From Aurantimicrobium minutum (GTDB lineage: Bacteria > Actinomycetota > Actinomycetes > Actinomycetales > Microbacteriaceae), in NCBI RefSeq assembly GCF_002355535.1, contig NZ_AP017457.1:1426001-1490000 (forward strand): a stretch of 64,000 nt of DNA, given 5' to 3'. Below, piece by piece: positions 1 to 64,000 of this stretch; the stretch's first letter is position 1, and every line of letters begins with the position of its first letter. The translations under genes and the position numbers were made by a program. Below the pieces are notes generated by a model that saw only the letters and a list, made by a program, of their open reading frames with translations, was not told the DNA's origin and searched no databases.

Positions 1-175
1 CAATAACGACAACGATGAACTGAGCTAGCCCGAGAAGGAAAGACAGCTTGAGCGCTGACATGAAATCAACGTAAACAAGCTTGAGTCGAACCTGCTTGGC
101 CTCAGGGCCTTTGGGTGCTTTTTCTCCCTTTTGGGGGAGTTTGCTCTTGAGCTTGTCTGCCATGGAGCTACTCAT
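1..175 (-). CDS. DUF3566 family membrane protein, N-terminal part (cut by window edge)
   Basis: Only the first 58 codons are inside the window. They encode a charged, Lys-rich N-terminus ([20 protein letters not shown]) followed by [20 protein letters not shown] and the start of a hydrophobic membrane segment. A short membrane protein of the DUF3566 family directly downstream of gyrA is characteristic of actinobacteria; its function is unknown. The first ATG (173-175) overlaps the gyrA stop codon by a few bases, suggesting translational coupling; a second in-frame ATG lies at 161-163. The family call rests on position and the RLKLVYVD-like start. Confidence 0.7.
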
Positions 176-2732
176 TTGGTGCCTCTTCCACTACAGCGTC
201 TCCGCTGGTTACTTCTTCTTCGTTCTGCTCTTCCGCAGAATCAAGATTACGCTCTGAATTGCGTGCCACGGCAAGAATCTTGTCGCCTTCTTCAAATCGG
301 GCAAAGACAACACCCATGGTGTCGCGGCCCTTGGCGGGAACTTCGTTCACTGCGGAACGAACAACCTTGCCCGATTCAAGAACGACAAGAACCTCATCAT
401 CTTCACCCACAATGAGTGATCCCACCAAGTCTCCGCGGTCTTCGCTGAGCTTGGCTACCTTGATTCCTAGACCACCACGGTTTTGTGTGCGGTATTGGTC
501 TGCGTCAGTTCGCTTGGCGTAGCCACCTTCGGTCACGACAAAAACGAATCCGGAGTCAGATACCAAAGAGGCAGACAACAGGCTGTCTCCGCCGCGGAAC
601 TTCATACCGGTCACACCCGAGGTTGAGCGTCCCATGGGGCGCAGTGCCTCATCGGTTGCTGTGAAGCGAATGCTCATACCCTTGCGCGAGACGAGTAGAA
701 CATCGGAGTCTTCTTCAAGTAGGAGTGCCGAGACGAGTTCGTCTCCTTCGCGCAGCTTGATAGCAATGATTCCACCGGTGCGGTTGGTGTCGTATTCGGT
801 CAGCGCCGTCTTCTTGATCAAACCATCGCGCGTTGCCAAGGCTAAATACTTAGCTGCTTGGTAGTCGCGAATGTCCAGAATCTGCGTGACTTGCTCATCT
901 GGTCCCAGTGCAAGCAAGTTAGCGATGTGCTGACCCTTAGCGTCGCGACCTGCTTCTTGAACTTCGTACGCCTTGGCGCGGTAGACGCGTCCGGTGTTGG
1001 TGAAGAACAACAACCAGTGGTGGGTTGTGGTCACGAAGAAGTGTTCTACGACGTCATCTGCGCGAAGCTGCGCACCCTTCACGCCTCGACCGCCGCGGTG
1101 CTGACTACGGTAGTTGTCGCTGCGTGTGCGCTTGACGTAACCACCACGAGTCACGGTGATGACCATTTCCTCTTCAGGAATAAGGTCTTCTACGTTCATG
1201 TCGCCATCGAAACCAGGCATGATTTCTGAACGGCGGTCGTCGCCGTAGCGGGCAACGATGTCGGTGAGTTCTTCAGACACAATTTCACGCTGACGTGCTG
1301 GGCTAGCCAGAATTGCGTTGAATTCTTTGATTTGTGCTTCGAGCTCAGTGGCTTCATCGATAATCTTCTGGCGTTCGAGAGCTGCCAGACGACGAAGCTG
1401 CATTTCCAAGATTGCGCGAGCTTGCAGCTCATCAATCTTGAGGAAGGACATCAGTCCATCACGCGCATCTTCAACGGTGGGGCTCTTGCGAATCAGTGCA
1501 ATCACTTCATCGAGAGCATCCAATGCTGCAAGGTATCCCTTGAGGATGTGCATGCGCTCTTCTGCCTTACGCAGACGGAACTGCGTGCGGCGAACAATGA
1601 CATCAATTTGGTGCTCTACCCAGTTGGAGATGAAACCATCGATAGAGAGGGTGCGAGGAATGCCATCCACGATGGCGAGCATGTTCGCGCCAAAGTTTTC
1701 CTGCAACTGTGTCTGCTTGTAGAGGTTGTTGAGAACAACCTTTGCTACCGCATCACGCTTGAGAACAATAACCAGGCGTTGACCGGTACGACCCGAGGTC
1801 TCATCACGGATATCTGCGATACCAGTGATCTTGCCGTCTTTGACAAGCTCAGCAATCTTGATGGCAAGGTTGTCGGGGTTGACCTGGTAGGGAAGTTCGG
1901 TCACAACTAAGCAGGTGCGGCCCTGCAGTTCTTCCACGTTGACCACGGCACGCATCGTGATGGATCCACGACCAGTGCGGTAAGCATCCTGGATTCCCTT
2001 GACGCCCAAAATCTGAGCACCCGTGGGGAAGTCAGGTCCCTTAATGCGAGCAATGAGCGCTTCAAGAAGTTCTTCACGGGTTGCATCGGGGTTAGCAAGA
2101 GCCCACAGTGCACCTTCGGCTACTTCACGCAGGTTGTGGGGAGGAATGTTGGTGGCCATACCCACCGCAATACCCACCGAACCGTTGACCAGCAGGTTGG
2201 GGAAGCGCGAAGGCAGAATCGAAGGCTCTTGGGTGCGACCGTCGTAGTTGTCCTGGAAGTCGACGGTTTCTTCGTCGATGTCGCGAACCATTTCCAGTGC
2301 CAAGGGAGCCATCTTGGTTTCGGTGTAACGAGGTGCAGCTGCAGAGTCGTTACCGGCGGAACCGAAGTTTCCCTGACCAAGAGCCAGTGGGTAGCGCAGC
2401 GACCAGGGCTGAACCAGACGAACAAGTGCGTCATAGATAGCCGAGTCACCGTGTGGGTGGAACTGACCCATGACGTCACCAACAACACGAGCACACTTGG
2501 AGAAAGCCTTGTCGGGACGGTAGCCACCGTCATACATCGCGTAAATCACACGGCGGTGAACAGGCTTGAGCCCGTCACGAACGTCGGGAAGTGCGCGGCC
2601 CACGATCACACTCATGGCGTAATCCAGGTACGAACGCTGCATTTCCAGTTGCAGGTCTACCTGCTGGATGCGGTTTTCTCCGTTTTCGTCAGTGGTGACG
2701 AGGTTGTCGTTAGATGTCAAGGAAACGCACAT
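168..2732 (-). CDS. gyrA: DNA gyrase subunit A
   Basis: GyrA carries the breakage-reunion activity of DNA gyrase, which introduces negative supercoils with GyrB. The start region has the family sequence [20 protein letters not shown], the catalytic tyrosine lies in [12 protein letters not shown], and the C-terminal half has the repeated beta-pinwheel blades including the GyrA-box-like [10 protein letters not shown]. The quinolone-resistance region reads [14 protein letters not shown], i.e. Ser and Asp at the usual resistance positions, a predicted susceptible genotype. The length is about 854 residues, normal for the family. The start is uncertain: ATG at 2732 overlaps the end of gyrB; a TTG at 2720 with AAGGA upstream is an alternative; the reading frame stays open further upstream. 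It is co-directional with gyrB and probably in one operon. Confidence 0.97.
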
Positions 2733-4683
2733 CCTTTGCATTCTTCTGGATGAAGTTTCGACGTGATTCCACGTCTTCACCCATCAGGGTTGAAAAAATT
2801 TCGTCGGCAGCTACGGCATCATCCAGTGTGACCTGAAGCAGTGTGCGGGTTTCTGGGTTCATAGTGGTGTCCCACAACTCGCGATAGTCCATTTCACCCA
2901 AACCCTTGTAGCGCTGGATTCCGTTGTCCTTGGGGATTTTCTTGCCAGCAGCTAGGCCAGCTTCAAGTTGGCGGTCTCGCTGTTCATCCGAGTACACATA
3001 TTCGTGATCTGCGTTCGACCACTTCAATCGATACAGCGGCGGTTGTGCAAGGTAGACATATCCGAGCTCAATCAGTGGCTTCATGTAGCGGAAGAGAAGA
3101 GTCAGGAGCAAGGTGGTGATGTGCTGACCGTCAACGTCCGCATCCGCCATAAGCACGATCTTGTGGTACCTGGCTTTTTCTGGGTTGAAGTCTTCACCGA
3201 TACCTGCACCAAAAGCCGTGATCATGGCTTGGACTTCGTTGTTTGCCAATGCCTTGTCGAGACGAGCTTTTTCAACGTTGAGAATCTTGCCTCGCAGAGG
3301 AAGGATTGCTTGAGTTTCAGGGTTGCGGCCTTGGACTGCGGAACCACCTGCGGAGTCACCCTCCACCATGAAGATTTCTGAAATCGACGGGTCTTTGCTC
3401 GCGCAGTCCTTGAGCTTGCCGGGCATGCCCCCGCCCTCAAGCAAGCCCTTACGCCTGGCAGTTTCACGTGCTTTGCGCGCAGCCATACGTGCTGTTGCAG
3501 CTTGCAAAGCCTTGCGAATAATTTCTTTGGCCTGGTTGGGGTTGCGTTCGAACCAGTCACCGAGGAAGTCACCGGTGATGCGCTGAACGAACGCTTTCGC
3601 TTCGGTGTTACCGAGCTTGGTCTTTGTTTGACCTTCGAACTGGGGTTCACCGAGCTTGATCGAGACAACGGCAGTCAAGCCTTCGCGGACATCGTCACCT
3701 GAAAGGTTTTCATCCTTTTCTTTGAGGATGCCTTTTTCGCGTGCATATTTGTTGACCAGTGTGGTCATTGCTGCACGGAAACCTTCTTCGTGTGTTCCAC
3801 CCTCGTGTGTGTTGATGGTGTTGGCGTAGGTGTGAACACTCTCGCTGTAAGCAGTGGTCCACTGCATGGCGATTTCACAAGAAATCTTCTTCTCGGCATC
3901 TTCGGATTCGAAGTAAATGATCTCGTCGTGAACGATGTCGTTCTTCTTGATGGTGTTCAAGTATTGGACGTAATCCATCAACCCGTTTTCAAACATGTAG
4001 GAAACGGTCAGTGGGTTGCCTTCGCCATCTTCTTGATTTTCGTCAATCAGCGTGATGCGCAGGCCCTTGTTGAGGAAGGCCATCTGCTGGAAGCGTGCAC
4101 GCAGGGTTTCGTAATCAAACTCGACGGTTTCAAAAATGTCGGCGTTTGGCCAGAAGGTGATGGTGGTTCCAGTTTCATCGGTTGGTCCCTGCTTGGCGAG
4201 GGGCGCCTCGGGAACACCAATGTTGTAGCTCTGGGTGTAGGAGAAGCCTTGACGCTTGACTTCAACTTCGAGGTGAGATGACAGTGCGTTAACCACGGAG
4301 CTACCCACGCCGTGGAGACCACCGGATACGGCGTATCCGCCGCCGCCGAACTTTCCACCGGCGTGCAGAACTGTCAAAACAACTTCTACCGTGGACTTAC
4401 CTTCAGTGGGGTGGATATCCACCGGAATTCCACGACCATTGTCAATAACGCGGATACTGCCGTCTTTGCGCATGAAGACTTTAATGTCATCGCAGTATCC
4501 TGCGAGCGCCTCGTCGACGGAGTTGTCTACGATCTCATAGACCAGGTGGTGCAGACCTCGGGGCCCGGTTGAACCGATGTACATACCGGGACGTTTACGA
4601 ACTGCTTCTAGTCCTTCTAGAACCTGAATGTTACTGGCGCCATATTCGCCATCTGGTGTTGGCTTTTCAGATTCTTCAGACAT
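2710..4683 (-). CDS. gyrB: DNA gyrase subunit B
   Basis: GyrB is the ATPase subunit of gyrase. The GHKL ATP-binding site is visible at the N-terminus ([41 protein letters not shown]), and the TOPRIM metal-binding motif EGDSAGGSA plus DADVDGQHI follow in the second half. The length of about 657 residues is normal. The ATG at 4683 is preceded by GGGAG about ten bases upstream; a GTG eight codons upstream is possible but has no ribosome site. The end overlaps the start of gyrA, consistent with a gyrB-gyrA operon. Confidence 0.97.
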
Positions 4684-4806
4684 TCGTTGCGTAACTCCCT
4701 TTTGCACGTTTCGTGACAGCTCTAATTCTATCTTTTTCGAGCTGAGAAAATCGGGAGAAACGGGCTCTGGCGCGTTTTTATTTAGCGCTTGACCAGAAAC
4801 CTATTC

Positions 4807-5352
4807 TTAGCCGTAAGTATCGCGAGGACCACGCCCTGGAATTGATTTGGGGCCACGTTTCCAGCTTGGGGCGTTGGGTCCTTGAAAGCGAATAGCGGTA
4901 ATGCCGGATTCTGGGTGGGAATTCAACAACTTTGTGAGCACTTCAGAACTCATTAATCTGAGCTGTGTAGCCCAGGCTGTTGACTCGCATAAAACAGAGA
5001 GTGTGGAGTCTGTAATTCCCAAAACTTTAGTGCGAGCAGCGATGTCCGGGCCAACGATCTCTGGCCAATCTGTCAGCACATCAGATTGGGCTAAAGGCGC
5101 CTTCCATCCCAGTTCTTGAGTGAGGTTTGCTAGGACGTCATCGAGTCCTTTGGGGTCTCGCCCGGGAGAAAAGGGCATTTCGCTGGCATGCTCTTGCGCA
5201 TTTCGACGTCTAGCTTTGGCATCTCGGGAAAGCTGTGACCGGGGAGTTCCGGTTGCTTGGGACTTTAATCGTGCATACAGCGCCATGGATTCTGTCTCTT
5301 CGGGCCCCGCCGCGTCAGCGGCGCCAGGCCCGTTCGCTTCAGAGCTCATCAT
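4807..5352 (-). CDS. DciA-like / DUF721 protein
   Basis: This 181-residue protein has an N-terminal low-complexity half (Ala, Arg, Lys rich) and a C-terminal DUF721 domain recognisable by LGWKAPLAQSDVLTDWPEIV and the segment around VLCESTAWATQLRLMSSEVL. DUF721 proteins include DciA, the ancestral loader of the replicative helicase DnaB in bacteria without DnaC; position between recF and gyrB next to the origin is typical in actinobacteria. The start ATG overlaps the recF stop (ATGATGAG arrangement), so translation is probably coupled to recF. Helicase loading is inferred from the family, not visible in the sequence. Confidence 0.85.
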   Translation of the reverse strand: MMSSEANGPGAADAAGPEETESMALYARLKSQATGTPRSQLSRDAKARRRNAQEHASEMPFSPGRDPKGLDDVLANLTQELGWKAPLAQSDVLTDWPEIVGPDIAARTKVLGITDSTLSVLCESTAWATQLRLMSSEVLTKLLNSHPESGITAIRFQGPNAPSWKRGPKSIPGRGPRDTYG

Positions 5353-6476
5353 GCGAGATCACCTGTGTGGGCTTGAATTGTTCCCCGTTGCACGTGAAAC
5401 ACCTGTGTCATCAAAGCTTCTGGCACGTCTTCTGCGACGGCGGCAGTGATAAATGTTTGTTCAAAATCGGCAACGGCTTCGGCTAAACGTTGGCGTCGTG
5501 CTGAATCAAGTTCGGCAAAAACATCGTCCAAGATCAAGATGGGGTCGCCCAACACTGATTCACTGCGAAGCAGCCGCGCTGCGGCTAGTTTCAAGGAGAG
5601 TGCATAAGACCAGGTTTCTCCATGACTGGCATAGCCTTTTGCTGGTAATCCATTGAGGGTGAATTCCACATCATCTCGGTGTGGGCCAACAAGGGTTATT
5701 CCACGTTCAATTTCTTGAATGCGGCCGGTTTCCAGACTGTGTGTAAACGCAGCGAAATACTCTTCAGCGCTGTCAGCTCCTGCAATGGAGGGCTTAATTT
5801 CCAATGAAACCTCATGCTCTGCACCGGCAATAGCGTGATATGCCGCGGTCAGTGGTGCTGAAAGATCAGCAAGGAGCCGGCGGCGCTCGCTCATGATTTC
5901 AGTTCCTAGAGAAACCAGCCGTTCATCCCAAATATCGAGAGTTCCTAAGTTTCCAGCCTCAACATCTTTGACCTTCGCTGTTTTCAGTAAGGTATTGCGC
6001 TGTTTGAGTACCCGGTCATAATCAGAAACAACACCTTCCAGTCGCGGTGTTCGCTGGATTATCAGGTCATCCATGAACTTGCGGCGCCCGGAGGGTTCGC
6101 CACGAATTAACATCAAATCTTCCGGAGCAAAAATGACCGTAGAGATATATCGCGGAAAATCACGCAATTTGGCATTTGCCCTGTTCACCTGGGCTTTATT
6201 TGCGCCATTTCGATTCAATTGCGCTTCAAGAAGGATCGTGCGGCCATCGTGTGCGAGGTTTACTCGCACGATGGCGGCATCTGATCCTTGGCGAATGAGC
6301 GCAGAATCGATACTTGTTCGGTGAGAACCCAAGGTTGCCAAAAAATTGATGGCTTCGACAATATTTGTTTTGCCTTGGCCGTTAGATCCGACAAGAACAA
6401 CAGAACCAACCGAGGGTTCAATATCTGCAGTGGCGTAATTTCTAAAGTCTCGAAGACTGAGTGAGCTTACGTGCAT
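5349..6476 (-). CDS. recF: DNA replication and repair protein RecF
   Basis: RecF is an SMC-like ABC ATPase that helps load RecA at single-strand gaps. Residues near the start read LRDFRNYATADIEP followed by the Walker A motif GSNGQGKTNIVEAINFLATL, and the C-terminal signature and Walker B region is visible as LKLAAARLLRSESV and ILILDDVFAELDSARR. At 375 residues it has normal length. It lies only 19 bases after dnaN and overlaps the DciA-like gene, so dnaN-recF-dciA looks like one transcriptional unit. The gnd gene that often lies between dnaN and recF in related actinobacteria is absent. Confidence 0.96.
   Translation of the reverse strand: MHVSSLSLRDFRNYATADIEPSVGSVVLVGSNGQGKTNIVEAINFLATLGSHRTSIDSALIRQGSDAAIVRVNLAHDGRTILLEAQLNRNGANKAQVNRANAKLRDFPRYISTVIFAPEDLMLIRGEPSGRRKFMDDLIIQRTPRLEGVVSDYDRVLKQRNTLLKTAKVKDVEAGNLGTLDIWDERLVSLGTEIMSERRRLLADLSAPLTAAYHAIAGAEHEVSLEIKPSIAGADSAEEYFAAFTHSLETGRIQEIERGITLVGPHRDDVEFTLNGLPAKGYASHGETWSYALSLKLAAARLLRSESVLGDPILILDDVFAELDSARRQRLAEAVADFEQTFITAAVAEDVPEALMTQVFHVQRGTIQAHTGDLA
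5386..5401. promoter_or_regulatory. candidate parS site (14 of 16 matches)
   Basis: The sequence CGTTGCACGTGAAACA inside the 3' end of recF matches the ParB-binding consensus TGTTTCACGTGAAACA at 14 of 16 positions. Other sites of the same type lie around parAB. Confidence 0.6.
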
Positions 6477-6495
6477 CGCTCAGGATCCTTGGGCC

Positions 6496-7638
6496 TTAGC
6501 GAAGAAGCAGGTTGGGCTGCAATAAGTAGCGGTAAGCGTCTTCGGAAGGAGTGTCTTTAGAAGTTTGGCTTGTAATTAAAACAGGTCCAGGCTTTGCAGG
6601 GTTCTCAACAGAGGTAAATCCAATGCGCGTAAATTCTGAATGAACGGCGCCTAATCCATCAAGGAGGAAGTCTGGCTTGAGTGAAACAACTACTTCTGGA
6701 CCGGAGATAACTGCATCGATAGTTTCAGAAGCCTGAGCTTGTTCTCCACCAATGGCTTCTAGAGTCAGTGAGTTGTTTGCAAAGGTAAATCGCAATGCTG
6801 CTTCACGTTCAACAACCAGTTTGACGCGACGCGTTGCTTCAATGAGATCAGCAGTGTTTATTACGGCGTAGTTTTCAACTTTTTCGGGAAACAAACGCTT
6901 CACGGGAGGGAAGTTACCCTTAATCAGCAGCGAGGTAACAGTCTTGTTGTCTGCTGTGAAGGCAATCAGTTCACGATCGTCTTTATTGGTGATGGAAATG
7001 GAAATATTTCCGCTGTGACCAAAGGTCTTACCGATTTCTTGCATGGTACGAGCAGGGACTAGAGCAGTAAGTTCAGAAACTGTTCCCGTGGATTCCCAAG
7101 GAATGTCCCGGATTGCGACACGGTAGCGGTCTGTAGCAACCAAACTCAAGGAATTTCCGGTTATTTCTAGCTGTACACCAGTAATCACTGGAGTGACATC
7201 ATCACGTGATGCAGCAACAGCAACCTGTGCAACAGCCGAGGAGAATTCTTCCGCCGGAAGAACACCAGTTTCTCCCTCAACCTGAGGAATGGTGGGGTAT
7301 TCCTCTACAGGCATAGAAAGAAGAGTGAAGTTTGCAGATCCACAGCTCACTTGAATACGCGACTCAACGCTTTCAAAAGTAACTGGGGCATTGGGTAGAC
7401 GGTTAGCAATTTCTGCTAACAACCGCCCTGACACCAAAACTCGTCCCGGTGTTTCCACTGTTGCAGCAACTTTGGTTTGGGTTGAAACTTCGTAATCAAA
7501 AGAAGAGAAAACGAGACCTTCAGAGGTCGCTTCAATGAGTACACCTGAGAGAATCGGCAAAGTTGTACGAGCCGGGAGCATCTTGACGGCAAAAGAAACT
7601 GCTTCACTGAGCACATCTCTGTTTACTTGAAACTTCAC
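6496..7638 (-). CDS. dnaN: DNA polymerase III sliding clamp (beta subunit)
   Basis: The beta clamp encircles DNA and tethers the replicative polymerase. The 380-residue product begins with the family N-terminus KFQVNRDVLSEAVSFAVKML and contains ARTTLPILSGVLIEA, with the three-domain clamp length expected. The C-terminus ends in DAYRYLLQPNLLLR, close to the usual clamp ending that closes the peptide-binding pocket. The GTG at 7638 is preferred because AAGGAAAGG lies about ten bases upstream and the protein starts at the family position; the frame is open nine codons further upstream. Transcribed away from oriC with recF downstream. Confidence 0.96.
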   Translation of the reverse strand: MKFQVNRDVLSEAVSFAVKMLPARTTLPILSGVLIEATSEGLVFSSFDYEVSTQTKVAATVETPGRVLVSGRLLAEIANRLPNAPVTFESVESRIQVSCGSANFTLLSMPVEEYPTIPQVEGETGVLPAEEFSSAVAQVAVAASRDDVTPVITGVQLEITGNSLSLVATDRYRVAIRDIPWESTGTVSELTALVPARTMQEIGKTFGHSGNISISITNKDDRELIAFTADNKTVTSLLIKGNFPPVKRLFPEKVENYAVINTADLIEATRRVKLVVEREAALRFTFANNSLTLEAIGGEQAQASETIDAVISGPEVVVSLKPDFLLDGLGAVHSEFTRIGFTSVENPAKPGPVLITSQTSKDTPSEDAYRYLLQPNLLLR

Positions 7639-7982
7639 CGTGCGGCGCCTTTCCTTCAAACCCAACCTGGGTCTTTCATGCTATCGCGGTTTTTGTAGGC
7701 GAAATAAGCCTGGGTCTTAAAGGTTATTGAACCTCAATGAATATTTAAATAACTCTTTAATCTTCTTAACGCCTGTGGATACTGTGTATAACTCAACAAA
7801 TTCCATATATCTCCTAGAAACTACATTCGCGTAAGTTGTGTTTGGCGTGTGGGTACTTCACACAAGGAGCCGGATCCAGAAGATCCAAAGGACTTCCTTA
7901 TTCACAAGAATAAATTTTTCATACACAGGACCGCCCGGCGATTTCCCCACATATTCACATGGTTATCCACAGGGGGAAAACC
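7639..7982. other. chromosomal replication origin region (oriC, dnaN-dnaA intergenic)
   Basis: This 344-base gap between dnaN and dnaA holds an exact DnaA box TTATCCACA at 7963-7971, a consensus TTATTCACA at 7898-7906 and two abutting inverse boxes, TGTGGATAC (7774-7782) and TGTGTATAA (7783-7791). An AT-rich stretch at about 7728-7768 is a candidate unwinding element. Both dnaA and dnaN are on the minus strand, so the gap must also carry the dnaN promoter. The dnaA-dnaN intergenic region is the usual oriC position in actinobacteria; the number of functional boxes is probably larger than the clear matches listed. Confidence 0.8.
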
Positions 7983-9398
7983 CTAGTTGTTTCGTGAATA
8001 CGAGCTTCGTTGCTTGATACGTGTGGTGAGCTCGGTGACCTGGTTGTAAATAGAACGACGTTCTTTCATTAATTCAGCAATTTTTTTACACGCGTGCATC
8101 ACTGTTGTGTGGTCGCGGCCACCAAAAAGCTGACCAATCTTTGGCAAAGAAAGGTTTGTCATTTCACGACAGAGATACATAGCAATTTGGCGGGCAGTAG
8201 CAATCGCCTGGGCTCGAGAAGTGCCAGTTAGTTCGTCAATGCCGAGGCGGAAGTAATCTGCCGTGTTGTTGATGATGTCAATCGGCGCAATGATGTCATC
8301 TTCGTCAAGCGTGATGAGGTCTTTGAGAACGGTTTGTACCAGAGGAAGATCTACAGCCTGCTTGTTGAGGTTGGCAAACGCGGTTACACGAATGAGTGTT
8401 CCTTCAAGCTCACGAATATTGCTGGTTACCTTGGTAGCAATAAATTCCATGATGTCGTCTGGAACACTGAGCTTTTCGCGTTCTGCTTTCTTACGAAGAA
8501 TGGCAATACGGGTTTCTAAGTCAGGTGTTTGAACATCTGTAATCAGGCCCCATTCAAAACGGGTGCGCATGCGGTCTTCGAAACCAGTGAGATGTTTGGG
8601 CTGAACATCGCTCGTAATAACAACTTGTTTGTTGTGATCATGCAACGTATTGAAGGTGTGGAAGAACGCTTCTTGCGTTTCTGCTTTACCTTGCAAGAAC
8701 TGAATGTCATCAATCAACAAAATATCGATATTGCGGTAACGAGACTGAAAAGCCGCACCACGGTTGTTGGCAATGGAGTTGATGAAATCGTTGGTGAACT
8801 CTTCGCTACTGACATAACGAACACGAATGGTGGGATACAAACTCTGGGCATAGTGACCAATGGCGTGCAACAAGTGGGTTTTACCCAAACCTGATTCACC
8901 ATAGATAAACAAGGGGTTATAGGCCTTGGCCGGTGCTTCAGCAACAGCAACGGCTGCCGCATGAGCGAAACGGTTTGAACCACCAATAACAAAACTGTCG
9001 AAGTTATATCGAGGGTTGAGCCGTGATTCCAGTTCGCTTTCCGTCGCCATAATGGTTGGCGCAGTGACAGGGTTGCGATCCTCTTTGACTTCCTCGACCT
9101 CAACAGCCGGAGCTGGTTCGTCTAACGCAACCAAATCTGGGTTGACAACAACGGCGAATGTAGAAATCTCACTCAATTCACCCAGGCTTCCGATGGCGGA
9201 AAGCAACGGCCCACGCAAGCGTTGTTCAACCATGCTGCGGGTGAAATCGTTGGGAACTTCAAGATAGAAAGTCCCGGCCATAATTCCCTTGGGTTCAATC
9301 AGGGAAGCAAAACCGTACAGAGGTGGAGTTACACCGGGATCTGATGCAAGAGCTTCGAGGATGGAGTTCCACGTATCGCGCATGCCGTCATCAGCCAC
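7983..9398 (-). CDS. dnaA: chromosomal replication initiator protein DnaA
   Basis: DnaA binds DnaA boxes and opens oriC. The 471 residues show domain I (the first about 90), an acidic variable linker, the AAA+ domain with Walker A GESGLGKTHLLHAIG and Walker B ILLIDDIQFL, and the C-terminal helix-turn-helix with the signature GGRDHTTVMHACKKI. The GTG start at 9398 has GAGAGGGGA about six bases upstream. The gene lies between two intergenic regions with DnaA boxes, so autoregulation is likely. Confidence 0.98.
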   Translation of the reverse strand: MADDGMRDTWNSILEALASDPGVTPPLYGFASLIEPKGIMAGTFYLEVPNDFTRSMVEQRLRGPLLSAIGSLGELSEISTFAVVVNPDLVALDEPAPAVEVEEVKEDRNPVTAPTIMATESELESRLNPRYNFDSFVIGGSNRFAHAAAVAVAEAPAKAYNPLFIYGESGLGKTHLLHAIGHYAQSLYPTIRVRYVSSEEFTNDFINSIANNRGAAFQSRYRNIDILLIDDIQFLQGKAETQEAFFHTFNTLHDHNKQVVITSDVQPKHLTGFEDRMRTRFEWGLITDVQTPDLETRIAILRKKAEREKLSVPDDIMEFIATKVTSNIRELEGTLIRVTAFANLNKQAVDLPLVQTVLKDLITLDEDDIIAPIDIINNTADYFRLGIDELTGTSRAQAIATARQIAMYLCREMTNLSLPKIGQLFGGRDHTTVMHACKKIAELMKERRSIYNQVTELTTRIKQRSSYSRNN

Positions 9399-9725
9399 GG
9401 AAATCCCCTCTCAAAATCAATGCGAGTTATCCACCGAAGTATGAGTGTTTCACGTGGACCCAGAGCCTCACGGGTGAAAAGCTGGGGATAACTCTCTCGA
9501 CCGTATCGAAAACCTGTGGATTAAGGCAACTCCAGTTTTTCAAAAAGAGTGTGTCGTTGCGAAATGTTTCTCCCCCTGGCATTCATAATCTTGAGTTTGT
9601 GTGTCCTCTGGTTTGACGCAGACGCTTCTAACCTTTAGATTTAATCGGTTGATGCCTTTTGTGCATCCCACTGTTTTGCGCCGCGCAGATATGGCGCGCG
9701 ACATCACCGTCATGGAGATTGACTT
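9399..9725. promoter_or_regulatory. dnaA-rpmH intergenic region with DnaA-box-like and parS-like sites
   Basis: The 327 bases between the divergent genes dnaA and rpmH must hold both promoters. One-mismatch DnaA boxes are TTATCCACC at 9427-9435 and TGTGGATTA (inverse) at 9515-9523. A parS-like sequence TGTTTCACGTGGACCC at 9446-9461 matches 13 of 16 consensus bases, with a perfect left arm. No additional gene is seen. Confidence 0.6.
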
Positions 9726-9863
9726 ATGAGCAAGAGAACGTTCCAACCTAACAACCGTCGTCGTGCGAAGGTCCACGGCTTCCGTTTGCGTATGCGTACC
9801 CGTGCCGGCCGCGCCATCTTGGCTGCTCGCCGCCGTAAGGGCCGCTCCGAACTTTCCGCTTAG
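9726..9863 (+). CDS. rpmH: 50S ribosomal protein L34
   Basis: This 45-residue basic protein reads [20 protein letters not shown] at its start, followed by [20 protein letters not shown], the complete L34 pattern. GGAG lies about eight bases before the ATG. It is the first gene of the rightward rpmH-rnpA-yidD-yidC-khpB-rsmG group conserved next to bacterial origins. Confidence 0.98.
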
Positions 9864-9871
9864 TATCGGCC

Positions 9872-10207
9872 GTGCTCGATCGGGCACACCGATTGGCTTT
9901 GCCAACGGACTTCCGTCGAATCATTCGTCGCGGAACGAAACAGACCTCGTCTTTGGTGGTTGCGTATGCAGCCCCGTCTGATCGAGGTCTTTCTCGTTTC
10001 GGGATGGTCACCTCTAAGGCTGTAGGTAACGCACCTACGAGAAATCGTGTTCGTCGCCAGCTTCGCGCCATTGCCTGGGAAGTCAAAGATAACTACAGCG
10101 CAGATTTTGTCATACGCGCGTTACCAGCCGCCGCCCAGTCTTCCTGGGAAGAATTACACACCGATGTACTTCGGGCAATTCGCACATTAGGAGAACAACT
10201 TCAGTGA
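9872..10207 (+). CDS. rnpA: ribonuclease P protein component
   Basis: RnpA is the protein cofactor of RNase P, which matures tRNA 5' ends. The 111-residue sequence starts at a GTG, contains RLALPTDFRRIIRRGTKQTS near the N-terminus and the RNA-binding RNR-type motif as KAVGNAPTRNRVRRQLRAIA. The stop overlaps the GTG start of yidD by four bases (GTGA). Length and order after rpmH are as expected. Confidence 0.96.
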   Translation: MLDRAHRLALPTDFRRIIRRGTKQTSSLVVAYAAPSDRGLSRFGMVTSKAVGNAPTRNRVRRQLRAIAWEVKDNYSADFVIRALPAAAQSSWEELHTDVLRAIRTLGEQLQ

Positions 10208-10512
10208 AACAACTGCTTGCGTTTCTTTACTTGCTGCCTCGAAACATCATGATTGTGTTGGCTTTGGCCTACCGAAAACTCATCTCGCCACTGTATGGAG
10301 ACGTCTGTCGGTACTACCCAACGTGCTCACATTATGGTCTTCAGGCACTTCAACAACGGGGTCTCATTGTGGGTTCTGGCCTAACCCTGCGTAGGCTAGG
10401 GAGGTGCAACCCGTGGGCACTCGGTGGCGTCGATGACGTGCCGCCCGCGAAGCACAAGTTTTTTCGTGTCACAGCACACGGTTTTGTTGTGATGAATGAA
10501 GGAAGGGCGTAA
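10204..10512 (+). CDS. yidD: membrane protein insertion efficiency factor YidD
   Basis: This 102-residue protein has the YidD signature with conserved cysteines: CRYYPTCSHYGLQALQQRG and, further on, RLGRCNPWALGGVDDVP. It carries an amphipathic or membrane-associated N-terminus (LLAFLYLLPRNIMIVLALAY). YidD proteins assist YidC-dependent membrane insertion, and yidC follows immediately. The GTG start overlaps the end of rnpA. Confidence 0.93.
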   Translation: MKQLLAFLYLLPRNIMIVLALAYRKLISPLYGDVCRYYPTCSHYGLQALQQRGLIVGSGLTLRRLGRCNPWALGGVDDVPPAKHKFFRVTAHGFVVMNEGRA

Positions 10513-10519
10513 CGCTCCT

Positions 10520-11482
10520 ATGGATATTATCGGCGCGATTCTGTGGCCAATTAAGTGGGCCATTGAACTTATCTTGGTGTCCTTCCACTGGTTATTCACC
10601 AGCATCGGAATGGACCCCAATGCAGGTGCTACCTGGGTTCTTGCAATTGCGGGCCTTGTGGTGGTCGTTCGCGCCGCGCTGATTCCCGTGTTCGTTAAGC
10701 AAATCAAGAGCCAGCGAAAGATGCTCGAGATTGCTCCTGATCTGAAGAAAATCCAGGACAAATACAAGGGGAAGAAGGATCAATTCTCTCGCGAAGCTAT
10801 GTCTCGCGAAACCATGGAGCTCTACCGCCGCACGGGAAGCAACCCACTGAGCTCCTGCCTGCCACTTCTCTTGCAGATGCCCATCTTCTTTGGTCTTTTC
10901 TCCGTGCTGAACGACGTCGCAGTCAAGAAGGGTGCAGCCGGTGTTGGGCCCATGAACGAAGAGCTTGCCCAGTCCTTCTATAACGCAAGCCTCTTCGGCA
11001 TCGCTCCCTTACACACGACGTTCATGGAAGCGATGAACGCAACTCCTCCTGAGGTAACTGTCATGGTCATCGCTATGACCATGGTGGTTCTGATGACGGC
11101 ATCGCAGTTCATTACTCAGTTGCAGATTGTTTCTAAGAACATGTCCGAGGAGACCAAGGCAAGCCCTGCTTTCCGCCAACAGCGCATCTTGCTCTACATC
11201 CTCCCCCTCGTCTTTGCCTTCTCTGGCTTCGCGTTCCCCCTCGGTGTGATGTTCTACTGGCTCGTGTCCAACTTCTGGACCATGGGTCAGCAGTTCATTG
11301 TGATCCGCAACATGCCAACTCCTGGTAGCCAGGCAGCCAAAGACCGTGAAGAGCGCCTTGCTCGTCGCGGCAAGCTACCCAAGGGAACCCCTGAAGTTAT
11401 CGAGATCGAAGAACCTAAACCAGCACAGCGCGTACAGCCCGTGAGCAAGAACCGCGCTAAGAAGTCCGGAAAGAAGAAATAA
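10520..11482 (+). CDS. yidC: membrane protein insertase YidC
   Basis: YidC/Oxa1 inserts proteins into the cytoplasmic membrane alone or with SecYEG. The 320-residue protein lacks the periplasmic domain of proteobacterial YidC and has the Gram-positive arrangement: an N-terminal segment, VRAALIPVFVKQIKSQRKM, a charged cytoplasmic loop with DKYKGKKDQFSREAM, then membrane segments with LPLLLQMPIFFGLFSVLN and IPLVFAFSGF-like helices. The C-terminal tail is strongly basic (KNRAKKSGKKK) as in YidC proteins that bind ribosomes. The ATG at 10520 (MDIIGAILWP) is preferred over an ATG inside the end of yidD. Confidence 0.95.
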   Translation: MDIIGAILWPIKWAIELILVSFHWLFTSIGMDPNAGATWVLAIAGLVVVVRAALIPVFVKQIKSQRKMLEIAPDLKKIQDKYKGKKDQFSREAMSRETMELYRRTGSNPLSSCLPLLLQMPIFFGLFSVLNDVAVKKGAAGVGPMNEELAQSFYNASLFGIAPLHTTFMEAMNATPPEVTVMVIAMTMVVLMTASQFITQLQIVSKNMSEETKASPAFRQQRILLYILPLVFAFSGFAFPLGVMFYWLVSNFWTMGQQFIVIRNMPTPGSQAAKDREERLARRGKLPKGTPEVIEIEEPKPAQRVQPVSKNRAKKSGKKK

Positions 11483-11484
11483 CC

Positions 11485-11979
11485 GTGTCTGAAACCGAAG
11501 CAAAAGCAGCACCAAGCCTCAAAGACCTCGAAAACGAGGGCGACGTCGCAGCTGATTACATTGAAGAACTTCTCGACATCGCCGATTTGGATGGAGATCT
11601 CGACATCGACGCCCGTAACGGCCGCGCCTATGTCTCTGTAACCGCTTCAGAGCAGGGTAACGTTCGCGTACTTTCCCGCCCCGAAACCGTAGCGGCACTT
11701 CAAGAGCTCACTCGTCTTGCCGTTCAAAACAAGACCGGCCAGTTCTCTCGCCTCATCCTGGACGTGGGCGGCTCACGCCAAACTCGCGAACAGGAACTCG
11801 CAGCACTTGTTGACGCCGCAGCGGCACGTCTGGAAAACGGCGCTTCAGCAGCCGCACTTCCTCCCATGAGCTCCTACGAACGCAAGCTTGTGCACGATCT
11901 TGTGAGCGAACGAGGCCTGGTGTCTCACTCTGACGGCGAGGGCAAAGACCGCCACACCGTCATCACTGCCGGCAAATAG
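11485..11979 (+). CDS. R3H/KH RNA-binding protein (KhpB/Jag family)
   Basis: This 164-residue acidic protein has a KH-like region (residues about 20-95) and a C-terminal R3H domain with PMSSYERKLVHDLVSERGLV. It lacks the N-terminal Jag_N domain found in the longer Firmicutes homologues. Location directly after yidC (two bases gap, GTG start) is the standard position for this family. RNA binding is inferred from the family; its targets are not visible. Confidence 0.88.
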   Translation: MSETEAKAAPSLKDLENEGDVAADYIEELLDIADLDGDLDIDARNGRAYVSVTASEQGNVRVLSRPETVAALQELTRLAVQNKTGQFSRLILDVGGSRQTREQELAALVDAAAARLENGASAAALPPMSSYERKLVHDLVSERGLVSHSDGEGKDRHTVITAGK

Positions 11980-11993
11980 TTTCACGTGAAACA
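11978..11993. promoter_or_regulatory. parS site between khpB and rsmG (15 of 16 matches)
   Basis: AGTTTCACGTGAAACA contains the perfect palindrome GTTTCACGTGAAAC and differs from the consensus parS only at the first base. Its right arm ends just before the TTG start of rsmG. Confidence 0.88.
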
Positions 11994-12620
11994 TTGACTC
12001 CGGAATATGAAGCGGAGCCAGCTCAAGCGGCTCAGATATTTGGCGAACAGATTGATGTAGCGCGTCAATTTACAGCCAACCTTGCGCAATATGGTGAGGA
12101 ACTGGGCCTTATAGGCCCTCTTGAGCTTCCTCGGCTGTGGACTCGTCACATCCTCAACTGCGCCGTTGTTGCGCCACTTCTCCGCGGACGCGTCGGCGAC
12201 GTGGGAAGTGGAGCGGGCCTGCCTGGCCTCGTTCTTGCTATTGCTCGCCCAGATGTGGACTTTACTCTCATCGAGCCCATGGAGCGCCGTACTGCTTGGC
12301 TGAATGATCAGGTAGCCGAACTGGGTCTCACCAACGTCACTGTTGTTCGTGATCGCGCCGAAGACGTCCGCCGCGACGTGTTGCTTGACCAGGTCACAGC
12401 ACGGGCTGTCAGCGCGTTGAAGAAACTGATCCCCATGACAGCACCGCTGGTTCGCCCTGGCGGAGAACTTGTGTTGATGAAGGGCGCTGGCGCCCAGGCC
12501 GAAATTGAGGCGGCTGCCAAGCAAATCAAAGCATTCAAACTGCATAACGTCGAGGTCCTGACGCTGGGCGAGGGGCTTCTCGATGACGTAACGAGGGTGG
12601 TTCGGGCTACAGTTGAGTAG
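11994..12620 (+). CDS. rsmG: 16S rRNA (guanine527-N7)-methyltransferase RsmG
   Basis: RsmG (GidB) methylates N7 of G527 in 16S rRNA using S-adenosylmethionine. The 208-residue protein has RLWTRHILNCAVVAPLL followed by the SAM-binding motif GDVGSGAGLPGLVLAIARP and a later GELVLMKGAGA strand. TTG at 11994 is the only early start in this frame; no clear ribosome site precedes it, and a parS palindrome occupies the space upstream, so expression may depend on coupling to khpB. Order rsmG-parA-parB is canonical. Confidence 0.95.
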   Translation: MTPEYEAEPAQAAQIFGEQIDVARQFTANLAQYGEELGLIGPLELPRLWTRHILNCAVVAPLLRGRVGDVGSGAGLPGLVLAIARPDVDFTLIEPMERRTAWLNDQVAELGLTNVTVVRDRAEDVRRDVLLDQVTARAVSALKKLIPMTAPLVRPGGELVLMKGAGAQAEIEAAAKQIKAFKLHNVEVLTLGEGLLDDVTRVVRATVE

Positions 12621-12649
12621 GTCCGCAATCTCCACACCACTGAGGTAAA

Positions 12650-12665
12650 GGTTTCACGTGAAACA
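12650..12665. promoter_or_regulatory. parS site overlapping the parA start (15 of 16 matches)
   Basis: GGTTTCACGTGAAACA holds the perfect palindrome GTTTCACGTGAAAC. The GTG start codon of parA (12658-12660) lies inside this site, so ParB bound here would cover the parA translation start. Confidence 0.88.
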
Positions 12666-13611
12666 TCCTGAAGAAACGAGCACAACGTCCCCCGTTGACG
12701 TTGATTCGCCGTTGGCTAAGGAGCTCAGCGACCTGACGGCACGGCGTCGAATTCTGGACCAAACGCCGCCGCCACTGCCCCAGCGTCCTCGCGTTTTTAC
12801 GGTCTCCAACCAAAAGGGTGGAGTGGGTAAAACCACAACCACGGTCAATATTGCAGCGGCCCTGGCTCGCTTTGGCGCCAAAGTACTCGTTATTGACCTC
12901 GATCCCCAGGGAAATGCCTCTACGGCGCTGGGAATTGAACACCATGGTGAGATCCCCAGCATTTATGACGTACTCGTCGAGGGAAAACCACTCGTAGACG
13001 TTATTCAAAAGAGCACAGAAGAAGGCGAGCTGTATTGCGCACCCTCCAACCTGGACCTCGCTGGCGCAGAACTGCAGATGTATGGTCGTGACCGCCGCGA
13101 ATATTTGCTTCGTGACGCACTGGAACAGCTTTTTGCTAGCCCTGGCAACGACTACAACTACGTTTTTATCGACTGCCCACCCTCACTGGGTTTGCTCACC
13201 ATTAATGCGTTTACCTGCGCACGCGAAGTATTAATCCCCATTCAGTGCGAGTATTACGCTCTCGAGGGGCTGTCCCAGCTGCTCAACACCATTGAGATGA
13301 TCAACCAGGGCCTCAATCCCTACCTTCAGGTGTCCACAATCTTGCTCACGATGTTCGATAGCAGAACCAGATTGGCTCACGAAGTGGCAGAGGATGTGCG
13401 CACCCACTTCCCACAGCAAGTGCTCAACGCAGTCATTCCGCGTGCAGTGCGCGTTTCTGAAGCCCCCAGCTACAGTCAGACCGTCGTGAGCTACGACACG
13501 ATGTCTGTCGGCTCTATTTCTTATATTGAAGCTGCCCACGAGATTGCTCTGCGCGGCGCACCACCTTCACACCGTTCCCCAGCACAGGAGGCCACACATG
13601 GCAACGAATAA
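12658..13611 (+). CDS. parA: chromosome partitioning ATPase ParA (Soj)
   Basis: ParA is a deviant Walker ATPase that moves ParB-parS complexes. After an about 45-residue N-terminal extension usual in actinobacteria, the protein has the motif SNQKGGVGKTTTTVNIAAAL, then VIDLDPQGNASTALGI and the switch region FIDCPPSLGLLTINA. At 317 residues it is normal for the family. The GTG start sits inside a parS site with GAGG upstream. The end overlaps parB by 14 bases. Confidence 0.97.
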   Translation: MKHPEETSTTSPVDVDSPLAKELSDLTARRRILDQTPPPLPQRPRVFTVSNQKGGVGKTTTTVNIAAALARFGAKVLVIDLDPQGNASTALGIEHHGEIPSIYDVLVEGKPLVDVIQKSTEEGELYCAPSNLDLAGAELQMYGRDRREYLLRDALEQLFASPGNDYNYVFIDCPPSLGLLTINAFTCAREVLIPIQCEYYALEGLSQLLNTIEMINQGLNPYLQVSTILLTMFDSRTRLAHEVAEDVRTHFPQQVLNAVIPRAVRVSEAPSYSQTVVSYDTMSVGSISYIEAAHEIALRGAPPSHRSPAQEATHGNE

Positions 13612-14560
13612 GCGCACAGGCTTAGGCCGAGGCATTGGTTCGCTCATTCCTACTGCACCCAATGCTGAGCGTCCGGTAGATGTCTTTTTCCCTGACCAAA
13701 CGGCAACAGGCTCCATCCCTGTTGCCTCAGAGCAACAGCCAGACTTGGTTGAGGTTCCCGGCGCACGCCTGGCTTACATCTCCCCCAACCTGGTGGTTCC
13801 CAACCCACACCAGCCCCGTAAGGTATTCAACCCTGAAGATCTTGCTGAACTGGTGCACAGCATTCGTGAAATAGGCATCTTGCAGCCCATTGTGGTTCGT
13901 AGCATTCCCGGGTCTGACAATTACGAACTCATCATGGGTGAGCGACGTTTGCGCGCCTCGAAAGAAGTGGGCCTCGAGCAGATTCCTGTCATCATTCGCG
14001 AGACCGCTGATGAAGACATGCTTCGTGACGCACTGCTGGAGAACCTGCACCGGTCACAACTGAACCCGCTGGAAGAAGCTTCTGCTTACCAGCAGCTCAT
14101 GGCTGACTTTGGAATTACTCAGGAGCAACTCGCTGAGCGCATTGGCCGCTCTCGTCCTCAGATTTCAAACACCATCCGTTTGCTTCGCCTGCCACCGCTT
14201 GTTCAAAAGCGTGTGGCAGCCGGTGTTTTGAGTGCAGGCCACGCTCGTGCCATCTTGTCTGTTTCAGACCCCGAGGCCATGCAGCGCCTCGCCGACAAGA
14301 TTGTCAATGAGGATCTCTCTGTTCGCGCCGCCGAAGCGCTCGCGGGTGAGGCCCCCACGGCCAAGAAGCCTAAGCCCGTAGCGGGAACACGTCGCGGCCA
14401 CCTCGATGAGATTGCTGAGCGACTCGGAGATCGCCTGGACACACGTGTGAAAATATCCTTGAGCGCAAAAAAAGGCCTGATCAGCATCGAATTTGCAACC
14501 ATCGGCGACCTCAACAGAATTCTCACCGAGCTCGGCGAGACTCCGTTCGGTAGCAACTAG
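13598..14560 (+). CDS. parB: chromosome partitioning protein ParB
   Basis: ParB is the CTP-dependent clamp that binds parS and spreads on DNA. The N-terminus KRTGLGRGIGSLIPTAP is typical of chromosomal ParB and is followed by the CTP-binding motifs (PHQPRKVFN, ELIMGERRLRASK), the segment DALLENLHRSQLNPLEEA and the helix-turn-helix RIGRSRPQISNTIRLLRLP. The C-terminal part is the dimerisation domain. The ATG at 13598 has a perfect GGAGG seven bases upstream. It is convergent with the ligase gene at 14590. Confidence 0.97.
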   Translation: MATNKRTGLGRGIGSLIPTAPNAERPVDVFFPDQTATGSIPVASEQQPDLVEVPGARLAYISPNLVVPNPHQPRKVFNPEDLAELVHSIREIGILQPIVVRSIPGSDNYELIMGERRLRASKEVGLEQIPVIIRETADEDMLRDALLENLHRSQLNPLEEASAYQQLMADFGITQEQLAERIGRSRPQISNTIRLLRLPPLVQKRVAAGVLSAGHARAILSVSDPEAMQRLADKIVNEDLSVRAAEALAGEAPTAKKPKPVAGTRRGHLDEIAERLGDRLDTRVKISLSAKKGLISIEFATIGDLNRILTELGETPFGSN

Positions 14561-14575
14561 TTTCCACGTGAAACG
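14560..14575. promoter_or_regulatory. weak parS-like site after parB (12 of 16)
   Basis: The core CACGTGAAAC is present but the left arm deviates (GTTTC before the CACGTG). It lies in the 29-base gap between the convergent genes parB and ddl. Confidence 0.4.
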
Positions 14576-14589
14576 TGGGGCCAAGTGCC

Positions 14590-15531
14590 CTAGTTTTGTG
14601 CTGCGCGAGCGAGTGCTTCGTAGAGTGCGCCCACGTCCACACCGGATGCTTCAATCGCGAGTGGAGCACTTGATGTCTCGGTAAGCCCGGGCAGGGAGTT
14701 CGCTTCTAGGAACCAGGGAACACCGGAGTCATCCACGATGAGGTCAATGCGCGAAATCTGAGAGAGCCCCAGAGTTTCGTGCACCGTCACGGCAGCTGAG
14801 GCAATCGCTGCTGAAACCTGATCTGACAAGCGTGCAGGGACAAAGAACGTGGTCTCCCCGGCGTTGTAGCGGGCCTCAAAGCTATATACGCCCTCCAGTG
14901 GGACGATTTCCACTGCAGGGAGGGCTTGTGCCCCAGAAGGGCCATCAGTGACAGTCACGGCGACTTCCGTGCCTGAGGTGTATTTTTCAATCAGGGCAAC
15001 GTCGTGATACGTAAAGGCATCCACCATCGCGCGCGGCAGGTCTTCTGTCTGAGTAACGATCGAAACGCCCTGCGCTGAACCACCCGAAGCAGGCTTAACA
15101 ACTACATGATTTCCCAGTTCAGAGCCAATTAATTCCAAAACAGAACCGGCACCAAGTTCACGGAAAGCTTCACGCGCAATAGTCAGCGAAGGGGCCGTGG
15201 CCACTCCAGCCCGCGACACCAGAGTTTTGGCAACAGGCTTGGACCAGGCCAAACGAGCTGCCTGCGCGGAGGGACCAACATAGGAATACCCAGCAGCTCT
15301 GAGTAGATCAAGAATGGCACCGTCTTCACCGCTTGCTCCGTGCAATGCGGGCCACACCACATCAGGTTTGAGGCTGGCAAGCGTGGCAAACAAAGAAGCA
15401 TCGGGGTCAATGATGGTCACTTTGTGACCGCGAGCAATCAGCGCATCGGCAACACGTCGACCAGAGCGCAACGACACTTCACGCTCGTGAGAGATTCCAC
15501 CGGAAAGAACCGCAATGGTGAGAGAAGACAT
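14590..15531 (-). CDS. ddl: D-alanine-D-alanine ligase family ATP-grasp enzyme
   Basis: The 313-residue protein fits DdlB-type ligases, which join two D-alanines for peptidoglycan: the start IAVLSGGISHEREVSLRSGR, the central ATP-grasp VVKPASGGSAQGVSIV, a Mg-binding end RIDLIVDDSGVPWFLEANSL and PGLTETS are all visible. It is shorter than the about 360-residue Ddl common in actinobacteria. A homologue beside parB is common in this group. Whether it is the main cell-wall ligase or a paralogue with another dipeptide product cannot be decided from this window. Two bases would be needed to judge promoter use; the aminotransferase gene lies 14 bases upstream and co-directional. Confidence 0.85.
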   Translation of the reverse strand: MSSLTIAVLSGGISHEREVSLRSGRRVADALIARGHKVTIIDPDASLFATLASLKPDVVWPALHGASGEDGAILDLLRAAGYSYVGPSAQAARLAWSKPVAKTLVSRAGVATAPSLTIAREAFRELGAGSVLELIGSELGNHVVVKPASGGSAQGVSIVTQTEDLPRAMVDAFTYHDVALIEKYTSGTEVAVTVTDGPSGAQALPAVEIVPLEGVYSFEARYNAGETTFFVPARLSDQVSAAIASAAVTVHETLGLSQISRIDLIVDDSGVPWFLEANSLPGLTETSSAPLAIEASGVDVGALYEALARAAQN

Positions 15532-15545
15532 AGGGGCCTCGTTTC

Positions 15546-16865
15546 CTAGCTGAGATCTGGTGGAGGAGCGATGACATTATCGTCACCGTGAGCAGCAATG
15601 AGAGAACCTGTGCCGGCAAAATCGGCGAGCAGGTCAAGTTCACCGCGAATGACCGTGGCAAGACGTCGAATACCGATCCTGATGTTCTCAGGTGTGGGGT
15701 AGCAGAAAGACAGGCGAATGTTTTGACGGCCTGTTCCATCGGCAAAGAATGCTGTGCCTGGTGTGTAGGCAACGAGTTCTGAGACTGCACGAGGCAGCAT
15801 CGCCTTCGAATCAAGGTTTTCTGGCAGTGTGCACCAGATGTAAAACCCACCGTTGGGAACATTCCAGTTCAAATCAGGCAAATACTCATTCAGCGCATCC
15901 AACATTGCATCGCGGCGTTCTTTATAGACACCCCGGAATGTTTCAATCTGGCCTTTCCAGTCTGCTTGGCTCAAATATTCACTAATCACCATTTGGCTAA
16001 ACGAGCTGGGGCACAAAATTGCTGATTCTGCAGCTAAAACAAGCTTTTCTCGGATGGCGTGGGGAGCTAAAGCCCACCCCACGCGAAAACCGGGAGCTAA
16101 GGTCTTGGAGAACGATCCCAGATAAATCACTCCGTCCTCGTTCAAGGAACGAATGGCGGGTGGAACATCTTCTTCGAAAGAGAGCAGACCGTAGGGGTTG
16201 TCTTCCAGGATGAGAATGCCGTTGTCCTGACAAATCTGCAGAATTTCCGGACGACGCTCTGCAGAGAGGGTTACCCCCGCGGGGTTGTGAAAGTTCGGGA
16301 TGGTGTACAAAAACTTGATGGTGCGCCCAGATGCCTGAACCTGCGCAATAGCCTCACGCAATTTCTCCGGTATCAGGCCGTGCTCGTCCATAAGGACGTG
16401 CACGACATCGGCTTGGTAACTGCGAAAAACACCGATAGCGCCAACATAACTGGGTGCTTCAGCAAGAATCACGTCACCGGGATCAATGAAAAGCTTGGTG
16501 ACCAAATCCAGAGCCTGCTGGCTACCCGTGGTGACGACCACGTCGTCAACAGAGGCGTTAATTCCTTCGAGGGCCATGATTTCAAGGATTTGCTCACGCA
16601 GCGCTGGAACGCCTTGGCCAGAGCCATATTGCATGGCCATCGGGCCGTTCTCGCTCATGACCTTTTCGAGAGCACCGTTGACTAAAGACTCGGGAAGTGC
16701 CCGAACATAGGGCATTCCACCGGCGAGGGAGACAACTTCGGGGCGTGAGGCAACCGCGAAAAGCGCGCGCACTTCAGAGGCGCTCAGACCGGAGGTTCGG
16801 CTGGCGTAATGATTGAACCAGGGGTCAAGGTTGATTTCTTGACCCGTCTCGTTAGTCTCGGCCAC
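15546..16865 (-). CDS. PLP-dependent aminotransferase (MocR/LysN-like fold-type I)
   Basis: This about 439-residue enzyme belongs to the aspartate-aminotransferase fold with the PLP lysine in YLGSFSKTLAPGFRVGWALA. Other family features are PEVVSLAGGMPYVRALPES, QYGSGQGVPALREQI, TTGSQQALDLVTKLF and IPNFHNPAGVTLS. It resembles 2-aminoadipate/valine-pyruvate type transaminases without the DNA-binding domain of MocR regulators; the substrate is unknown. The GTG at 16865 (MAETNETGQEINLDPWF) matches the expected family start; a GTG at 16934 would add 23 residues. The gene follows trxA on the same strand. Confidence 0.85.
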   Translation of the reverse strand: MAETNETGQEINLDPWFNHYASRTSGLSASEVRALFAVASRPEVVSLAGGMPYVRALPESLVNGALEKVMSENGPMAMQYGSGQGVPALREQILEIMALEGINASVDDVVVTTGSQQALDLVTKLFIDPGDVILAEAPSYVGAIGVFRSYQADVVHVLMDEHGLIPEKLREAIAQVQASGRTIKFLYTIPNFHNPAGVTLSAERRPEILQICQDNGILILEDNPYGLLSFEEDVPPAIRSLNEDGVIYLGSFSKTLAPGFRVGWALAPHAIREKLVLAAESAILCPSSFSQMVISEYLSQADWKGQIETFRGVYKERRDAMLDALNEYLPDLNWNVPNGGFYIWCTLPENLDSKAMLPRAVSELVAYTPGTAFFADGTGRQNIRLSFCYPTPENIRIGIRRLATVIRGELDLLADFAGTGSLIAAHGDDNVIAPPPDLS

Positions 16866-16949
16866 AAAACAATCGTAGTTGGGAAAAACAGGGGCTAAAT
16901 GCAGGAGGCCGCCGGGATCAACCCCGACGGCCACCTGATGAGAAGCAAA

Positions 16950-17276
16950 TTAGCCGATGAAGTCGGCGAGATCGTGCTCAAGAGCAGGCTTGGGCTTCGC
17001 GCCAATGATGGTCTTTGCGACCTCACCGTTGACGAAAACTTTCATCGCGGGAATCGAGGTGATTTGGTAGGCCATCGCGGTCTGTGGGTTCTCATCCACG
17101 TTAAGCTTGACGATTTCAAGCTTGTCACCGTGCTCAGCACGAAGCTGGTCGAGGATGGGTCCTACGGCGCGGCAGGGGCCACACCATTCTGCCCAGAAGT
17201 CCACGAGAACAGGCTTAGTGCTCTTGAGGACGTCTGCGTCAAAGCTTGCGTCAGTTACTGCGGGTGCTGCAGACAT
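16950..17276 (-). CDS. trxA: thioredoxin
   Basis: A 108-residue thioredoxin with the active site WAEWCGPCRAVGPILDQL, the cis-proline region TSIPAMKVFVNGE and the Lys-rich final helix. It reduces protein disulfides and is reduced by TrxB, whose gene lies 27 bases upstream in the same direction. A ribosome site (GGAG) precedes the ATG. Confidence 0.97.
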   Translation of the reverse strand: MSAAPAVTDASFDADVLKSTKPVLVDFWAEWCGPCRAVGPILDQLRAEHGDKLEIVKLNVDENPQTAMAYQITSIPAMKVFVNGEVAKTIIGAKPKPALEHDLADFIG

Positions 17277-17303
17277 GATTTCTCCTTAGTCGTAAAACGT
17301 TGC

Positions 17304-18257
17304 TTAGTTGTTTGCGGCCTGTGCGAGGGTTTCGACAGGAAGTGATTGGAGGTAGTGCTCGGCGTCTAACGCTGCGACAGTTCCACTGGCGGCAGCAGTA
17401 ACGGCTTGGCGATATGTGGGGTCAATGACGTCACCTGCGGCAAAAACACCGGTCAGGTTGGTCTTGGAAGTGCGACCCTTGACGGCAATGGTGCCTTCCG
17501 GGGTCAGATCAAGCTGACCATGAATGAGCTGGGTACGAGGGTCATTACCAATGGCGATGAAGAGCCCGTCGAGGGGGAGTTCGCTGAGGTCACCAGTGAC
17601 CGTGTTCTTCAGTGTCACTGAAGTCAGGTTGCTCTCACCGTTGATGGAATCAATCGTCGAGTTCCACAGGAATTCAATCTTGGGGTTCGCGTGTGCACGG
17701 TCTTGCATGATCTTGGATGCACGCAGTGTCTCTGAGCGGTGAATAACATAGACCTTGTCAGCAAAACGCGTGAGGAAGTTAGCTTCTTCCATAGCGGAGT
17801 CGCCACCGCCAACAATGGCAACGGTCTTCTGGCGGAAGAAGAAGCCATCGCAGGTTGCACACCAGGAAACACCGTGACCGGAGAGGCGGTCTTCGCCCTC
17901 CAAGCCAAGCTTGCGGTAAGCAGATCCGGTAGCAAAAATCACAGAAAGCGCTTCAAAAGTCTGACCGCCACCGGTTACTACGCGCTTGATGTCCCCGGAG
18001 AGCTCAACACTGACAACATCATCGAGAAGAACTTCAGCACCAAACTTTTCTGCCTGTTCCTGCATCTTCATCATCAGGTCAGGACCCATGATTCCCTCAG
18101 GGAACCCGGGGAAGTTCTCAACCTCGGTGGTGTTCATCAGTTCACCGCCGGCTTCGACGGAGCTGGCAATAACGAGGGGCTTAAAGTTCGCGCGTGCAGC
18201 ATAAATCGCAGCGGTGTATCCGGCAGGGCCGGAACCAATAATGATGACTTGACGCAC
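17304..18257 (-). CDS. trxB: thioredoxin reductase
   Basis: TrxB transfers electrons from NADPH through FAD to thioredoxin. The FAD-binding motif GSGPAGYTAAIYAARANF starts the protein, the redox cysteines are in SWCATCDGFFFRQ, the NADPH site is VAIVGGGDSAMEEANFL, and the C-terminal FAD motif is GVFAAGDVIDPTYRQAVTAA. At 317 residues it is full length. It probably forms an operon with trxA, and perhaps with the upstream murJ/DUF6049 genes. Confidence 0.97.
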   Translation of the reverse strand: MRQVIIIGSGPAGYTAAIYAARANFKPLVIASSVEAGGELMNTTEVENFPGFPEGIMGPDLMMKMQEQAEKFGAEVLLDDVVSVELSGDIKRVVTGGGQTFEALSVIFATGSAYRKLGLEGEDRLSGHGVSWCATCDGFFFRQKTVAIVGGGDSAMEEANFLTRFADKVYVIHRSETLRASKIMQDRAHANPKIEFLWNSTIDSINGESNLTSVTLKNTVTGDLSELPLDGLFIAIGNDPRTQLIHGQLDLTPEGTIAVKGRTSKTNLTGVFAAGDVIDPTYRQAVTAAASGTVAALDAEHYLQSLPVETLAQAANN

Positions 18258-18344
18258 GAGGCACTCCTAGAAAGCGGCAATTTCAGCCGAAAGTAAGGCA
18301 ATGAATAGAACCCAGTCTACTGGCGGAATATTCCCGAAACGGGG

Positions 18345-19967
18345 TTATCGGCTCAGGCGAGACCGTAATTGACCAAACAATTGGTGAACTTCTTTCACCC
18401 GCATGATCCACAACAGGAGCACGAAGACTCCGGTCACGACCAGACCAATTCCAACCATGGCCACAATCGCGTTAAGAATGCTTTCTTGGGCGTATCCGGT
18501 TGCCGTGAGTGACCCGAACTGGTTACTGACAATCAGCCCAATAAATCCAGCTATGGCAGCGGCAATGTAGCCGCGTACGGCAGTGCTGGCCACGCCACTT
18601 CGACGAACCTCAGGAAGTGTTTTGCGCAACACTGCCCAGGTCACGATGGCTTGAATAATGACGGATATGGCGAGCGAGGCACACACTGCCAAGGTAATCA
18701 CGGTGACGTAAATCTGAGAGCTGAGCAAAATAAGCACCACATAGACCCCGACCTGTAACACCGTGAGCCAAAACATCAAAGGCGCTTTGCCTTGAACCAA
18801 GAAAATGCGGAACATGACATAGACCGCACTAAAGGCCGGCAAGCCAAGCACCAGAACCATGATCAGCCAGCCCAGGTTGATCACCGAGAGGAAGTTTTCG
18901 CTGAAAATGCGGGACAGAGGAAACGCCACAGCCAATAATCCGGCAGCAGCCCAACAGATGAACAAGCCAATCTGACGCAGCGCAGTGGAAGCATCACGAG
19001 CCATGCCCTCACGATTACCACCTGCGTGGTCTTTACTCATCCGGGTGAAGTAGACCGTGCCCATTGAGACAGCAATGATCGAGTGCGGCAGCAGGAAAAT
19101 CAGCCACGCAGTGGTCATGGTGAACACCGACGCACCTTGGCCTGAAGCAAGTGCGACCACGTTGGTTTGAACAATGATGCTCAGTTGAGTCAGCAGTACA
19201 ACACCAAAGGTCCAGCCGACCATCTTGCCGGTTTCTCGAAGGCCAACACCGCGCCAGACAAAATCTGGCGCAAAGCTCAGCCCATTCTTCTTCCAGAAGA
19301 CCGTCAGAATCAGCGCTTGAGCAGCCACGCCCGCCGTCGCACTTCCCGCCAACACCGCAACCATGGCAGGGGTCCAATCCACAACACTGCGCTCGCCAGC
19401 GGTATCAACACCGAACAACAGCATGAAAGCGACGATGCCCAGAATTCCAACAACGTTGTTCAGGGCGGGTGCCCAGGTGAATGGCCCAAAAGAGCCACGA
19501 GCATTGAGAACCTCACCGAGGATGGTGTAGAGCCCATAGAAGAAAATTTGTGGCAAACACCAGTAGGCGAATGCGGTTGCCAACGCAAGCTGGTCTGCTG
19601 ACCACTGGGTTGCATAGAGCGTGATGAGAAGCGGCGCAGCGAACATTGCTACCGCGGTGACCCCCAGCAAAACCAGGATGGTCATCGTCATGAGCTTGTT
19701 GACGTAGCCGGCACCACCATCAGAGTGGCTGGCAGATTTCACGATGGCCGGAACCAAAGTGGCGGTGAGCACACCGCCGGAAACCAACACATAGATGCTG
19801 TTGGGCATCTGGTTCGCTACCGCGAACGCATCGGCTCCAGCACTGGCAACAACGCCCAAAGCTTGGGCCAAAATAATGGCCTTGAAGAATCCCAATGCAC
19901 GAGAGACAACCGTGCCGGAGCCGAGGAGGACGCTTGCACGACCAACCGAGGCCTGAGGATTAGACAT
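18345..19967 (-). CDS. murJ: lipid II flippase MurJ
   Basis: MurJ (MviN) flips the peptidoglycan precursor lipid II across the membrane. The 540-residue polytopic protein has about 14 hydrophobic segments and begins SVLLGSGTVVSRALGFFKAI with ADAFAVANQMPNSIYVLVSG, a MurJ signature. It overlaps the end of the DUF6049 gene by eight bases. The actinobacterial MurJ next to a DUF6049 protein, cca, trxB and trxA is a conserved arrangement. There is no C-terminal kinase-like extension as in mycobacterial MviN. Confidence 0.93.
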   Translation of the reverse strand: MSNPQASVGRASVLLGSGTVVSRALGFFKAIILAQALGVVASAGADAFAVANQMPNSIYVLVSGGVLTATLVPAIVKSASHSDGGAGYVNKLMTMTILVLLGVTAVAMFAAPLLITLYATQWSADQLALATAFAYWCLPQIFFYGLYTILGEVLNARGSFGPFTWAPALNNVVGILGIVAFMLLFGVDTAGERSVVDWTPAMVAVLAGSATAGVAAQALILTVFWKKNGLSFAPDFVWRGVGLRETGKMVGWTFGVVLLTQLSIIVQTNVVALASGQGASVFTMTTAWLIFLLPHSIIAVSMGTVYFTRMSKDHAGGNREGMARDASTALRQIGLFICWAAAGLLAVAFPLSRIFSENFLSVINLGWLIMVLVLGLPAFSAVYVMFRIFLVQGKAPLMFWLTVLQVGVYVVLILLSSQIYVTVITLAVCASLAISVIIQAIVTWAVLRKTLPEVRRSGVASTAVRGYIAAAIAGFIGLIVSNQFGSLTATGYAQESILNAIVAMVGIGLVVTGVFVLLLWIMRVKEVHQLFGQLRSRLSR

Positions 19968-21948
19968 CTTCTGATTGTCCCTGCTTACGGCGGCGAAGTG
20001 TGCGAATCACACCGGCAGTAATCAAACCCACGAAAGCAATTCCCACGGCGGTGAGCCCCCAGGTTTCCCAGTCGGCACGCACATTCACAGGAATTCCAAC
20101 GGGTTGCCCCACGGGAACACCCTCAATCGAGCGCAACGTGACTGTCAAAATGGCGCTGCCATTTCCCACCTGTGCTTGCACAGGGATCCGGGCTTTAGCT
20201 TGGGATTCAGGCTGAATGGTGACGGTTTCTTCACCGTTGACCAACAGGCGGCCATTGTTGGGGTCAGCGTTGACGACAACGGTTACCGCCTGAGTCAAGG
20301 CGTTGTTGACCGAGATCGGAATATTGGCCTGCCCACCCACCATGTTGATGGTGCTGCTGGTGACCACACTGACAGAGTTGAGCAGTTTCTCCGTCGATTC
20401 AGTGTGGGCAGCGACTGCGCTACCCCAGTCGGGGTCTCCTAACCAAGAAACCGAAAGCACGGCAGCCAAATCTCGAGCCGCAGGGCTGGTAATCAAGCTG
20501 GGATCTTCAGCAATTGTCGAAAACGACGAAACCTGAGCATTTTGCCCCAAAAGTGTTCGAACTGCGCCAACACGTTCCTCAGACTCGGGGGAGTCCACAA
20601 GCGCAAGTTCCTTTGAGGCAGAACCCAATCCAGCAGCGAGAGAACCTGAGGTCACCCAGGGCAAACCAGTAAGAGCATCGAGCATTTGACCGGTTTTACT
20701 CAAACCTGTGATGGAGAAGCTGCGAGGAAGCCCGGCGTACAGAGCACTCTCAGCAGCTGGGTCGAGTGCAGCTGCAGCAAGGTAGGAAGCTCCACGTGAA
20801 ACATCGTCATGTGAAAGCGCAGAACTCAACCCAGCGTTAGTCACCACAGCAGGCATTCCAGAAACAATTCCCGTAGAGGCTGTCTCAGCGAGGTTCTGCG
20901 AGGAAAGAATCACCTGGGAGAACCCATTTGCTGAGAAAATTCCCAGATCAGAGCCAGAAACAGTGCCACCAGCTGGCCACGCTAGAGAACTGAACCTGGG
21001 AGTGAAAGAAACCGTAGTGACCTCTGGAACGCCAGGAGTGGGTGTGGGAGTGGCGCTCGCCGTGGATGCAGCAGGAGTAGCCACAATATCTGTCGTGATT
21101 GGCGCGAGCAGCGTAGTTGCTCCGGCTTGAGCCTGGGCAGAAATATCTGCATTGGCATAAGGCAACAGGAACGATTCGTTCGGCAGCGCCCTGAGCTGAT
21201 TTAGCCACAACTGAACACTTTCAGGAATCGCGTCACCCAAAGCAGCAATCGAGCTGATGATGCGGGGGTCAACCCCGAGGGCAACGGTGCGACCTTGAGC
21301 CAGTTGAAGCTGGCGTGTGAGAACTCCGCTGGGGCCGGTGAGCTCAACGAGCTTCTGTGAGCTGAGCACTCCGGCGGAATCTGCCGGAGGAACAATGGCC
21401 ACGATCGTGGTCATCGCCGCAGGGGAGGGAGCTGTTCCTGCCGTCCAGACAAATGAAGAACGAGCACTCGCTGTGCTTACGCCGGAAACCTGAAAGTCAG
21501 CGGCCAGACCACGTGGTCCCCACAATGAACCAAAGCGACCTGATGCCAGAGGTAGTTCAGCACTAAGCGTCACCGTTTCCCCAGCAGCAATGGCGGGCAC
21601 GTCAATAGAAGCGAGGAAACGGCCAGTTTGTTGAGTGTCACTAGAGGAGTACCACTGATCTAGATCGGCGAGCGAATTCAGCACACCTGAAGGTGCAGTT
21701 AGTATGACCTCTCCCGCGGGAATGTCCTCGGTGCCCTCGTTAGTAACAGTGACACTTGTTACCAAGGTTTCACCCGGTCCCGGACTGAGAGCGGACGGCG
21801 TCAGCGCGAGCGAAACATCGTCTGCTGCCTGCGCACCAGGCTGGAACCCCGTCACCATGAGTGCCGCCACAAGAAGAGCCCCGCACCAGCGCACCAGCAG
21901 TGCACTCGGTGATGCACGGTTGGCTCGTGAAATCACTGCAGAGGGCAT
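19960..21948 (-). CDS. DUF6049 family secreted, membrane-anchored protein
   Basis: This 662-residue protein has an N-terminal signal sequence (LLVRWCGALLVAALMVTGFQ, cleavage near PGAQA), a large extracellular region rich in Ala, Ser, Thr and Val, and one C-terminal membrane helix (LTAVGIAFVGLITAGVIRTL) followed by RRRKQGQSEDV. The family is found between cca and murJ in actinobacteria and is unannotated functionally; the setting suggests a cell-envelope role. An in-frame proline/threonine linker (TPTPTPGVPEVTT) sits near residue 300. A parS-like sequence (20788-20803) occurs inside the gene. Confidence 0.8.
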   Translation of the reverse strand: MPSAVISRANRASPSALLVRWCGALLVAALMVTGFQPGAQAADDVSLALTPSALSPGPGETLVTSVTVTNEGTEDIPAGEVILTAPSGVLNSLADLDQWYSSSDTQQTGRFLASIDVPAIAAGETVTLSAELPLASGRFGSLWGPRGLAADFQVSGVSTASARSSFVWTAGTAPSPAAMTTIVAIVPPADSAGVLSSQKLVELTGPSGVLTRQLQLAQGRTVALGVDPRIISSIAALGDAIPESVQLWLNQLRALPNESFLLPYANADISAQAQAGATTLLAPITTDIVATPAASTASATPTPTPGVPEVTTVSFTPRFSSLAWPAGGTVSGSDLGIFSANGFSQVILSSQNLAETASTGIVSGMPAVVTNAGLSSALSHDDVSRGASYLAAAALDPAAESALYAGLPRSFSITGLSKTGQMLDALTGLPWVTSGSLAAGLGSASKELALVDSPESEERVGAVRTLLGQNAQVSSFSTIAEDPSLITSPAARDLAAVLSVSWLGDPDWGSAVAAHTESTEKLLNSVSVVTSSTINMVGGQANIPISVNNALTQAVTVVVNADPNNGRLLVNGEETVTIQPESQAKARIPVQAQVGNGSAILTVTLRSIEGVPVGQPVGIPVNVRADWETWGLTAVGIAFVGLITAGVIRTLRRRKQGQSEDV

Positions 21949-22009
21949 CCTGCCATTGTAGGCGTCGCAACCGTGATAGCGCCCGATGCTCCCCGTAGAA
22001 TGACGGGAA
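21949..22009. promoter_or_regulatory. divergent promoter gap between DUF6049 and cca genes
   Basis: The 61 bases separate two divergent starts and must contain the promoters of both the DUF6049-murJ-trxB side and cca. I see no clear -35/-10 pair or operator. Confidence 0.4.
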
Positions 22010-23434
22010 ATGCACAGCGCCGCCTCAGCAATCGAATCAATTACTCGTTTGAGTACTTCGCCCAGCGTTTCACGCCTGGCGAAAGCCTTTGCCGATGCCG
22101 GATATGAGCTGGCGCTAGTGGGCGGCCCCGTCCGCGACGCTTTTCTCGGTCACGACGTGCATGACCTCGACTTCACGACGAATGCCCGCCCCGATGACAT
22201 CTTGCGCATCGTGGAACCCATCTCCGAAGCACAGTGGGATATCGGCCGCGACTTTGGCACCATCGGTGCCCAGATAGCCGGCGAGAAGGTGGAAATCACC
22301 ACTTATCGAGCAGATCACTATGACGGAAAGACGCGTAAACCAGAGGTTGCTTTTGGTGACAGCCTTGAAGAAGACCTGATTAGGCGAGATTTCCGTGTCA
22401 ACGCGATGGCCGTCCGTTTACCCCAGCTCATTCTTGTTGACCCCTCCGGCGGGGTGGAGGACCTCCAAGCAAAGATTCTTCGCGCACCAAAATCGGCAGA
22501 ACTTTCGTTCACCGAAGACCCCCTGCGCATGATGCGCGCAGCACGGTTTGCCTCTCAACTCGGATTCCACCCCGACGAGGAAACTGAGTGGGCAATGACA
22601 GAGTTCGCCGGCGCCATTGAGAATATTTCTGCTGAACGTGTAAACGAAGAACTGTGCAAACTCCTGCAAACAGATCACCCTCGTGCAGGCATTGAGCTCC
22701 TAGTCAGTACAGGCATTGCAGCGATTGTGCTACCTGAGATTCCCGCACTTCGCCTCGAAGTGGACGAACACCATCACCACAAGGATGTGTATGAGCACAG
22801 CCTGACAGTACTCGAACAAGCCATCGACTTGGAGAAGGAACGGAACCCAGGCGAACCCGCTGATGTGACATTGCGGCTTGCAGCTCTCCTGCACGACATC
22901 GGCAAGCCAGCCACCAGACAGCTGGAACCCGGTGGCGCTGTGAGCTTCCACCACCATGACCTTGTGGGTGCCAAGCTGGCAACCAAGCGCATGAAGGCCC
23001 TGCGTTTTGATAAGGAAACCACCCAGAATGTGGCCAGGCTCATTGAATTGCACCTGCGTTTCTTTGGTTATTCAGATGCTGCCTGGAGCGATTCGGCTGT
23101 GCGCAGATATGCCCGCGACGCCGGGGATTTGTTGGACCGTCTGCACATTCTCACCCGAGCAGACGTCACCACACGCAATAAACGCAAGGCAGACCGGCTC
23201 GCCTTTGCCTATGACGATTTAGAACAGCGCATCGCTGAACTTTCCGAGGCAGAAGAGCTTGCGGCCATCCGCCCCGACCTCAACGGTGAAGAAATCATGG
23301 AAATCCTCGGCATTCCAGCTGGGCGTGAGGTTGGCGAGGCCTATAACTATCTGCTCAATTTGCGACTAGATGAGGGACCCCTTGGTGCCGAGGTCGCTCG
23401 CGAACGCCTTCTCCAGTGGTGGGCAAACCGCTAG
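22010..23434 (+). CDS. cca: CCA tRNA nucleotidyltransferase
   Basis: The enzyme adds or repairs the 3' CCA of tRNAs (poly(A) polymerase/CCA family, class II). The nucleotidyltransferase motif is visible as LVGGPVRDAFLGHDVHDLDF, followed by RRDFRVNAMAVRL and the neck region EDPLRMMRAARFASQLGF. A C-terminal HD domain is present (ALLHDIGKPATRQL, HDLVGAKLA), as usual for actinobacterial members. Length is 474 residues. The frame begins at an ATG close to the divergent DUF6049 start. Confidence 0.94.
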   Translation: MHSAASAIESITRLSTSPSVSRLAKAFADAGYELALVGGPVRDAFLGHDVHDLDFTTNARPDDILRIVEPISEAQWDIGRDFGTIGAQIAGEKVEITTYRADHYDGKTRKPEVAFGDSLEEDLIRRDFRVNAMAVRLPQLILVDPSGGVEDLQAKILRAPKSAELSFTEDPLRMMRAARFASQLGFHPDEETEWAMTEFAGAIENISAERVNEELCKLLQTDHPRAGIELLVSTGIAAIVLPEIPALRLEVDEHHHHKDVYEHSLTVLEQAIDLEKERNPGEPADVTLRLAALLHDIGKPATRQLEPGGAVSFHHHDLVGAKLATKRMKALRFDKETTQNVARLIELHLRFFGYSDAAWSDSAVRRYARDAGDLLDRLHILTRADVTTRNKRKADRLAFAYDDLEQRIAELSEAEELAAIRPDLNGEEIMEILGIPAGREVGEAYNYLLNLRLDEGPLGAEVARERLLQWWANR

Positions 23435-23504
23435 ATAGCGCGGAAGTTGTACCAGCTCAGATTGGCTTAAAGCTTCGGGCCGGTCTAGACTGGGGAAGTT
23501 GTCT

Positions 23505-23573
23505 GTGCGCCGGAAGTATCCGGCCTCCTCAGATGGCACATGCACAACCCTCCTGATACAGACCGTCTGTATC
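23505..23573 (+). promoter_or_regulatory. rpsF leader with two RNA hairpins (candidate S6:S18 autoregulatory element)
   Basis: Hairpin 1 is GCCGGA-AGTA-TCCGGC (23509-23524), enclosed by an outer GTGC (23505-23508) and GCAC (23536-23539) with an asymmetric internal loop on one side. Hairpin 2 is a perfect palindrome GATACAGAC-C-GTCTGTATC (23555-23573) followed by GTTTTA and then the GAAGGAGG ribosome site of rpsF. An asymmetric stem-loop upstream of rpsF resembles the known S6:S18 protein-binding leader motif; the second hairpin could attenuate. No covariation was checked. Confidence 0.45.
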
Positions 23574-23602
23574 CGTTTTAGTCCGAAGGAGGTGGGTTAG
23601 TC

Positions 23603-23980
23603 ATGCATCAGTATGAGTTGATGGTTATCCTCGATCCAGAGATCGACGAGCGCACCGTAGCTCCCAGCCTTGACAAGTTCCTCAACGTCATTCGTAACGA
23701 TGGTGGAACCATCGAGAACGTTGACATCTGGGGCAAGCGTCGCTTGGCTTACGAAATCAACAAGAAGTCCGAGGGCATCTACGCCGTCGTCAACTTCACC
23801 TCAAGCGCCGACGCAACTGTCGAGCTTGACCGCCAGCTGAAGCTTTCTGAAGCTGTTATGCGTACCAAAGTTCTGCGTGCAGAGGAAGCCATCGCGATGG
23901 TTGCCGCTGCGGCAAAGCTCGCTGACGAGAAGGCTGCCCGCAAGGCCGCTGCTCCCGCCAAGGCTTCGAAGGACGCGTAA
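23603..23980 (+). CDS. rpsF: 30S ribosomal protein S6
   Basis: The 125-residue protein begins [20 protein letters not shown] and contains [19 protein letters not shown], both S6 hallmarks; an Ala/Lys-rich tail of about 25 residues follows. GAAGGAGG lies upstream of the ATG. First gene of the rpsF-ssb-rpsR-rplI operon, with a structured leader. Confidence 0.97.
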
Positions 23981-23985
23981 GTAAC

Positions 23986-24465
23986 ATGGCCGGCGAAACA
24001 GTCATCACCGTGGTGGGGAACCTCACGAGTGACCCCGAACTGCGTTACACGCAGAACGGACTCGCAGTCGCCAACTTCACCATCGCCTCTACTCCGCGCA
24101 ACTTCGATCGCGCATCAAACGAGTGGAAAGATGGCGAGGCTCTCTTCCTTCGTGCCAGCGTATGGCGCGAGTTTGCCGAGCATGTCGCAGGAAGCCTGAC
24201 CAAGGGTTCTCGCGTTATTGCAACTGGTCGACTCAAGCAGCGCTCGTACGAGACCAAGGAAGGCGAAAAGCGAACCACAATCGAACTCGAAGTAGATGAG
24301 ATCGGTCCTTCGCTTCGCTACGCCACGGCAACTGTGAGCCGCGCGGCTTCCGCAGGTCGTCCCGGTGTCCCTGCAGGCAATGACGAACCCTGGGGTTCGC
24401 CGACTGCGCCTGCAGCAGACCCTTGGAACACCCCCGGTATCCCCGCAGACGATACGCCGTTCTAA
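23986..24465 (+). CDS. ssb: single-stranded DNA-binding protein
   Basis: The protein has an N-terminal OB fold ([40 protein letters not shown]) and a low-complexity linker, ending in the conserved acidic tip DDTPF that binds replication and repair partners. It has 159 residues. It lies five bases after rpsF, as in most bacteria with the S6-SSB-S18 operon. Confidence 0.96.
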
Positions 24466-24529
24466 ACGACCCCTTGAGCTTCAGCTCACGCTGAGCTCAT
24501 CAACATAAATTTACGAAAGTTAGGTAATC

Positions 24530-24793
24530 ATGGCTGGAAAAGCTAGCGGCGGAGCCCGCAAGCCACTCCGCGGTGGCAAGGGCGCAAAGGCTCTCGCACC
24601 TGCGAAGGCAATCCGCGTTGGTGTGATCGACTACAAGGACGTCGCAACCCTTCGCAAGTTCGTTTCTGAGCGTGGAAAGATCCGCGCTCGCCGTATCACC
24701 GGTGTTTCTGTCCAGGAGCAGCGCCTCATCGCCAAGGCAGTTAAGAACGCCCGCGAGATGGCTCTTCTTCCCTACGCAGGCGCTGGCCGCTAA
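24530..24793 (+). CDS. rpsR: 30S ribosomal protein S18
   Basis: The 87-residue basic protein contains [20 protein letters not shown] and [20 protein letters not shown], typical of S18. The N-terminus shows no CxxC pair, so it appears to be the zinc-independent form. Upstream, at 24475-24499, is an imperfect inverted repeat (TGAGCTTCAGC and GCTGAGCTCA) in the 64-base gap after ssb, which could be a processing or attenuation hairpin. Confidence 0.96.
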
Positions 24794-24804
24794 GGAGTCC
24801 CCAC

Positions 24805-25257
24805 ATGTCTAAGTTAATTCTGACGAATGAAGTCTCCGGTGTTGGTTCTGCTGGTGACGTTGTCGAGGTAAAGAACGGTTACGCACGTAACTACCTCATC
24901 CCTCAGGGACTTGCTGTTGCATGGTCTCGTGGTGGCGAGAAGCAGGTTGAGCAGATTCGTGCTGCTCGCACCGCACGCGAACTCGCAACCCTCGAAGAGG
25001 CGCAGGCACTCAAGGCAAAGATCGAAGGCAACAAGGTCAAGCTTGCTGTCAAGGTTGGCCGTGACGGTCGTCTCTTTGGTTCGGTCAAGACCGATCACAT
25101 TGCTGCTGCAGTAGAAAGCGCCGGTGTTGGCGTTATCGACAAGCGCAAGATCGAAATTGCGAACCCCATCAAGTTCACTGGTGAGCACGAAGCAACCGTT
25201 CGTCTGCGTGACGACATCGTTGCAACCATCACCATTCAGGTTGTTGCTGCAAAGTAA
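24805..25257 (+). CDS. rplI: 50S ribosomal protein L9
   Basis: The 150-residue protein has the L9 N-terminal domain with [20 protein letters not shown], a long connecting helix and the C-terminal domain with [15 protein letters not shown]. It starts 11 bases after rpsR with AGGAG upstream and is followed by a strong terminator. Confidence 0.97.
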
Positions 25258-25277
25258 CTGCTGACAAGAACAACTCA

Positions 25278-25310
25278 GGGCGGGAAGCGTAAAGCTTCCC
25301 GCCCTTCTTG
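25278..25310 (+). terminator. rho-independent terminator after rplI
   Basis: A perfect 11-bp stem GGGCGGGAAGC / GCTTCCCGCCC (25278-25288 and 25294-25304) with loop GTAAA is followed by TTCTTGTTTG. It closes the ribosomal operon. Confidence 0.9.
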
Positions 25311-25314
25311 TTTG

Positions 25315-25708
25315 CCTGGGGAGGTCCTTCAGGTCTCATTTTTTGCCTTAACGGGGTACAAAAACGACTGCGTAATTATGCACAGAATAGATAATTTTCC
25401 CCAAGCTTAAACACATGCTTGAAGGAAGTTAATGTTCACACCCGTGTATAACTAAAAACGCAGTTCAGAATGAATTTTTTGGGTAAACTTTTTCATTTTC
25501 CCACAGCATTATCCCCAGCTTATGAACAGACTCACCGGCGTTTCACAGGTCTCATACACAGAGTTATCCACAGGCATATTTGGTTGCTACTTGCGCTGTT
25601 CATACTCTTAGTACACACCCCTTAAAAGGCTTCAATGTCAAGCCAATGTCGGTGGATAGAGATAGAACTGAACTATCCCCTCAAGTAACAACAGGAAGGA
25701 CCGTGATT
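25315..25708. promoter_or_regulatory. dnaB upstream region with a DnaA-box cluster
   Basis: The gap before dnaB holds an exact DnaA box TTATCCACA (25564-25572), TTATGCACA (25376-25384, fits TTWTNCACA), and near matches TTATCCCCA (25509-25517) and inverse CGTGTATAA (25443-25451), in an AT-rich context. No other gene is evident. The cluster suggests DnaA binding and control of the replicative helicase gene. Confidence 0.55.
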
Positions 25709-27076
25709 ATGTCGATTGCGCACCTCGGTTCTCCATCCGACTCTCGCGAAAACTGGCAGGGTGAACGGACTCCTCCGCATGATCTTCTTGCGGAGCAAAG
25801 CGCTCTCGGCGGCATGCTGCTCAGCAAAGACGCTGTTGCAGACGTCGTCGAGATACTTCGTGGAAATGACTTCTACATTCCTAAGCATGAAGTCATTTTT
25901 GATGCCATTCTCTCCCTGTATTCGCATGGAGAGCCAACTGATGTCATCACAGTTACAGACGAACTGACAAAAACAGGTGAACTTGGTCGCGCAGGTGGTG
26001 CGGAGTACCTGCACACACTCACCTCACTCGTTCCCACCGCAGCCAACGCTGGCTACTACGCCAACATCGTTTCGGAACGAGCGCTTCTACGCCGTCTCGT
26101 TGAAGCAGGAACTCGAATCGTTCAGATGGGATACGCCGGTGAAGGTGAAGCTGTTGATCTGGTCAACACCGCCCAGGCCGAGATTTACCAGGTCACCGGA
26201 TCAGTTGAAGCTGAAGACTACGTGCCTCTGACCGAGGCAGTGGACACTGCCATCGAAGAAATTGAAGCCGCCAAGGGCCGCGACGGTCAGATGACCGGTG
26301 TTCCCACAGGCTTCGCCGATCTTGACGAACTGACCAACGGTTTCCACCCCGGCCAGCTCATCATCGTTGCAGCACGTCCTGCACTGGGTAAGTCAACACT
26401 GGCACTGGACTTCTGCCGTGCAGCATCAATCAAGAACAACCTCCCCGCAATCTTCTTCTCCCTCGAAATGGGTAAGTCGGAAATCGCAATGCGTCTGCTC
26501 TCGGCAGAAGCGTCCGTTCCACTGCAAAACATGCGAAAAGGAACCGTTGATAATCGCGACTGGACCACAATTGCCAGCACGCGTGGCCGCATCAATGATG
26601 CCCCGTTCTATATCGACGACAGCCCCAACCTCACCCTGGTTGAGATTCGTGCGAAATGCCGCCGTCTCAAGCAGAAGGTTGGCTTGAAGATGGTTGTTAT
26701 TGACTACCTGCAGCTGATGACCTCAGGCAAGAAGGTAGAAAACCGTCAGCAGGAAGTTTCGGAATTCTCTCGTGCGCTCAAGCTCATGGCTAAAGAGCTC
26801 CAAGTTCCTGTGATTGCACTGTCTCAGCTCAACCGTGGACCGGAACAACGTGCCGATAAGAAGCCAGCAATTAGCGACCTGCGTGAATCTGGATCGTTGG
26901 AGCAGGACGCCGACATGGTAATTCTTCTGCACCGTGAAAGTGCATACGAAAAAGAAAACCCCCGTGCAGGTGAGGCAGATTTCATCGTTGCCAAGCACCG
27001 TAACGGCCCAACCGCGACAATCACGGTTGGATTTCAGGGTCACCTTTCTCGCTTTGCCGATATGCCCAAGGTTTAG
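25709..27076 (+). CDS. dnaB: replicative DNA helicase DnaB
   Basis: DnaB unwinds DNA at the replication fork. After an N-terminal helical domain (PPHDLLAEQSALGGMLLSKD) the RecA-like motor has Walker A AARPALGKSTLALDFCRAA, FFSLEMGKSEIAMRLL, Walker B MVVIDYLQLM and the loop SQLNRGPEQRADKKP. The length of 455 residues without an intein is normal. The ATG at 25709 (MSIAHLGSPSDSREN) has AGGAAGGA about nine bases upstream; the frame is open farther upstream with no better start. Confidence 0.96.
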   Translation: MSIAHLGSPSDSRENWQGERTPPHDLLAEQSALGGMLLSKDAVADVVEILRGNDFYIPKHEVIFDAILSLYSHGEPTDVITVTDELTKTGELGRAGGAEYLHTLTSLVPTAANAGYYANIVSERALLRRLVEAGTRIVQMGYAGEGEAVDLVNTAQAEIYQVTGSVEAEDYVPLTEAVDTAIEEIEAAKGRDGQMTGVPTGFADLDELTNGFHPGQLIIVAARPALGKSTLALDFCRAASIKNNLPAIFFSLEMGKSEIAMRLLSAEASVPLQNMRKGTVDNRDWTTIASTRGRINDAPFYIDDSPNLTLVEIRAKCRRLKQKVGLKMVVIDYLQLMTSGKKVENRQQEVSEFSRALKLMAKELQVPVIALSQLNRGPEQRADKKPAISDLRESGSLEQDADMVILLHRESAYEKENPRAGEADFIVAKHRNGPTATITVGFQGHLSRFADMPKV

Positions 27077-27115
27077 CCGAAAAATACTTCCACAATTCGC
27101 CCGTAGAATTGACGC

Positions 27116-27676
27116 GTGGCTATCGCTGAGACTTCTCTGCCCCGCTTGGGCAATGCACTGATTCTGCGCGCCATCCCCACGCTGATTGCCGCCCTGGTGA
27201 TCACCTTCTCGCGCAACCACGCGCCGGTAGTTGGTCTTGCTGTTTTTGTTGGCTTTGGTTTCCTTCTCGCCGCAGTGATGTTGTTCACAGTCATGAGCGT
27301 TCCCCTTGACGGTCTCAACAGAAAGCTCTTTGGGGCGCACGCGATTGTTACTGCCGTGTCTGCAGCCATTGCTGCTGCCAGCCTTAGTGGTGGACTTCCC
27401 GCACTCATCTTGGTTATCAGCATCTGGGCCGCACTTACTGCAGCACTCGAACTGTATGCCGGATATCGTGAGCAGAACAAAACAATTGCTAAGGAGTGGC
27501 TCACTATCGGCGCCTTCACAGCTGTCTTAGCCATTATTGAAGCAGCAGTTCCACTCAACGATGTCTATGCCGTAGGTCTCTTTGGTGCCTATGCAGCCAT
27601 GGTTGGGGTGTTCCAAGTTATTGCAGGTATTTCTCTGCGCACCGATTCCCCACTCAAGAACGAGGTTGCCTCATGA
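27116..27676 (+). CDS. uncharacterised multi-pass membrane protein (DUF308/HdeD-like)
   Basis: A 186-residue hydrophobic protein with about six predicted membrane helices, among them ILRAIPTLIAALVITF, FVGFGFLLAAVMLFTVM, LPALILVISIWAALTAALEL and VGLFGAYAAMVGVFQVIAG. It resembles small HdeD/DUF308 proteins in size and topology, but I cannot assign a function. It starts with GTG 39 bases after dnaB and overlaps the next gene by four bases (ATGA), so the two small membrane proteins are probably co-translated. Confidence 0.6.
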   Translation: MAIAETSLPRLGNALILRAIPTLIAALVITFSRNHAPVVGLAVFVGFGFLLAAVMLFTVMSVPLDGLNRKLFGAHAIVTAVSAAIAAASLSGGLPALILVISIWAALTAALELYAGYREQNKTIAKEWLTIGAFTAVLAIIEAAVPLNDVYAVGLFGAYAAMVGVFQVIAGISLRTDSPLKNEVAS

Positions 27677-27927
27677 CCACCCCCACACTCCGTGACCGAC
27701 TCAAGCCCCTTGAGCTGATTGTTGTGTCTGCAGCACTGGGGCTGTTTACGGGCCTTGTTGTCATGATGGTTTCCCGTGATTGGATCTTGAGCGCGGTGAG
27801 CTTTGGTATCGCATTTATTGTCGCGCTGGTGGCAATGGCGATGTTTGTTTTAGCTATCAAGCCCAACAAGCGTGAGCTATTGGACATCGAAGAACTCGAT
27901 AGTTCTGCTGAGAAATCAGCCCACTAA
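27673..27927 (+). CDS. small two-helix membrane protein
   Basis: The 84-residue product has two hydrophobic segments (LELIVVSAALGLFTGLVVMM and ILSAVSFGIAFIVALVAMAM) and an acidic C-terminal tail (LLDIEELDSSAEKSAH). The ATG overlaps the stop of the preceding membrane protein gene, supporting that it is real. No family is recognised. Confidence 0.6.
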   Translation: MTTPTLRDRLKPLELIVVSAALGLFTGLVVMMVSRDWILSAVSFGIAFIVALVAMAMFVLAIKPNKRELLDIEELDSSAEKSAH

Positions 27928-28002
27928 CTGCATTTCAGAACTCTGCATTCAGGGCCGGGTGCCTGCCCAAAACCCAGAGTTTCCCTCAGCTAGACTGAAC
28001 TT

Positions 28003-28608
28003 ATGCTTCTTTCTGATCGCGATATTCGTGCTGAACTCGAGTCTGGTCGTATTGGTTTAGACCCCTCAGCTGACGACATGATTCAGCCTTCGAGCGTTGA
28101 TGTTCGAATCGACCGATACTTCCGCTTGTTTGATAACCACAAGTATCCCTACATCGACCCAGCAGAAGATCAGCCGGACCTCACTCGTTTGATCGAAGTT
28201 GACCCCAACGAACCGTTCATCCTGCACCCAGGAGAGTTTGTTCTTGGTGCAACCTATGAACAGGTCACGTTGCCCGATGACATCGCAGCGCGCTTAGAGG
28301 GCAAGAGTTCTTTAGGTCGCCTTGGCCTGGTCACTCACTCCACTGCCGGTTTTATTGACCCTGGTTTCTCCGGTCACATCACATTGGAACTGTCAAACAT
28401 GGCAACGCTTCCCATTAAGTTGTGGCCTGGAATGAAGATTGGCCAGCTCTGCTTCTTCAAGCTGACCTCCCCAGCTGAAAAGCCATATGGTTCTGCCGAG
28501 TACAAGTCTCGCTACCACGGTCAGCGCGGCCCTACAGCCTCACGCTCCTTCTTGAACTTCCACCGCACCGACGTCAGCGCAACTGACGCAGGAGCAATTG
28601 GCGGATAA
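28003..28608 (+). CDS. dcd: dCTP deaminase
   Basis: Dcd converts dCTP to dUTP (or, in the actinobacterial bifunctional type, to dUMP) for thymidylate synthesis. The 201-residue protein has the trimeric dUTPase-like fold with [53 protein letters not shown] and a C-terminal [18 protein letters not shown] that closes the active site. Which product is made cannot be told by eye with certainty. It is followed by a strong two-way terminator. Confidence 0.93.
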
Positions 28609-28618
28609 GTTTCTTTAG

Positions 28619-28649
28619 TGAAAAGAGGAGCCATGCGCTCCTCTTTTCA
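28619..28649. terminator. bidirectional terminator between dcd and idi
   Basis: A 13-bp perfect stem TGAAAAGAGGAGC / GCTCCTCTTTTCA with a five-base loop lies between the convergent genes dcd and idi. A-rich left and T-rich right flanks let it work on both strands. Confidence 0.88.
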
Positions 28650-28650
28650 T

Positions 28651-29196
28651 TTAAGCCCCGGGCGAGAGAAAACCGGCAGAAGCCAGTCGTGGCAACTGCA
28701 GTGTCAGCCAGGGGCTGAAAGCAAAACCTGACTTTTCCACCGACTCGAGCAGAGCTTGAGGGTCTGCCCAGGCGTATTCCTCCACTTCATCTGGATTTGG
28801 GTTCGGCTCGCCCTGGGCAAGAGCAACATAAACAGGACAAATTTCATTTTCGACGATGCCAGAAGCATCGACCGCGCGATAGCGAAAATCAGGCAGTGCA
28901 CTTGTTACCGTGGCGAGACGGAGTCCCAGTTCTTCTTCGGCACGGCGGTGAATAGCCTCGACAAAGTCCTCACCAGGACCTGGGTGGCCGCAGAAAGAGT
29001 TAGTCCACACGCCAGGCCAGGTCTTTTTCGCCAGCGCGCGTCGTGTGACAAGAATCTTGCCCTCCGAGTTGAAGACGTGGCAGGAGAAAGCTAGGTGGAG
29101 GTGAGTGTCTTCTGTGTGCACGTCTGCCTTATCGGCTGTTCCGATGGCAGTTCCATCCTCCGACAGGAGAACTACAAGTTCACGGGGTTCACCCAT
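28651..29196 (-). CDS. idi: isopentenyl-diphosphate delta-isomerase (type 1)
   Basis: Idi interconverts isopentenyl and dimethylallyl diphosphate, balancing the precursors of carotenoids. The 181-residue Nudix-fold enzyme shows HLHLAFSCHVFNSEGKILVT, the active-site Cys in WTNSFCGHPGPGEDF and the Nudix-like helix EAIHRRAEEELGL, and ends with EYAWADPQALL. It is transcribed divergently from crtE with a 34-base gap, and its role in the pigment locus is clear from this position. Confidence 0.94.
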   Translation of the reverse strand: MGEPRELVVLLSEDGTAIGTADKADVHTEDTHLHLAFSCHVFNSEGKILVTRRALAKKTWPGVWTNSFCGHPGPGEDFVEAIHRRAEEELGLRLATVTSALPDFRYRAVDASGIVENEICPVYVALAQGEPNPNPDEVEEYAWADPQALLESVEKSGFAFSPWLTLQLPRLASAGFLSPGA

Positions 29197-29230
29197 GTTT
29201 TGCTCCTGTTCGGTCAGTTAGTCTGGAGTA

Positions 29231-30301
29231 GTGAGCATTCCCAGCCAAGAAGCCGAGATGACGCGCCACCTTGCGCTCGTTGAAGAGGTTCTCGATCGCT
29301 TCTTTAGCCTATCCACTCAACGGGCTGCCACACTCGCACCTGCCTATGAGGCGTTGTGGAAGACACTACGTTCCAATGCGTCAGGTGGAAAGCGTTTCCG
29401 CCCACAAATGGTCATGACGGCCTACACCGCACTGGGCGGATCTGATCTACGTTCGGCTGCCCACGTGGGCGCTTCTTTCGAATTGCTTCATACCGCGCTC
29501 ATTGTTCACGATGATGTGGTCGACCGCGACTTTGTTCGCCGTGGAATTCCCAATGTCTCCGGAAGCTACCGTGATGTGGCACAGACCGCTGGTCTGTCGC
29601 TGCCCACGGCAGAACACCGAGGAATGTCAGTCGCGGTCATCGCAGGAGACCTTGCTCTGACCGGATCGTTCCGACTTATGGAAAGAGCGAGTTCAAACCC
29701 ACAGGTTCGTGACGCTCTTGTCGAATTGCTTGACCGGGCCGTTTTTGATTCGGCAGCTGGTGAACTCATTGACGTGGACTTCTCGCTTTATTCCGGAATG
29801 CCCAGCATTGAAGAGATTGTTCACATGGAGCGTCTCAAGACCGCGGTGTATTCCTTCGAGGCCCCGTTACAAGGAGGAGCCCTTCTTGCCGGCGCCACTC
29901 ATGACGTTATTGCTGCTCTCGGAGAGTTTGGCCGCAATATCGGTATTGCCTACCAAGTCGTTGATGACCTGTTGGGAGTCTTCGGTAATGAAGCTTCGAC
30001 TGGTAAAACAACGCTCGGCGATCTGCGCGAAGGAAAGCGCACGGCACTGATCGCTTTCGCCTCACAAACGGCCGAGTGGAAAAACATTTCCCACCTCGTT
30101 GGTGACAGCACCCTCTCTGATGAGGAAGCTGCAACAGTGCGTGAGGTCTTGGAGCGAACCGGAGCAAAACAATTTACGCAGCGCCTAGCTTCGGACTATG
30201 CAGACGAAGCCGTCGCTGCACTGCATGGTGCAGGTATTCCTCAGGCACTGATTGACCAGCTCACTCCACTGGTCACCGCGGTTGTGGAGCGCGTGCGATG
30301 A
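29231..30301 (+). CDS. crtE: geranylgeranyl diphosphate synthase
   Basis: This polyprenyl synthetase builds C20 GGPP from IPP and allylic diphosphates. The first Asp-rich motif is in LIVHDDVVDRDFVRRGIPN and the second in YQVVDDLLGVFGNEASTGKT, both with Mg-binding aspartates; GGKRFRPQMV near residue 55 binds IPP. It has 356 residues. Start GTG at 29231 or ATG at 29258; neither has a strong ribosome site. First gene of the carotenoid operon, ending with ATGA overlap into crtB. GGPP is also the likely prenyl donor precursor for pigment elongation. Confidence 0.92.
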   Translation: MSIPSQEAEMTRHLALVEEVLDRFFSLSTQRAATLAPAYEALWKTLRSNASGGKRFRPQMVMTAYTALGGSDLRSAAHVGASFELLHTALIVHDDVVDRDFVRRGIPNVSGSYRDVAQTAGLSLPTAEHRGMSVAVIAGDLALTGSFRLMERASSNPQVRDALVELLDRAVFDSAAGELIDVDFSLYSGMPSIEEIVHMERLKTAVYSFEAPLQGGALLAGATHDVIAALGEFGRNIGIAYQVVDDLLGVFGNEASTGKTTLGDLREGKRTALIAFASQTAEWKNISHLVGDSTLSDEEAATVREVLERTGAKQFTQRLASDYADEAVAALHGAGIPQALIDQLTPLVTAVVERVR

Positions 30302-31212
30302 GCCACGACAAGCTAGTCCAGGACGCCTCTGTGCCCGTAAGCGAACAACCAACCAGGCAAAGCGCATTGTATGACCGCGTTGCGGAGCAAACCGCGAGCA
30401 TGATTATTCGGGAATACTCCACCTCCTTTGGTCTTGCGGCCAGGCTGCTGGGCAAAGGGGTTCGCCAAGACGTTGAGAACATCTATGGCTTGGTTCGCCT
30501 AGCCGATGAGATTGTCGACGGCGTTGCAGCGTATGCCGGTGTCAGCGAGAAAGACATACGTCGCCTCCTCGACGAGCTCGAAACAGAAACTGAAGCGGCC
30601 ATACGACGCGGCTACAGCACCAACCTCGTGGTGCACGCTTTTGCCTTGACAGCTCGCAGGACAGGAATTGAACCTGATCTCACCCGACCCTTCTTCACCT
30701 CGATGCGGGTCGACATCACGCGGGTCACCCACACCCCCGAAAGTTTCGATGAGTATGTCTATGGCTCTGCAGAAGTTGTGGGCCTGATGTGTTTGAAAGC
30801 TTTCCTGCGCGGCCAGGACATCACAGACGAACAAAACGACACTTTTGTCGTGGGGGCACGCAAACTCGGTGCCGCATTCCAGAAAGTGAACTTCCTGCGT
30901 GACCTCAGTGCGGACGTGGACGCTCTTGGTCGGAGCTATTTCCCGGGAATCAACATTGCGACCTTCACCGAAGAAGACAAAGTTCGCTTGGTTGCAGACA
31001 TTGATTCTGATCTTGCTATCTCGGGAGCTATCGTCCCGTTCTTGCCTTCAACAAGTCGCAAGGCTGTTGCGTTGGCTCAAAATCTTTTTGCTGAACTCAA
31101 CCGCAGGATTGCTCGCACTCCTGCCTCTGAACTCAAGCACACCCGCGTGAGCGTGCCGACACTCGTCAAGGCCCGCCTCGCACTTGCAGCACTGTTAGGA
31201 AAAACCTCATGA
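30298..31212 (+). CDS. crtB: phytoene synthase
   Basis: CrtB condenses two GGPP to 15-cis-phytoene. The 304-residue squalene/phytoene synthase fold shows the first aspartate motif RLADEIVDG and the second NFLRDLSADVDALGRSYFP, plus REYSTSFGLAARLL near the N-terminus. The start overlaps crtE and the stop overlaps crtI (both ATGA), indicating tight translational coupling. Confidence 0.94.
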   Translation: MSHDKLVQDASVPVSEQPTRQSALYDRVAEQTASMIIREYSTSFGLAARLLGKGVRQDVENIYGLVRLADEIVDGVAAYAGVSEKDIRRLLDELETETEAAIRRGYSTNLVVHAFALTARRTGIEPDLTRPFFTSMRVDITRVTHTPESFDEYVYGSAEVVGLMCLKAFLRGQDITDEQNDTFVVGARKLGAAFQKVNFLRDLSADVDALGRSYFPGINIATFTEEDKVRLVADIDSDLAISGAIVPFLPSTSRKAVALAQNLFAELNRRIARTPASELKHTRVSVPTLVKARLALAALLGKTS

Positions 31213-32822
31213 CCAAATCCGTAGTGATCATTGGTGGCGGTATCGCCGGCCTGGCCTCGGCAGCTCTTCTTGCCCGAGACGGGTATCGGGTAACCCTGCT
31301 TGAGAAGCACAAAAACGTCGGTGGCCGTGCAGGAAACTGGGAAAAGGACGGCTTCCGCTTTGATACAGGCCCTTCCTGGTATCTCATGCCAGAAGTCTTT
31401 GATCACTTCTACAAGCTCATGGGCACCTCGAGTGAGGAACAGCTCACGCTCACCAAACTAAATCCTGGATACCGCGTGCTGTGTGAAGACGACGGCGTCT
31501 ATCCCGCTCGCCCCATTGACGTTCTCGACAATCGTGAAGACAACCTCGCGCTCTTTGAAGAGATCGAGCCAGGCTCACGTCCTGCGATGGAGCGCTACCT
31601 CGACTCCGCCAAAGACACCTACGAGATCGCCAAGAAGCGTTTCCTCTACACCAGCTTTGAGAAGTACAGCCCACTGCTGCGTTCGGATGTTCTGAGCCGC
31701 ACGCCCAAACTCGCCAAGCTGTTGAACGAGTCCCTGTACAAGTTTGCTGCCCGTCACGTGAGCGACCCCAGACTGCAACAGATTCTCGGATACCCTGCTG
31801 TGTTTCTCGGCTCCAGCCCCTACATCACCCCTTCGATGTATCACCTGATGAGCTACCTCGACCTCGAAGACGGTGTGCTCTATGCACAGGGTGGCTTCAA
31901 TCGTGTCATTGAGAGTATTCGTGACATCGCGCTCGCCGAAGGCGTGAACCTCATCACTGAAGCTAATGTGAGCAAGATTCTCACCACCGTCAACCCTGCC
32001 GGGCACAAAACAAAGGCCAAGGCCGTTGGCGTCGAATACACCAAAGGTAAATCAAAGAGCGTCACGACTATCCCAGCCGACATCGTTGTCTCTGCTGCTG
32101 ACCTCCACTTCACGGAAACTCAGCTTCTTCCTGAAGCGTTGCAAACCTATGGAGAAAGCTACTGGGAGAAGAAAGTTTCAGGCCCCAGTGCTGTGCTCGT
32201 CTACTTAGGAGTCAAGGGTGATGTTCCTGAGTTGGAACATCACACCCTTTTCTTCACTAATGACTGGGAGGGGGACTTTGCCAAAATCTTTGACCAGCCC
32301 ACCTCTGTTCCCGACCCAGCCAACATCTATGTGTGTAAGCCCAGCGCAACAGATAACGGTGTAGCGCCTAAGGGCGACACGAACCTCTTCATCCTTGTTC
32401 CCATTCCTGCTGATGTTTCCATTGGTAAGGGTGGCATTGACGGCAAGGGAAGCAAGCAGGTCGAAGCAGTTGCCGACAAGGTTATCGAGCAAATCTCTGT
32501 CTGGGCAGGAATTCCAGATCTCGCTGGACGCATCATTGTTCGCAAAACGGTGGGACCAGCAGACTTCGCCAACGACCTCAACTCCTGGATGGGTGGAGCA
32601 CTTGGCCCCAGCCACATCCTTTCCCAGAGTGCGTTCTTCCGTTCGGGCAATATCTCCAAGAAAGTTCAAGACCTCTACTACACAGGGGGAACAACCATTC
32701 CTGGCATCGGGTTGCCTATGTGTTTGATCAGTGCAGAAATTCTGGTCAAGCGCCTGCGCGGAGACACCTCCACCGAACCGCTGCCAGAACCCCTGTTTCC
32801 CACGGTCGATAAAACCGCTTAA
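31209..32822 (+). CDS. crtI: phytoene desaturase (lycopene-forming)
   Basis: CrtI is an FAD enzyme that introduces four double bonds into phytoene to give lycopene. The FAD motif VVIIGGGIAGLASAALLARD opens the 537-residue protein, followed by LEKHKNVGGRAGNWEKDGF, and the C-terminal signature YYTGGTTIPGIGLPMCLIS is that of bacterial phytoene dehydrogenases. The number of desaturation steps is inferred from the downstream lycopene-modifying genes. Confidence 0.94.
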   Translation: MTKSVVIIGGGIAGLASAALLARDGYRVTLLEKHKNVGGRAGNWEKDGFRFDTGPSWYLMPEVFDHFYKLMGTSSEEQLTLTKLNPGYRVLCEDDGVYPARPIDVLDNREDNLALFEEIEPGSRPAMERYLDSAKDTYEIAKKRFLYTSFEKYSPLLRSDVLSRTPKLAKLLNESLYKFAARHVSDPRLQQILGYPAVFLGSSPYITPSMYHLMSYLDLEDGVLYAQGGFNRVIESIRDIALAEGVNLITEANVSKILTTVNPAGHKTKAKAVGVEYTKGKSKSVTTIPADIVVSAADLHFTETQLLPEALQTYGESYWEKKVSGPSAVLVYLGVKGDVPELEHHTLFFTNDWEGDFAKIFDQPTSVPDPANIYVCKPSATDNGVAPKGDTNLFILVPIPADVSIGKGGIDGKGSKQVEAVADKVIEQISVWAGIPDLAGRIIVRKTVGPADFANDLNSWMGGALGPSHILSQSAFFRSGNISKKVQDLYYTGGTTIPGIGLPMCLISAEILVKRLRGDTSTEPLPEPLFPTVDKTA

Positions 32823-32827
32823 TACCC

Positions 32828-33139
32828 ATGGGTTTTCTCTATCTCGCCGCATTGCTGGTGTCTATCACCGGCATGATTTTGCTGGATAGACGTCACACGT
32901 TGTTCTTTTGGCAGGATGCCAGACGCGCAACTGTCGTGCTGGCCACCGGGCTGGTGTTCTTCCTCAGCTGGGACCTCGTCGGGATTGATGCTGGAGTCTT
33001 CTTCCGAGGTGAAGGGCCCTGGATGACAGGAATCCTGCTGGCCCCGGAGCTCCCTCTTGAAGAAGTGTTCTTCCTGACCCTGCTGTGTTACATGACCATG
33101 AACGTTTTCTCCGCCTTTACCAAGGTGGTGAAAAAGTGA
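32828..33139 (+). CDS. crtYe: C50 carotenoid cyclase subunit (CrtYe-like lycopene cyclase domain)
   Basis: The 103-residue membrane protein has three hydrophobic segments and the conserved loop PELPLEEVFFLTLLCY, typical of heterodimeric lycopene/C50 carotenoid cyclases. It pairs with the next gene. In Corynebacterium glutamicum crtYe and crtYf together cyclise the C50 intermediate to decaprenoxanthin; ring type (epsilon or gamma) cannot be deduced here. Its GTGA overlap with crtYf supports an obligate pair. Confidence 0.86.
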   Translation: MGFLYLAALLVSITGMILLDRRHTLFFWQDARRATVVLATGLVFFLSWDLVGIDAGVFFRGEGPWMTGILLAPELPLEEVFFLTLLCYMTMNVFSAFTKVVKK

Positions 33140-33459
33140 CCTACGCTCTGCTCAATACCGTCTTTCTTGGCCTCGCCCTGTGGTTCATGGTTATCGCCTA
33201 TGTTGTCAGCGCTCGCCGAGGTGTTGAGGTTGGCCGCAAGCTTTATAAGGTTCTGGGGCTCACTCTCGCCATCATGCTCGTGACGACCGCCATCTTCGAT
33301 AACGTCATTATTGGGGTTGGCCTCGTTGCCTATGACCCCAGCACGTTACTAGGGGTTTATATCGGTATTGCTCCGATTGAAGACTTCGCTTACACAGTCG
33401 CCGGGGTCATGATTTTGCCAGCGCTGTGGATTTTGTTGGGAACAGGGAAGAAGAGATGA
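33136..33459 (+). CDS. crtYf: C50 carotenoid cyclase second subunit (CrtYf-like)
   Basis: About 107 residues with three membrane helices and the motif IGIAPIEDFAYTVAG, the counterpart of the PxE(E/D) loop in the partner subunit. The GTG at 33136 overlaps the stop of the first subunit with AAGGTGG upstream; the frame remains open further upstream but inside the previous gene. The stop overlaps crtEb by four bases. Confidence 0.86.
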   Translation: MTYALLNTVFLGLALWFMVIAYVVSARRGVEVGRKLYKVLGLTLAIMLVTTAIFDNVIIGVGLVAYDPSTLLGVYIGIAPIEDFAYTVAGVMILPALWILLGTGKKR

Positions 33460-34337
33460 ACACCCTCAAACAACTCTTCGTTTCCTCGCGCCCACTGTCC
33501 TGGGTGAACACGGCTTTCCCTTTTGCCGCTGCGTACTTCTTCACCACTGGACGCGTTGACGCCGTATTAATCGTGGGAACAATCTTCTTCCTCATCCCTT
33601 ACAACCTCGCGATGTATGGCATCAACGATGTCTTCGATTACGAATCAGACTTGCGCAACCCTCGCAAAGGAGGAGTTGAGGGAGCTGTTCTCGATCGCAG
33701 TCTTCATAAGGTGACGTTGTGGGCTGTTGTCATCACGAATGTCCCCTTCCTCATCTATCTCGTGTCGATCGGTAACCTCGAAGCAAACATCACGTTGGCC
33801 ATCAGCATCTTTGCTGTTGTGGCATATTCCATTAAGGGCTTGCGCTTCAAAGAGATTCCCGTCCTGGACTCCGTCACCAGCGCGACCCACTTTGTGAGCC
33901 CTGCTGTGTATGGCGTGATTGTGGCTGGCGCCGTCTTCACTCCCTCGCTCTGGCTGATTATGATCGCCTTCTTTTTATGGGGCATGGCCTCACATGCTTT
34001 CGGGGCTATTCAAGACATTCAAGCAGACCGCGAAGCACAGCTTTCCTCTATTGCAACCGTCTTTGGCGCAGCCAACACAACACGGTTCGCGCTGGGGTGT
34101 TATGCGCTCGCTGGTGTGCTGATTCTTACCGGAGCTTTCTTCTCCGACCCTTCTTGGTATTTCTGGGTCGCTGCCGCAACTGCGGTTCCATATGTCTTAA
34201 TGGTGTGGCCATTTAGGAATTTGAAGGATGCCGACTGTGAGCAGGCTAACCGAGGTTGGAAGAAGTTTTTGGGTATTAACTTCTTTGCCGGGTTTGTTAT
34301 CTGCATGCTGTTGATCACTGCTCTGCAGCAGGGGTAA
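33456..34337 (+). CDS. crtEb: lycopene elongase / UbiA-type prenyltransferase
   Basis: This 293-residue UbiA-family membrane enzyme adds C5 units to lycopene to form a C50 carotenoid. The Asp-rich active-site motif is NDVFDYESDLRNPRKGG and the second is QDIQADREAQLSSIATVFG, with about eight membrane helices. The ATG overlaps crtYf. Gene order crtI-Ye-Yf-Eb is the same as in C. glutamicum, which lets me predict a decaprenoxanthin-like product; exact structure is inferred. Confidence 0.88.
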   Translation: MNTLKQLFVSSRPLSWVNTAFPFAAAYFFTTGRVDAVLIVGTIFFLIPYNLAMYGINDVFDYESDLRNPRKGGVEGAVLDRSLHKVTLWAVVITNVPFLIYLVSIGNLEANITLAISIFAVVAYSIKGLRFKEIPVLDSVTSATHFVSPAVYGVIVAGAVFTPSLWLIMIAFFLWGMASHAFGAIQDIQADREAQLSSIATVFGAANTTRFALGCYALAGVLILTGAFFSDPSWYFWVAAATAVPYVLMVWPFRNLKDADCEQANRGWKKFLGINFFAGFVICMLLITALQQG

Positions 34338-34363
34338 TCCTGTTCCCCCGGTAGCGTGGAGTT

Positions 34364-35455
34364 ATGACTACACCCACTCTGTTCACCCCGATCACACTTC
34401 GTCATCTCACAATCCGTAACCGGTTATGGGTTCCACCGATGTGCATGTACAGCGCAATGGGTAAAGACGGTGTTCCCACAGACTTCCACCGTGCTCACTA
34501 CGGCGCACTTTCTCTCGGTGGTGCCGGGCTCATCATCGTTGAAGCTACGGCAGTAAATCCTGAAGGTCGTATTTCTTTCCACGACTTAGGTATCTGGAAC
34601 GATGACCAGGTCGCAGCATTTACCCCGATTGTGTCTTTCATGAAGGCAAACGGTGTTGTCCCCGGAATTCAGCTGGCACACGCAGGCCGCAAAGCATCCA
34701 CGTATCCTGGGTGGGGATATCCCGGTGTTGATGGCACAGTACCTGTGGAAGAGGGTGGCTGGATTCCACTTGGCCCTTCAGCTAATGCTTTTGAGGGTTA
34801 CGCCCAAGCTGAAGCAATGACGTTGGAGCAGATCACGCAGGTTGTTGCTGATTTTGCTTCAGCAGCTCGCCGTGCAGTGGAAGCTGGGTTCCAGGTTCTG
34901 GAGATTCACGCCGCACACGGATACCTCATTCACGAATTCCTCTCCCCACTCACGAATGAGCGCACCGATGACTTCGGTGGCCCGCTCAAGAACCGCGCGC
35001 GCCTGCTGCTCGATATTGTTCGAGCTGTGCGCACAGAAGTGGGCGAAGAGATCGTGTTGTTTGTTCGATTCTCAGCAACTGACTGGGTTGAAGGCGGCTG
35101 GAATGAAGAAGAGACCAGCATCGTCACCGACTGGGTGAAGGACTTAGGAGCTGACACGGTTGATATTTCAACCGGCGGTCTTGTCGCTGGTGCCAAGATT
35201 CCTGTTGGCCCGGGATACCAAGTGCCTCTTGCTCACTATGTGAAAGAGCATGCTCACCTTCCCACCAGTGCCGTAGGAATGATTACGACTGCCGAGCAGG
35301 CAAACGACATTATTGCCTCAGGTCGCGCTGACGCCGTCATGCTCGGTCGGGAACACTTGCGTGATCCACACTTTGCTCTTCGGGCTGCTGCGCAGCTCGG
35401 GGTTGATGTTGACTATGCCCCACAGCAATATGTGCGAGCTCCTTATTCGCGTTAG
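34364..35455 (+). CDS. NADH:flavin oxidoreductase / Old Yellow Enzyme (YqjM type)
   Basis: A 363-residue FMN-binding TIM-barrel enzyme that reduces activated C=C bonds. The short YqjM-like form is indicated by VPPMCMYSAMGKDGVPTDFH (Cys and Tyr near the flavin), the substrate-binding pair in LEIHAAHGYLIHEFLSP, and FGGPLKNRARLLLDIV. The phosphate-binding end reads ADAVMLGREHLRDPHF. The native substrate is unknown. It may be co-transcribed with the carotenoid genes (26-base gap). Its stop codon overlaps that of the convergent transporter gene. Confidence 0.92.
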   Translation: MTTPTLFTPITLRHLTIRNRLWVPPMCMYSAMGKDGVPTDFHRAHYGALSLGGAGLIIVEATAVNPEGRISFHDLGIWNDDQVAAFTPIVSFMKANGVVPGIQLAHAGRKASTYPGWGYPGVDGTVPVEEGGWIPLGPSANAFEGYAQAEAMTLEQITQVVADFASAARRAVEAGFQVLEIHAAHGYLIHEFLSPLTNERTDDFGGPLKNRARLLLDIVRAVRTEVGEEIVLFVRFSATDWVEGGWNEEETSIVTDWVKDLGADTVDISTGGLVAGAKIPVGPGYQVPLAHYVKEHAHLPTSAVGMITTAEQANDIIASGRADAVMLGREHLRDPHFALRAAAQLGVDVDYAPQQYVRAPYSR

Positions 35456-36828
35456 CGAATGAACTTTGCCCGAAGAGGCAACATGAGCAACAGTCCAGCA
35501 AGAAGTACAACCACGATGCCGAGGATGCCGAAGTAGGTGGCACCACCAAGCAGGACGAACAGTGCAAAGAGCGAGGGAGCAAGGAAGCTCACCGCACGAC
35601 CTGTTGTGGCATACAGGCCAAAGATTTCACCTTCTTGTCCTTCTGGCGCGAGGTGTCCCAGGTAGGCACGAGCTGAAGCTTGCGCGGGCCCCACGAAGAA
35701 CGTCAGCATCAGACCACCGATCCAGAAGGCGGTTGCCCCGCCGTCGTGGAAGAAGAACAAGGCAATACCGGTAACGACCAAGCCAGCAAGCGCAATCACA
35801 ATGACACGCTTGGAGCCGATCTTGTCGTCGATCCAACCAGAGAACAGAACACCAATACCTGCTACCAGGTTGCCGCCGATGGCAAAGAGAATCACTTCGG
35901 TAAAGCTGAGCCCAAAGACTGTTCCTGCCAGGATGCCGCCAAATGCAAATACGGCGGCAAGGCCGTCGCGAAATACGGCGCTAGCGAGAAGGAAGTAGAA
36001 GGTGGGACGAGCGTTCTTATACAGGTCTGCAATTTTGCGGAACAAGATGTTGTAGGACTCGATGATTCCCGCTTTGTGGCCTGGAGTCGTGGCGGTGTTC
36101 TCTGGAACATTGAACAAAACCGGGAGCGAAAAAACTAAAGCCCACACTGCAGCCAGTACCGTGACGGCGCGAATGTTCATGCCGGCCTCTGTCGTGATTC
36201 CAAACCAATAGGGAGGGTCGCCGAGCACGAAGCCGATGAGGGCTATCAGTAGAACAAAGATTCCACCGAAATATCCCATTCCCCAGCCGAAGCCCGAGAC
36301 ACGACCCATGGTTTTTGGAGTGGACACCTGCAGAAGCATGGCGTTGTAGTTCACATTCGCCATTTCATAGAACACGTTACCCACGGTCAGCAAGACGATG
36401 CCCATGACGAAGAACTGCGGGGTGCCTTCAACAAAGAACATGCCAAAAGTTGCCGCAATGACAATACCTGTATTGATTCCCAGCCAGAGCTTACGCTTAC
36501 CGCCGGCGTCAGTTCGCTGACCCACGATCGGAGCAACAAGGGCTACTGCAACACCGCCTATGGCCAACGCCCATCCCACCCAGCTGGTGAGGTTGGCCTC
36601 AGCTGCCTGGAAGTTTTCGAGCGCGGGCCCGGTTGCAACCCCTTCGCCCCCGGCTGCCTCATAAGCCTGAACAATCTCCGGATCAATGAAGTAGCTGGAG
36701 ACGATGTACCGCGCAAAGACGAAAGTGGTGATCAGCACACTGAAGGCGGAGGTGCCCCAGTCCCATAAAGCCCACGAAATAACTTGTTTGCGGGGAATCT
36801 TGACTTCAACAGCACCGGTGCTCGACAT
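35452..36828 (-). CDS. MFS transporter of the UMF1 (Atg22-like) family
   Basis: About 458 residues with 12 predicted membrane helices. The N-terminus VISWALWDWGTSAFSVLITTF (with the WDWG-type start) is the UMF1/Atg22-like signature, and the C-terminal GHLAPEGQEGEIFGLYATTG matches family members. The transported substrate is unknown. The ATG at 36828 (MSSTGAVEVKIPRKQ) fits the family; further in-frame ATGs upstream (36852, 36891) run into the dnaK promoter region and its first HAIR element. Confidence 0.85.
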   Translation of the reverse strand: MSSTGAVEVKIPRKQVISWALWDWGTSAFSVLITTFVFARYIVSSYFIDPEIVQAYEAAGGEGVATGPALENFQAAEANLTSWVGWALAIGGVAVALVAPIVGQRTDAGGKRKLWLGINTGIVIAATFGMFFVEGTPQFFVMGIVLLTVGNVFYEMANVNYNAMLLQVSTPKTMGRVSGFGWGMGYFGGIFVLLIALIGFVLGDPPYWFGITTEAGMNIRAVTVLAAVWALVFSLPVLFNVPENTATTPGHKAGIIESYNILFRKIADLYKNARPTFYFLLASAVFRDGLAAVFAFGGILAGTVFGLSFTEVILFAIGGNLVAGIGVLFSGWIDDKIGSKRVIVIALAGLVVTGIALFFFHDGGATAFWIGGLMLTFFVGPAQASARAYLGHLAPEGQEGEIFGLYATTGRAVSFLAPSLFALFVLLGGATYFGILGIVVVLLAGLLLMLPLRAKFIR

Positions 36829-36894
36829 GAGTTCAGGGTACCCCTCCCACATCTCCACGGGAAGAACCTGCGGTAAACACCCCGAAAACAAAAA

Positions 36895-36915
36895 CTTGAG
36901 TCGAGAAAGCTCAAG
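36895..36915. promoter_or_regulatory. HAIR operator 1 upstream of dnaK (HspR site)
   Basis: CTTGAGT-N7-GCTCAAG matches the HspR inverted repeat CTTGAGT-N7-ACTCAAG at 13 of 14 positions. It lies in the region between the transporter and dnaK. Confidence 0.85.
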
Positions 36916-36957
36916 ATTTGCTGTGAACGCTTGACGATGTGTATTCCCCGTGGCAAA

Positions 36958-36978
36958 CTTGATATATCACGACTCAAG
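36958..36978. promoter_or_regulatory. HAIR operator 2 at the dnaK promoter (HspR site)
   Basis: CTTGATA-N7-ACTCAAG matches the consensus at 12 of 14 positions with correct spacing. A TTGACG at 36931-36936 is a plausible -35 element whose -10 region would overlap the left edge of this site, so HspR would block RNA polymerase. Confidence 0.8.
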
Positions 36979-37058
36979 TCTTGAACAAGCTTCGGTGAAA
37001 ACCGCATAAAAACAAGGAATTTCCAGCTCACACTGGAATGAAGAAGGAGAACACATAT

Positions 37059-38930
37059 ATGTCACGTGCAGTAGGCATTGACCTCGGAACCACCAACTCG
37101 GTTGTTTCCGTACTTGAAGGTGGAGAACCCACCGTTATCGCCAACGCTGAAGGATTCCGTACTACCCCCTCGGTAGTCGCTTTCACCAAGGATGGCGAAG
37201 TACTCGTTGGAGAGCCAGCAAAGCGCCAGGCAGTTACCAACGTGGACCGCACCATTGCTTCCGTCAAGCGTCACATCGGTACCGACTGGACCGTATCTAT
37301 TGACGACAAGAAGTACACCCCACAAGAAATCTCTGCCCGTATCCTGGGCAAGCTCAAGCGCGACGCAGAGACCTACCTCGGTGACACCGTCACCGACGCA
37401 GTTATCACTGTCCCCGCTTACTTCAACGACGCTGAGCGTCAGGCAACCAAGGATGCCGGTGAGATCGCAGGTCTGAACGTTCTGCGTATTATCAACGAGC
37501 CCACCGCAGCTGCTTTGGCCTACGGCCTCGACAAGGGTAAAGAAGACGAACTCATCCTCGTATTCGACCTCGGTGGTGGAACGTTCGACGTTTCCCTGCT
37601 CGAAGTGGGCAAGGACGACGACTTCTCAACCATCCAGGTTCGTGCAACCTCCGGTGACAACCGCCTCGGTGGTGACGACTGGGACCAGCGCATCGTGGAT
37701 CACCTGATCAAGAAGTTCAAGGAGACCACTGGTGTTGACGTGTCCAAGGACAAGATTGCACTCCAGCGCTTGAAGGAAGCTGCAGAGCAGGCAAAGAAGG
37801 AGCTGAGCTCATCCATGAGCACCAGCATCCAGCTGCCGTACCTCTCTCTGACCGAGAATGGCCCAGCCAACCTCGACGAGACCCTCACCCGTGCTCAGTT
37901 CGAAGCAATGACCGAAGACCTTATTGCTCGCACCAAGAAGCCATTCGAGGATGTCATCAAGGAAGCCGGCGTCAAGGTCAGCGACATTGCTCACGTTGTC
38001 CTCGTGGGTGGTTCGACCCGTATGCCTGCAGTGGCAGAACTGGTCAAGAGCCTCACTGGCGGCAAGGAAGCAAACAAGACCGTGAACCCTGACGAAGTTG
38101 TTGCCGTTGGTGCAGCACTGCAGGCAGGTGTTCTGCGTGGAGAGCGCAAGGATGTTCTGCTTATCGACGTCACCCCCCTCAGCCTCGGTATCGAGACCAA
38201 GGGTGGAATCATGACCAAGCTGATCGAGCGCAACACTGCGATCCCCACCAAGCGATCTGAAACCTTCACCACAGCTGATGACAACCAGCCTTCGGTATCC
38301 ATCCAGGTGTTCCAGGGTGAGCGTGAGTTCACTCGCGACAACAAGTCGCTCGGAAACTTCGAGTTGACCGGTATCGCACCAGCACCTCGTGGAGTTCCTC
38401 AGGTTGAGGTCACCTTCGACATCGACGCAAACGGTATCGTGCACGTGTCCGCTAAGGACAAGGGCACCGGTAAGGAGCAGTCGATGACGATTACCGGTGG
38501 ATCGTCTCTTCCCAAGGAAGACATCGAGCGTATGGTTCGCGAAGCTGAAGAGCACGCAGCTGAAGACAAGGCACGTCGCGAGTCTGCAGAGACACGCAAC
38601 GGTGCTGAGCAGATGGTCTACTCCATCGAGAAGCTGATCAAGGAGAACGAAGACAAACTCCCTGAAGACGTGAAGAACGAAGTTCAGGGCGATGTCGACG
38701 CACTCAAGACAGCGCTCGCCGGAGACGACGATGCCGCAGTAAAGACTGCATACGACAAGCTCGTCGAAAGCCAGGGCAAGCTCGGTGAAGCAATCTACGC
38801 TGCAGGTCAGGCAGAAGCTTCTGCGGAAAGTGCACCTGAAGGCGAAGCTGCTTCTGACGAAGATGTTGTCGACGCTGAAGTTGTCGAAGACGACGAGGCT
38901 GACGGATCGTCTGAGAAAGACGCTAAGTAA
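37059..38930 (+). CDS. dnaK: chaperone DnaK (Hsp70)
   Basis: DnaK binds unfolded proteins in an ATP-driven cycle with DnaJ and GrpE. The 623 residues start [20 protein letters not shown]; other signatures are [32 protein letters not shown] and the substrate-binding domain start [20 protein letters not shown]. The tail is acidic ([17 protein letters not shown]). The ATG at 37059 has GGAG about nine bases upstream. First gene of dnaK-grpE-dnaJ-hspR, controlled by HspR through two HAIR elements. Confidence 0.98.
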
Positions 38931-38932
38931 GA

Positions 38933-39556
38933 ATGTCTGACCAGAATTCGAACCCAGTAGAGGAGCCCCTGAACGGGGGCTCCTCCGCAGGGGACACCAG
39001 TGAGGTTGGCGAGAACGCCGGCTTTGCTGAAGACCCTGGATATGACGGACCTACTGAAGACGCTTCCTTTGAAGACGCTGATGTAGAAACCTCGCTGACA
39101 GATGCCGACCTTTCTTTCCTCGAGCAGGCAGAAAGTGATCTGGCAGCAGAGCGTTTGGCTGACCTTCAGCGCGTAACCGCTGAATACGCCAACTACCGCA
39201 AGCGCACCGAAGCAAACAGAGAAATTGAGCGCGAGCGCATCATCGGAGACACTGTGAAGATCCTTCTTCCTGTCCTCGATGACATCGACCGTGCAGAAAA
39301 GCACGGCGACCTGGCGGAGGGCTCTGCCCTCGCCGCCATCGCCGGCAAACTACGCGGTGCAACCGAGCGCCTCGGTCTTGTTGCCTATGGTGCAGCTGGT
39401 GACCTTTTTGATCCGAACCTGCACGAAGCGATTCTGCAGCAGCCTTCACCAGATGTCACAGCAGAAACTGTGTTGGATGTTGTGGAGACCGGGTACATGA
39501 TCGGCACCACACAGGTTCGCGCAGCAAAGGTTGTTGTTGCAGTTCCTGCAAACTAG
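38933..39556 (+). CDS. grpE: nucleotide exchange factor GrpE
   Basis: GrpE releases ADP from DnaK. The 207-residue protein has a disordered acidic first third, a long helix (DLQRVTAEYANYRKRTEANR) and the beta domain ending GYMIGTTQVRAAKVVVAVPA. It starts two bases after the dnaK stop. Family position and motifs are clear. Confidence 0.95.
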   Translation: MSDQNSNPVEEPLNGGSSAGDTSEVGENAGFAEDPGYDGPTEDASFEDADVETSLTDADLSFLEQAESDLAAERLADLQRVTAEYANYRKRTEANREIERERIIGDTVKILLPVLDDIDRAEKHGDLAEGSALAAIAGKLRGATERLGLVAYGAAGDLFDPNLHEAILQQPSPDVTAETVLDVVETGYMIGTTQVRAAKVVVAVPAN

Positions 39557-39588
39557 TATCCGAAACGACGTAAAGAAAGGAGGCGCAT

Positions 39589-40566
39589 ATGGCCAGTCAA
39601 GATTGGTTCGATAAAGACTTTTACAAAGTCCTCGGCGTCTCCAAAGACGCTTCGGAAGCTGAACTGAAGAAGGTCTATCGCAAGCTTGCTCGCGAATATC
39701 ACCCTGACTCCAATCAGGGAAACGCCAAGGCAGAAGCCAAGTTCAAGGAAATCTCTGAAGCCTACTCTGTGCTCTCCGATAAGGAGCAGCGTGCGGAGTA
39801 TGACCAGATTCGCGCCATGGGTTCCGGTGCACGCTTTAGTGCAGGCGGACCACAAGGCGGATTCGAGGATGCCTTCAGCGGTTTTGGCCGTGGCGGCCAG
39901 CAGTACACCTTCCAACAGGGAGGTGGCTTTGAAGATATCTTCGGCGGAATGTTTGGCGGCGGAGGTGGCCGATTCGGCCAGTCCTCCGGCGGTTTCCGTG
40001 GATTTGGTGGCCCGCAGAAGGGGCAAGACATTGTCTCCTCTGTCACTATCGATTTCTTCGAAGCATTCCACGGCGACACCATGAGCTTGCAGACCAGTGA
40101 GGGCCGAACCGTCAAGGTGAAAATCCCTGCCGGTGTTGCTGATGGACAGAAGATCCGTCTTCGCGGCAAGGGATATCCCAGCCCTGACGGTGGCGAAGCA
40201 GGAGACATTGTTCTCACCGTCAAGGTGAAGAAGCATCCTGTCTTCGAGCGTGACGGACTCAACATCAAAGTGAATGTTCCTGTCACCTTCACGGAGGCAG
40301 CGCTGGGGGCAACCATCGAGGTTCCCACCCCTGAGGGTGAGACCGTCAAGCTTAAAGTTGCTCCGGGCACCCCGAGTGGACGTTCACTGCGCGTTAAGGG
40401 TCGCGGCATTAAGACAGCCAAGGGAACAGGCGACCTCCTCGCTGTTGTTCAAATTGCTGTCCCGAGCCACCTCGATGACACTGCAAAAGAAGCCCTCGAA
40501 AAGTTCGCATCTGTTGCGCCAAGTGAGAACCCTCGCGCAGACTTGCTTGCAGAAGCAAAGCGATAA
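39589..40566 (+). CDS. dnaJ: DnaJ-type co-chaperone lacking the zinc finger
   Basis: The 325-residue protein has an N-terminal J domain (DFYKVLGVSKDASEAELKKV, REYHPDSNQGNAKAEAKFKE with the HPD motif), a Gly/Phe-rich segment (residues about 75-140) and C-terminal substrate-binding domains (GVADGQKIRLRGKGYPSPDG). None of the four CxxCxGxG repeats of type I DnaJ are present, so it is a type II (CbpA/DnaJB-like) protein. It stimulates DnaK ATP hydrolysis. It has GGAGG upstream of its ATG. Confidence 0.94.
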   Translation: MASQDWFDKDFYKVLGVSKDASEAELKKVYRKLAREYHPDSNQGNAKAEAKFKEISEAYSVLSDKEQRAEYDQIRAMGSGARFSAGGPQGGFEDAFSGFGRGGQQYTFQQGGGFEDIFGGMFGGGGGRFGQSSGGFRGFGGPQKGQDIVSSVTIDFFEAFHGDTMSLQTSEGRTVKVKIPAGVADGQKIRLRGKGYPSPDGGEAGDIVLTVKVKKHPVFERDGLNIKVNVPVTFTEAALGATIEVPTPEGETVKLKVAPGTPSGRSLRVKGRGIKTAKGTGDLLAVVQIAVPSHLDDTAKEALEKFASVAPSENPRADLLAEAKR

Positions 40567-40595
40567 GCAACACCTCTCAAGAGATAAGGAAAAGA

Positions 40596-41012
40596 ATGGA
40601 CGAGAACCAGCCCATCTTTACTATCTCGATGGCTGCAGAGCTTGCGGGAATGCACCCGCAGACCCTGCGGCAGTATGACCGCATCGGCCTGGTTCAACCA
40701 GGCCGAACAGCGGGTCAATCCAGACGCTATTCCATGCGTAACGTTGCTCAGCTTCGCGAAGTCGCCAGACTTAGCGCGGAAGGTCTCTCCCTAGAGGGCA
40801 TCCGTCGCGTTCTGGATTTAGAGAATCAAAATGACGCACTGCGTGCGCGAGTTCGAGAACTCGAAGCCGCCCTTGCGGACGCTCTGCTCAACCAGCCAGG
40901 CCGTCGCGTCTTCGCTGCAGGACCTGCAGGTGACGTGGAAAGCCTGCGGGCTGGAACTCGCGCTCGCCGCCGCACAGATGTTGTGGTTTGGCGTCCCTTC
41001 GGGCGTAACTAG
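40596..41012 (+). CDS. hspR: heat shock repressor HspR (MerR family)
   Basis: HspR represses dnaK and clpB by binding HAIR repeats, with DnaK as co-repressor. The 138-residue protein has a MerR-type winged helix: FTISMAAELAGMHPQTLRQYDRIGL with PGRTAGQSRRYSMRNVAQL, then a leucine-rich dimer helix (LENQNDALRARVRELEAAL) and an Arg-rich tail. It is the last gene of the dnaK operon, 29 bases after dnaJ, and matching operators are visible before dnaK and clpB. Confidence 0.95.
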   Translation: MDENQPIFTISMAAELAGMHPQTLRQYDRIGLVQPGRTAGQSRRYSMRNVAQLREVARLSAEGLSLEGIRRVLDLENQNDALRARVRELEAALADALLNQPGRRVFAAGPAGDVESLRAGTRARRRTDVVVWRPFGRN

Positions 41013-41116
41013 TCCTTCACAGTTCACATTTTCCAGAATTACTCACTGCCAGAGCGGTATCGCCTATCGCTCAATTGCCAGATGCGATTCTTATCAAAAC
41101 CAGTAACAATAGGGAT

Positions 41117-41344
41117 GTGATCTATTTGGATAACCCACAGGTATGGACTCTCATCGGAGTTTTCAGTGCAGCGATTTTTGCCCTTATTGGTGTTGTTTTT
41201 GCAAGTTTCAGGATGATTGGGACAGGGCTTCGCGCAGAAATGGCGAGCATGCGAAATGAACTTGGGGCTCGCATGGACGCCAGGTTTGATCACTTAGACC
41301 GTGATGTCCAGTTGCTCATGACTAAAGAATTTGGTGATCGCTGA
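41117..41344 (+). CDS. small membrane protein with C-terminal coiled coil
   Basis: About 75 residues: one hydrophobic helix (WTLIGVFSAAIFALIGVVFA) followed by a charged amphipathic segment (MRNELGARMDARFDHLDRDV) that looks like a coiled coil. Such short proteins are common in actinobacteria and have no assigned role. The GTG at 41117 or TTG at 41126 are the best starts (AGGG just upstream); an ATG-free extension to 41075 is less likely. Confidence 0.5.
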   Translation: MIYLDNPQVWTLIGVFSAAIFALIGVVFASFRMIGTGLRAEMASMRNELGARMDARFDHLDRDVQLLMTKEFGDR

Positions 41345-41359
41345 AGTTAGTCTTGTTCC

Positions 41360-41731
41360 ATGACTGACGCAGGAATCCAAACATTGCTCGATGATTACTT
41401 TGAGCTCATGCACTCGCAAGACATGTCCCTCTTTGACAAGGTCTTTCACAAAGACAGCAACCTCTACTCGTCTGAGAACGATGAGATCGTGATTCGTCCT
41501 CGCGATTTTTATCGCGAACAAATGGAAGCGCGTACCTCTCCACAAGATTTGGGCAATGTCCGTCGTGACAAGGTCCTCCTCGTCGACCAGATTTCACCAG
41601 AGGTTGCACTCGCAAAAGTCCAGCTCGAGATGTTCGGCGGAGTAATGCAGGACTATCTCAGCTTGCTTCGTGTTGATGGTTCCTGGTTTGTTATCTCCAA
41701 GTTGTACAAGCAGGTTGGCAAGTCCGAATAG
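41360..41731 (+). CDS. NTF2-like (putative lumazine-binding / SnoaL-type) protein
   Basis: A 123-residue protein with the features of the NTF2-like cone fold: an initial helix (IQTLLDDYFELMHSQDMSLF), then FHKDSNLYSSENDEIVIRP, and alternate strands ending DYLSLLRVDGSWFVISKLYK. The last motif (LLRVDGxWxIxxK) is shared with the putative lumazine-binding PF12893 group. No substrate can be named. Confidence 0.7.
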   Translation: MTDAGIQTLLDDYFELMHSQDMSLFDKVFHKDSNLYSSENDEIVIRPRDFYREQMEARTSPQDLGNVRRDKVLLVDQISPEVALAKVQLEMFGGVMQDYLSLLRVDGSWFVISKLYKQVGKSE

Positions 41732-41740
41732 TCTCAAAGG

Positions 41741-42901
41741 GTGAGTTCATTTCCTTTCGAATCCCTCAGGCGTTGGCCTGATCTGGAGTCCCCCGAACTC
41801 GTTGCCGTTGATGCAGCCGACCGTCTCCTGTTAACTGAACTTCAGCGCGCTGTTGAGATTGATCCAACCCTGCTTGCAAGCCCGCTATCCATCATCGGAG
41901 ACACTCACGGAGCATTGACATTAGGCGCCCTAGCTGAGGCTGGGTTTACTGAGGTTCTTGTTCACCAAGATGCTCGTTCAGGTGAACTAGCGTTGGTGAA
42001 TAACGCGCAGGAACTTTCGGATTTCTTTCCGCCTTCATCAACCTTTCAAAATCTTCAACTATCTCGTGAGCTGGTTGTTTCCTCGAGGATTGTTGTGTTG
42101 CGTTTACCGCGCTCGCTGGAGCAATTAGAGCAATGGGCGGCACTAATTGCGGCCCACTCCGCTGACGATGTTCTCGTGTTGGCCGGCGGCCGCATCAAAC
42201 ACATGACCCTGAGCATGAATGAGACCTTGGGGAAGTTTTTCACTCAGGTTGAAGCAAGTCTTGCAGAGCAAAAGTCACGTGTCATTCGCGCACGTGGACC
42301 AAAGAAACAAGCAGCACTCGATGCCCTCACCTCATGGCCCAAGAGTGAATACCACGCGGATGTTGATCTGATGGTGTGTGCTCAAGGTGGTGCTTTTGCA
42401 GGAATCTCTATCGACATAGGCACCTACGACCTGCTTGCGGTGTTAGACAGAGTTTCGGGTCAGCAGGGTATGCGCATTATTGACTTTGGTTGTGGAACGG
42501 GTGTTCTCGCTGCCCAGATATCAAAGCTTCGACCAACAGCGACAGTGATCGCCAGCGATCAGTCCGCCGCCGCTGTCGAATCAGCGAAAGCAACTATGGA
42601 GGCAAACAACCTCAGTGATCGCGTCACTGTGGTACGTGACGACGGACTGTCTTCACAAGAAGACAGATCAGCCGACCTCATTCTGTTCAACCCTCCTTTT
42701 CATTCAGGCGCTGCCGTTCATGCGGGCACGAGCTTGAGGCTTTTTGCCGAGGCAGGAAGAGTTCTCAAACCGGGTGGGGAATTGTGGGTGGTGGCTAATC
42801 GTCACCTGAGTTACAAGCCCGCATTGCGCAAACTTGTAGGAGAAACTCGTGAGGTTCGCAGGACTCCAAAGTTCACGGTGACTAAATCAGTCAAACTGTA
42901 A
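41741..42901 (+). CDS. class I SAM-dependent methyltransferase (RsmC/RlmG-like)
   Basis: The 386-residue protein has an N-terminal domain of about 200 residues and a C-terminal methyltransferase domain with IIDFGCGTGVLAAQISKLRP, an acidic VRDDGLSSQEDRSADLILF and the catalytic motif FNPPFHSGAAVHAGTSLRLF. The NPPFH motif and two-domain architecture are those of rRNA guanine-N2 methyltransferases RsmC and RlmG. Which 16S or 23S position is modified is not determinable. A GTG start follows the preceding gene by nine bases. Confidence 0.8.
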   Translation: MSSFPFESLRRWPDLESPELVAVDAADRLLLTELQRAVEIDPTLLASPLSIIGDTHGALTLGALAEAGFTEVLVHQDARSGELALVNNAQELSDFFPPSSTFQNLQLSRELVVSSRIVVLRLPRSLEQLEQWAALIAAHSADDVLVLAGGRIKHMTLSMNETLGKFFTQVEASLAEQKSRVIRARGPKKQAALDALTSWPKSEYHADVDLMVCAQGGAFAGISIDIGTYDLLAVLDRVSGQQGMRIIDFGCGTGVLAAQISKLRPTATVIASDQSAAAVESAKATMEANNLSDRVTVVRDDGLSSQEDRSADLILFNPPFHSGAAVHAGTSLRLFAEAGRVLKPGGELWVVANRHLSYKPALRKLVGETREVRRTPKFTVTKSVKL

Positions 42902-43020
42902 ATCAGCGCCCAACCGCCCGGTTGACTTAGTTTGTACCATGTGTTGTACTTGGTAAAGGTTGGGGGAATCGGCCTGTAACCCTTTTGTTTACTGGGCTGT
43001 ACCCCTTTTGGGGGATAAAG

Positions 43021-46000
43021 ATGATTGACAAAATTCGCGAACTTCAGGGATTTGACTCTTTTGCGCTGAGAGACCAAAACAAGAAGCAGAAACTTAAGAG
43101 CTTCTTTTCAACAATCGTCTCTCTTGCGCTTGTCAGCGCGACACTTGTTTTTTCCCCGTCCCTTGCGTCTGCTGCGAATAACGCCTCAATATCAGGCGCA
43201 TTTGAGGGTGTACCCGCAAATACGTCAGTGACTGTTGATTACTACCTTTCAAATAATTTTCAACAACCAGTTACCGGAACTGTCACTTCTACTTCTGGAA
43301 CCTTCACGATTCCTGGATTGAATGCGGCTACCTATGGAAGTCTCACTGCGACCGCAGTTGTTGGAAACCTCAATTACAAAAGTGCAACAGTCTCCCTAAA
43401 CCAAGGCCTCGCAGATGGTGAAACACTGTCGGGTATAGATCTGGTTTTAGAGCCCCTTTACGTAGTGACAGGAACTCTAACGAATGTTCCACAAAATGCA
43501 ACTTCTGCATCCGTGCAATTTTCTAGCAATGAAAGCGGCTACCCGCAAGTCAGCTCGGCGACAGTTAATCTTGGGACTGGCCCAAACTTAGGCACAGCTA
43601 CATTTAGCTTCAACGGCGGTTTACCTGTAGGAACCTATTTCTTGGAAGCTTCGGCGTTTGTACCGGGGGAACAACAGTGGCAAACAGTAAAAATCGCAGG
43701 CGGTCTTGCTGAAGTCACTACCTCTTCTAACACCCCACCGGTGAATATTCCACTTGATCCAAAAGGAAGTGTTTCGGGCACAATTTCAGGAATTCCATCA
43801 GGAATTAACAATGTAAACATTAGTGTTTACAGTCAAAACGCCCTCACAACATCGGCTTATTCAAACGTCACTATTCCTAGCGGACAGTCAAGCGCCAACT
43901 TCTTAATTCCTGTATTGGCAGAGGGTGACTACCAATATTATGTCTCCGGTGGGAACAACGAAATACGCGCTGAGGGCCAATTCTCCTTGAGTACAAATCA
44001 AAATCTAAGTGGCCTAAATATCCAAGTCACCTCTATTTCAAACAATCTTTCTATTACAGGTCGAATTTTAGATTCCACAGGACAAGCTAACGAGGGTGTT
44101 GATATCAACGCTTACGGTAATGGTCAAGCAACGTCTGGAAGCGGCGGATTATTTGAAATTAATGGCCTAACTTCTCCAACGATTTCTGGCTTCAACTTCT
44201 CAAAGAACTCAGTTGCCAGCTATAACTCAAGAAGCTTTTCCACGTCTTTAACGGGGTCAATGTGGATATACCCACAAATAGATGTTGCATCTAATCAATT
44301 TCAAGAAGTTGTTTTTTCCAGCGGTACTGGAATTCTTCAGGGAAGAGTTACAGAGGTTGTCAACGGAGTTCTTACAGGTATTTCCGGAGTCAAAGTTACC
44401 GGCAGTGCTTATTTACAAAGAGGATCAATTGAAGCTTGGGTAAACACTGATGCCCAGGGGTATTATGCTCTTTCGGGTCTTCCCTTAAACGCAGGATCTA
44501 TAAGGGTCAAACTAACCAAACCAGGGTATGTGTCTGTTTCTGGAAGCTACTCACTGCGTGAAAACAATTCACCCAGAACCAAGCCCTTCAGTCTTGAAAG
44601 AACTGCTGCAAGTTCAGGCGCCATCTCTGGAACTGTTTATGATTCATTCACGAATGCCCCATTACGTGGAGCCAATGTATACATCTATGGCCCCGATTTC
44701 AACGCCAACGTAACCACAGATGCAGCCGGAAAGTACAAGTTCAAAAATGTTCCTAATGGCGAGTATTCACTTGGTGTTTCGAAGTGGGCGCAACGGGTGC
44801 AGTATCGATACTCAAATCAGCGAGTTACTGTTTCAGGCGCTTCTGTAACTGTTCCCCAGGTCAATTTGGATCGGTTCAGCACAGGTTCAGGCCGCGTGGA
44901 AGGTGTGGTAATTGACCAAACCACTGGCAGGACTGTTGGTGGAGCAAACGTAAGTTTGTACTCACCGGGCGGAATGGGTAAATCCACCAAAGCTAACGCA
45001 CGAGGAGAATGGGCCATTTCAGGTCTTGCTGACGGCAGTTACTCGGTAAATATTAGCCCTCAATCTAGTTCAACGTACGAATGGCGTGAATTCGACCAGC
45101 TTGTTATTGATCAAGGTGCAACAGTTCAGCGAACTGACTACCTTCGCTCAATTGTGCAGGGAACTTCTTCATTGACCGGTGTTATCAGAAATTCACTAAC
45201 TTATGAGCCCATCGTGGGGGCAAAAGTTACTGTTTCTCGAAACCAGGGCGGCTTTGAAGATAAAGATGCAGTAACAGACTCTTCAGGTCGTTATCGAATC
45301 TCCAATCTCCCATCGGGCGCGTACATGATTCGAGCCGAGGCAACCGGATTTGAGATTGCAGCACAAACCAACGTTTCAAACTTCGGAGCAGGAATGGGTT
45401 ATGGCGGACCCGCAAGTCTTGGTTCAGTCGACCTTGATGAGGGCGAAGCTGGCTATTTCAATGGAAGAATGACCCCGGCTCCAGAAGGTCAAGCCACTAT
45501 CTCGGGCATTGTAAAAACCTCCACTGATCAAGTTGTTGAGGGGGCTTATATCTATGCGATTAGTCCCACAACGGGAGCTTATTTAGGGTCTGCCCAGAGC
45601 GATGAAAACGGATTCTACGAACTGCAACAAATCCCTTCGGGTCAGGTTCAAATTAACGTTTCTTCGCCATCAATGTATGGAAATGGATCACAAAAGTTCG
45701 CCGAAACAAGATCGAACACAAACGTGTCCAGTGGTCAACAACTTACGCTTGACGTTATAGTGCAAGCCGCGGGATTGATAACAGGAACTGTTTTGACAAC
45801 AAACGACACCGTTCCTGAGTGCGCTTCAGTTATTGCAATTGAGCGAAAATCAGATGGATCATTAGGCAACGCGGTTGGCTGGGCATCTGTCGACCCAAAC
45901 ACTGGCGCATACAAGATGGACTATCTTGCCGCTGGTAACTACTTCGTTTCTGTGAAGCAAGAATGCTGGCAAGATGCACCTAAGTTTGTCTTTGGAGACA

Positions 46001-47031
46001 AATTTTGGAGCTCAACTTCAACTAATGGAAGCGATTCCCCGAGCAGTTATGTAACTGTGGCTGCAGGAGCAACGCGTAATTCGACGGATGTAGTTGTTTC
46101 AGAGGGAAGCATTCTCAAGGGGCAAGTTAAAATTCAGACAGCAACTGGTGTAACTGGCCTTCCAACTGGAAAAAATCTTCAAATCAATGTTTACAGACAA
46201 TCTGGTGGCACATACAAACTCCTTCCACAATTTTATGGGTGGGTTTCAGCACGAGAAGCTGGAAAATACGAACTCAGCGGTTTAGCGCCAGGAAATTACA
46301 AACTTGAGTTCGTTGATACGTGGCAAGGAAACAGAGGTCTGCAAACAGCTTTTAGTGGAGGAGCTTCAACGCTTACTACTGCTTCAGTAATCACGCTCTC
46401 AGCAGGACAAAAATCACTCAATAATGATGTGATTATGAGCGTTAGACAGCCTATTGCAGATCCGGAAGCTGTTTCTACGAGCAGTCTTACGACTGCTATG
46501 CAAGATCAAGTTTCAGCGCCTGACTTGGTAAGCGCAAATCAAGTAATCACTGTTGACGTTGGTCAGGACATGGCCGGCGAATGGGTTTCAGTTTGGGCGC
46601 ATTCAACTCCAACGTCACTTGGTGACTGGGTTCAAGTTGGGGTTGATGGAACTGTCAGAGCGACCGTTTCAGAAGCACTCCCTGTTGGTCAGCACAGAAT
46701 TGTTGTACAAGACATTGACAATAAGGTTGTGGGTTGGACAGGAACAACTGTTGCTGCCTCTGTTCAAGGCTCTCCATCTACTGGTGGCCTTGCTCGCAAA
46801 TCAGTATCCTCGGTGAGCAACATCGGAACAGCAGCTCCAGGGTTGGAATCACCTGTTTTGGTTTCGCCAAAGCGGCCCACAAACACTAAGAGTTCTGTCG
46901 GACAAGAAGCTGAGTCTTCTGAACTGCTTCAATCTGACCAACCTAATCTGTGGATATTCGGCGGGCTTGCCGCACTGCTAGCTGCAGGCTTAGCCGGCGG
47001 AGTCTGGCTCATTCGTTCAAGAAAGAGCTAA
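43021..47031 (+). CDS. large secreted protein with repeated carboxypeptidase-regulatory-like domains and C-terminal anchor
   Basis: The 1336-residue protein starts with a long basic n-region and hydrophobic core (FFSTIVSLALVSATLVFSPS) with cleavage near SLASAANN. The exported part holds at least eight beta-sandwich modules of the CarboxypepD_reg/transthyretin-like type, each marked by (I/L)xGxVxD followed by GAxVxxYxPxG and a DxxGxYxFxxLPxGxYxL end; examples start at ISGTVYDSFTNAPLRGANVY and VEGVVIDQTTGRTVGGANVS. A single membrane helix (LWIFGGLAALLAAGLAGGVW) and RSRKS end the protein; no LPxTG/LAxTG motif precedes it. GC content is visibly lower than in neighbours. Adhesion or glycan-binding is a guess; no function is shown. 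Confidence 0.85.
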   Translation: MIDKIRELQGFDSFALRDQNKKQKLKSFFSTIVSLALVSATLVFSPSLASAANNASISGAFEGVPANTSVTVDYYLSNNFQQPVTGTVTSTSGTFTIPGLNAATYGSLTATAVVGNLNYKSATVSLNQGLADGETLSGIDLVLEPLYVVTGTLTNVPQNATSASVQFSSNESGYPQVSSATVNLGTGPNLGTATFSFNGGLPVGTYFLEASAFVPGEQQWQTVKIAGGLAEVTTSSNTPPVNIPLDPKGSVSGTISGIPSGINNVNISVYSQNALTTSAYSNVTIPSGQSSANFLIPVLAEGDYQYYVSGGNNEIRAEGQFSLSTNQNLSGLNIQVTSISNNLSITGRILDSTGQANEGVDINAYGNGQATSGSGGLFEINGLTSPTISGFNFSKNSVASYNSRSFSTSLTGSMWIYPQIDVASNQFQEVVFSSGTGILQGRVTEVVNGVLTGISGVKVTGSAYLQRGSIEAWVNTDAQGYYALSGLPLNAGSIRVKLTKPGYVSVSGSYSLRENNSPRTKPFSLERTAASSGAISGTVYDSFTNAPLRGANVYIYGPDFNANVTTDAAGKYKFKNVPNGEYSLGVSKWAQRVQYRYSNQRVTVSGASVTVPQVNLDRFSTGSGRVEGVVIDQTTGRTVGGANVSLYSPGGMGKSTKANARGEWAISGLADGSYSVNISPQSSSTYEWREFDQLVIDQGATVQRTDYLRSIVQGTSSLTGVIRNSLTYEPIVGAKVTVSRNQGGFEDKDAVTDSSGRYRISNLPSGAYMIRAEATGFEIAAQTNVSNFGAGMGYGGPASLGSVDLDEGEAGYFNGRMTPAPEGQATISGIVKTSTDQVVEGAYIYAISPTTGAYLGSAQSDENGFYELQQIPSGQVQINVSSPSMYGNGSQKFAETRSNTNVSSGQQLTLDVIVQAAGLITGTVLTTNDTVPECASVIAIERKSDGSLGNAVGWASVDPNTGAYKMDYLAAGNYFVSVKQECWQDAPKFVFGDKFWSSTSTNGSDSPSSYVTVAAGATRNSTDVVVSEGSILKGQVKIQTATGVTGLPTGKNLQINVYRQSGGTYKLLPQFYGWVSAREAGKYELSGLAPGNYKLEFVDTWQGNRGLQTAFSGGASTLTTASVITLSAGQKSLNNDVIMSVRQPIADPEAVSTSSLTTAMQDQVSAPDLVSANQVITVDVGQDMAGEWVSVWAHSTPTSLGDWVQVGVDGTVRATVSEALPVGQHRIVVQDIDNKVVGWTGTTVAASVQGSPSTGGLARKSVSSVSNIGTAAPGLESPVLVSPKRPTNTKSSVGQEAESSELLQSDQPNLWIFGGLAALLAAGLAGGVWLIRSRKS

Positions 47032-47046
47032 CCTAACTCAACCGAT

Positions 47047-47083
47047 AAACCAGGCCCGGCTATTGCCAGGCCTGGTTTGATTT
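47047..47083 (+). terminator. terminator after the large secreted protein gene
   Basis: AAACCAGGC (47047-47055) pairs with GCCTGGTTT (47070-47078), and GATTTTC follows. The 14-base loop can extend the stem. Confidence 0.75.
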
Positions 47084-47134
47084 TCAGCTTTCTTTCAGCT
47101 TCAGGCCTAGAGAAAATAGGGCCAGGAGAGTAAA

Positions 47135-47155
47135 CTTGAGTCATCATCACTCAAC
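47135..47155. promoter_or_regulatory. HAIR operator upstream of clpB (HspR site)
   Basis: CTTGAGT-N7-ACTCAAC matches the HspR consensus at 13 of 14 positions, 40 bases before the clpB start. Confidence 0.87.
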
Positions 47156-47194
47156 TTTGTTTGGTGGTGAAATCCACACAAGGAGAAAGAAAAC

Positions 47195-49390
47195 ATGCAA
47201 CAAGAGCCGCAAGAAAACAAGAGCGCGCTCGAACAATTCGGCGTTAACCTCACTGAAATTGCAAAGAGCGGCAAGCTCGACCCCGTCATCGGCCGTGATG
47301 CCGAAATCCGTCGAGTCAGCCAAGTGCTTACTCGTCGTACCAAGAACAACCCCGTCCTGATCGGTGAACCAGGCGTTGGAAAAACTGCTGTCGTCGAAGG
47401 ACTCGCTCAGCGTATTGTCGCTGGTGACGTCGCCGATAGCTTAAAAGATAAGCAGCTTGTCTCACTTGATATCTCAGCCCTGATTGCAGGTGCAAAGTAT
47501 CGAGGTGAATTCGAAGAACGCCTCAAGGCGGTCCTCAAAGAAATCAATGACTCAGATGGCCAGATCATCACCTTCATCGACGAACTCCACACTCTGATGG
47601 GTGCTGGCGGAGGCGAAGGCTCCGTGGCAGCAGCCAACATGCTCAAACCCATGCTTGCTCGTGGTGAATTGCGCCTGATCGGTGCCACCACACTGGATGA
47701 GTACCGTGAGTTCATTGAAAAAGATGCCGCTCTGGAACGTCGTTTCCAGCAGGTGTTTGTGGGAGAACCCAGTGTTGAAGACACCGTGGCAATCCTTCGT
47801 GGGCTCAAAGAGCGTTACGAAGCACACCACAAGGTAGCTATCGCAGACAACGCACTCGTTGCTGCCGCAGCACTATCCAACCGGTACATCACCAGCCGGC
47901 AGCTTCCTGACAAGGCCATTGACCTTATCGATGAAGCGGCAAGCCGCCTGCGTATGGAAATTGACTCGGCTCCTGTCGAGATCGATGAGCTGCGCCGCAG
48001 TGTTGACCGACTCAAGCTCGAAGAGCTTGCTCTGAAGAAAGAGAAGGACGACGCCTCCAAGGAACGTCTTGCAAAATTGCGTGAAGACATGTCTGAACGT
48101 AACGCTCGTCTCGAAGACCTTGAACGTCGCTGGGAACAAGAGCGCAGCGCACTCAACCGCGTCGGTGATCTCAAGACCAAACTTGATGCCGCTCGTATTC
48201 AGGCAGAACGTGCACAACGTGAAGGCCAGCTCGAACAAGCCAGCCGTTTGCTCTATGCAGAGATTCCTCAGCTGGAACGTGAGTTAGCTGAAGCCGAATC
48301 AGCAGAACAAACAGACACCGAACGCATGGTCAATGACCAGGTCACCAGCGAAGACATCGCGTCGGTGATTGCCGCATGGACCGGGATTCCTGTTGATCGT
48401 CTGACCAAGGGTGAGACAGAGAAACTGCTCAACCTAGAAAACGAAATTGGCAAGCGCCTCATTGGACAGAAGAAAGCAGTGCAAGCTGTTTCCGAATCTG
48501 TTCGTCGTTCGCGCGCTGGAATTTCTGACCCCGATCGCCCAACCGGATCCTTCCTGTTCCTGGGCCCCACTGGTGTTGGAAAGACAGAGCTCGCTAAGGC
48601 GCTCGCCGAGTATCTCTTCGACGACGAAAAGGCCATGATTCGTATCGACATGAGTGAATACGGAGAGAAGCACTCCGTCTCGCGTCTGGTTGGTGCTCCT
48701 CCCGGATACATCGGGTATGAAGCAGGTGGACAACTCACTGAGGCAGTGCGCCGTCGCCCCTACTCGGTTGTATTGCTCGACGAAGTAGAGAAAGCACACC
48801 CTGAAGTCTTCGACGTCTTGCTCCAGGTTCTTGACGACGGACGCCTGACTGACGGCCAGGGTCGCACCGTGGACTTCCGAAACGTCATCCTGATTCTCAC
48901 CTCGAACCTCGGTTCACAGTTCTTGATTGATCCCGACCTGAGCTGGGACGAGAAGGAACGTGCTGTCAACGAGACCGTGCGCCAGGCATTCAAGCCTGAG
49001 TTCGTCAACCGCTTGGATGACATTGTGGTGTTCTCGGCTCTGAGCCAAGAAGATCTCGGACAAATTGTTGAGTTGTATATCGATCGTCTCCAGAAGCGCT
49101 TGGCTGAGCGTCGACTAGAACTAGCCGTCACCCCTGCTGCTCGAACCTGGTTGGCAGAGCGTGGTTATGACCCCATTTATGGAGCTCGCCCACTGCGACG
49201 TCTCATGCAACACGAGATTGATGACCGCCTGGCAACAGCAATCCTTGCCGGGTCAGTTCGTGATGGTGACCTAGTTCGAGTTGATCTTGACGGTGATCAC
49301 CTCACCGTGAGTTCAGACAAGATTCACCCTGTCTTCGACGCAGGGGATGAAGACCCCTTTATCGAAGCTGAGCTCATGGCTGATGAATAA
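47195..49390 (+). CDS. clpB: ATP-dependent disaggregase ClpB lacking the N-terminal domain
   Basis: ClpB works with DnaK to dissolve protein aggregates. Two AAA+ modules are visible: the first with [20 protein letters not shown] and Walker [21 protein letters not shown], the second with [19 protein letters not shown] and the sensor region. Between them is a coiled-coil middle domain (residues about 265-390) that distinguishes ClpB from ClpA/C. The 731-residue product starts only about 20 residues before the first AAA domain; the about 145-residue Clp_N domain is absent. AAGGAG precedes the ATG. Heat-shock control through the HAIR operator is likely. Confidence 0.95.
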
Positions 49391-49414
49391 ACTTTTCCCT
49401 ATTTGGGAATAAGC

Positions 49415-49451
49415 GCACGGGTATCCGGTTATCACTATCGGATGCCCGTGC
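49415..49451. other. strong hairpin between clpB and nitroreductase
   Basis: GCACGGGTATCCG and CGGATGCCCGTGC form a 13-bp stem with one G-T wobble and an 11-base loop. It resembles a terminator for clpB but has no T tract after it; it may be a processing signal or operator. Confidence 0.5.
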
Positions 49452-49495
49452 TACCGCATGGAAAAACCACTTTTACACACAACACAAGGATAAAA

Positions 49496-50077
49496 ATGTC
49501 TCGCACCGCGCACACCAGCGTTCCCATTAACCCCGTACTTGCAGCCCGTTGGAGTCCTCGTTCTTACGACACCACCGCAGTGTTGTCCCCAGCTGATCTC
49601 ACCCCCGCATTCGAAGCAGCTCGCTGGTCACCTTCAGCAAACAACAGCCAGCCCTGGCGCTTTATTGTTGGATTCCGTGGCGATGACACGTTCAACAAGA
49701 TTGTTCCCACCCTTGCAGGCTGGAACACCGCATGGATGCCGAACGCCTCCGCCATTGTGGTTGCTATTGCTCAGACCGCAGGCGCTGATGGAACCCCCAA
49801 CCCCTACGCAATCTATGACCTGGGTCAGTCTGTTGCCCACTTCTCTATTCAGGCACAAACCGACGGACTCTATGTTCACCAGGTTGCTGGAACAGATGTG
49901 AAGGCACTTAAGGAAATCTTTAACCTTCCTGCAGGCTTTGAAGCCTTTGTGGCAATTGCTGTGGGCAAGCTTGCTCCAGCAGACTTGCTTCCAGAACCTC
50001 TTGCTGAGCGCGAAAAGGCACCACGTGTTCGTCACGAGCTTGCCGAGATTGTTCGCTACGACGCATTCGAAGACTAA
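49496..50077 (+). CDS. nitroreductase family protein
   Basis: A 193-residue FMN-dependent oxidoreductase of the nitroreductase fold. The N-terminal half has RWSPRSYDTTAVLSPADLTP and ARWSPSANNSQPWRFIVGF, in which the SNNSQPW segment binds FMN; the C-terminal half has DLGQSVAHFSIQAQTDGLYV and PAGFEAFVAIAVGKLAPADL. The substrate is unknown. ATG at 49496 has AAGGA upstream. It is followed by a strong terminator. Confidence 0.9.
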   Translation: MSRTAHTSVPINPVLAARWSPRSYDTTAVLSPADLTPAFEAARWSPSANNSQPWRFIVGFRGDDTFNKIVPTLAGWNTAWMPNASAIVVAIAQTAGADGTPNPYAIYDLGQSVAHFSIQAQTDGLYVHQVAGTDVKALKEIFNLPAGFEAFVAIAVGKLAPADLLPEPLAEREKAPRVRHELAEIVRYDAFED

Positions 50078-50089
50078 ATCCTTAACGAA

Positions 50090-50120
50090 GAAAGCCCCCG
50101 AGAAATCGGGGGCTTTCTTT
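50090..50120 (+). terminator. terminator after the nitroreductase gene
   Basis: GAAAGCCCCCGA / TCGGGGGCTTTC is a 12-bp perfect stem with the tetraloop GAAA, followed by TTT. The next gene (50125-50496) is convergent. Confidence 0.9.
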
Positions 50121-50124
50121 AATG

Positions 50125-50496
50125 CTAGATCGAGTTGTTTGCGAGGCCGGCAATAGCGGTATTGATCTGGGTGGCAAGCGCCTTGGCATCTGTACAACCA
50201 ATGGCAAGCTTGTCCCACTTCTCGCCGTGCAGCTCAATCACAACCACTTGTTCACCACGTCGCCAGTTCGCAAAGATACGGTTCCCGTTCTTGCGGAAGC
50301 GTCCTTCGGCAATGAAGCCGGGCATTCCGGTTCCGCCGGTGCGAAAGCCAAGACCGTGACGAATGAACGTGGGGTCATCAGTTGCGTGGACCACTGAGTT
50401 CAATGGAATTGAAATGTTGGAAGAGAGGGAACCTACTCGCTCCCAAAACGACATCTGAACGGTGAGCTCGGATGTGGTGAGAGTAATGGTGGGCAT
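50125..50496 (-). CDS. hypothetical protein, PH-like beta fold
   Basis: The 123-residue protein has alternating strands (LTVQMSFWERVGSLSSNISI, AEGRFRKNGNRIFANWRRGE, VVVIELHGEKWDKLAIGCTD) and a final helix, a pattern seen in bacterial PH-like domains. No exact family is recognised. Its ATG overlaps the stop of the threonine aldolase gene, so it is probably co-translated with it. Confidence 0.6.
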   Translation of the reverse strand: MPTITLTTSELTVQMSFWERVGSLSSNISIPLNSVVHATDDPTFIRHGLGFRTGGTGMPGFIAEGRFRKNGNRIFANWRRGEQVVVIELHGEKWDKLAIGCTDAKALATQINTAIAGLANNSI

Positions 50497-51548
50497 TACT
50501 TGCCTTCGAGGACTTTCTTTACCGCCGAGGCAAAGTAGTCAATGTCATCTTCGGTGGTGTCCCACGCACACATCCAACGAACTTCACCGGTTGCAGGGTT
50601 CCAGTCGTAGAAACGGAACTCCTTGCGCAGCTCGTCAGCTACTCCCGGAGGCAAAATAACAAAAACACCATTTGCCTGGGTTTGCTGAGTGAAAGTGATG
50701 CCCGGGGTTCCTTCCAGAGCTGAGCGCAAACGCTGAGCCATCTGGTTAGCGTGGTTGGCAAGGTGGTGCCAAAGGTCACCCTCCAGTAATGCAATGAGTT
50801 GTGCTGAGGTGAAGCGCATCTTGGATGCCAGCTGCATGTTCATCTTGCGGGAATAGATCAGGCCATCCACTGCGTCAGTGTTGAGCACAACGATTGCTTC
50901 TGCACCCATGAGACCATTCTTGGTTCCACCAAAACTGAGAATGTCAACGCCAGCATCACGCGTAAACGCACGGAAGGGAACCCCTAAGGAAGCTGCAGCG
51001 TTAGAAATGCGCGCACCATCCATGTGCAGTTTCATTCCCAAGGAGTGGGTGTGTTCAGCAATCGCTTTAACTTCCTCGGGGGTGTAAACCGTTCCGAGTT
51101 CAGTCGACTGGGTAATGGTCACAGCCAGCGGCTGGGCACGGTGCTCATCACCGCGACCGTGAGCCTGCTGGTCAATGAGCTCAGGGGTGAGCTTGCCATC
51201 AGGTGTTTCCACCGTGAGCAACTTGATTCCACCCACAGCTTCAGGGGCATTGGATTCGTCATTGTTCACGTGTGCAGTTTGAGCACAGATAACGCCACCC
51301 CAGCGAGGCAGCAGTGACTGCAGACACATCACGTTTGCACCGGTTCCGTTGAATACCGGGAATACCTCAATACCCATACCAAAGTGGGTCGTCATGACCT
51401 GGTGAAGGTGTTCGGTGTAGACATCCTCGCCGTAGGCGATCTGATGTCCACCGTTCACCGCCGAGAGAGCTTCGAGAACTCGGGGGTGAACGCCGGCATA
51501 GTTATCTGAGGCAAAGCCGCGCCAAGCGGCATCGTGTACTCGCTGCAT
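50496..51548 (-). CDS. low-specificity L-threonine aldolase family protein
   Basis: This 350-residue PLP enzyme cleaves L-threonine or L-allo-threonine to glycine and acetaldehyde. The PLP lysine lies in DILSFGGTKNGLMGAEAIVV, and the start has FASDNYAGVHPRVLEALSAV and HLHQVMTTHFG. The exact amino acid used is not certain: related beta-eliminating lyases share the fold. It precedes the hypothetical gene with overlapping ends. Confidence 0.88.
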   Translation of the reverse strand: MQRVHDAAWRGFASDNYAGVHPRVLEALSAVNGGHQIAYGEDVYTEHLHQVMTTHFGMGIEVFPVFNGTGANVMCLQSLLPRWGGVICAQTAHVNNDESNAPEAVGGIKLLTVETPDGKLTPELIDQQAHGRGDEHRAQPLAVTITQSTELGTVYTPEEVKAIAEHTHSLGMKLHMDGARISNAAASLGVPFRAFTRDAGVDILSFGGTKNGLMGAEAIVVLNTDAVDGLIYSRKMNMQLASKMRFTSAQLIALLEGDLWHHLANHANQMAQRLRSALEGTPGITFTQQTQANGVFVILPPGVADELRKEFRFYDWNPATGEVRWMCAWDTTEDDIDYFASAVKKVLEGK

Positions 51549-51581
51549 ACTCTTGAGCCTACGCCGTGGGAGGGTCCGCGC

Positions 51582-52940
51582 CTAAGCGCGGATTCCCTTG
51601 GTGGACTCAATTACAGGCGCGATCTTGCGGTGAAGTGCCTCATAGAACATGGACAGTGGGAACTCGTCGTCCAGAAGCTGGTCGGTGAGTTCGCCAGGTT
51701 CTCCGGCAACAGGAAGAGCATCCGCACCCTTAGCCCAGGTGGATGCTGGGTGTGGGGTGAGAGTGCTGGCAACCAGTTCATAAGCAGCAAGCCAGTGAGC
51801 AATCTTGGGACGGTCAATAGAGCGCCAGTAGAGCTCATCGATTGCGTCACCGAGTTCAACAACGACATCAGGCAGTGCTGCCCAGTCGATGGAGAGCTTG
51901 TTGTTGGTCCAGTGCAAGACTCCGTGCTGGTGCATCCATGCAAACATGAGCTGGCCTGCAACGGCGTCGTAGTTACGCTTGCGGGTTCCGGTCATCGCGA
52001 AACGGAAGATGCGGTCGAAGACCACAGCGTATTGAACCAGACGTGCGTGGTGACGGGTTTCTGGGTCAGCAGAACCACCGCGTTCGATCCTCACGCACTC
52101 GCGGAATGCGGTGAGGTCACAGCGCAGTTCTTCGAGACCGTAGAGGAAGAAGGGCATGCGCTGCTTGATCATGAAGGGGTCGAAGGGGAGGTCACCGCTC
52201 ATGTGGGTACGGTCGTGAATCAAGTCCCACATGATGAAGGTCTCTTCAGAGAGCTTCTGGTTGGTCAGCAACTCGGCTGCGTCAGCAGGAAGTTCTAGCC
52301 CGGTGATCTCAGCAGCGGCTTCGGTCACAACGGCGAAGCGTGCTGCTTCGCGGTCCTGGAAGATTGCTCCCCAGGTGAACGCGGGAACTTCACGCATAGC
52401 TACCGTCTCTGGGAAGAGAACAGCAGAGTTGGTGTCATATCCAGGGGTGAAGTCGATAAAGCGCAGGGGAACAAATAACTTGTTGCCGTATTCGCCAGCT
52501 TCGAGCTCAGCGATGAAGTCTGGCCACATTACTTCGACAAGGACTGCCTCGACGAAACGGTTGGTGCTTCCGTTCTGGGTGTACATCGGGAAGACAACGA
52601 GGTGGCGAACACCATTGACGCGGTGAGAAGCAGGTGCGAACTCGAGGATGGATGCAAGGAAGTCTGGTTCAGCGAAGCCTCCGTCAACCCAGCGACCAAA
52701 GTCAGCAACGACAGCCTCGAGGTAAGAAGCGTCGTGAGGGAAGGCAGGAGCCAATTCTTGGATGGACTCCACGATCACAGCAACAAGCTCGCGAGCGGCG
52801 CCATGGTTGGCAGAATCAGGAATAGAACCGTCCTTAACCTGCAACGCCTGGATAGCGGTGGCTGCTTCTTTGAGCGCAACCCATGCAGGGGTGGTTTCGG
52901 TGATGTCTGCTGCGGCTGTGATGTCGAGTAGTTGTGTCAT
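51582..52940 (-). CDS. DUF6421 family protein
   Basis: A 452-residue soluble protein conserved in actinobacteria and known only as DUF6421. It contains many aromatic and acidic residues and conserved segments such as FIMWDLIHDRTHMSGDLPFD and FFLYGLEELRCDLTAFRECV, where the HDRTH and EELR clusters suggest a metal or catalytic site. ATG at 52940 (MTQLLDITAAADI) is preferred over an upstream extension rich in Arg. No function is known. Confidence 0.75.
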   Translation of the reverse strand: MTQLLDITAAADITETTPAWVALKEAATAIQALQVKDGSIPDSANHGAARELVAVIVESIQELAPAFPHDASYLEAVVADFGRWVDGGFAEPDFLASILEFAPASHRVNGVRHLVVFPMYTQNGSTNRFVEAVLVEVMWPDFIAELEAGEYGNKLFVPLRFIDFTPGYDTNSAVLFPETVAMREVPAFTWGAIFQDREAARFAVVTEAAAEITGLELPADAAELLTNQKLSEETFIMWDLIHDRTHMSGDLPFDPFMIKQRMPFFLYGLEELRCDLTAFRECVRIERGGSADPETRHHARLVQYAVVFDRIFRFAMTGTRKRNYDAVAGQLMFAWMHQHGVLHWTNNKLSIDWAALPDVVVELGDAIDELYWRSIDRPKIAHWLAAYELVASTLTPHPASTWAKGADALPVAGEPGELTDQLLDDEFPLSMFYEALHRKIAPVIESTKGIRA

Positions 52941-53067
52941 ACATCTACGGTAACGGAGAATGTGCGCACGTTTCAGCGAAATATTGCGTGAAAACAGCAA
53001 GTTTTGCGCAGTTCACGCACATAATCCGCACTACTACGCAACAAATTTGTGTGAGTAGAGTTAAACC

Positions 53068-53901
53068 ATGACCTTCAACGTTGCAGGAAGCAGAATTCTC
53101 ATCACCGGAGCCGCCATGGGAATGGGGCGTCTCTATGCCGAACGAGCAGTAGCCGAGGGCGCGGAGACAGTCATCCTCTGGGATATTAACAAAGAAGCAT
53201 TAGCTGAAACGACAAAGGCGTTGCGCGTGCACGCGGATAACCGCCAAGAGATTGTGCCGATGCTCGTCGATATTGGTGAGCGCACCGCAATAGAAAAAGC
53301 GTCAGCAAATGTCATTGCCAATCACGGTGGTGTTGACGTGATCATCAACAATGCGGGTGTTGTTCGAGGCACCTACTTCTGGGAACACGAAAACGAACGT
53401 GACACCGAGTTCATTATGAAGATCAATGCCCTAGCGCCGATGTTTATCACTCATGAATTCTTGACAGGAATGATGGAAGGAAAGCGTCCCTCCAGAATTG
53501 TGAACATTGCCTCAGCTGCCGGCACGCTTTCTAATCCGAAGATGAGCGTTTATGCATCAAGCAAGTGGGCATTGATTGGCTGGAGTGACTCCGTTCGACT
53601 CGAGCTCAAACAACAACACATTGACAACGTCAAAGTGACCACAGTCTGCCCGAGCTATATTGCCACCGGCATGTTTGAAGGAGTCAAGGGCCCGTTGATG
53701 ACACCGATCATGCAGCCGGACTATGTGGTGAACAAAGTCTGGAAAGCCATGCTGGCGGGTAAGCCCATGTTGATGCTGCCGTGGACAGTTCACCTCTCCA
53801 AGGTCCTTAAGGGAATTCTTCCGCAGCGCTGGTTTGATGCCATCGCAGACAACATCTTTGGTGTTTACAACACCATGGATAAATTCACTGGAAGAAAGTA
53901 A
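53068..53901 (+). CDS. SDR family oxidoreductase
   Basis: A 277-residue short-chain dehydrogenase with the nucleotide-binding motif RILITGAAMGMGRLYAERAV, NNAG in VIINNAGVVRGTYFWEHENE, the catalytic serine in VNIASAAGTLSNPK and YASSKWALIGWSDSV (YxxxK). Long C-terminal region with MLMLPWTVHLSKVLKGILPQ resembles retinol-dehydrogenase-like SDRs. Substrate unknown. Confidence 0.9.
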   Translation: MTFNVAGSRILITGAAMGMGRLYAERAVAEGAETVILWDINKEALAETTKALRVHADNRQEIVPMLVDIGERTAIEKASANVIANHGGVDVIINNAGVVRGTYFWEHENERDTEFIMKINALAPMFITHEFLTGMMEGKRPSRIVNIASAAGTLSNPKMSVYASSKWALIGWSDSVRLELKQQHIDNVKVTTVCPSYIATGMFEGVKGPLMTPIMQPDYVVNKVWKAMLAGKPMLMLPWTVHLSKVLKGILPQRWFDAIADNIFGVYNTMDKFTGRK

Positions 53902-53985
53902 ACAGAGGGAAAACTAACCTGTTTGCTCAGAATTCTCTGAGCCTTCGCTGGGTATCCTTGAACTAAGGAAACCTGGGAGTAACGC

Positions 53986-54588
53986 ATGGCTGGCTGGCGC
54001 ATCTGGCGCAAGGACACATCCATTGATGAACCCTCCCCAGAAATTCTTGAGAGCATCAACTCTTCTGCTGACGATGGATTTGCCATGGCTCGATTGGGCG
54101 CCATCATGGCAATCAAAAACAAGATTCTTGTTCAAGCCATCACCCAGCCGGATGCCTTTGACGCGAGCATTTATCTTGCCCCAGCACGTGATGTGATTAT
54201 GACCTTAGCGGTGGAGTCTCTCGAAACTGCATCCATCGTTTCTGCGGATCTCAAACGTGCACGCAAACTTCGCGGTGAAGCAATGTCGCGCGATGATTAC
54301 CGTCGTGGGGACGTGAACAACCTCACCATTCGATTGGGTTCACTTGAGCACGTTGCACAACGACTAAAAGACAAGCTTCAGGATGAACAGTGGCTTCGTG
54401 AACTCATCACTGAAGCGCATGGTCTTGCCTGGGCTGAACTGTCCCGAGAGATGGAGCGCAATCTCGACCGCAAAGAAGTGATCGAGTTTGGTGATGAGAA
54501 CTACGAGCAGGAGCGATCTGATCGACTCCGCCAGTTCATCAACCTTGATTTAGCAAAGCTGATTGAAGAGCAAACCCCGGAGTATTAG
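53986..54588 (+). CDS. hypothetical protein, helical
   Basis: The 200-residue protein is mostly alpha-helical and charged, with no signal or membrane segment (AMARLGAIMAIKNKILVQAI, DDYRRGDVNNLTIRLGSLEH, FGDENYEQERSDRLRQFINL). It appears conserved-looking and codon-normal, but I recognise no family. A plausible ribosome site precedes the ATG. It is convergent with the small membrane protein gene at 54593. Confidence 0.6.
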   Translation: MAGWRIWRKDTSIDEPSPEILESINSSADDGFAMARLGAIMAIKNKILVQAITQPDAFDASIYLAPARDVIMTLAVESLETASIVSADLKRARKLRGEAMSRDDYRRGDVNNLTIRLGSLEHVAQRLKDKLQDEQWLRELITEAHGLAWAELSREMERNLDRKEVIEFGDENYEQERSDRLRQFINLDLAKLIEEQTPEY

Positions 54589-54592
54589 TGGG

Positions 54593-54925
54593 TTACTTTA
54601 GCGACACAGTAATGAAGGTGATTGCTAACCCAAGCATGAACGCTCCGTAGGTTCCACCTAAGCCAATGAGTGCATAGGTAACGGCATCTTGTTTCTTTAT
54701 GAGCTGTCGCACAGTGAAGACAATTCCGGTAATTGTGACCAAGGTTGGACCGGCAACGGCGATGTAGTAGCCCAGAGTGAACACTGTCATATTGCAGGTG
54801 TCTGGACTGCAGCTATCACTGACCATGGCCAGCATCAGTGCAGGAACAAAAAGGACCAGGTCGCTGAGTACGGCAACCACCAGCAAGACAATGCTGGTAA
54901 TAATTGAGCCTTTAGTTGAAGTCAT
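54593..54925 (-). CDS. small membrane protein
   Basis: About 110 residues with three or four hydrophobic segments (ITSIVLLVVAVLSDLVLFVP, YYIAVAGPTLVTITGIVFTV, YALIGLGGTYGAFMLGLAIT) and two cysteines (SDSCSPDTCN) in an external loop. The ATG at 54925 has AAGAAG upstream. No family identified. Confidence 0.55.
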   Translation of the reverse strand: MTSTKGSIITSIVLLVVAVLSDLVLFVPALMLAMVSDSCSPDTCNMTVFTLGYYIAVAGPTLVTITGIVFTVRQLIKKQDAVTYALIGLGGTYGAFMLGLAITFITVSLK

Positions 54926-54987
54926 GGTTCTTCTTTTTCTCGGCAAAGTTCATTACTGCACTTTACCCCGAAGGAAACTTCAACGAA

Positions 54988-56265
54988 TTAGTTGGGTGTC
55001 TTCCTTATGGCAAGACCAGCAATAATCACCGAAGCACCAGCCATCAAAATAAGTAATGATCCCCAAGCAAGGGATAGTGAAGATCCTGTTTGGGCAAGGC
55101 TAGGTTCCACAGCAACCCATTGAGCATAGAGAGTGATGTTTCCAGTGCCGCTGGGAGAATATGTATTGCCAAGTGCAGTTCCCCCTGTGGGGTTGATGAA
55201 CCATCCAGTAAAGGTGTAGCCCGGCCTGGTAGGAGGAGCTGCCAGGTTGATTGTTGAACCTATTGTGTAGCTACCATTGCTCACACTGGATCCACCTTGA
55301 GAGTCATATGTAACGGTGTACGGGGTGAGCTGCCATTGAGCGAATAAATCAAGGTCTAGATCAAATGAATAAACCTCCTGATTTGTATAGGCAGTACCCT
55401 GACCGTTAGCTTGTGTGTTCCAACCAGTGAATGTGTAACCAGGTTTCGTAAATGAATTTGCGGTCAGCGCTGTAGAAGTATTTGCAACCTGGTCAGACAT
55501 GCTCCCGGAGCCTGTGTTGTTGTTGAAAGTGACAGTGTGATTTGAGTAGAGCGTTTGGGAAAGTACTAAACGTGGGTTGACGGTCTGGGGAGTGGTGGCA
55601 ACCGCAAGGTTGTCAAACTCGAAGCCACCACCCGACAAGACAACTCTGTCGAAGGTGAGGTTTCCTCCAGCAAAAAGGTGAAGGTAAACGAAAGGCTCAT
55701 TTGAGGTAATTGTGGAAGCGCTTGAGGGTGTCGTCGAAGAGTATCCGCGAGGGTTTCCGAAGTACCAACCTTTGTTGTAGGTCGTACCGTCTATAGCTGT
55801 GAAGTTGTTTGATCCAGGCCATGGTGACGGTGAGGTACCAAACTGGCTCATGATTGTTTGAGTTGTCAGAGTAATGAGTAGTTCGTTTCCGCTGTAGAAC
55901 TGCACGGTATTGCCGTTAGATCCAGCAGACCACCACAGCCCAAAATACTTTGAGGCGCTGGCAAGCGTCAGAGTCATTGCGCCGCCACTGACTGTTGTGG
56001 CGTAGTTTGACCCAGATCCACCTACCGCAGGGGTACTACCTGCAGGGGTTGATGCCCCTCCATATTGGCCTACAGGGTCAACTCGGCAAGCACCGCTCAT
56101 CGTTCCCACGGCAAGTGTCCCAGGGCAACTGGCCCCGGTCGTTGCTGTATCGAAGGTTTCTTGCACTCCACCCGTCGCGGTTGTGTAAGACCCTTGTACG
56201 AATGGAGCGTCGTAGTACACGCTCAAAGTGTCATTATTTACTGCTTGAGCTGGGGTGGCAGTCAA
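54988..56265 (-). CDS. secreted InlB/Flg_new-repeat protein with LAQTG sorting signal; start codon problem
   Basis: The 425 residues contain an N-terminal lectin-like region, then two Listeria-Bacteroides (Flg_new) repeats recognisable by GYTFTGWNTQANGQGTAYTN and GYTFTGWFINPTGGTALGNT, and end with LAQTG (390-394), a hydrophobic helix and RKTPN. LAxTG is the class E sortase motif of actinobacteria. In frame upstream is a good signal peptide (RLYKFLAGLAVVISFVALTA) ending PAQA, but it is interrupted by TTG-TAA just before it: only TTG at 56263-56265 remains as an obvious start, which would cut off the signal peptide. The gene may be inactivated or use an unusual start. Confidence 0.7.
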   Translation of the reverse strand: MTATPAQAVNNDTLSVYYDAPFVQGSYTTATGGVQETFDTATTGASCPGTLAVGTMSGACRVDPVGQYGGASTPAGSTPAVGGSGSNYATTVSGGAMTLTLASASKYFGLWWSAGSNGNTVQFYSGNELLITLTTQTIMSQFGTSPSPWPGSNNFTAIDGTTYNKGWYFGNPRGYSSTTPSSASTITSNEPFVYLHLFAGGNLTFDRVVLSGGGFEFDNLAVATTPQTVNPRLVLSQTLYSNHTVTFNNNTGSGSMSDQVANTSTALTANSFTKPGYTFTGWNTQANGQGTAYTNQEVYSFDLDLDLFAQWQLTPYTVTYDSQGGSSVSNGSYTIGSTINLAAPPTRPGYTFTGWFINPTGGTALGNTYSPSGTGNITLYAQWVAVEPSLAQTGSSLSLAWGSLLILMAGASVIIAGLAIRKTPN

Positions 56266-56364
56266 CGCAACAAAACTGATAACAACTGCTAGTCCAGCAA
56301 GGAATTTGTAAAGACGTTACAAGGCTTAGAACCAAACTGAAAAGTGGGGAAAAGTCCCTTAAAT

Positions 56365-56385
56365 AATAGGGGTTATTCCCCTATT
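56365..56385 (-). terminator. candidate terminator after xth
   Basis: AATAGGGG and CCCCTATT form an 8-bp stem with a five-base loop, and on the minus strand T-rich sequence (ATTTAAGG) follows, 30 bases beyond the xth stop. Confidence 0.5.
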
Positions 56386-56415
56386 TGTACTATTCGTTTG
56401 GTTTTCGGATTTTGA

Positions 56416-57249
56416 TTACCAAATCATGGGACGGTCGTCTTCGTCGCCCTCGCGCACTAAGTCAACCACGACGGGGACGTGGTCGCTAGGACCATCACCT
56501 TTTCTTTCATCCCGAGCAATGTGAGCACTGTCGACCATGTCAGCAAACGCTGGTGAGCCCAATATGAAATCGATCCGCATGCCTTCGTTGCGGGGGAAGC
56601 GTAGCTGCTTGTAATCCCAGTAGGTGTAGCCCTCTGGGATGAGTGGACGAACTACGTCTTTCAAGCCAACCGCTTCAAAGGCGAAGAAGGCTTCACGTTC
56701 AGGAGGTGAGACGTGAGTGCTTCCAGCAAACTCTGCGATGTCCCACACGTCGTGGTCATAGGGAACGACATTCCAGTCACCCAGCAATGCCAGAGGCATA
56801 TCTGGTGATTCAGCCAACCAGCCGGCAGTGTCCCGAGCTAGACCACGCAGCCACTCAAGTTTGTAGGAGTAGTGGGGGTGGTCAAGCTCACGACCATTAG
56901 GAACATACAAACTCCACACGCGCACCCCATCAACGGTGGCGGCAATCGCACGCGCTTCCAGCGGAGCGTTGCCGTCAGCGTCCGGTTCCCCAAACCCAGG
57001 TTGCGAAGGGAATGTAATTTGGACATCTTCCAGTGGCAGACGTGAAGCGATGGCGACGCCATTCCACTGGTTCAAGCCATGCAGGACAACCTCATACCCA
57101 GCTGCTGTGAATGCGTCATAAGGGAATTGGTTGTCTCGGCATTTGATCTCTTGCATGCACAGGACGTCGATATCCTCGCGAACCAGAAAGTCCGTTACTC
57201 GTTCAACACGAGCACGAATAGAGTTCACGTTCCAGGTGGCAATGCGCAT
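56416..57249 (-). CDS. xth: exodeoxyribonuclease III
   Basis: A 277-residue AP endonuclease/exonuclease III of the DNase I-like fold. Motifs are ATWNVNSIRARVERVTDFL at the start, MQEIKCRDNQFP with the metal-binding Glu, LLGDWNVVPYDHDVWD, and DHVPVVVDL near the end. It repairs abasic sites. The short gap to the YVTN-protein gene (divergent) holds its promoter. Confidence 0.95.
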   Translation of the reverse strand: MRIATWNVNSIRARVERVTDFLVREDIDVLCMQEIKCRDNQFPYDAFTAAGYEVVLHGLNQWNGVAIASRLPLEDVQITFPSQPGFGEPDADGNAPLEARAIAATVDGVRVWSLYVPNGRELDHPHYSYKLEWLRGLARDTAGWLAESPDMPLALLGDWNVVPYDHDVWDIAEFAGSTHVSPPEREAFFAFEAVGLKDVVRPLIPEGYTYWDYKQLRFPRNEGMRIDFILGSPAFADMVDSAHIARDERKGDGPSDHVPVVVDLVREGDEDDRPMIW

Positions 57250-57347
57250 CTCTCTAAGGTATATCGAAGCAAGTAAGCCGCAATAATTACAGATATTCTG
57301 TGATGACGCCCGCTGAGAGATTGGTTCTCTTCCACGACAGGATGTTC

Positions 57348-58469
57348 ATGACAATACAGACCTCTTTCAGAACAATTTCTCAAGGAATACTGACTGCTGT
57401 TGCCGCACTAATTCTTACTTTGCTGTTGCCGCTCTCCGCATCTGCTGCAGTGGGGGACACGGTGAATATCGCTGTGGGGACGACGCCTCGAGCGATTGCA
57501 ATTAGCCCAGATGGCACGAAAGTCTACGTAGCAAATTCAGCGTCAAATACTGTCAGCGTCATCAACGCAACAACCAACACTGTCTCAGCCACAATAAATG
57601 TTGGGCAATCTCCCCGTGCCGTAGAGGTGTCTCCTGACGGCTCAAAACTGTATGTCGCCAACCTCTCTAGCGACTCGATGAACGTGATTAATACGTCAAC
57701 CAACCAGGTGACAAATACCGTCAGCCTTGGCCTGTCTCCTCTTGCAATCGCGGTTTCTGGCGACGGCTCCAAAGTATTCGTCGCTAACTGGGCTGCGGAC
57801 ACGGTCAGTGTGGTTGATGCTACTTCCCTCAACGTCTCGGCCACTATCAACGTCGGTGATGGCCCACAGGCCCTCGGCCTCTCGTCTCAATCGGGTCTGT
57901 TGTATGTGGCCAACGGCCGCGATGACACGATGACGTTGATTAACACGGCAACAAACACAGTTACTCAAACAATCAATACAGGGTTGAGTAATCCAAACAC
58001 CTTGCTCGTCTCCGCTGACGGAACACTGCTCTATGTTCTCAACAACGGCACTAATGCTATTCAGGTCAGAAGCACAGCGAACAACGCAGTCACCGCAACC
58101 TTTGCCGTTGCTAGTCAGCCCTCCAGCATGGTTTTTTCGCCCTTGGGCAATTATGCATTTGTAACCTCATTTGCCACATCAGTGGTCCAAAAAGTAGATC
58201 TCTCAAATGGAACAGTTTTGGCAACCTACACGGTGGGAACAGCTCCAATCGATCTTGTAATCACCCCTTCAGGCTTTAACACCTTTGTTGCGAACTACAC
58301 TTCCAACAATGTCACGAACCTGACTGTTGCCGAGGCGGCAGCTCCAGTTGATCCAGCGCTTGCTCGAACAGGAGTGCAACCTTCACAAGCAATTTTGGTA
58401 GGTGTGATGGGTGTGCTTTCGCTCGCGTTTGGAGCAATTGAAATCACAGCAGCTCGACGCACCAAGTAA
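57348..58469 (+). CDS. secreted YVTN-type beta-propeller protein with LARTG sorting signal
   Basis: About 373 residues. A signal peptide (FRTISQGILTAVAALILTLL, cleavage near SASA) is followed by six or seven repeats of about 42 residues of the YVTN kind: PRAIAISPDGTKVYVANSAS, SPDGSKLYVANLSSDSMNVI, VSVVDATSLNVSATINVGD. The end has LARTG at residues 338-342, a hydrophobic segment and TAARRTK, the layout of class E sortase substrates. The start ATG at 57348 fits (AGG eight bases upstream); earlier ATGs at 57342 and 57300 are possible. The repeats are near-identical in pattern, and the protein is probably wall-anchored. Confidence 0.85.
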   Translation: MTIQTSFRTISQGILTAVAALILTLLLPLSASAAVGDTVNIAVGTTPRAIAISPDGTKVYVANSASNTVSVINATTNTVSATINVGQSPRAVEVSPDGSKLYVANLSSDSMNVINTSTNQVTNTVSLGLSPLAIAVSGDGSKVFVANWAADTVSVVDATSLNVSATINVGDGPQALGLSSQSGLLYVANGRDDTMTLINTATNTVTQTINTGLSNPNTLLVSADGTLLYVLNNGTNAIQVRSTANNAVTATFAVASQPSSMVFSPLGNYAFVTSFATSVVQKVDLSNGTVLATYTVGTAPIDLVITPSGFNTFVANYTSNNVTNLTVAEAAAPVDPALARTGVQPSQAILVGVMGVLSLAFGAIEITAARRTK

Positions 58470-58595
58470 CTGACATAGCTCCACGGCAGATACTTTTTGT
58501 TTGCTGGGGCCTTTGAAAAAACCTTGCGTCAGCGAAAAAGGATTTTTGAGCACTGAGCCCGCCCTGCTATGCTTGCTCAGTTGGTTTCCAACACT

Positions 58596-58671
58596 GCGCC
58601 CGTAGCTCAACGGATAGAGCATCTGACTACGGATCAGAAGGTTGGGGGTTCGAATCCCTCCGGGCGCACCA
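58596..58671 (+). tRNA. tRNA-Arg (anticodon ACG)
   Basis: The 76-base cloverleaf starts GCGCCCG and ends CGGGCGC-A with an encoded CCA (58669-58671). The anticodon loop CTACGGA gives ACG (reads CGU, arginine); the T arm is GGGGGTTCGAATCCCTC. It is immediately followed by a tyrosine integrase gene, the typical tRNA attachment site arrangement. Confidence 0.96.
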
Positions 58672-59077
58672 ATAAAGACCTTTACATTCAAGGTTTTCGT
58701 TCAAGGCCTAGCTCCTATTTCCAAGGAGCACTTTCATGGTCAGCCAAAAAGTAAGCCAATCTGGCAACTTTCAAAAAAATCTAAGTCAAAAGTCGCCGTG
58801 TCGTACGAATACCACCAATGGTTGCGATGAAATTTTAAACACTAGATCAGACCGGCAAGATTTATACGGTGTGCCTGCTCAGCCGCTTGAACTTGAAAAG
58901 GTGAATAGCAACGGACTGAGCGTGAGCCGCTTTTTGGACGAGTCGGTTCTGATAACTGAATATACGACGCAGCCCAACTCAGTGACTGATGAAAGTGCCG
59001 CAGAGATAAAGCTGACTTCCAGAAATCGTGGTGGATCCACTGCGCCGACACCTAGCTCACGTGAGGGGGTGTCCGGC
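58672..59077. other. spacer between tRNA-Arg and integrase; candidate attL region
   Basis: The 406-base gap has lower GC than the left part of the window. Near the tRNA two copies of TTCAAGG (within 58680-58710) occur as a short direct repeat. A reading frame in phase with the integrase stays open from 58736 but has weak starts; nothing else is recognised. The tRNA 3' end would be one attachment half-site; the other end lies outside the window. Confidence 0.4.
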
Positions 59078-60295
59078 ATGCCTCAAATCGGCAACGGATC
59101 CATCTTTGAAAGTAAAACAGCACGCGGTAAAACCGTTTGGAAAGTTGAAATATCAATAGGAACGGACTTTAGAGGAAAACGTAAACGAGTTCGTAGGACT
59201 GCTCACAGCTACACCGAAGCGATCAAACTACAACGCTCGATGCTATTGCAACTTGAACAAGGAACGCTTGGGCAAAGAAAAACTGAATCATTTAGACAGT
59301 ATTCGAATTGGTGGCTTGAAAATGTGAAGCCGCTGAGGGTTAGAACTTCAACCCTCACTGATTATCAGGATCGCTTGATAAGAAATGTGTACCCAGCCTT
59401 TGGTGATCGAAGGCTCAGCGATATAACTCCAGTAGATATTGAAGAGTGGCTTGTATTTCTTGCTCGGCAAGGAAAATCAACAGCAACCATTAACGGAGCT
59501 AAACAAGTATTGGGAGCCGTTCTCGAACATGCCTTTAGACAAGGAAAGTTATCTAGAAATCCCGCAGCGATTGTCACCAGACTCCCTAAACGACATGACG
59601 AACCAACTCGGGTGAAATCTCCTTGGACAAAAAAAGAAGTGCAATATGTTCTCGAGGCGTCACACAACACAAATCAAGACCTATTTGTGCATCTCGCATT
59701 AATTTTCGGACTGCGAAGAGGAGAAATTTTAGGTCTCAAATGGGAAGATTTTGATTTTCCAAATGGAATCCTCCACATAAGAAGAAGCCTCAAAGAAGAG
59801 CGATCAATAAACAGCGACGGTAGTGGTTCGGTAAAGCTGGCATACTGTTTGCCCAAAACCAAGTCAAGCGCTCGAAAGTTATACCTAACTCCCTTGGTTC
59901 TCGCTTCCATTCAGAGACATCGGGAATTTGTAATGAAACTGAAGAATAGCGCTGGAAATTCTTGGCAAGAACATGATTGTGTCTTTCCAAGCTCTATCGG
60001 CACTCCAGTAAGCCCAAGCAACATGGTGAAGGCATTCAAAGCCTTTCTTCTTTCGAACCAAATCCGAGCTATTCGAGCGCATGATATGCGCCATACAGCC
60101 GCAGTGTTAGGCCTCGAAGCAGGGGTGAGAATTGAAGCCGTCTCCCAAGGCTTAGGACATTCGCGCATCGACGTTACAAAGTCCGTCTATGCCCCTCATG
60201 TCCAGCCTCTAATGGCCGAGTTCACGATCGGAGTAAGTGAATATATTGCCCCAGAAGATGAAATGGTTCGAGTCCGGGAGGTTTGTGCCTCATGA
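59078..60295 (+). CDS. tyrosine-type integrase
   Basis: A 405-residue site-specific recombinase. After an AP2/SAM-like arm-binding N-terminus and SAM-like core-binding region, the catalytic residues are R213 (FGLRRGEILGLKW), K262 (TKSSARK), H335 and R338 (AHDMRH), H361 (GLGHS) and nucleophile Y371 (SVYAPHV). It sits next to the tRNA-Arg on the same strand and most likely inserted the element there. ATG at 59078 has GAGGGGG upstream; a 114-residue in-frame extension to 58736 lacks family similarity. It overlaps the next gene by four bases (ATGA). Confidence 0.9.
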   Translation: MPQIGNGSIFESKTARGKTVWKVEISIGTDFRGKRKRVRRTAHSYTEAIKLQRSMLLQLEQGTLGQRKTESFRQYSNWWLENVKPLRVRTSTLTDYQDRLIRNVYPAFGDRRLSDITPVDIEEWLVFLARQGKSTATINGAKQVLGAVLEHAFRQGKLSRNPAAIVTRLPKRHDEPTRVKSPWTKKEVQYVLEASHNTNQDLFVHLALIFGLRRGEILGLKWEDFDFPNGILHIRRSLKEERSINSDGSGSVKLAYCLPKTKSSARKLYLTPLVLASIQRHREFVMKLKNSAGNSWQEHDCVFPSSIGTPVSPSNMVKAFKAFLLSNQIRAIRAHDMRHTAAVLGLEAGVRIEAVSQGLGHSRIDVTKSVYAPHVQPLMAEFTIGVSEYIAPEDEMVRVREVCAS

Positions 60296-60897
60296 AAAAC
60301 ACCAATTTCACGATGGTGCCAAATGCATTCATTAGGTCACCACATTTAGATCCGTATGAAAAAACAATTTGGATTTATCTCAAATCTAGACAAGGAGTAA
60401 ACGCCACATCCTGGCCGTCACATCAAACCATTTCTAAAGAAACATCGATTGGGAAATCAACTGTAAAGAGAAAAATCAATAACTTGATAGAGAAGGGATT
60501 GCTCCAATCCACACAACGATTCGTTGGGCATGAACAGACCACGAATACATATACGGTCCTCTTTATGCCTGATGAATTTCTGGATAGTTCACCCAGGTTC
60601 ATAGCGAGCCCACCTGAGTTCACATCGAGCTACAAAGAAGATACAAGTCAAGAAGATACATTCAATAACACCCCGTTTACAACGGGGGAGAAATCTTGGA
60701 CTAATTTGCAGCCTGAACGAAAGATCACCGAAAAGCAGAGAGAGTACTTACGCGACTTGATAGCTGAGTCAGAAGATTGCTCAACAAATGAAGCGGATGA
60801 ATACATTGATGAGTTGATGCCTTTGTCCCAGGTCGAAGCTAATGAGTTAATTAGTGAGTATTGGGTTGAATTACGCAAAAACAATGTCTACGGATAG
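60292..60897 (+). CDS. helix-turn-helix protein of the integrated element (HTH_36-like)
   Basis: The 201-residue protein begins MKNTNFTMVPNAFIRSPHLD and contains a winged helix region SWPSHQTISKETSIGKSTVK followed by RKINNLIEKGLLQSTQRFVG. This HTH_36 pattern is common at the N-terminus of replication initiators and regulators of phages, plasmids and actinobacterial integrative elements. The C-terminal half is acidic (ESEDCSTNEADEYIDELMPL). The start overlaps the integrase stop, so the two are co-expressed. Replication role is an inference. Confidence 0.7.
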   Translation: MKNTNFTMVPNAFIRSPHLDPYEKTIWIYLKSRQGVNATSWPSHQTISKETSIGKSTVKRKINNLIEKGLLQSTQRFVGHEQTTNTYTVLFMPDEFLDSSPRFIASPPEFTSSYKEDTSQEDTFNNTPFTTGEKSWTNLQPERKITEKQREYLRDLIAESEDCSTNEADEYIDELMPLSQVEANELISEYWVELRKNNVYG

Positions 60898-60996
60898 GAG
60901 GGGGGCACCCCCTCCCCCCACAGGCAAGTCGAGGCGTCACGGTTAGCCGACACACACATTGGCAAAACCCGACAGGGGGGTCACGCAAGTTTGAGC
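60897..60996. other. GC-rich segment with hairpin, candidate origin or regulatory site of the element
   Basis: GGAGGGGG (from 60897) pairs with CCCCCTCC (60908-60915) around a short loop. The following about 80 bases are GC-rich and hold further G runs (CAGGGGGG), contrasting with the AT-rich genes either side. It could be a terminator without a T tract, or an origin-type signal. Confidence 0.35.
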
Positions 60997-61006
60997 AATT
61001 TAAGAA

Positions 61007-62698
61007 TTAATATTGCTTCTCGATTTCTTCAATAATTTGGTCCAAGAAGAAATCTATTTGTTGTATCAAAATAAAGTCACTTGGTTCATCTGGTGAGAAA
61101 GTTTCTGTCTCACCACCTTTAGGCATCTCCTCTTTATCCAAATATGGCGGAAGCATCAAGTCATTTCTTAGCCAAAAAAGAACTCTTCTTTCTAGTTCAT
61201 GGACAACACTTCCGTTGTGGTGGACGACTTGTTTCTTAAGCTGAAAACCCTGTTTTTCCCAAAGCCTGAGCCTTCCTTTGGAAGCAGAAATATTCGTAAT
61301 GCCTATCTTTCTAGCCGCCCTTCCGAAGTCATTATTTCTCTCTACAAAATAGAACAATCCCGGTTGCCCATCGTTAAATCCTGTCTCTGCGCATGCTGGG
61401 CAGCTACTTCCTGATTTGATTTGGGTAGGAGTCGTTTTCCAGGTCAAGTTACAGTTCAGGCATCTGGCAAGATATTTTGAACGTGCTTTTATGGGCTGTT
61501 CTAACCATTCAATTTCTGCTAGTTTTGCTCGCTTATCCCACTCGCCGTCAGGAACAATTACTCCCGAGCAGACCGGACATCCTGAGCCTCTAGCAATCGT
61601 GGAGGGGATGACTTTCCACACATAGTTACAGGTCAAACATCTTGCAGACTTTTTCTCTGAATTATTAGTTGGGGCTTCAATCCATTCCAGACCAGCCTTT
61701 GAGGCCCTGTCGTTCCATATTTCAGGAGAAAGAAGTCTTTTACCTCTCCGAATTACTTCTTTGCACACAGGGCAGCCAGCCCCTTGGGAAACTGAACCTG
61801 GATTTGCCTCCCAAACAAATCCACATTCGATGCATTGTGCTTTTGTTTTTGTGTGTCTACCCTTGACATCTTCTAGCCAACGAAGATTTTCTGCTGCCGC
61901 CCTTTCATCCCAAATCGCTTGTGGCACCTGAAGGTTCCCAGAGCACGAGGGGCATCCAGAACCTTTATTTATGTTTGAGGGAGTCGGAAACCAGGTGTAT
62001 GAACATTTGAGGCATGTAGCTTCTGTCTTTGTAGATGCCTTATCAGGAACACCCTTTGACCAACGTATTCCCGCGGCTTTTGCTCTTTCATTCCACTCTT
62101 CTGGAGATATTTTCTTTCCTGGAAAGGATCTGTTTTTATTGGCACATAGGGGGCAACGGGATCCTTGCTTTAGGTTCCCAGGGTTCGCCTCCCATTCGTG
62201 TCTACAAATTAAGCAACGCGCAAGTGTCTTTGAATGGCTATTTCTGGGGATGTCGATCCACTCAATATTTGCTGTAATTGCAAGTTGCTTCCAGGCAGCT
62301 ATTTGTTTTTCATCCTGTGTGCGTTTACTGGGGCATCTTGGATGCCCAGTCTTTGAAATTTTTCTCGGGTCAGCCTTCCATGTAGATCCGCACAAAAGGC
62401 AGCGTGCAAATTTGGATTTATCAGATAAAGTTTCTGGAGTTTGGTCTACCCACTCGGCCTGAACAAGATCAATTCTTCTTTGCCATTCGTCTACATGAAC
62501 TCGGCTATTTAACCGCGCACATGGATTGCAGGATTTTCTTCCTTTTGCAATGTTGGCTGGGAATACTTCCCACTCATTCCCGCAGTCTAGGCACCTAACT
62601 CGAGTTAGAACATCGTTCCTATGTGGGGGATTATCAACCCACTGTAAATTGAGGGCTGCAGCGCGATCTTCCCAGACCTTGCCAGAAATTTTCGGCAT
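61007..62698 (-). CDS. seven zinc-ribbon repeats fused to a GIY-YIG-like nuclease domain
   Basis: The 563-residue protein has seven tandem modules of about 60-65 residues, each with a WxxRAxxxxLxW start, a CxxC (C36/C39, C100/C103, C162/C165, C229/C232, C289/C292, C354/C357, C413/C416), a W-rich middle (WEANPG-like) and a second CPxC (C57/C60, C182/C185, C249/C252, C309/C312, C374/C377, C433/C436). In repeat 2 the second pair is degenerate (C122 with K125). The modules resemble DUF4379 probable zinc-ribbons. The C-terminus has LFYFV (448-452), KIGIT (464-468), R476/R478 and E501, the pattern of GIY-YIG/T5orf172 nucleases. DNA targeting by the repeats and cleavage by the end domain is inferred. 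It is divergent from the HNH gene and sits on the probable integrated element. Confidence 0.75.
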   Translation of the reverse strand: MPKISGKVWEDRAAALNLQWVDNPPHRNDVLTRVRCLDCGNEWEVFPANIAKGRKSCNPCARLNSRVHVDEWQRRIDLVQAEWVDQTPETLSDKSKFARCLLCGSTWKADPRKISKTGHPRCPSKRTQDEKQIAAWKQLAITANIEWIDIPRNSHSKTLARCLICRHEWEANPGNLKQGSRCPLCANKNRSFPGKKISPEEWNERAKAAGIRWSKGVPDKASTKTEATCLKCSYTWFPTPSNINKGSGCPSCSGNLQVPQAIWDERAAAENLRWLEDVKGRHTKTKAQCIECGFVWEANPGSVSQGAGCPVCKEVIRRGKRLLSPEIWNDRASKAGLEWIEAPTNNSEKKSARCLTCNYVWKVIPSTIARGSGCPVCSGVIVPDGEWDKRAKLAEIEWLEQPIKARSKYLARCLNCNLTWKTTPTQIKSGSSCPACAETGFNDGQPGLFYFVERNNDFGRAARKIGITNISASKGRLRLWEKQGFQLKKQVVHHNGSVVHELERRVLFWLRNDLMLPPYLDKEEMPKGGETETFSPDEPSDFILIQQIDFFLDQIIEEIEKQY

Positions 62699-62879
62699 CG
62701 ACTAATTACCATCTACTTCAGCGCAAACCTCTAGCCAGTAAAGGTTATATGGGAGCCACAAACGAAGATTGGAAAATGAATCTGTTTTATTCATCTCTTT
62801 ATAATCAGATCTTCTAATTGATTAGCACTGACAACCATTATTCCACCCAACCTAATTCTTCAGATTACTCCTATGAAAA

Positions 62880-62901
62880 GGTTGAACTAAATGGTTCAAC
62901 C
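62880..62901. promoter_or_regulatory. inverted repeat in the divergent nuclease promoter region
   Basis: GGTTGAAC-TAAATG-GTTCAACC is a perfect 8-bp inverted repeat with a six-base spacer in the 288-base AT-rich gap between the two divergent nuclease genes. It could be an operator for a dimeric repressor. Confidence 0.55.
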
Positions 62902-62986
62902 AATAACCTACGCAACCGAACAAATCGGTATTCATCCAGGAATCACATAGCAGTCTCTGATTTAATTGTTACGAACTGGGGGTACC

Positions 62987-63745
62987 TTGATTGACAAAAA
63001 AACTTGCACGCGCTGCAGTGTTGAGAAGCCATTAAGCGAATTCAACAAAAATTCACGTTCGCGAGACGGGCTAACTCCCCATTGCAAAGTTTGCCGCAAG
63101 CAACATCGAGAAGAAACAAAAGAACAAATCTCGATGAAAAATCGTCAACGATATCTTGCAAAAGGTGAGGAAATCAGAGAACGCTCACGTAGATGGCGCG
63201 ATGAACACCCTGAAGAAGTAATTAACTATCGGAAGCAATATCGAGCAGAAAATAAAGAACTACTTGCTTCAAAAGATCGAAAATATCGCGAAGAAAATGC
63301 TCAAAAAATAAATCAAGTTCGCAAAAAATACAGAGAAGAACATAGACAAGAGCTAGTAGAGAAAGTCCGATTGTGGGCTCAAAATAACGTAGAAAGAGCG
63401 AATACCAACAAACGTGTCTGGGTTCAAAATAATCCAGAAAAGGCATCTGCGGCAGGAAAACAATGGCGCGATCTTAATCCTCTCAAGCGCCGAGAAATGA
63501 AAAACCGCAGAAGAGCAAGATTAAGATCAAACGGAGTTTACGAAATCAGTCAACAATTTCTAGAGGATCTCTACTCATCTTCATGTGTAGCGTGCGGGAA
63601 ATCAGAAGACATAACTGCAGACCACATAATTCCAATAGCCCGAGGAGGGCTGCATTCTGAGGAGAATTTGCAGCCCCTATGTGGAGCATGTAACAGCAGT
63701 AAGCGCGATAAAACAATGGATGAGTGGCAGGGAAGAACGAGATAA
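62987..63745 (+). CDS. HNH endonuclease with N-terminal zinc knuckle and long charged linker
   Basis: About 252 residues. The N-terminus has a CxxC...CxxC zinc knuckle (CTRCSVEKPLSEFNKNSRSR, HCKVCRKQ), followed by a highly charged helical region with repeated YR-x-EN-type segments (about residues 45-190; EEVINYRKQYRAENKELLAS) that looks coiled or DNA-wrapping. The C-terminal HNH domain has CVACGKSEDITADHIIPIA (His of DH is catalytic), the Asn in EENL and PLCGACNSSK. Such phage HNH proteins nick or cut DNA. TTG at 62987 with GGGGG upstream is the preferred start; TTG at 62966 is an alternative. Confidence 0.8.
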   Translation: MIDKKTCTRCSVEKPLSEFNKNSRSRDGLTPHCKVCRKQHREETKEQISMKNRQRYLAKGEEIRERSRRWRDEHPEEVINYRKQYRAENKELLASKDRKYREENAQKINQVRKKYREEHRQELVEKVRLWAQNNVERANTNKRVWVQNNPEKASAAGKQWRDLNPLKRREMKNRRRARLRSNGVYEISQQFLEDLYSSSCVACGKSEDITADHIIPIARGGLHSEENLQPLCGACNSSKRDKTMDEWQGRTR

Positions 63746-63807
63746 CAAAATGAATTTTCCAAAAACAAATGCTTTGGTTGACTAGCTTTAGCTAAAGAAA
63801 GCGAATT

Positions 63808-64000
63808 ATGACTCCAGCTGAATACTTGAGAGCACTTGAAAGCATCAGGCGACTTGGGCGCGAGCTAGGCTATACGCGCACGGCGTCTGATCCCGCAGGT
63901 GAAGTGATGGAGCTTGTCACCGCGCATGCATTTGATGGAGAGCTTGCACCGCCAAGTACAAAATCAATTGATGTAGTTGCGGCCAATGGCGACCGAATAC
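63808..64000 (+). CDS. N-terminal fragment of a protein resembling restriction-like (DUF6998) domain proteins, cut by window edge
   Basis: The 64 visible codons read MTPAEYLRALESIRRLGREL at the start and contain GELAPPSTKSIDVVAANGDR near the end of the window. This last part resembles the entry to small nuclease-like domains in which a QVK-type active-site strand follows; that strand is outside the window, so function cannot be confirmed. Another gene in the same AT-richer segment and direction as the HNH nuclease. Confidence 0.45.
   Translation, partial: MTPAEYLRALESIRRLGRELGYTRTASDPAGEVMELVTAHAFDGELAPPSTKSIDVVAANGDRI

Follow-up and report, generated by a model that had tools for sequence, protein, structure and literature searches.

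The window analysed is a stretch of 64,000 nucleotides from Aurantimicrobium minutum (contig NZ_AP017457.1). Its last part carries an island whose integration site is a tRNA-Arg (ACG) gene (58596..58671, + strand). The left attachment site attL (58626..58680, +) was delineated by two direct repeats, D2 (35 nt, 86%) and D5 (22 nt, 82%), which are offset by one base relative to each other. The copy of attL, attR, was located 6.55 kb away (L014:8179-8232, corresponding to the would-be positions 65179-65232 beyond the end of the window). With an integrase and a duplicated tRNA 3' end present, the segment is a tRNA-integrated element. It is 6.55 kb long and has a GC content of 44.4% compared to 53% on either side. 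Reading away from attL, the island encodes a tyrosine integrase (58736..60295, +; PF00589, 3.3e-19; phrog_1), an HTH_36/DnaD-like replication-type protein (60283..60897, +; PF13730, 5.4e-12; phrog_270), the array nuclease described below (61007..62698, -), an HNH/endonuclease VII-like nuclease (62966..63745, +; PF01844, 4.5e-11; phrog_1035) and a DUF6998 protein of 157 aa, whose gene (63808..64000, +) continues beyond the window end. The sixth island ORF gave an N-terminal zinc-ribbon match below the cut-off. Searches of Pfam with all six main ORFs and of PHROG with the first four revealed no match to a phage structural family, so the island is either the remnant of a prophage or an element resembling a satellite.

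The HNH/endonuclease VII-like gene is divergent from the array nuclease gene, thus the island has two nuclease genes. A 20-nt direct repeat (90%) was found near both island ends, at 58739-58758 (L014:1739-1758) and at L014:8066-8085; these are possibly integrase arm sites. Directly 3' of the HTH_36 gene a GC-rich palindrome was noticed by eye (approximately 60897-60915), which is perhaps a terminator or a control site.

The array nuclease gene was absent from five sister genomes of the genus. The same five genomes gave no match to the TetR gene lying downstream (a null result of little weight), so that the window copy offers no empty site for comparison. Searches with the HTH_36 and TetR proteins yielded no empty or closely related island. 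Distant relatives of the HTH_36 protein occurred in 6 of 299 genomes of the family, the own genome included, and an integrase-like ORF was found near the relative in three of the four regions read. Scans of viral contigs with the nuclease, the integrase and the HTH_36 protein detected no relative.

The array nuclease gene starts with ATG and encodes 563 amino acids in a frame that is intact over all 563 codons. Against Pfam, the protein matched CapR with 79.8 bits (cut-off 24.2; 1.7e-22) and DUF4379 with 74.3 bits (cut-off 24.5; 9e-21), each in five stretches. These scores are far above the cut-offs, indicating that the finger matches are not due to chance. A match to HypA (31.6 bits, cut-off 28.9) contained no individually significant stretch and was discarded as a cross-match between zinc ribbons. 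PHROG families 559 ('HNH endonuclease') and 681 ('endonuclease') were also matched. The PADLOC defence models gave nothing above noise (best E 0.87). All five DUF4379 matches in the genome (1.62 Mb, one contig) fall within this frame, indicating that the gene is present in a single copy.

Seven modules precede the C-terminal domain. They are encoded on the minus strand at 62510..62686 (module 1), 62324..62497 (module 2), 62135..62305 (module 3), 61943..62101 (module 4), 61754..61924 (module 5), 61559..61729 (module 6) and 61382..61552 (module 7). The first CxxC pairs of the seven modules begin at residues 36, 100, 162, 229, 289, 354 and 413, with a spacing of 59-67 residues. The second CxxC pair is present in six modules, and module 2 has CPSK in its place, thus the four zinc ligands are complete in 6/7 modules and module 2 is without the last one. 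Both tryptophans are kept in 7/7 modules, the arginine of WxxR in 6/7 and the following alanine in 6/7. These residue counts, together with the CapR and DUF4379 matches, confirmed what the sequence-only reading had described: seven tandem modules with paired CxxC motifs on a W/R/A framework, with one zinc ligand lost from the second. The modules are CapR/DUF4379-type zinc fingers. In the full-length model the succession of helix, strand, hairpin and short helix recurred along the seven modules. The overall pTM was low (0.29), as would be expected of an array that resembles beads on a string.

The C-terminal domain (residues 440-563; 61010..61381, -) was more difficult to assign. When compared alone with Pfam, it matched just MUG113, with 14 bits and thus below the cut-off of 22.3. 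Among 13 aligned tails, window included, which were picked for carrying the tail, the residues Y, G, R, E, G and E were invariant (13/13). They occur in the order GIY, YIG, R, E and a final GxxE, the core motif and residue order of GIY-YIG domains. Entries in which no such tail was seen, L007, L010, L011, L012, L020, L021 and L022 (the last of these without a sensible frame), were omitted from this alignment, and L030, which has a T5orf172 tail, was kept outside it for comparison. At E <= 0.1 Pfam recognised T5orf172 in five of the 13 tails (best E 0.0012) and GIY-YIG in one; the tail of the window protein was in neither group. Thus, of the GIY-YIG claim made earlier for the C-terminus, the order of the motifs held up, with the six residues invariant, but the profile score of the window's own domain stayed below the cut-off.

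Predicted structure pointed in the same direction as the invariant residues. The C-terminal model (pLDDT 80) is folded as strand-strand-helix-strand-helix. It gave 30 matches at E <= 0.001 to the viral models of BFVD, including phage JEP8, four proteins named CapR and one named T5 Orf172; a viral protein named GIY-YIG was next in the list (E 4.7e-3). The first refuting result named in the sequence-only reading, a C-terminal domain unlike GIY-YIG, was thus not obtained, the model of the C-terminus matching T5orf172/CapR-type phage proteins. In the PDB, Foldseek detected nothing similar to this model at E <= 0.001. In VIA-align, Slx1 chains ranked 2, 5 and 6 with Z 5.4-5.8, which is under 8 and supportive at most, and tied with the first-ranking chain, a yeast mitoribosomal one (Z 6.0). 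The aligned part of Slx1 is presumably its GIY-YIG domain. Direct profile comparison was weak: two alignments (A1 and A4) reached only 2.1% and 5.8% probability in hhalign against the T5orf172 domain of pVp-1. With the C-terminal domain alone, tblastn found no match in phages at E <= 0.01. A tail query from the Krischvirus relatives reached phage T5 at E 1e-4. On the basis of the relatives, the invariant residues and the predicted fold we assign the C-terminal domain to the T5orf172 type of GIY-YIG domains, as a divergent member with predicted nuclease activity. For the window protein the assignment is weak by profile; in combination with the relatives, the invariant residues and the predicted fold it is convincing.

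Matches to the array nuclease were found in 253 of 50,697 phage records, 37 of 72,556 plasmid records, 6 of 396 genomes of the phylum and 7 of 299 genomes of the family, the own genome counted in both of the latter and all numbers being given within the limits of the searches. A crude pattern identified a GIY-YIG-like tail in 17 of 26 homologue entries (two of which, L017 and L033, are one place) and an EDxHD/Vsr-like motif in two. The crude pattern missed at least two further GIY-YIG-like tails, those of L028, in which all invariant residues align, and of L030, which is T5orf172 by Pfam. The second refuting result named in the sequence-only reading, repeats that clearly bind RNA or protein and have no nuclease partner in homologues, was not obtained either. 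The finger array seems to occur in combination with different kinds of nuclease.

Phage homing endonucleases that combine finger repeats with a T5orf172 domain are already known from the literature (PMC10448857, accessible parts). In that account repeated fingers, of the CapR/DUF723/DUF4379 type, are followed by a T5orf172 GIY-YIG-type domain, an arrangement also seen in the window protein, and recombination within and between such genes is described. The window copy differs from them in its location on a bacterial tRNA island, in having seven modules and in a nuclease domain that stays under the Pfam cut-offs. The top viral match of the full-length model was a gene of Escherichia phage JEP8 (E 3e-25). 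The associated TMq was low (0.25) because the beads of the array are flexible. The JEP8 protein matches CapR in six stretches and has the same tail motif, but it is encoded by a phage and its tail is only ~25% identical. By their titles and opening parts of abstracts, of the papers in the CapR, DUF4379, T5orf172 and RB49 literature (including PMC2988022) none dealt with a nuclease of this kind that is carried by a tRNA island of a bacterium. The array, the GIY-YIG-family domain, the integrase and the tRNA repeat, taken together, support one part of the earlier proposal, that an integrated element encodes an array of fingers of a DNA-binding type followed by a domain of the GIY-YIG family.

The nearest homologue, L032, comes from a Micrococcales metagenome-assembled genome and shares 49% identity with the window protein in a full-length alignment. 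It has six modules, one fewer than the window protein. In the full-length alignment the gap falls at window module 4, with linker parts remaining, although block identity allows equally well that module 3 is the one absent. The gene belongs to an insert of 2 kb that has an sseB-like gene on one side and DUF1844-infC on the other. Among the 30 best SseB loci (194 genomes had a match), both neighbours were scored in 16 and were at most 230 nt apart; in the other 14 the second neighbour was unscored. Within a set of 59 relatives of the L032 genome the gene was present in that genome only. By presence and absence, L032 is an insertion, at a place where no gene is broken. A relative of the window integrase was not found in the L032 genome, a null result that alone shows nothing, and no other integrase was noticed by eye in the 12.35-kb L032 locus. 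Neither the window gene nor the L032 insert has flanking direct repeats of 9 nt at a distance of up to 150 nt. The insert also contains a small ORF (L032:6375-6827) that looks PIN-like by eye and had no Pfam match at E <= 0.1.

Comparison with L032 bears on two alternative explanations. The loss of the last zinc ligand of module 2 is common to both proteins (CPSK in the window protein, CKGR in L032), which argues for an early loss that has been tolerated and against recent decay. The window gene might be a functionless passenger, what is left of a phage homing gene in a prophage remnant that is itself dying, as the lost ligand, the island devoid of recognised structural genes and the five sister genomes without the gene would allow; given the age of the ligand loss and the intact 563-codon frame, we regard this as improbable. 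The parts best conserved relative to L032 are the tail (57-58%) and module 1 (0.67). This pattern, and the presence in the window tail of every residue that is invariant in the tail family, are not what would be expected if the array were a DNA-binding regulator that represses a promoter and whose cleavage function is lost or conditional. Such a role has a precedent in CapR of PLE, a repressor with the same kind of finger (PMC10448857, accessible parts), but for the window protein it is about as improbable as the passenger.

Modules of the window protein and L032 were also compared by position. With window module 4 omitted, in-order pairing was better than nearly all others (4 of 720 pairings, itself included, reach it), but clear in-order best matches were obtained with modules 1 and 2 only, and module 6 gave a tie. 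L032 module 3 was closer to window modules 4 and 5 than to module 3, and window module 5 was closest to L032 module 6. Numbered from the third tryptophan, the columns that best separated module positions in this pair were W-14, W-18, W-11, W-15 and W+5. Of these only W+5 lies between the Cys pairs. The expectation that the modules vary mainly between their Cys pairs was thus not borne out: the variation is spread over the whole module.

Module order was also tested in four other actinobacterial proteins (L033, L034, L035 and L027). Their last five modules keep their order, the observed identity being reached by 0 of 5000 permutations; L025 and L018 were omitted because the pattern found few modules in them. 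The same result (0/5000) was obtained with the pre-hairpin loop alone and with the eight residues after the tryptophan alone, whereas the stretch WW..W alone gave a weak signal (213/5000). Same-position and other-position identity differed most at W-15, W+6, W-14, W-17, W-25, W+5 and W-13. W-15, W-14 and W+5 are thus common to both sets of arrays, an overlap that is suggestive. We do not claim a code shared by the two sets: over 26 columns they were not significantly correlated (rho 0.24, p 0.23), and this rho was reached by 94 of 720 pairings and by 5 of 25 column shifts. The L033, L034, L035 and L027 arrays seem to retain a specificity. Candidate positions for reading a sub-site are the pre-hairpin loop (about W-17 to W-13) and the start of the helix that follows the tryptophan, W+5 and W+6. 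Provided that every module recognises a fixed sub-site, comparing arrays could allow them to be decoded and re-aimed.

Conserved module order would be consistent with an enzyme that destroys phages or competing elements of the host, its array being aimed at some conserved site of theirs and homing being secondary; the order would then have been kept because the specificity was. The location of the gene, on a tRNA island without a recognised structural gene and beside a second nuclease, would suit such a function. So would the known relatives: in the accessible parts of PMC10448857 the finger domain is found in PLE CapR and the nuclease domain in ICP1 Odn, both taking part in the conflict between phage and satellite. 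CapR is described there as a repressor and Odn as T5orf172 plus RepA_N; neither is presented in those parts as an array joined to a nuclease. However, conserved module order is also expected from common descent, and the defence models gave no notable match. A nuclease primarily devoted to interference is the strongest competitor for the window protein, yet a rather unlikely one.

The JEP8 homologue (L031) provided a second view of array evolution. It is located between gp32 and a small ORF that precedes frd, a region present in 65 phage records, from which nine were selected for differing lengths, not at random. Seven of these nine Krischvirus regions (L031, L079-L086) carry an allele of the gene, JSE is without the insert and kvi has another short ORF. 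RB49 and Phi1 are among the phages with the insert. The allele proteins consist of 541, 485, 460, 405, 392, 338 and 269 aa, with 6, 5, 5, 4, 4, 3 and ~2 modules, respectively, as counted by inspection. If the most distant allele, ELT4, is left aside, the C-terminal 114 aa are 81-86% identical and the last 70 aa 94-99% identical in the 15 pairs formed by the six other alleles, and the last 210 nt are 83-100% identical per 30-nt bin. The arrays of the same six alleles (3 to 6 modules) are 31-41% identical, with the exception of JEP8/W115 (62%). ELT4 is more distant throughout, its C-terminal part being 50-55% identical. In JSE a related tail (43.5%) is present elsewhere in the genome. Among the six alleles the nuclease end and the site are constant while the array differs.

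That arrays differ at one and the same phage site does not agree well with simple homing of all alleles to it. It argues that at least some Krischvirus alleles may be aimed elsewhere than at their own site, which fits interference between elements. In a broader proposal, the array would serve as a targeting cassette that can be exchanged: the GIY-YIG end and the site would stay constant, and swaps of single modules or of whole arrays would re-aim the enzyme. These proteins would then be mainly weapons of interference and would not home to their own site; we put this forward tentatively, as a rather unlikely possibility. The principle of mixing arrays and nucleases is already published: in Vibrio phages Barth et al. 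found some genes with unrelated DNA-binding parts and related T5orf172 domains, and the reverse (PMC10448857, accessible parts). The words Krischvirus, RB49 and gp32 do not occur in the accessible text of that paper. Through the phage allelic series it becomes possible to test directly, in E. coli phages, whether these arrays contain a DNA code that can be read.

The position of the Krischvirus inserts, adjoining gp32, also recalls a role in recombination, in which the nuclease would process branched DNA in a resolvase-like manner and the fingers would only keep it on the DNA. Such a role was proposed for T5orf172 from its neighbourhood to genes of single-strand-coating proteins (PMC7824862, accessible parts), and Slx1, a near fold, is a structure-selective nuclease by its entry title. 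Presence and absence of the gene, changing arrays and a bacterial island without such neighbours are unlike a core recombination function, and we consider this explanation very improbable.

The best explanation, to which we assign a probability of roughly 0.6, is that the window protein is a site-specific endonuclease of the free-standing homing type, which is encoded on a small integrative island and has the array as its targeting part. By analogy with the published CapR finger of PLE, the zinc-finger modules would lie along a long target site in DNA and provide specificity. The conserved catalytic-type residues suggest that the C-terminal T5orf172-type GIY-YIG domain would cut beside the array site. 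The target would be a copy of the locus devoid of the gene, in an incoming phage, a rival element or a related chromosome. Repair would then copy the gene into the cut locus (homing), or the rival would be removed; in both cases the carrier would be favoured. The array would evolve by loss or gain of modules; in the phage relatives whole arrays differ and the cutting domain is retained. Homing is supported for the relatives by their insertions (L032 and Krischvirus), not for the window copy.

In A. minutum a phage-type array nuclease thus occurs, intact and as a single copy, on a minimal island in the chromosome of an actinobacterium whose genome is small (1.62 Mb). The evolution of the array can be approached from two sides, through the difference of one module between homologues located at different loci and through the phage allelic series. 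Nucleases encoded by phage group II introns, in which CapR-like fingers are combined with EDxHD/Vsr domains, also carry three to five fingers before the nuclease; they differ from the window protein in the nuclease domain and in being intron-encoded (PMC12350094, accessible parts). Two of the homologue entries, L010 and L021, have arrays of the same kind that end in an EDxHD/Vsr-like motif rather than in a GIY-YIG tail. On a Streptomyces plasmid, a homologue with approximately nine modules and a tail of the same kind (L024:2437-4596) is located directly after lasso-peptide genes.
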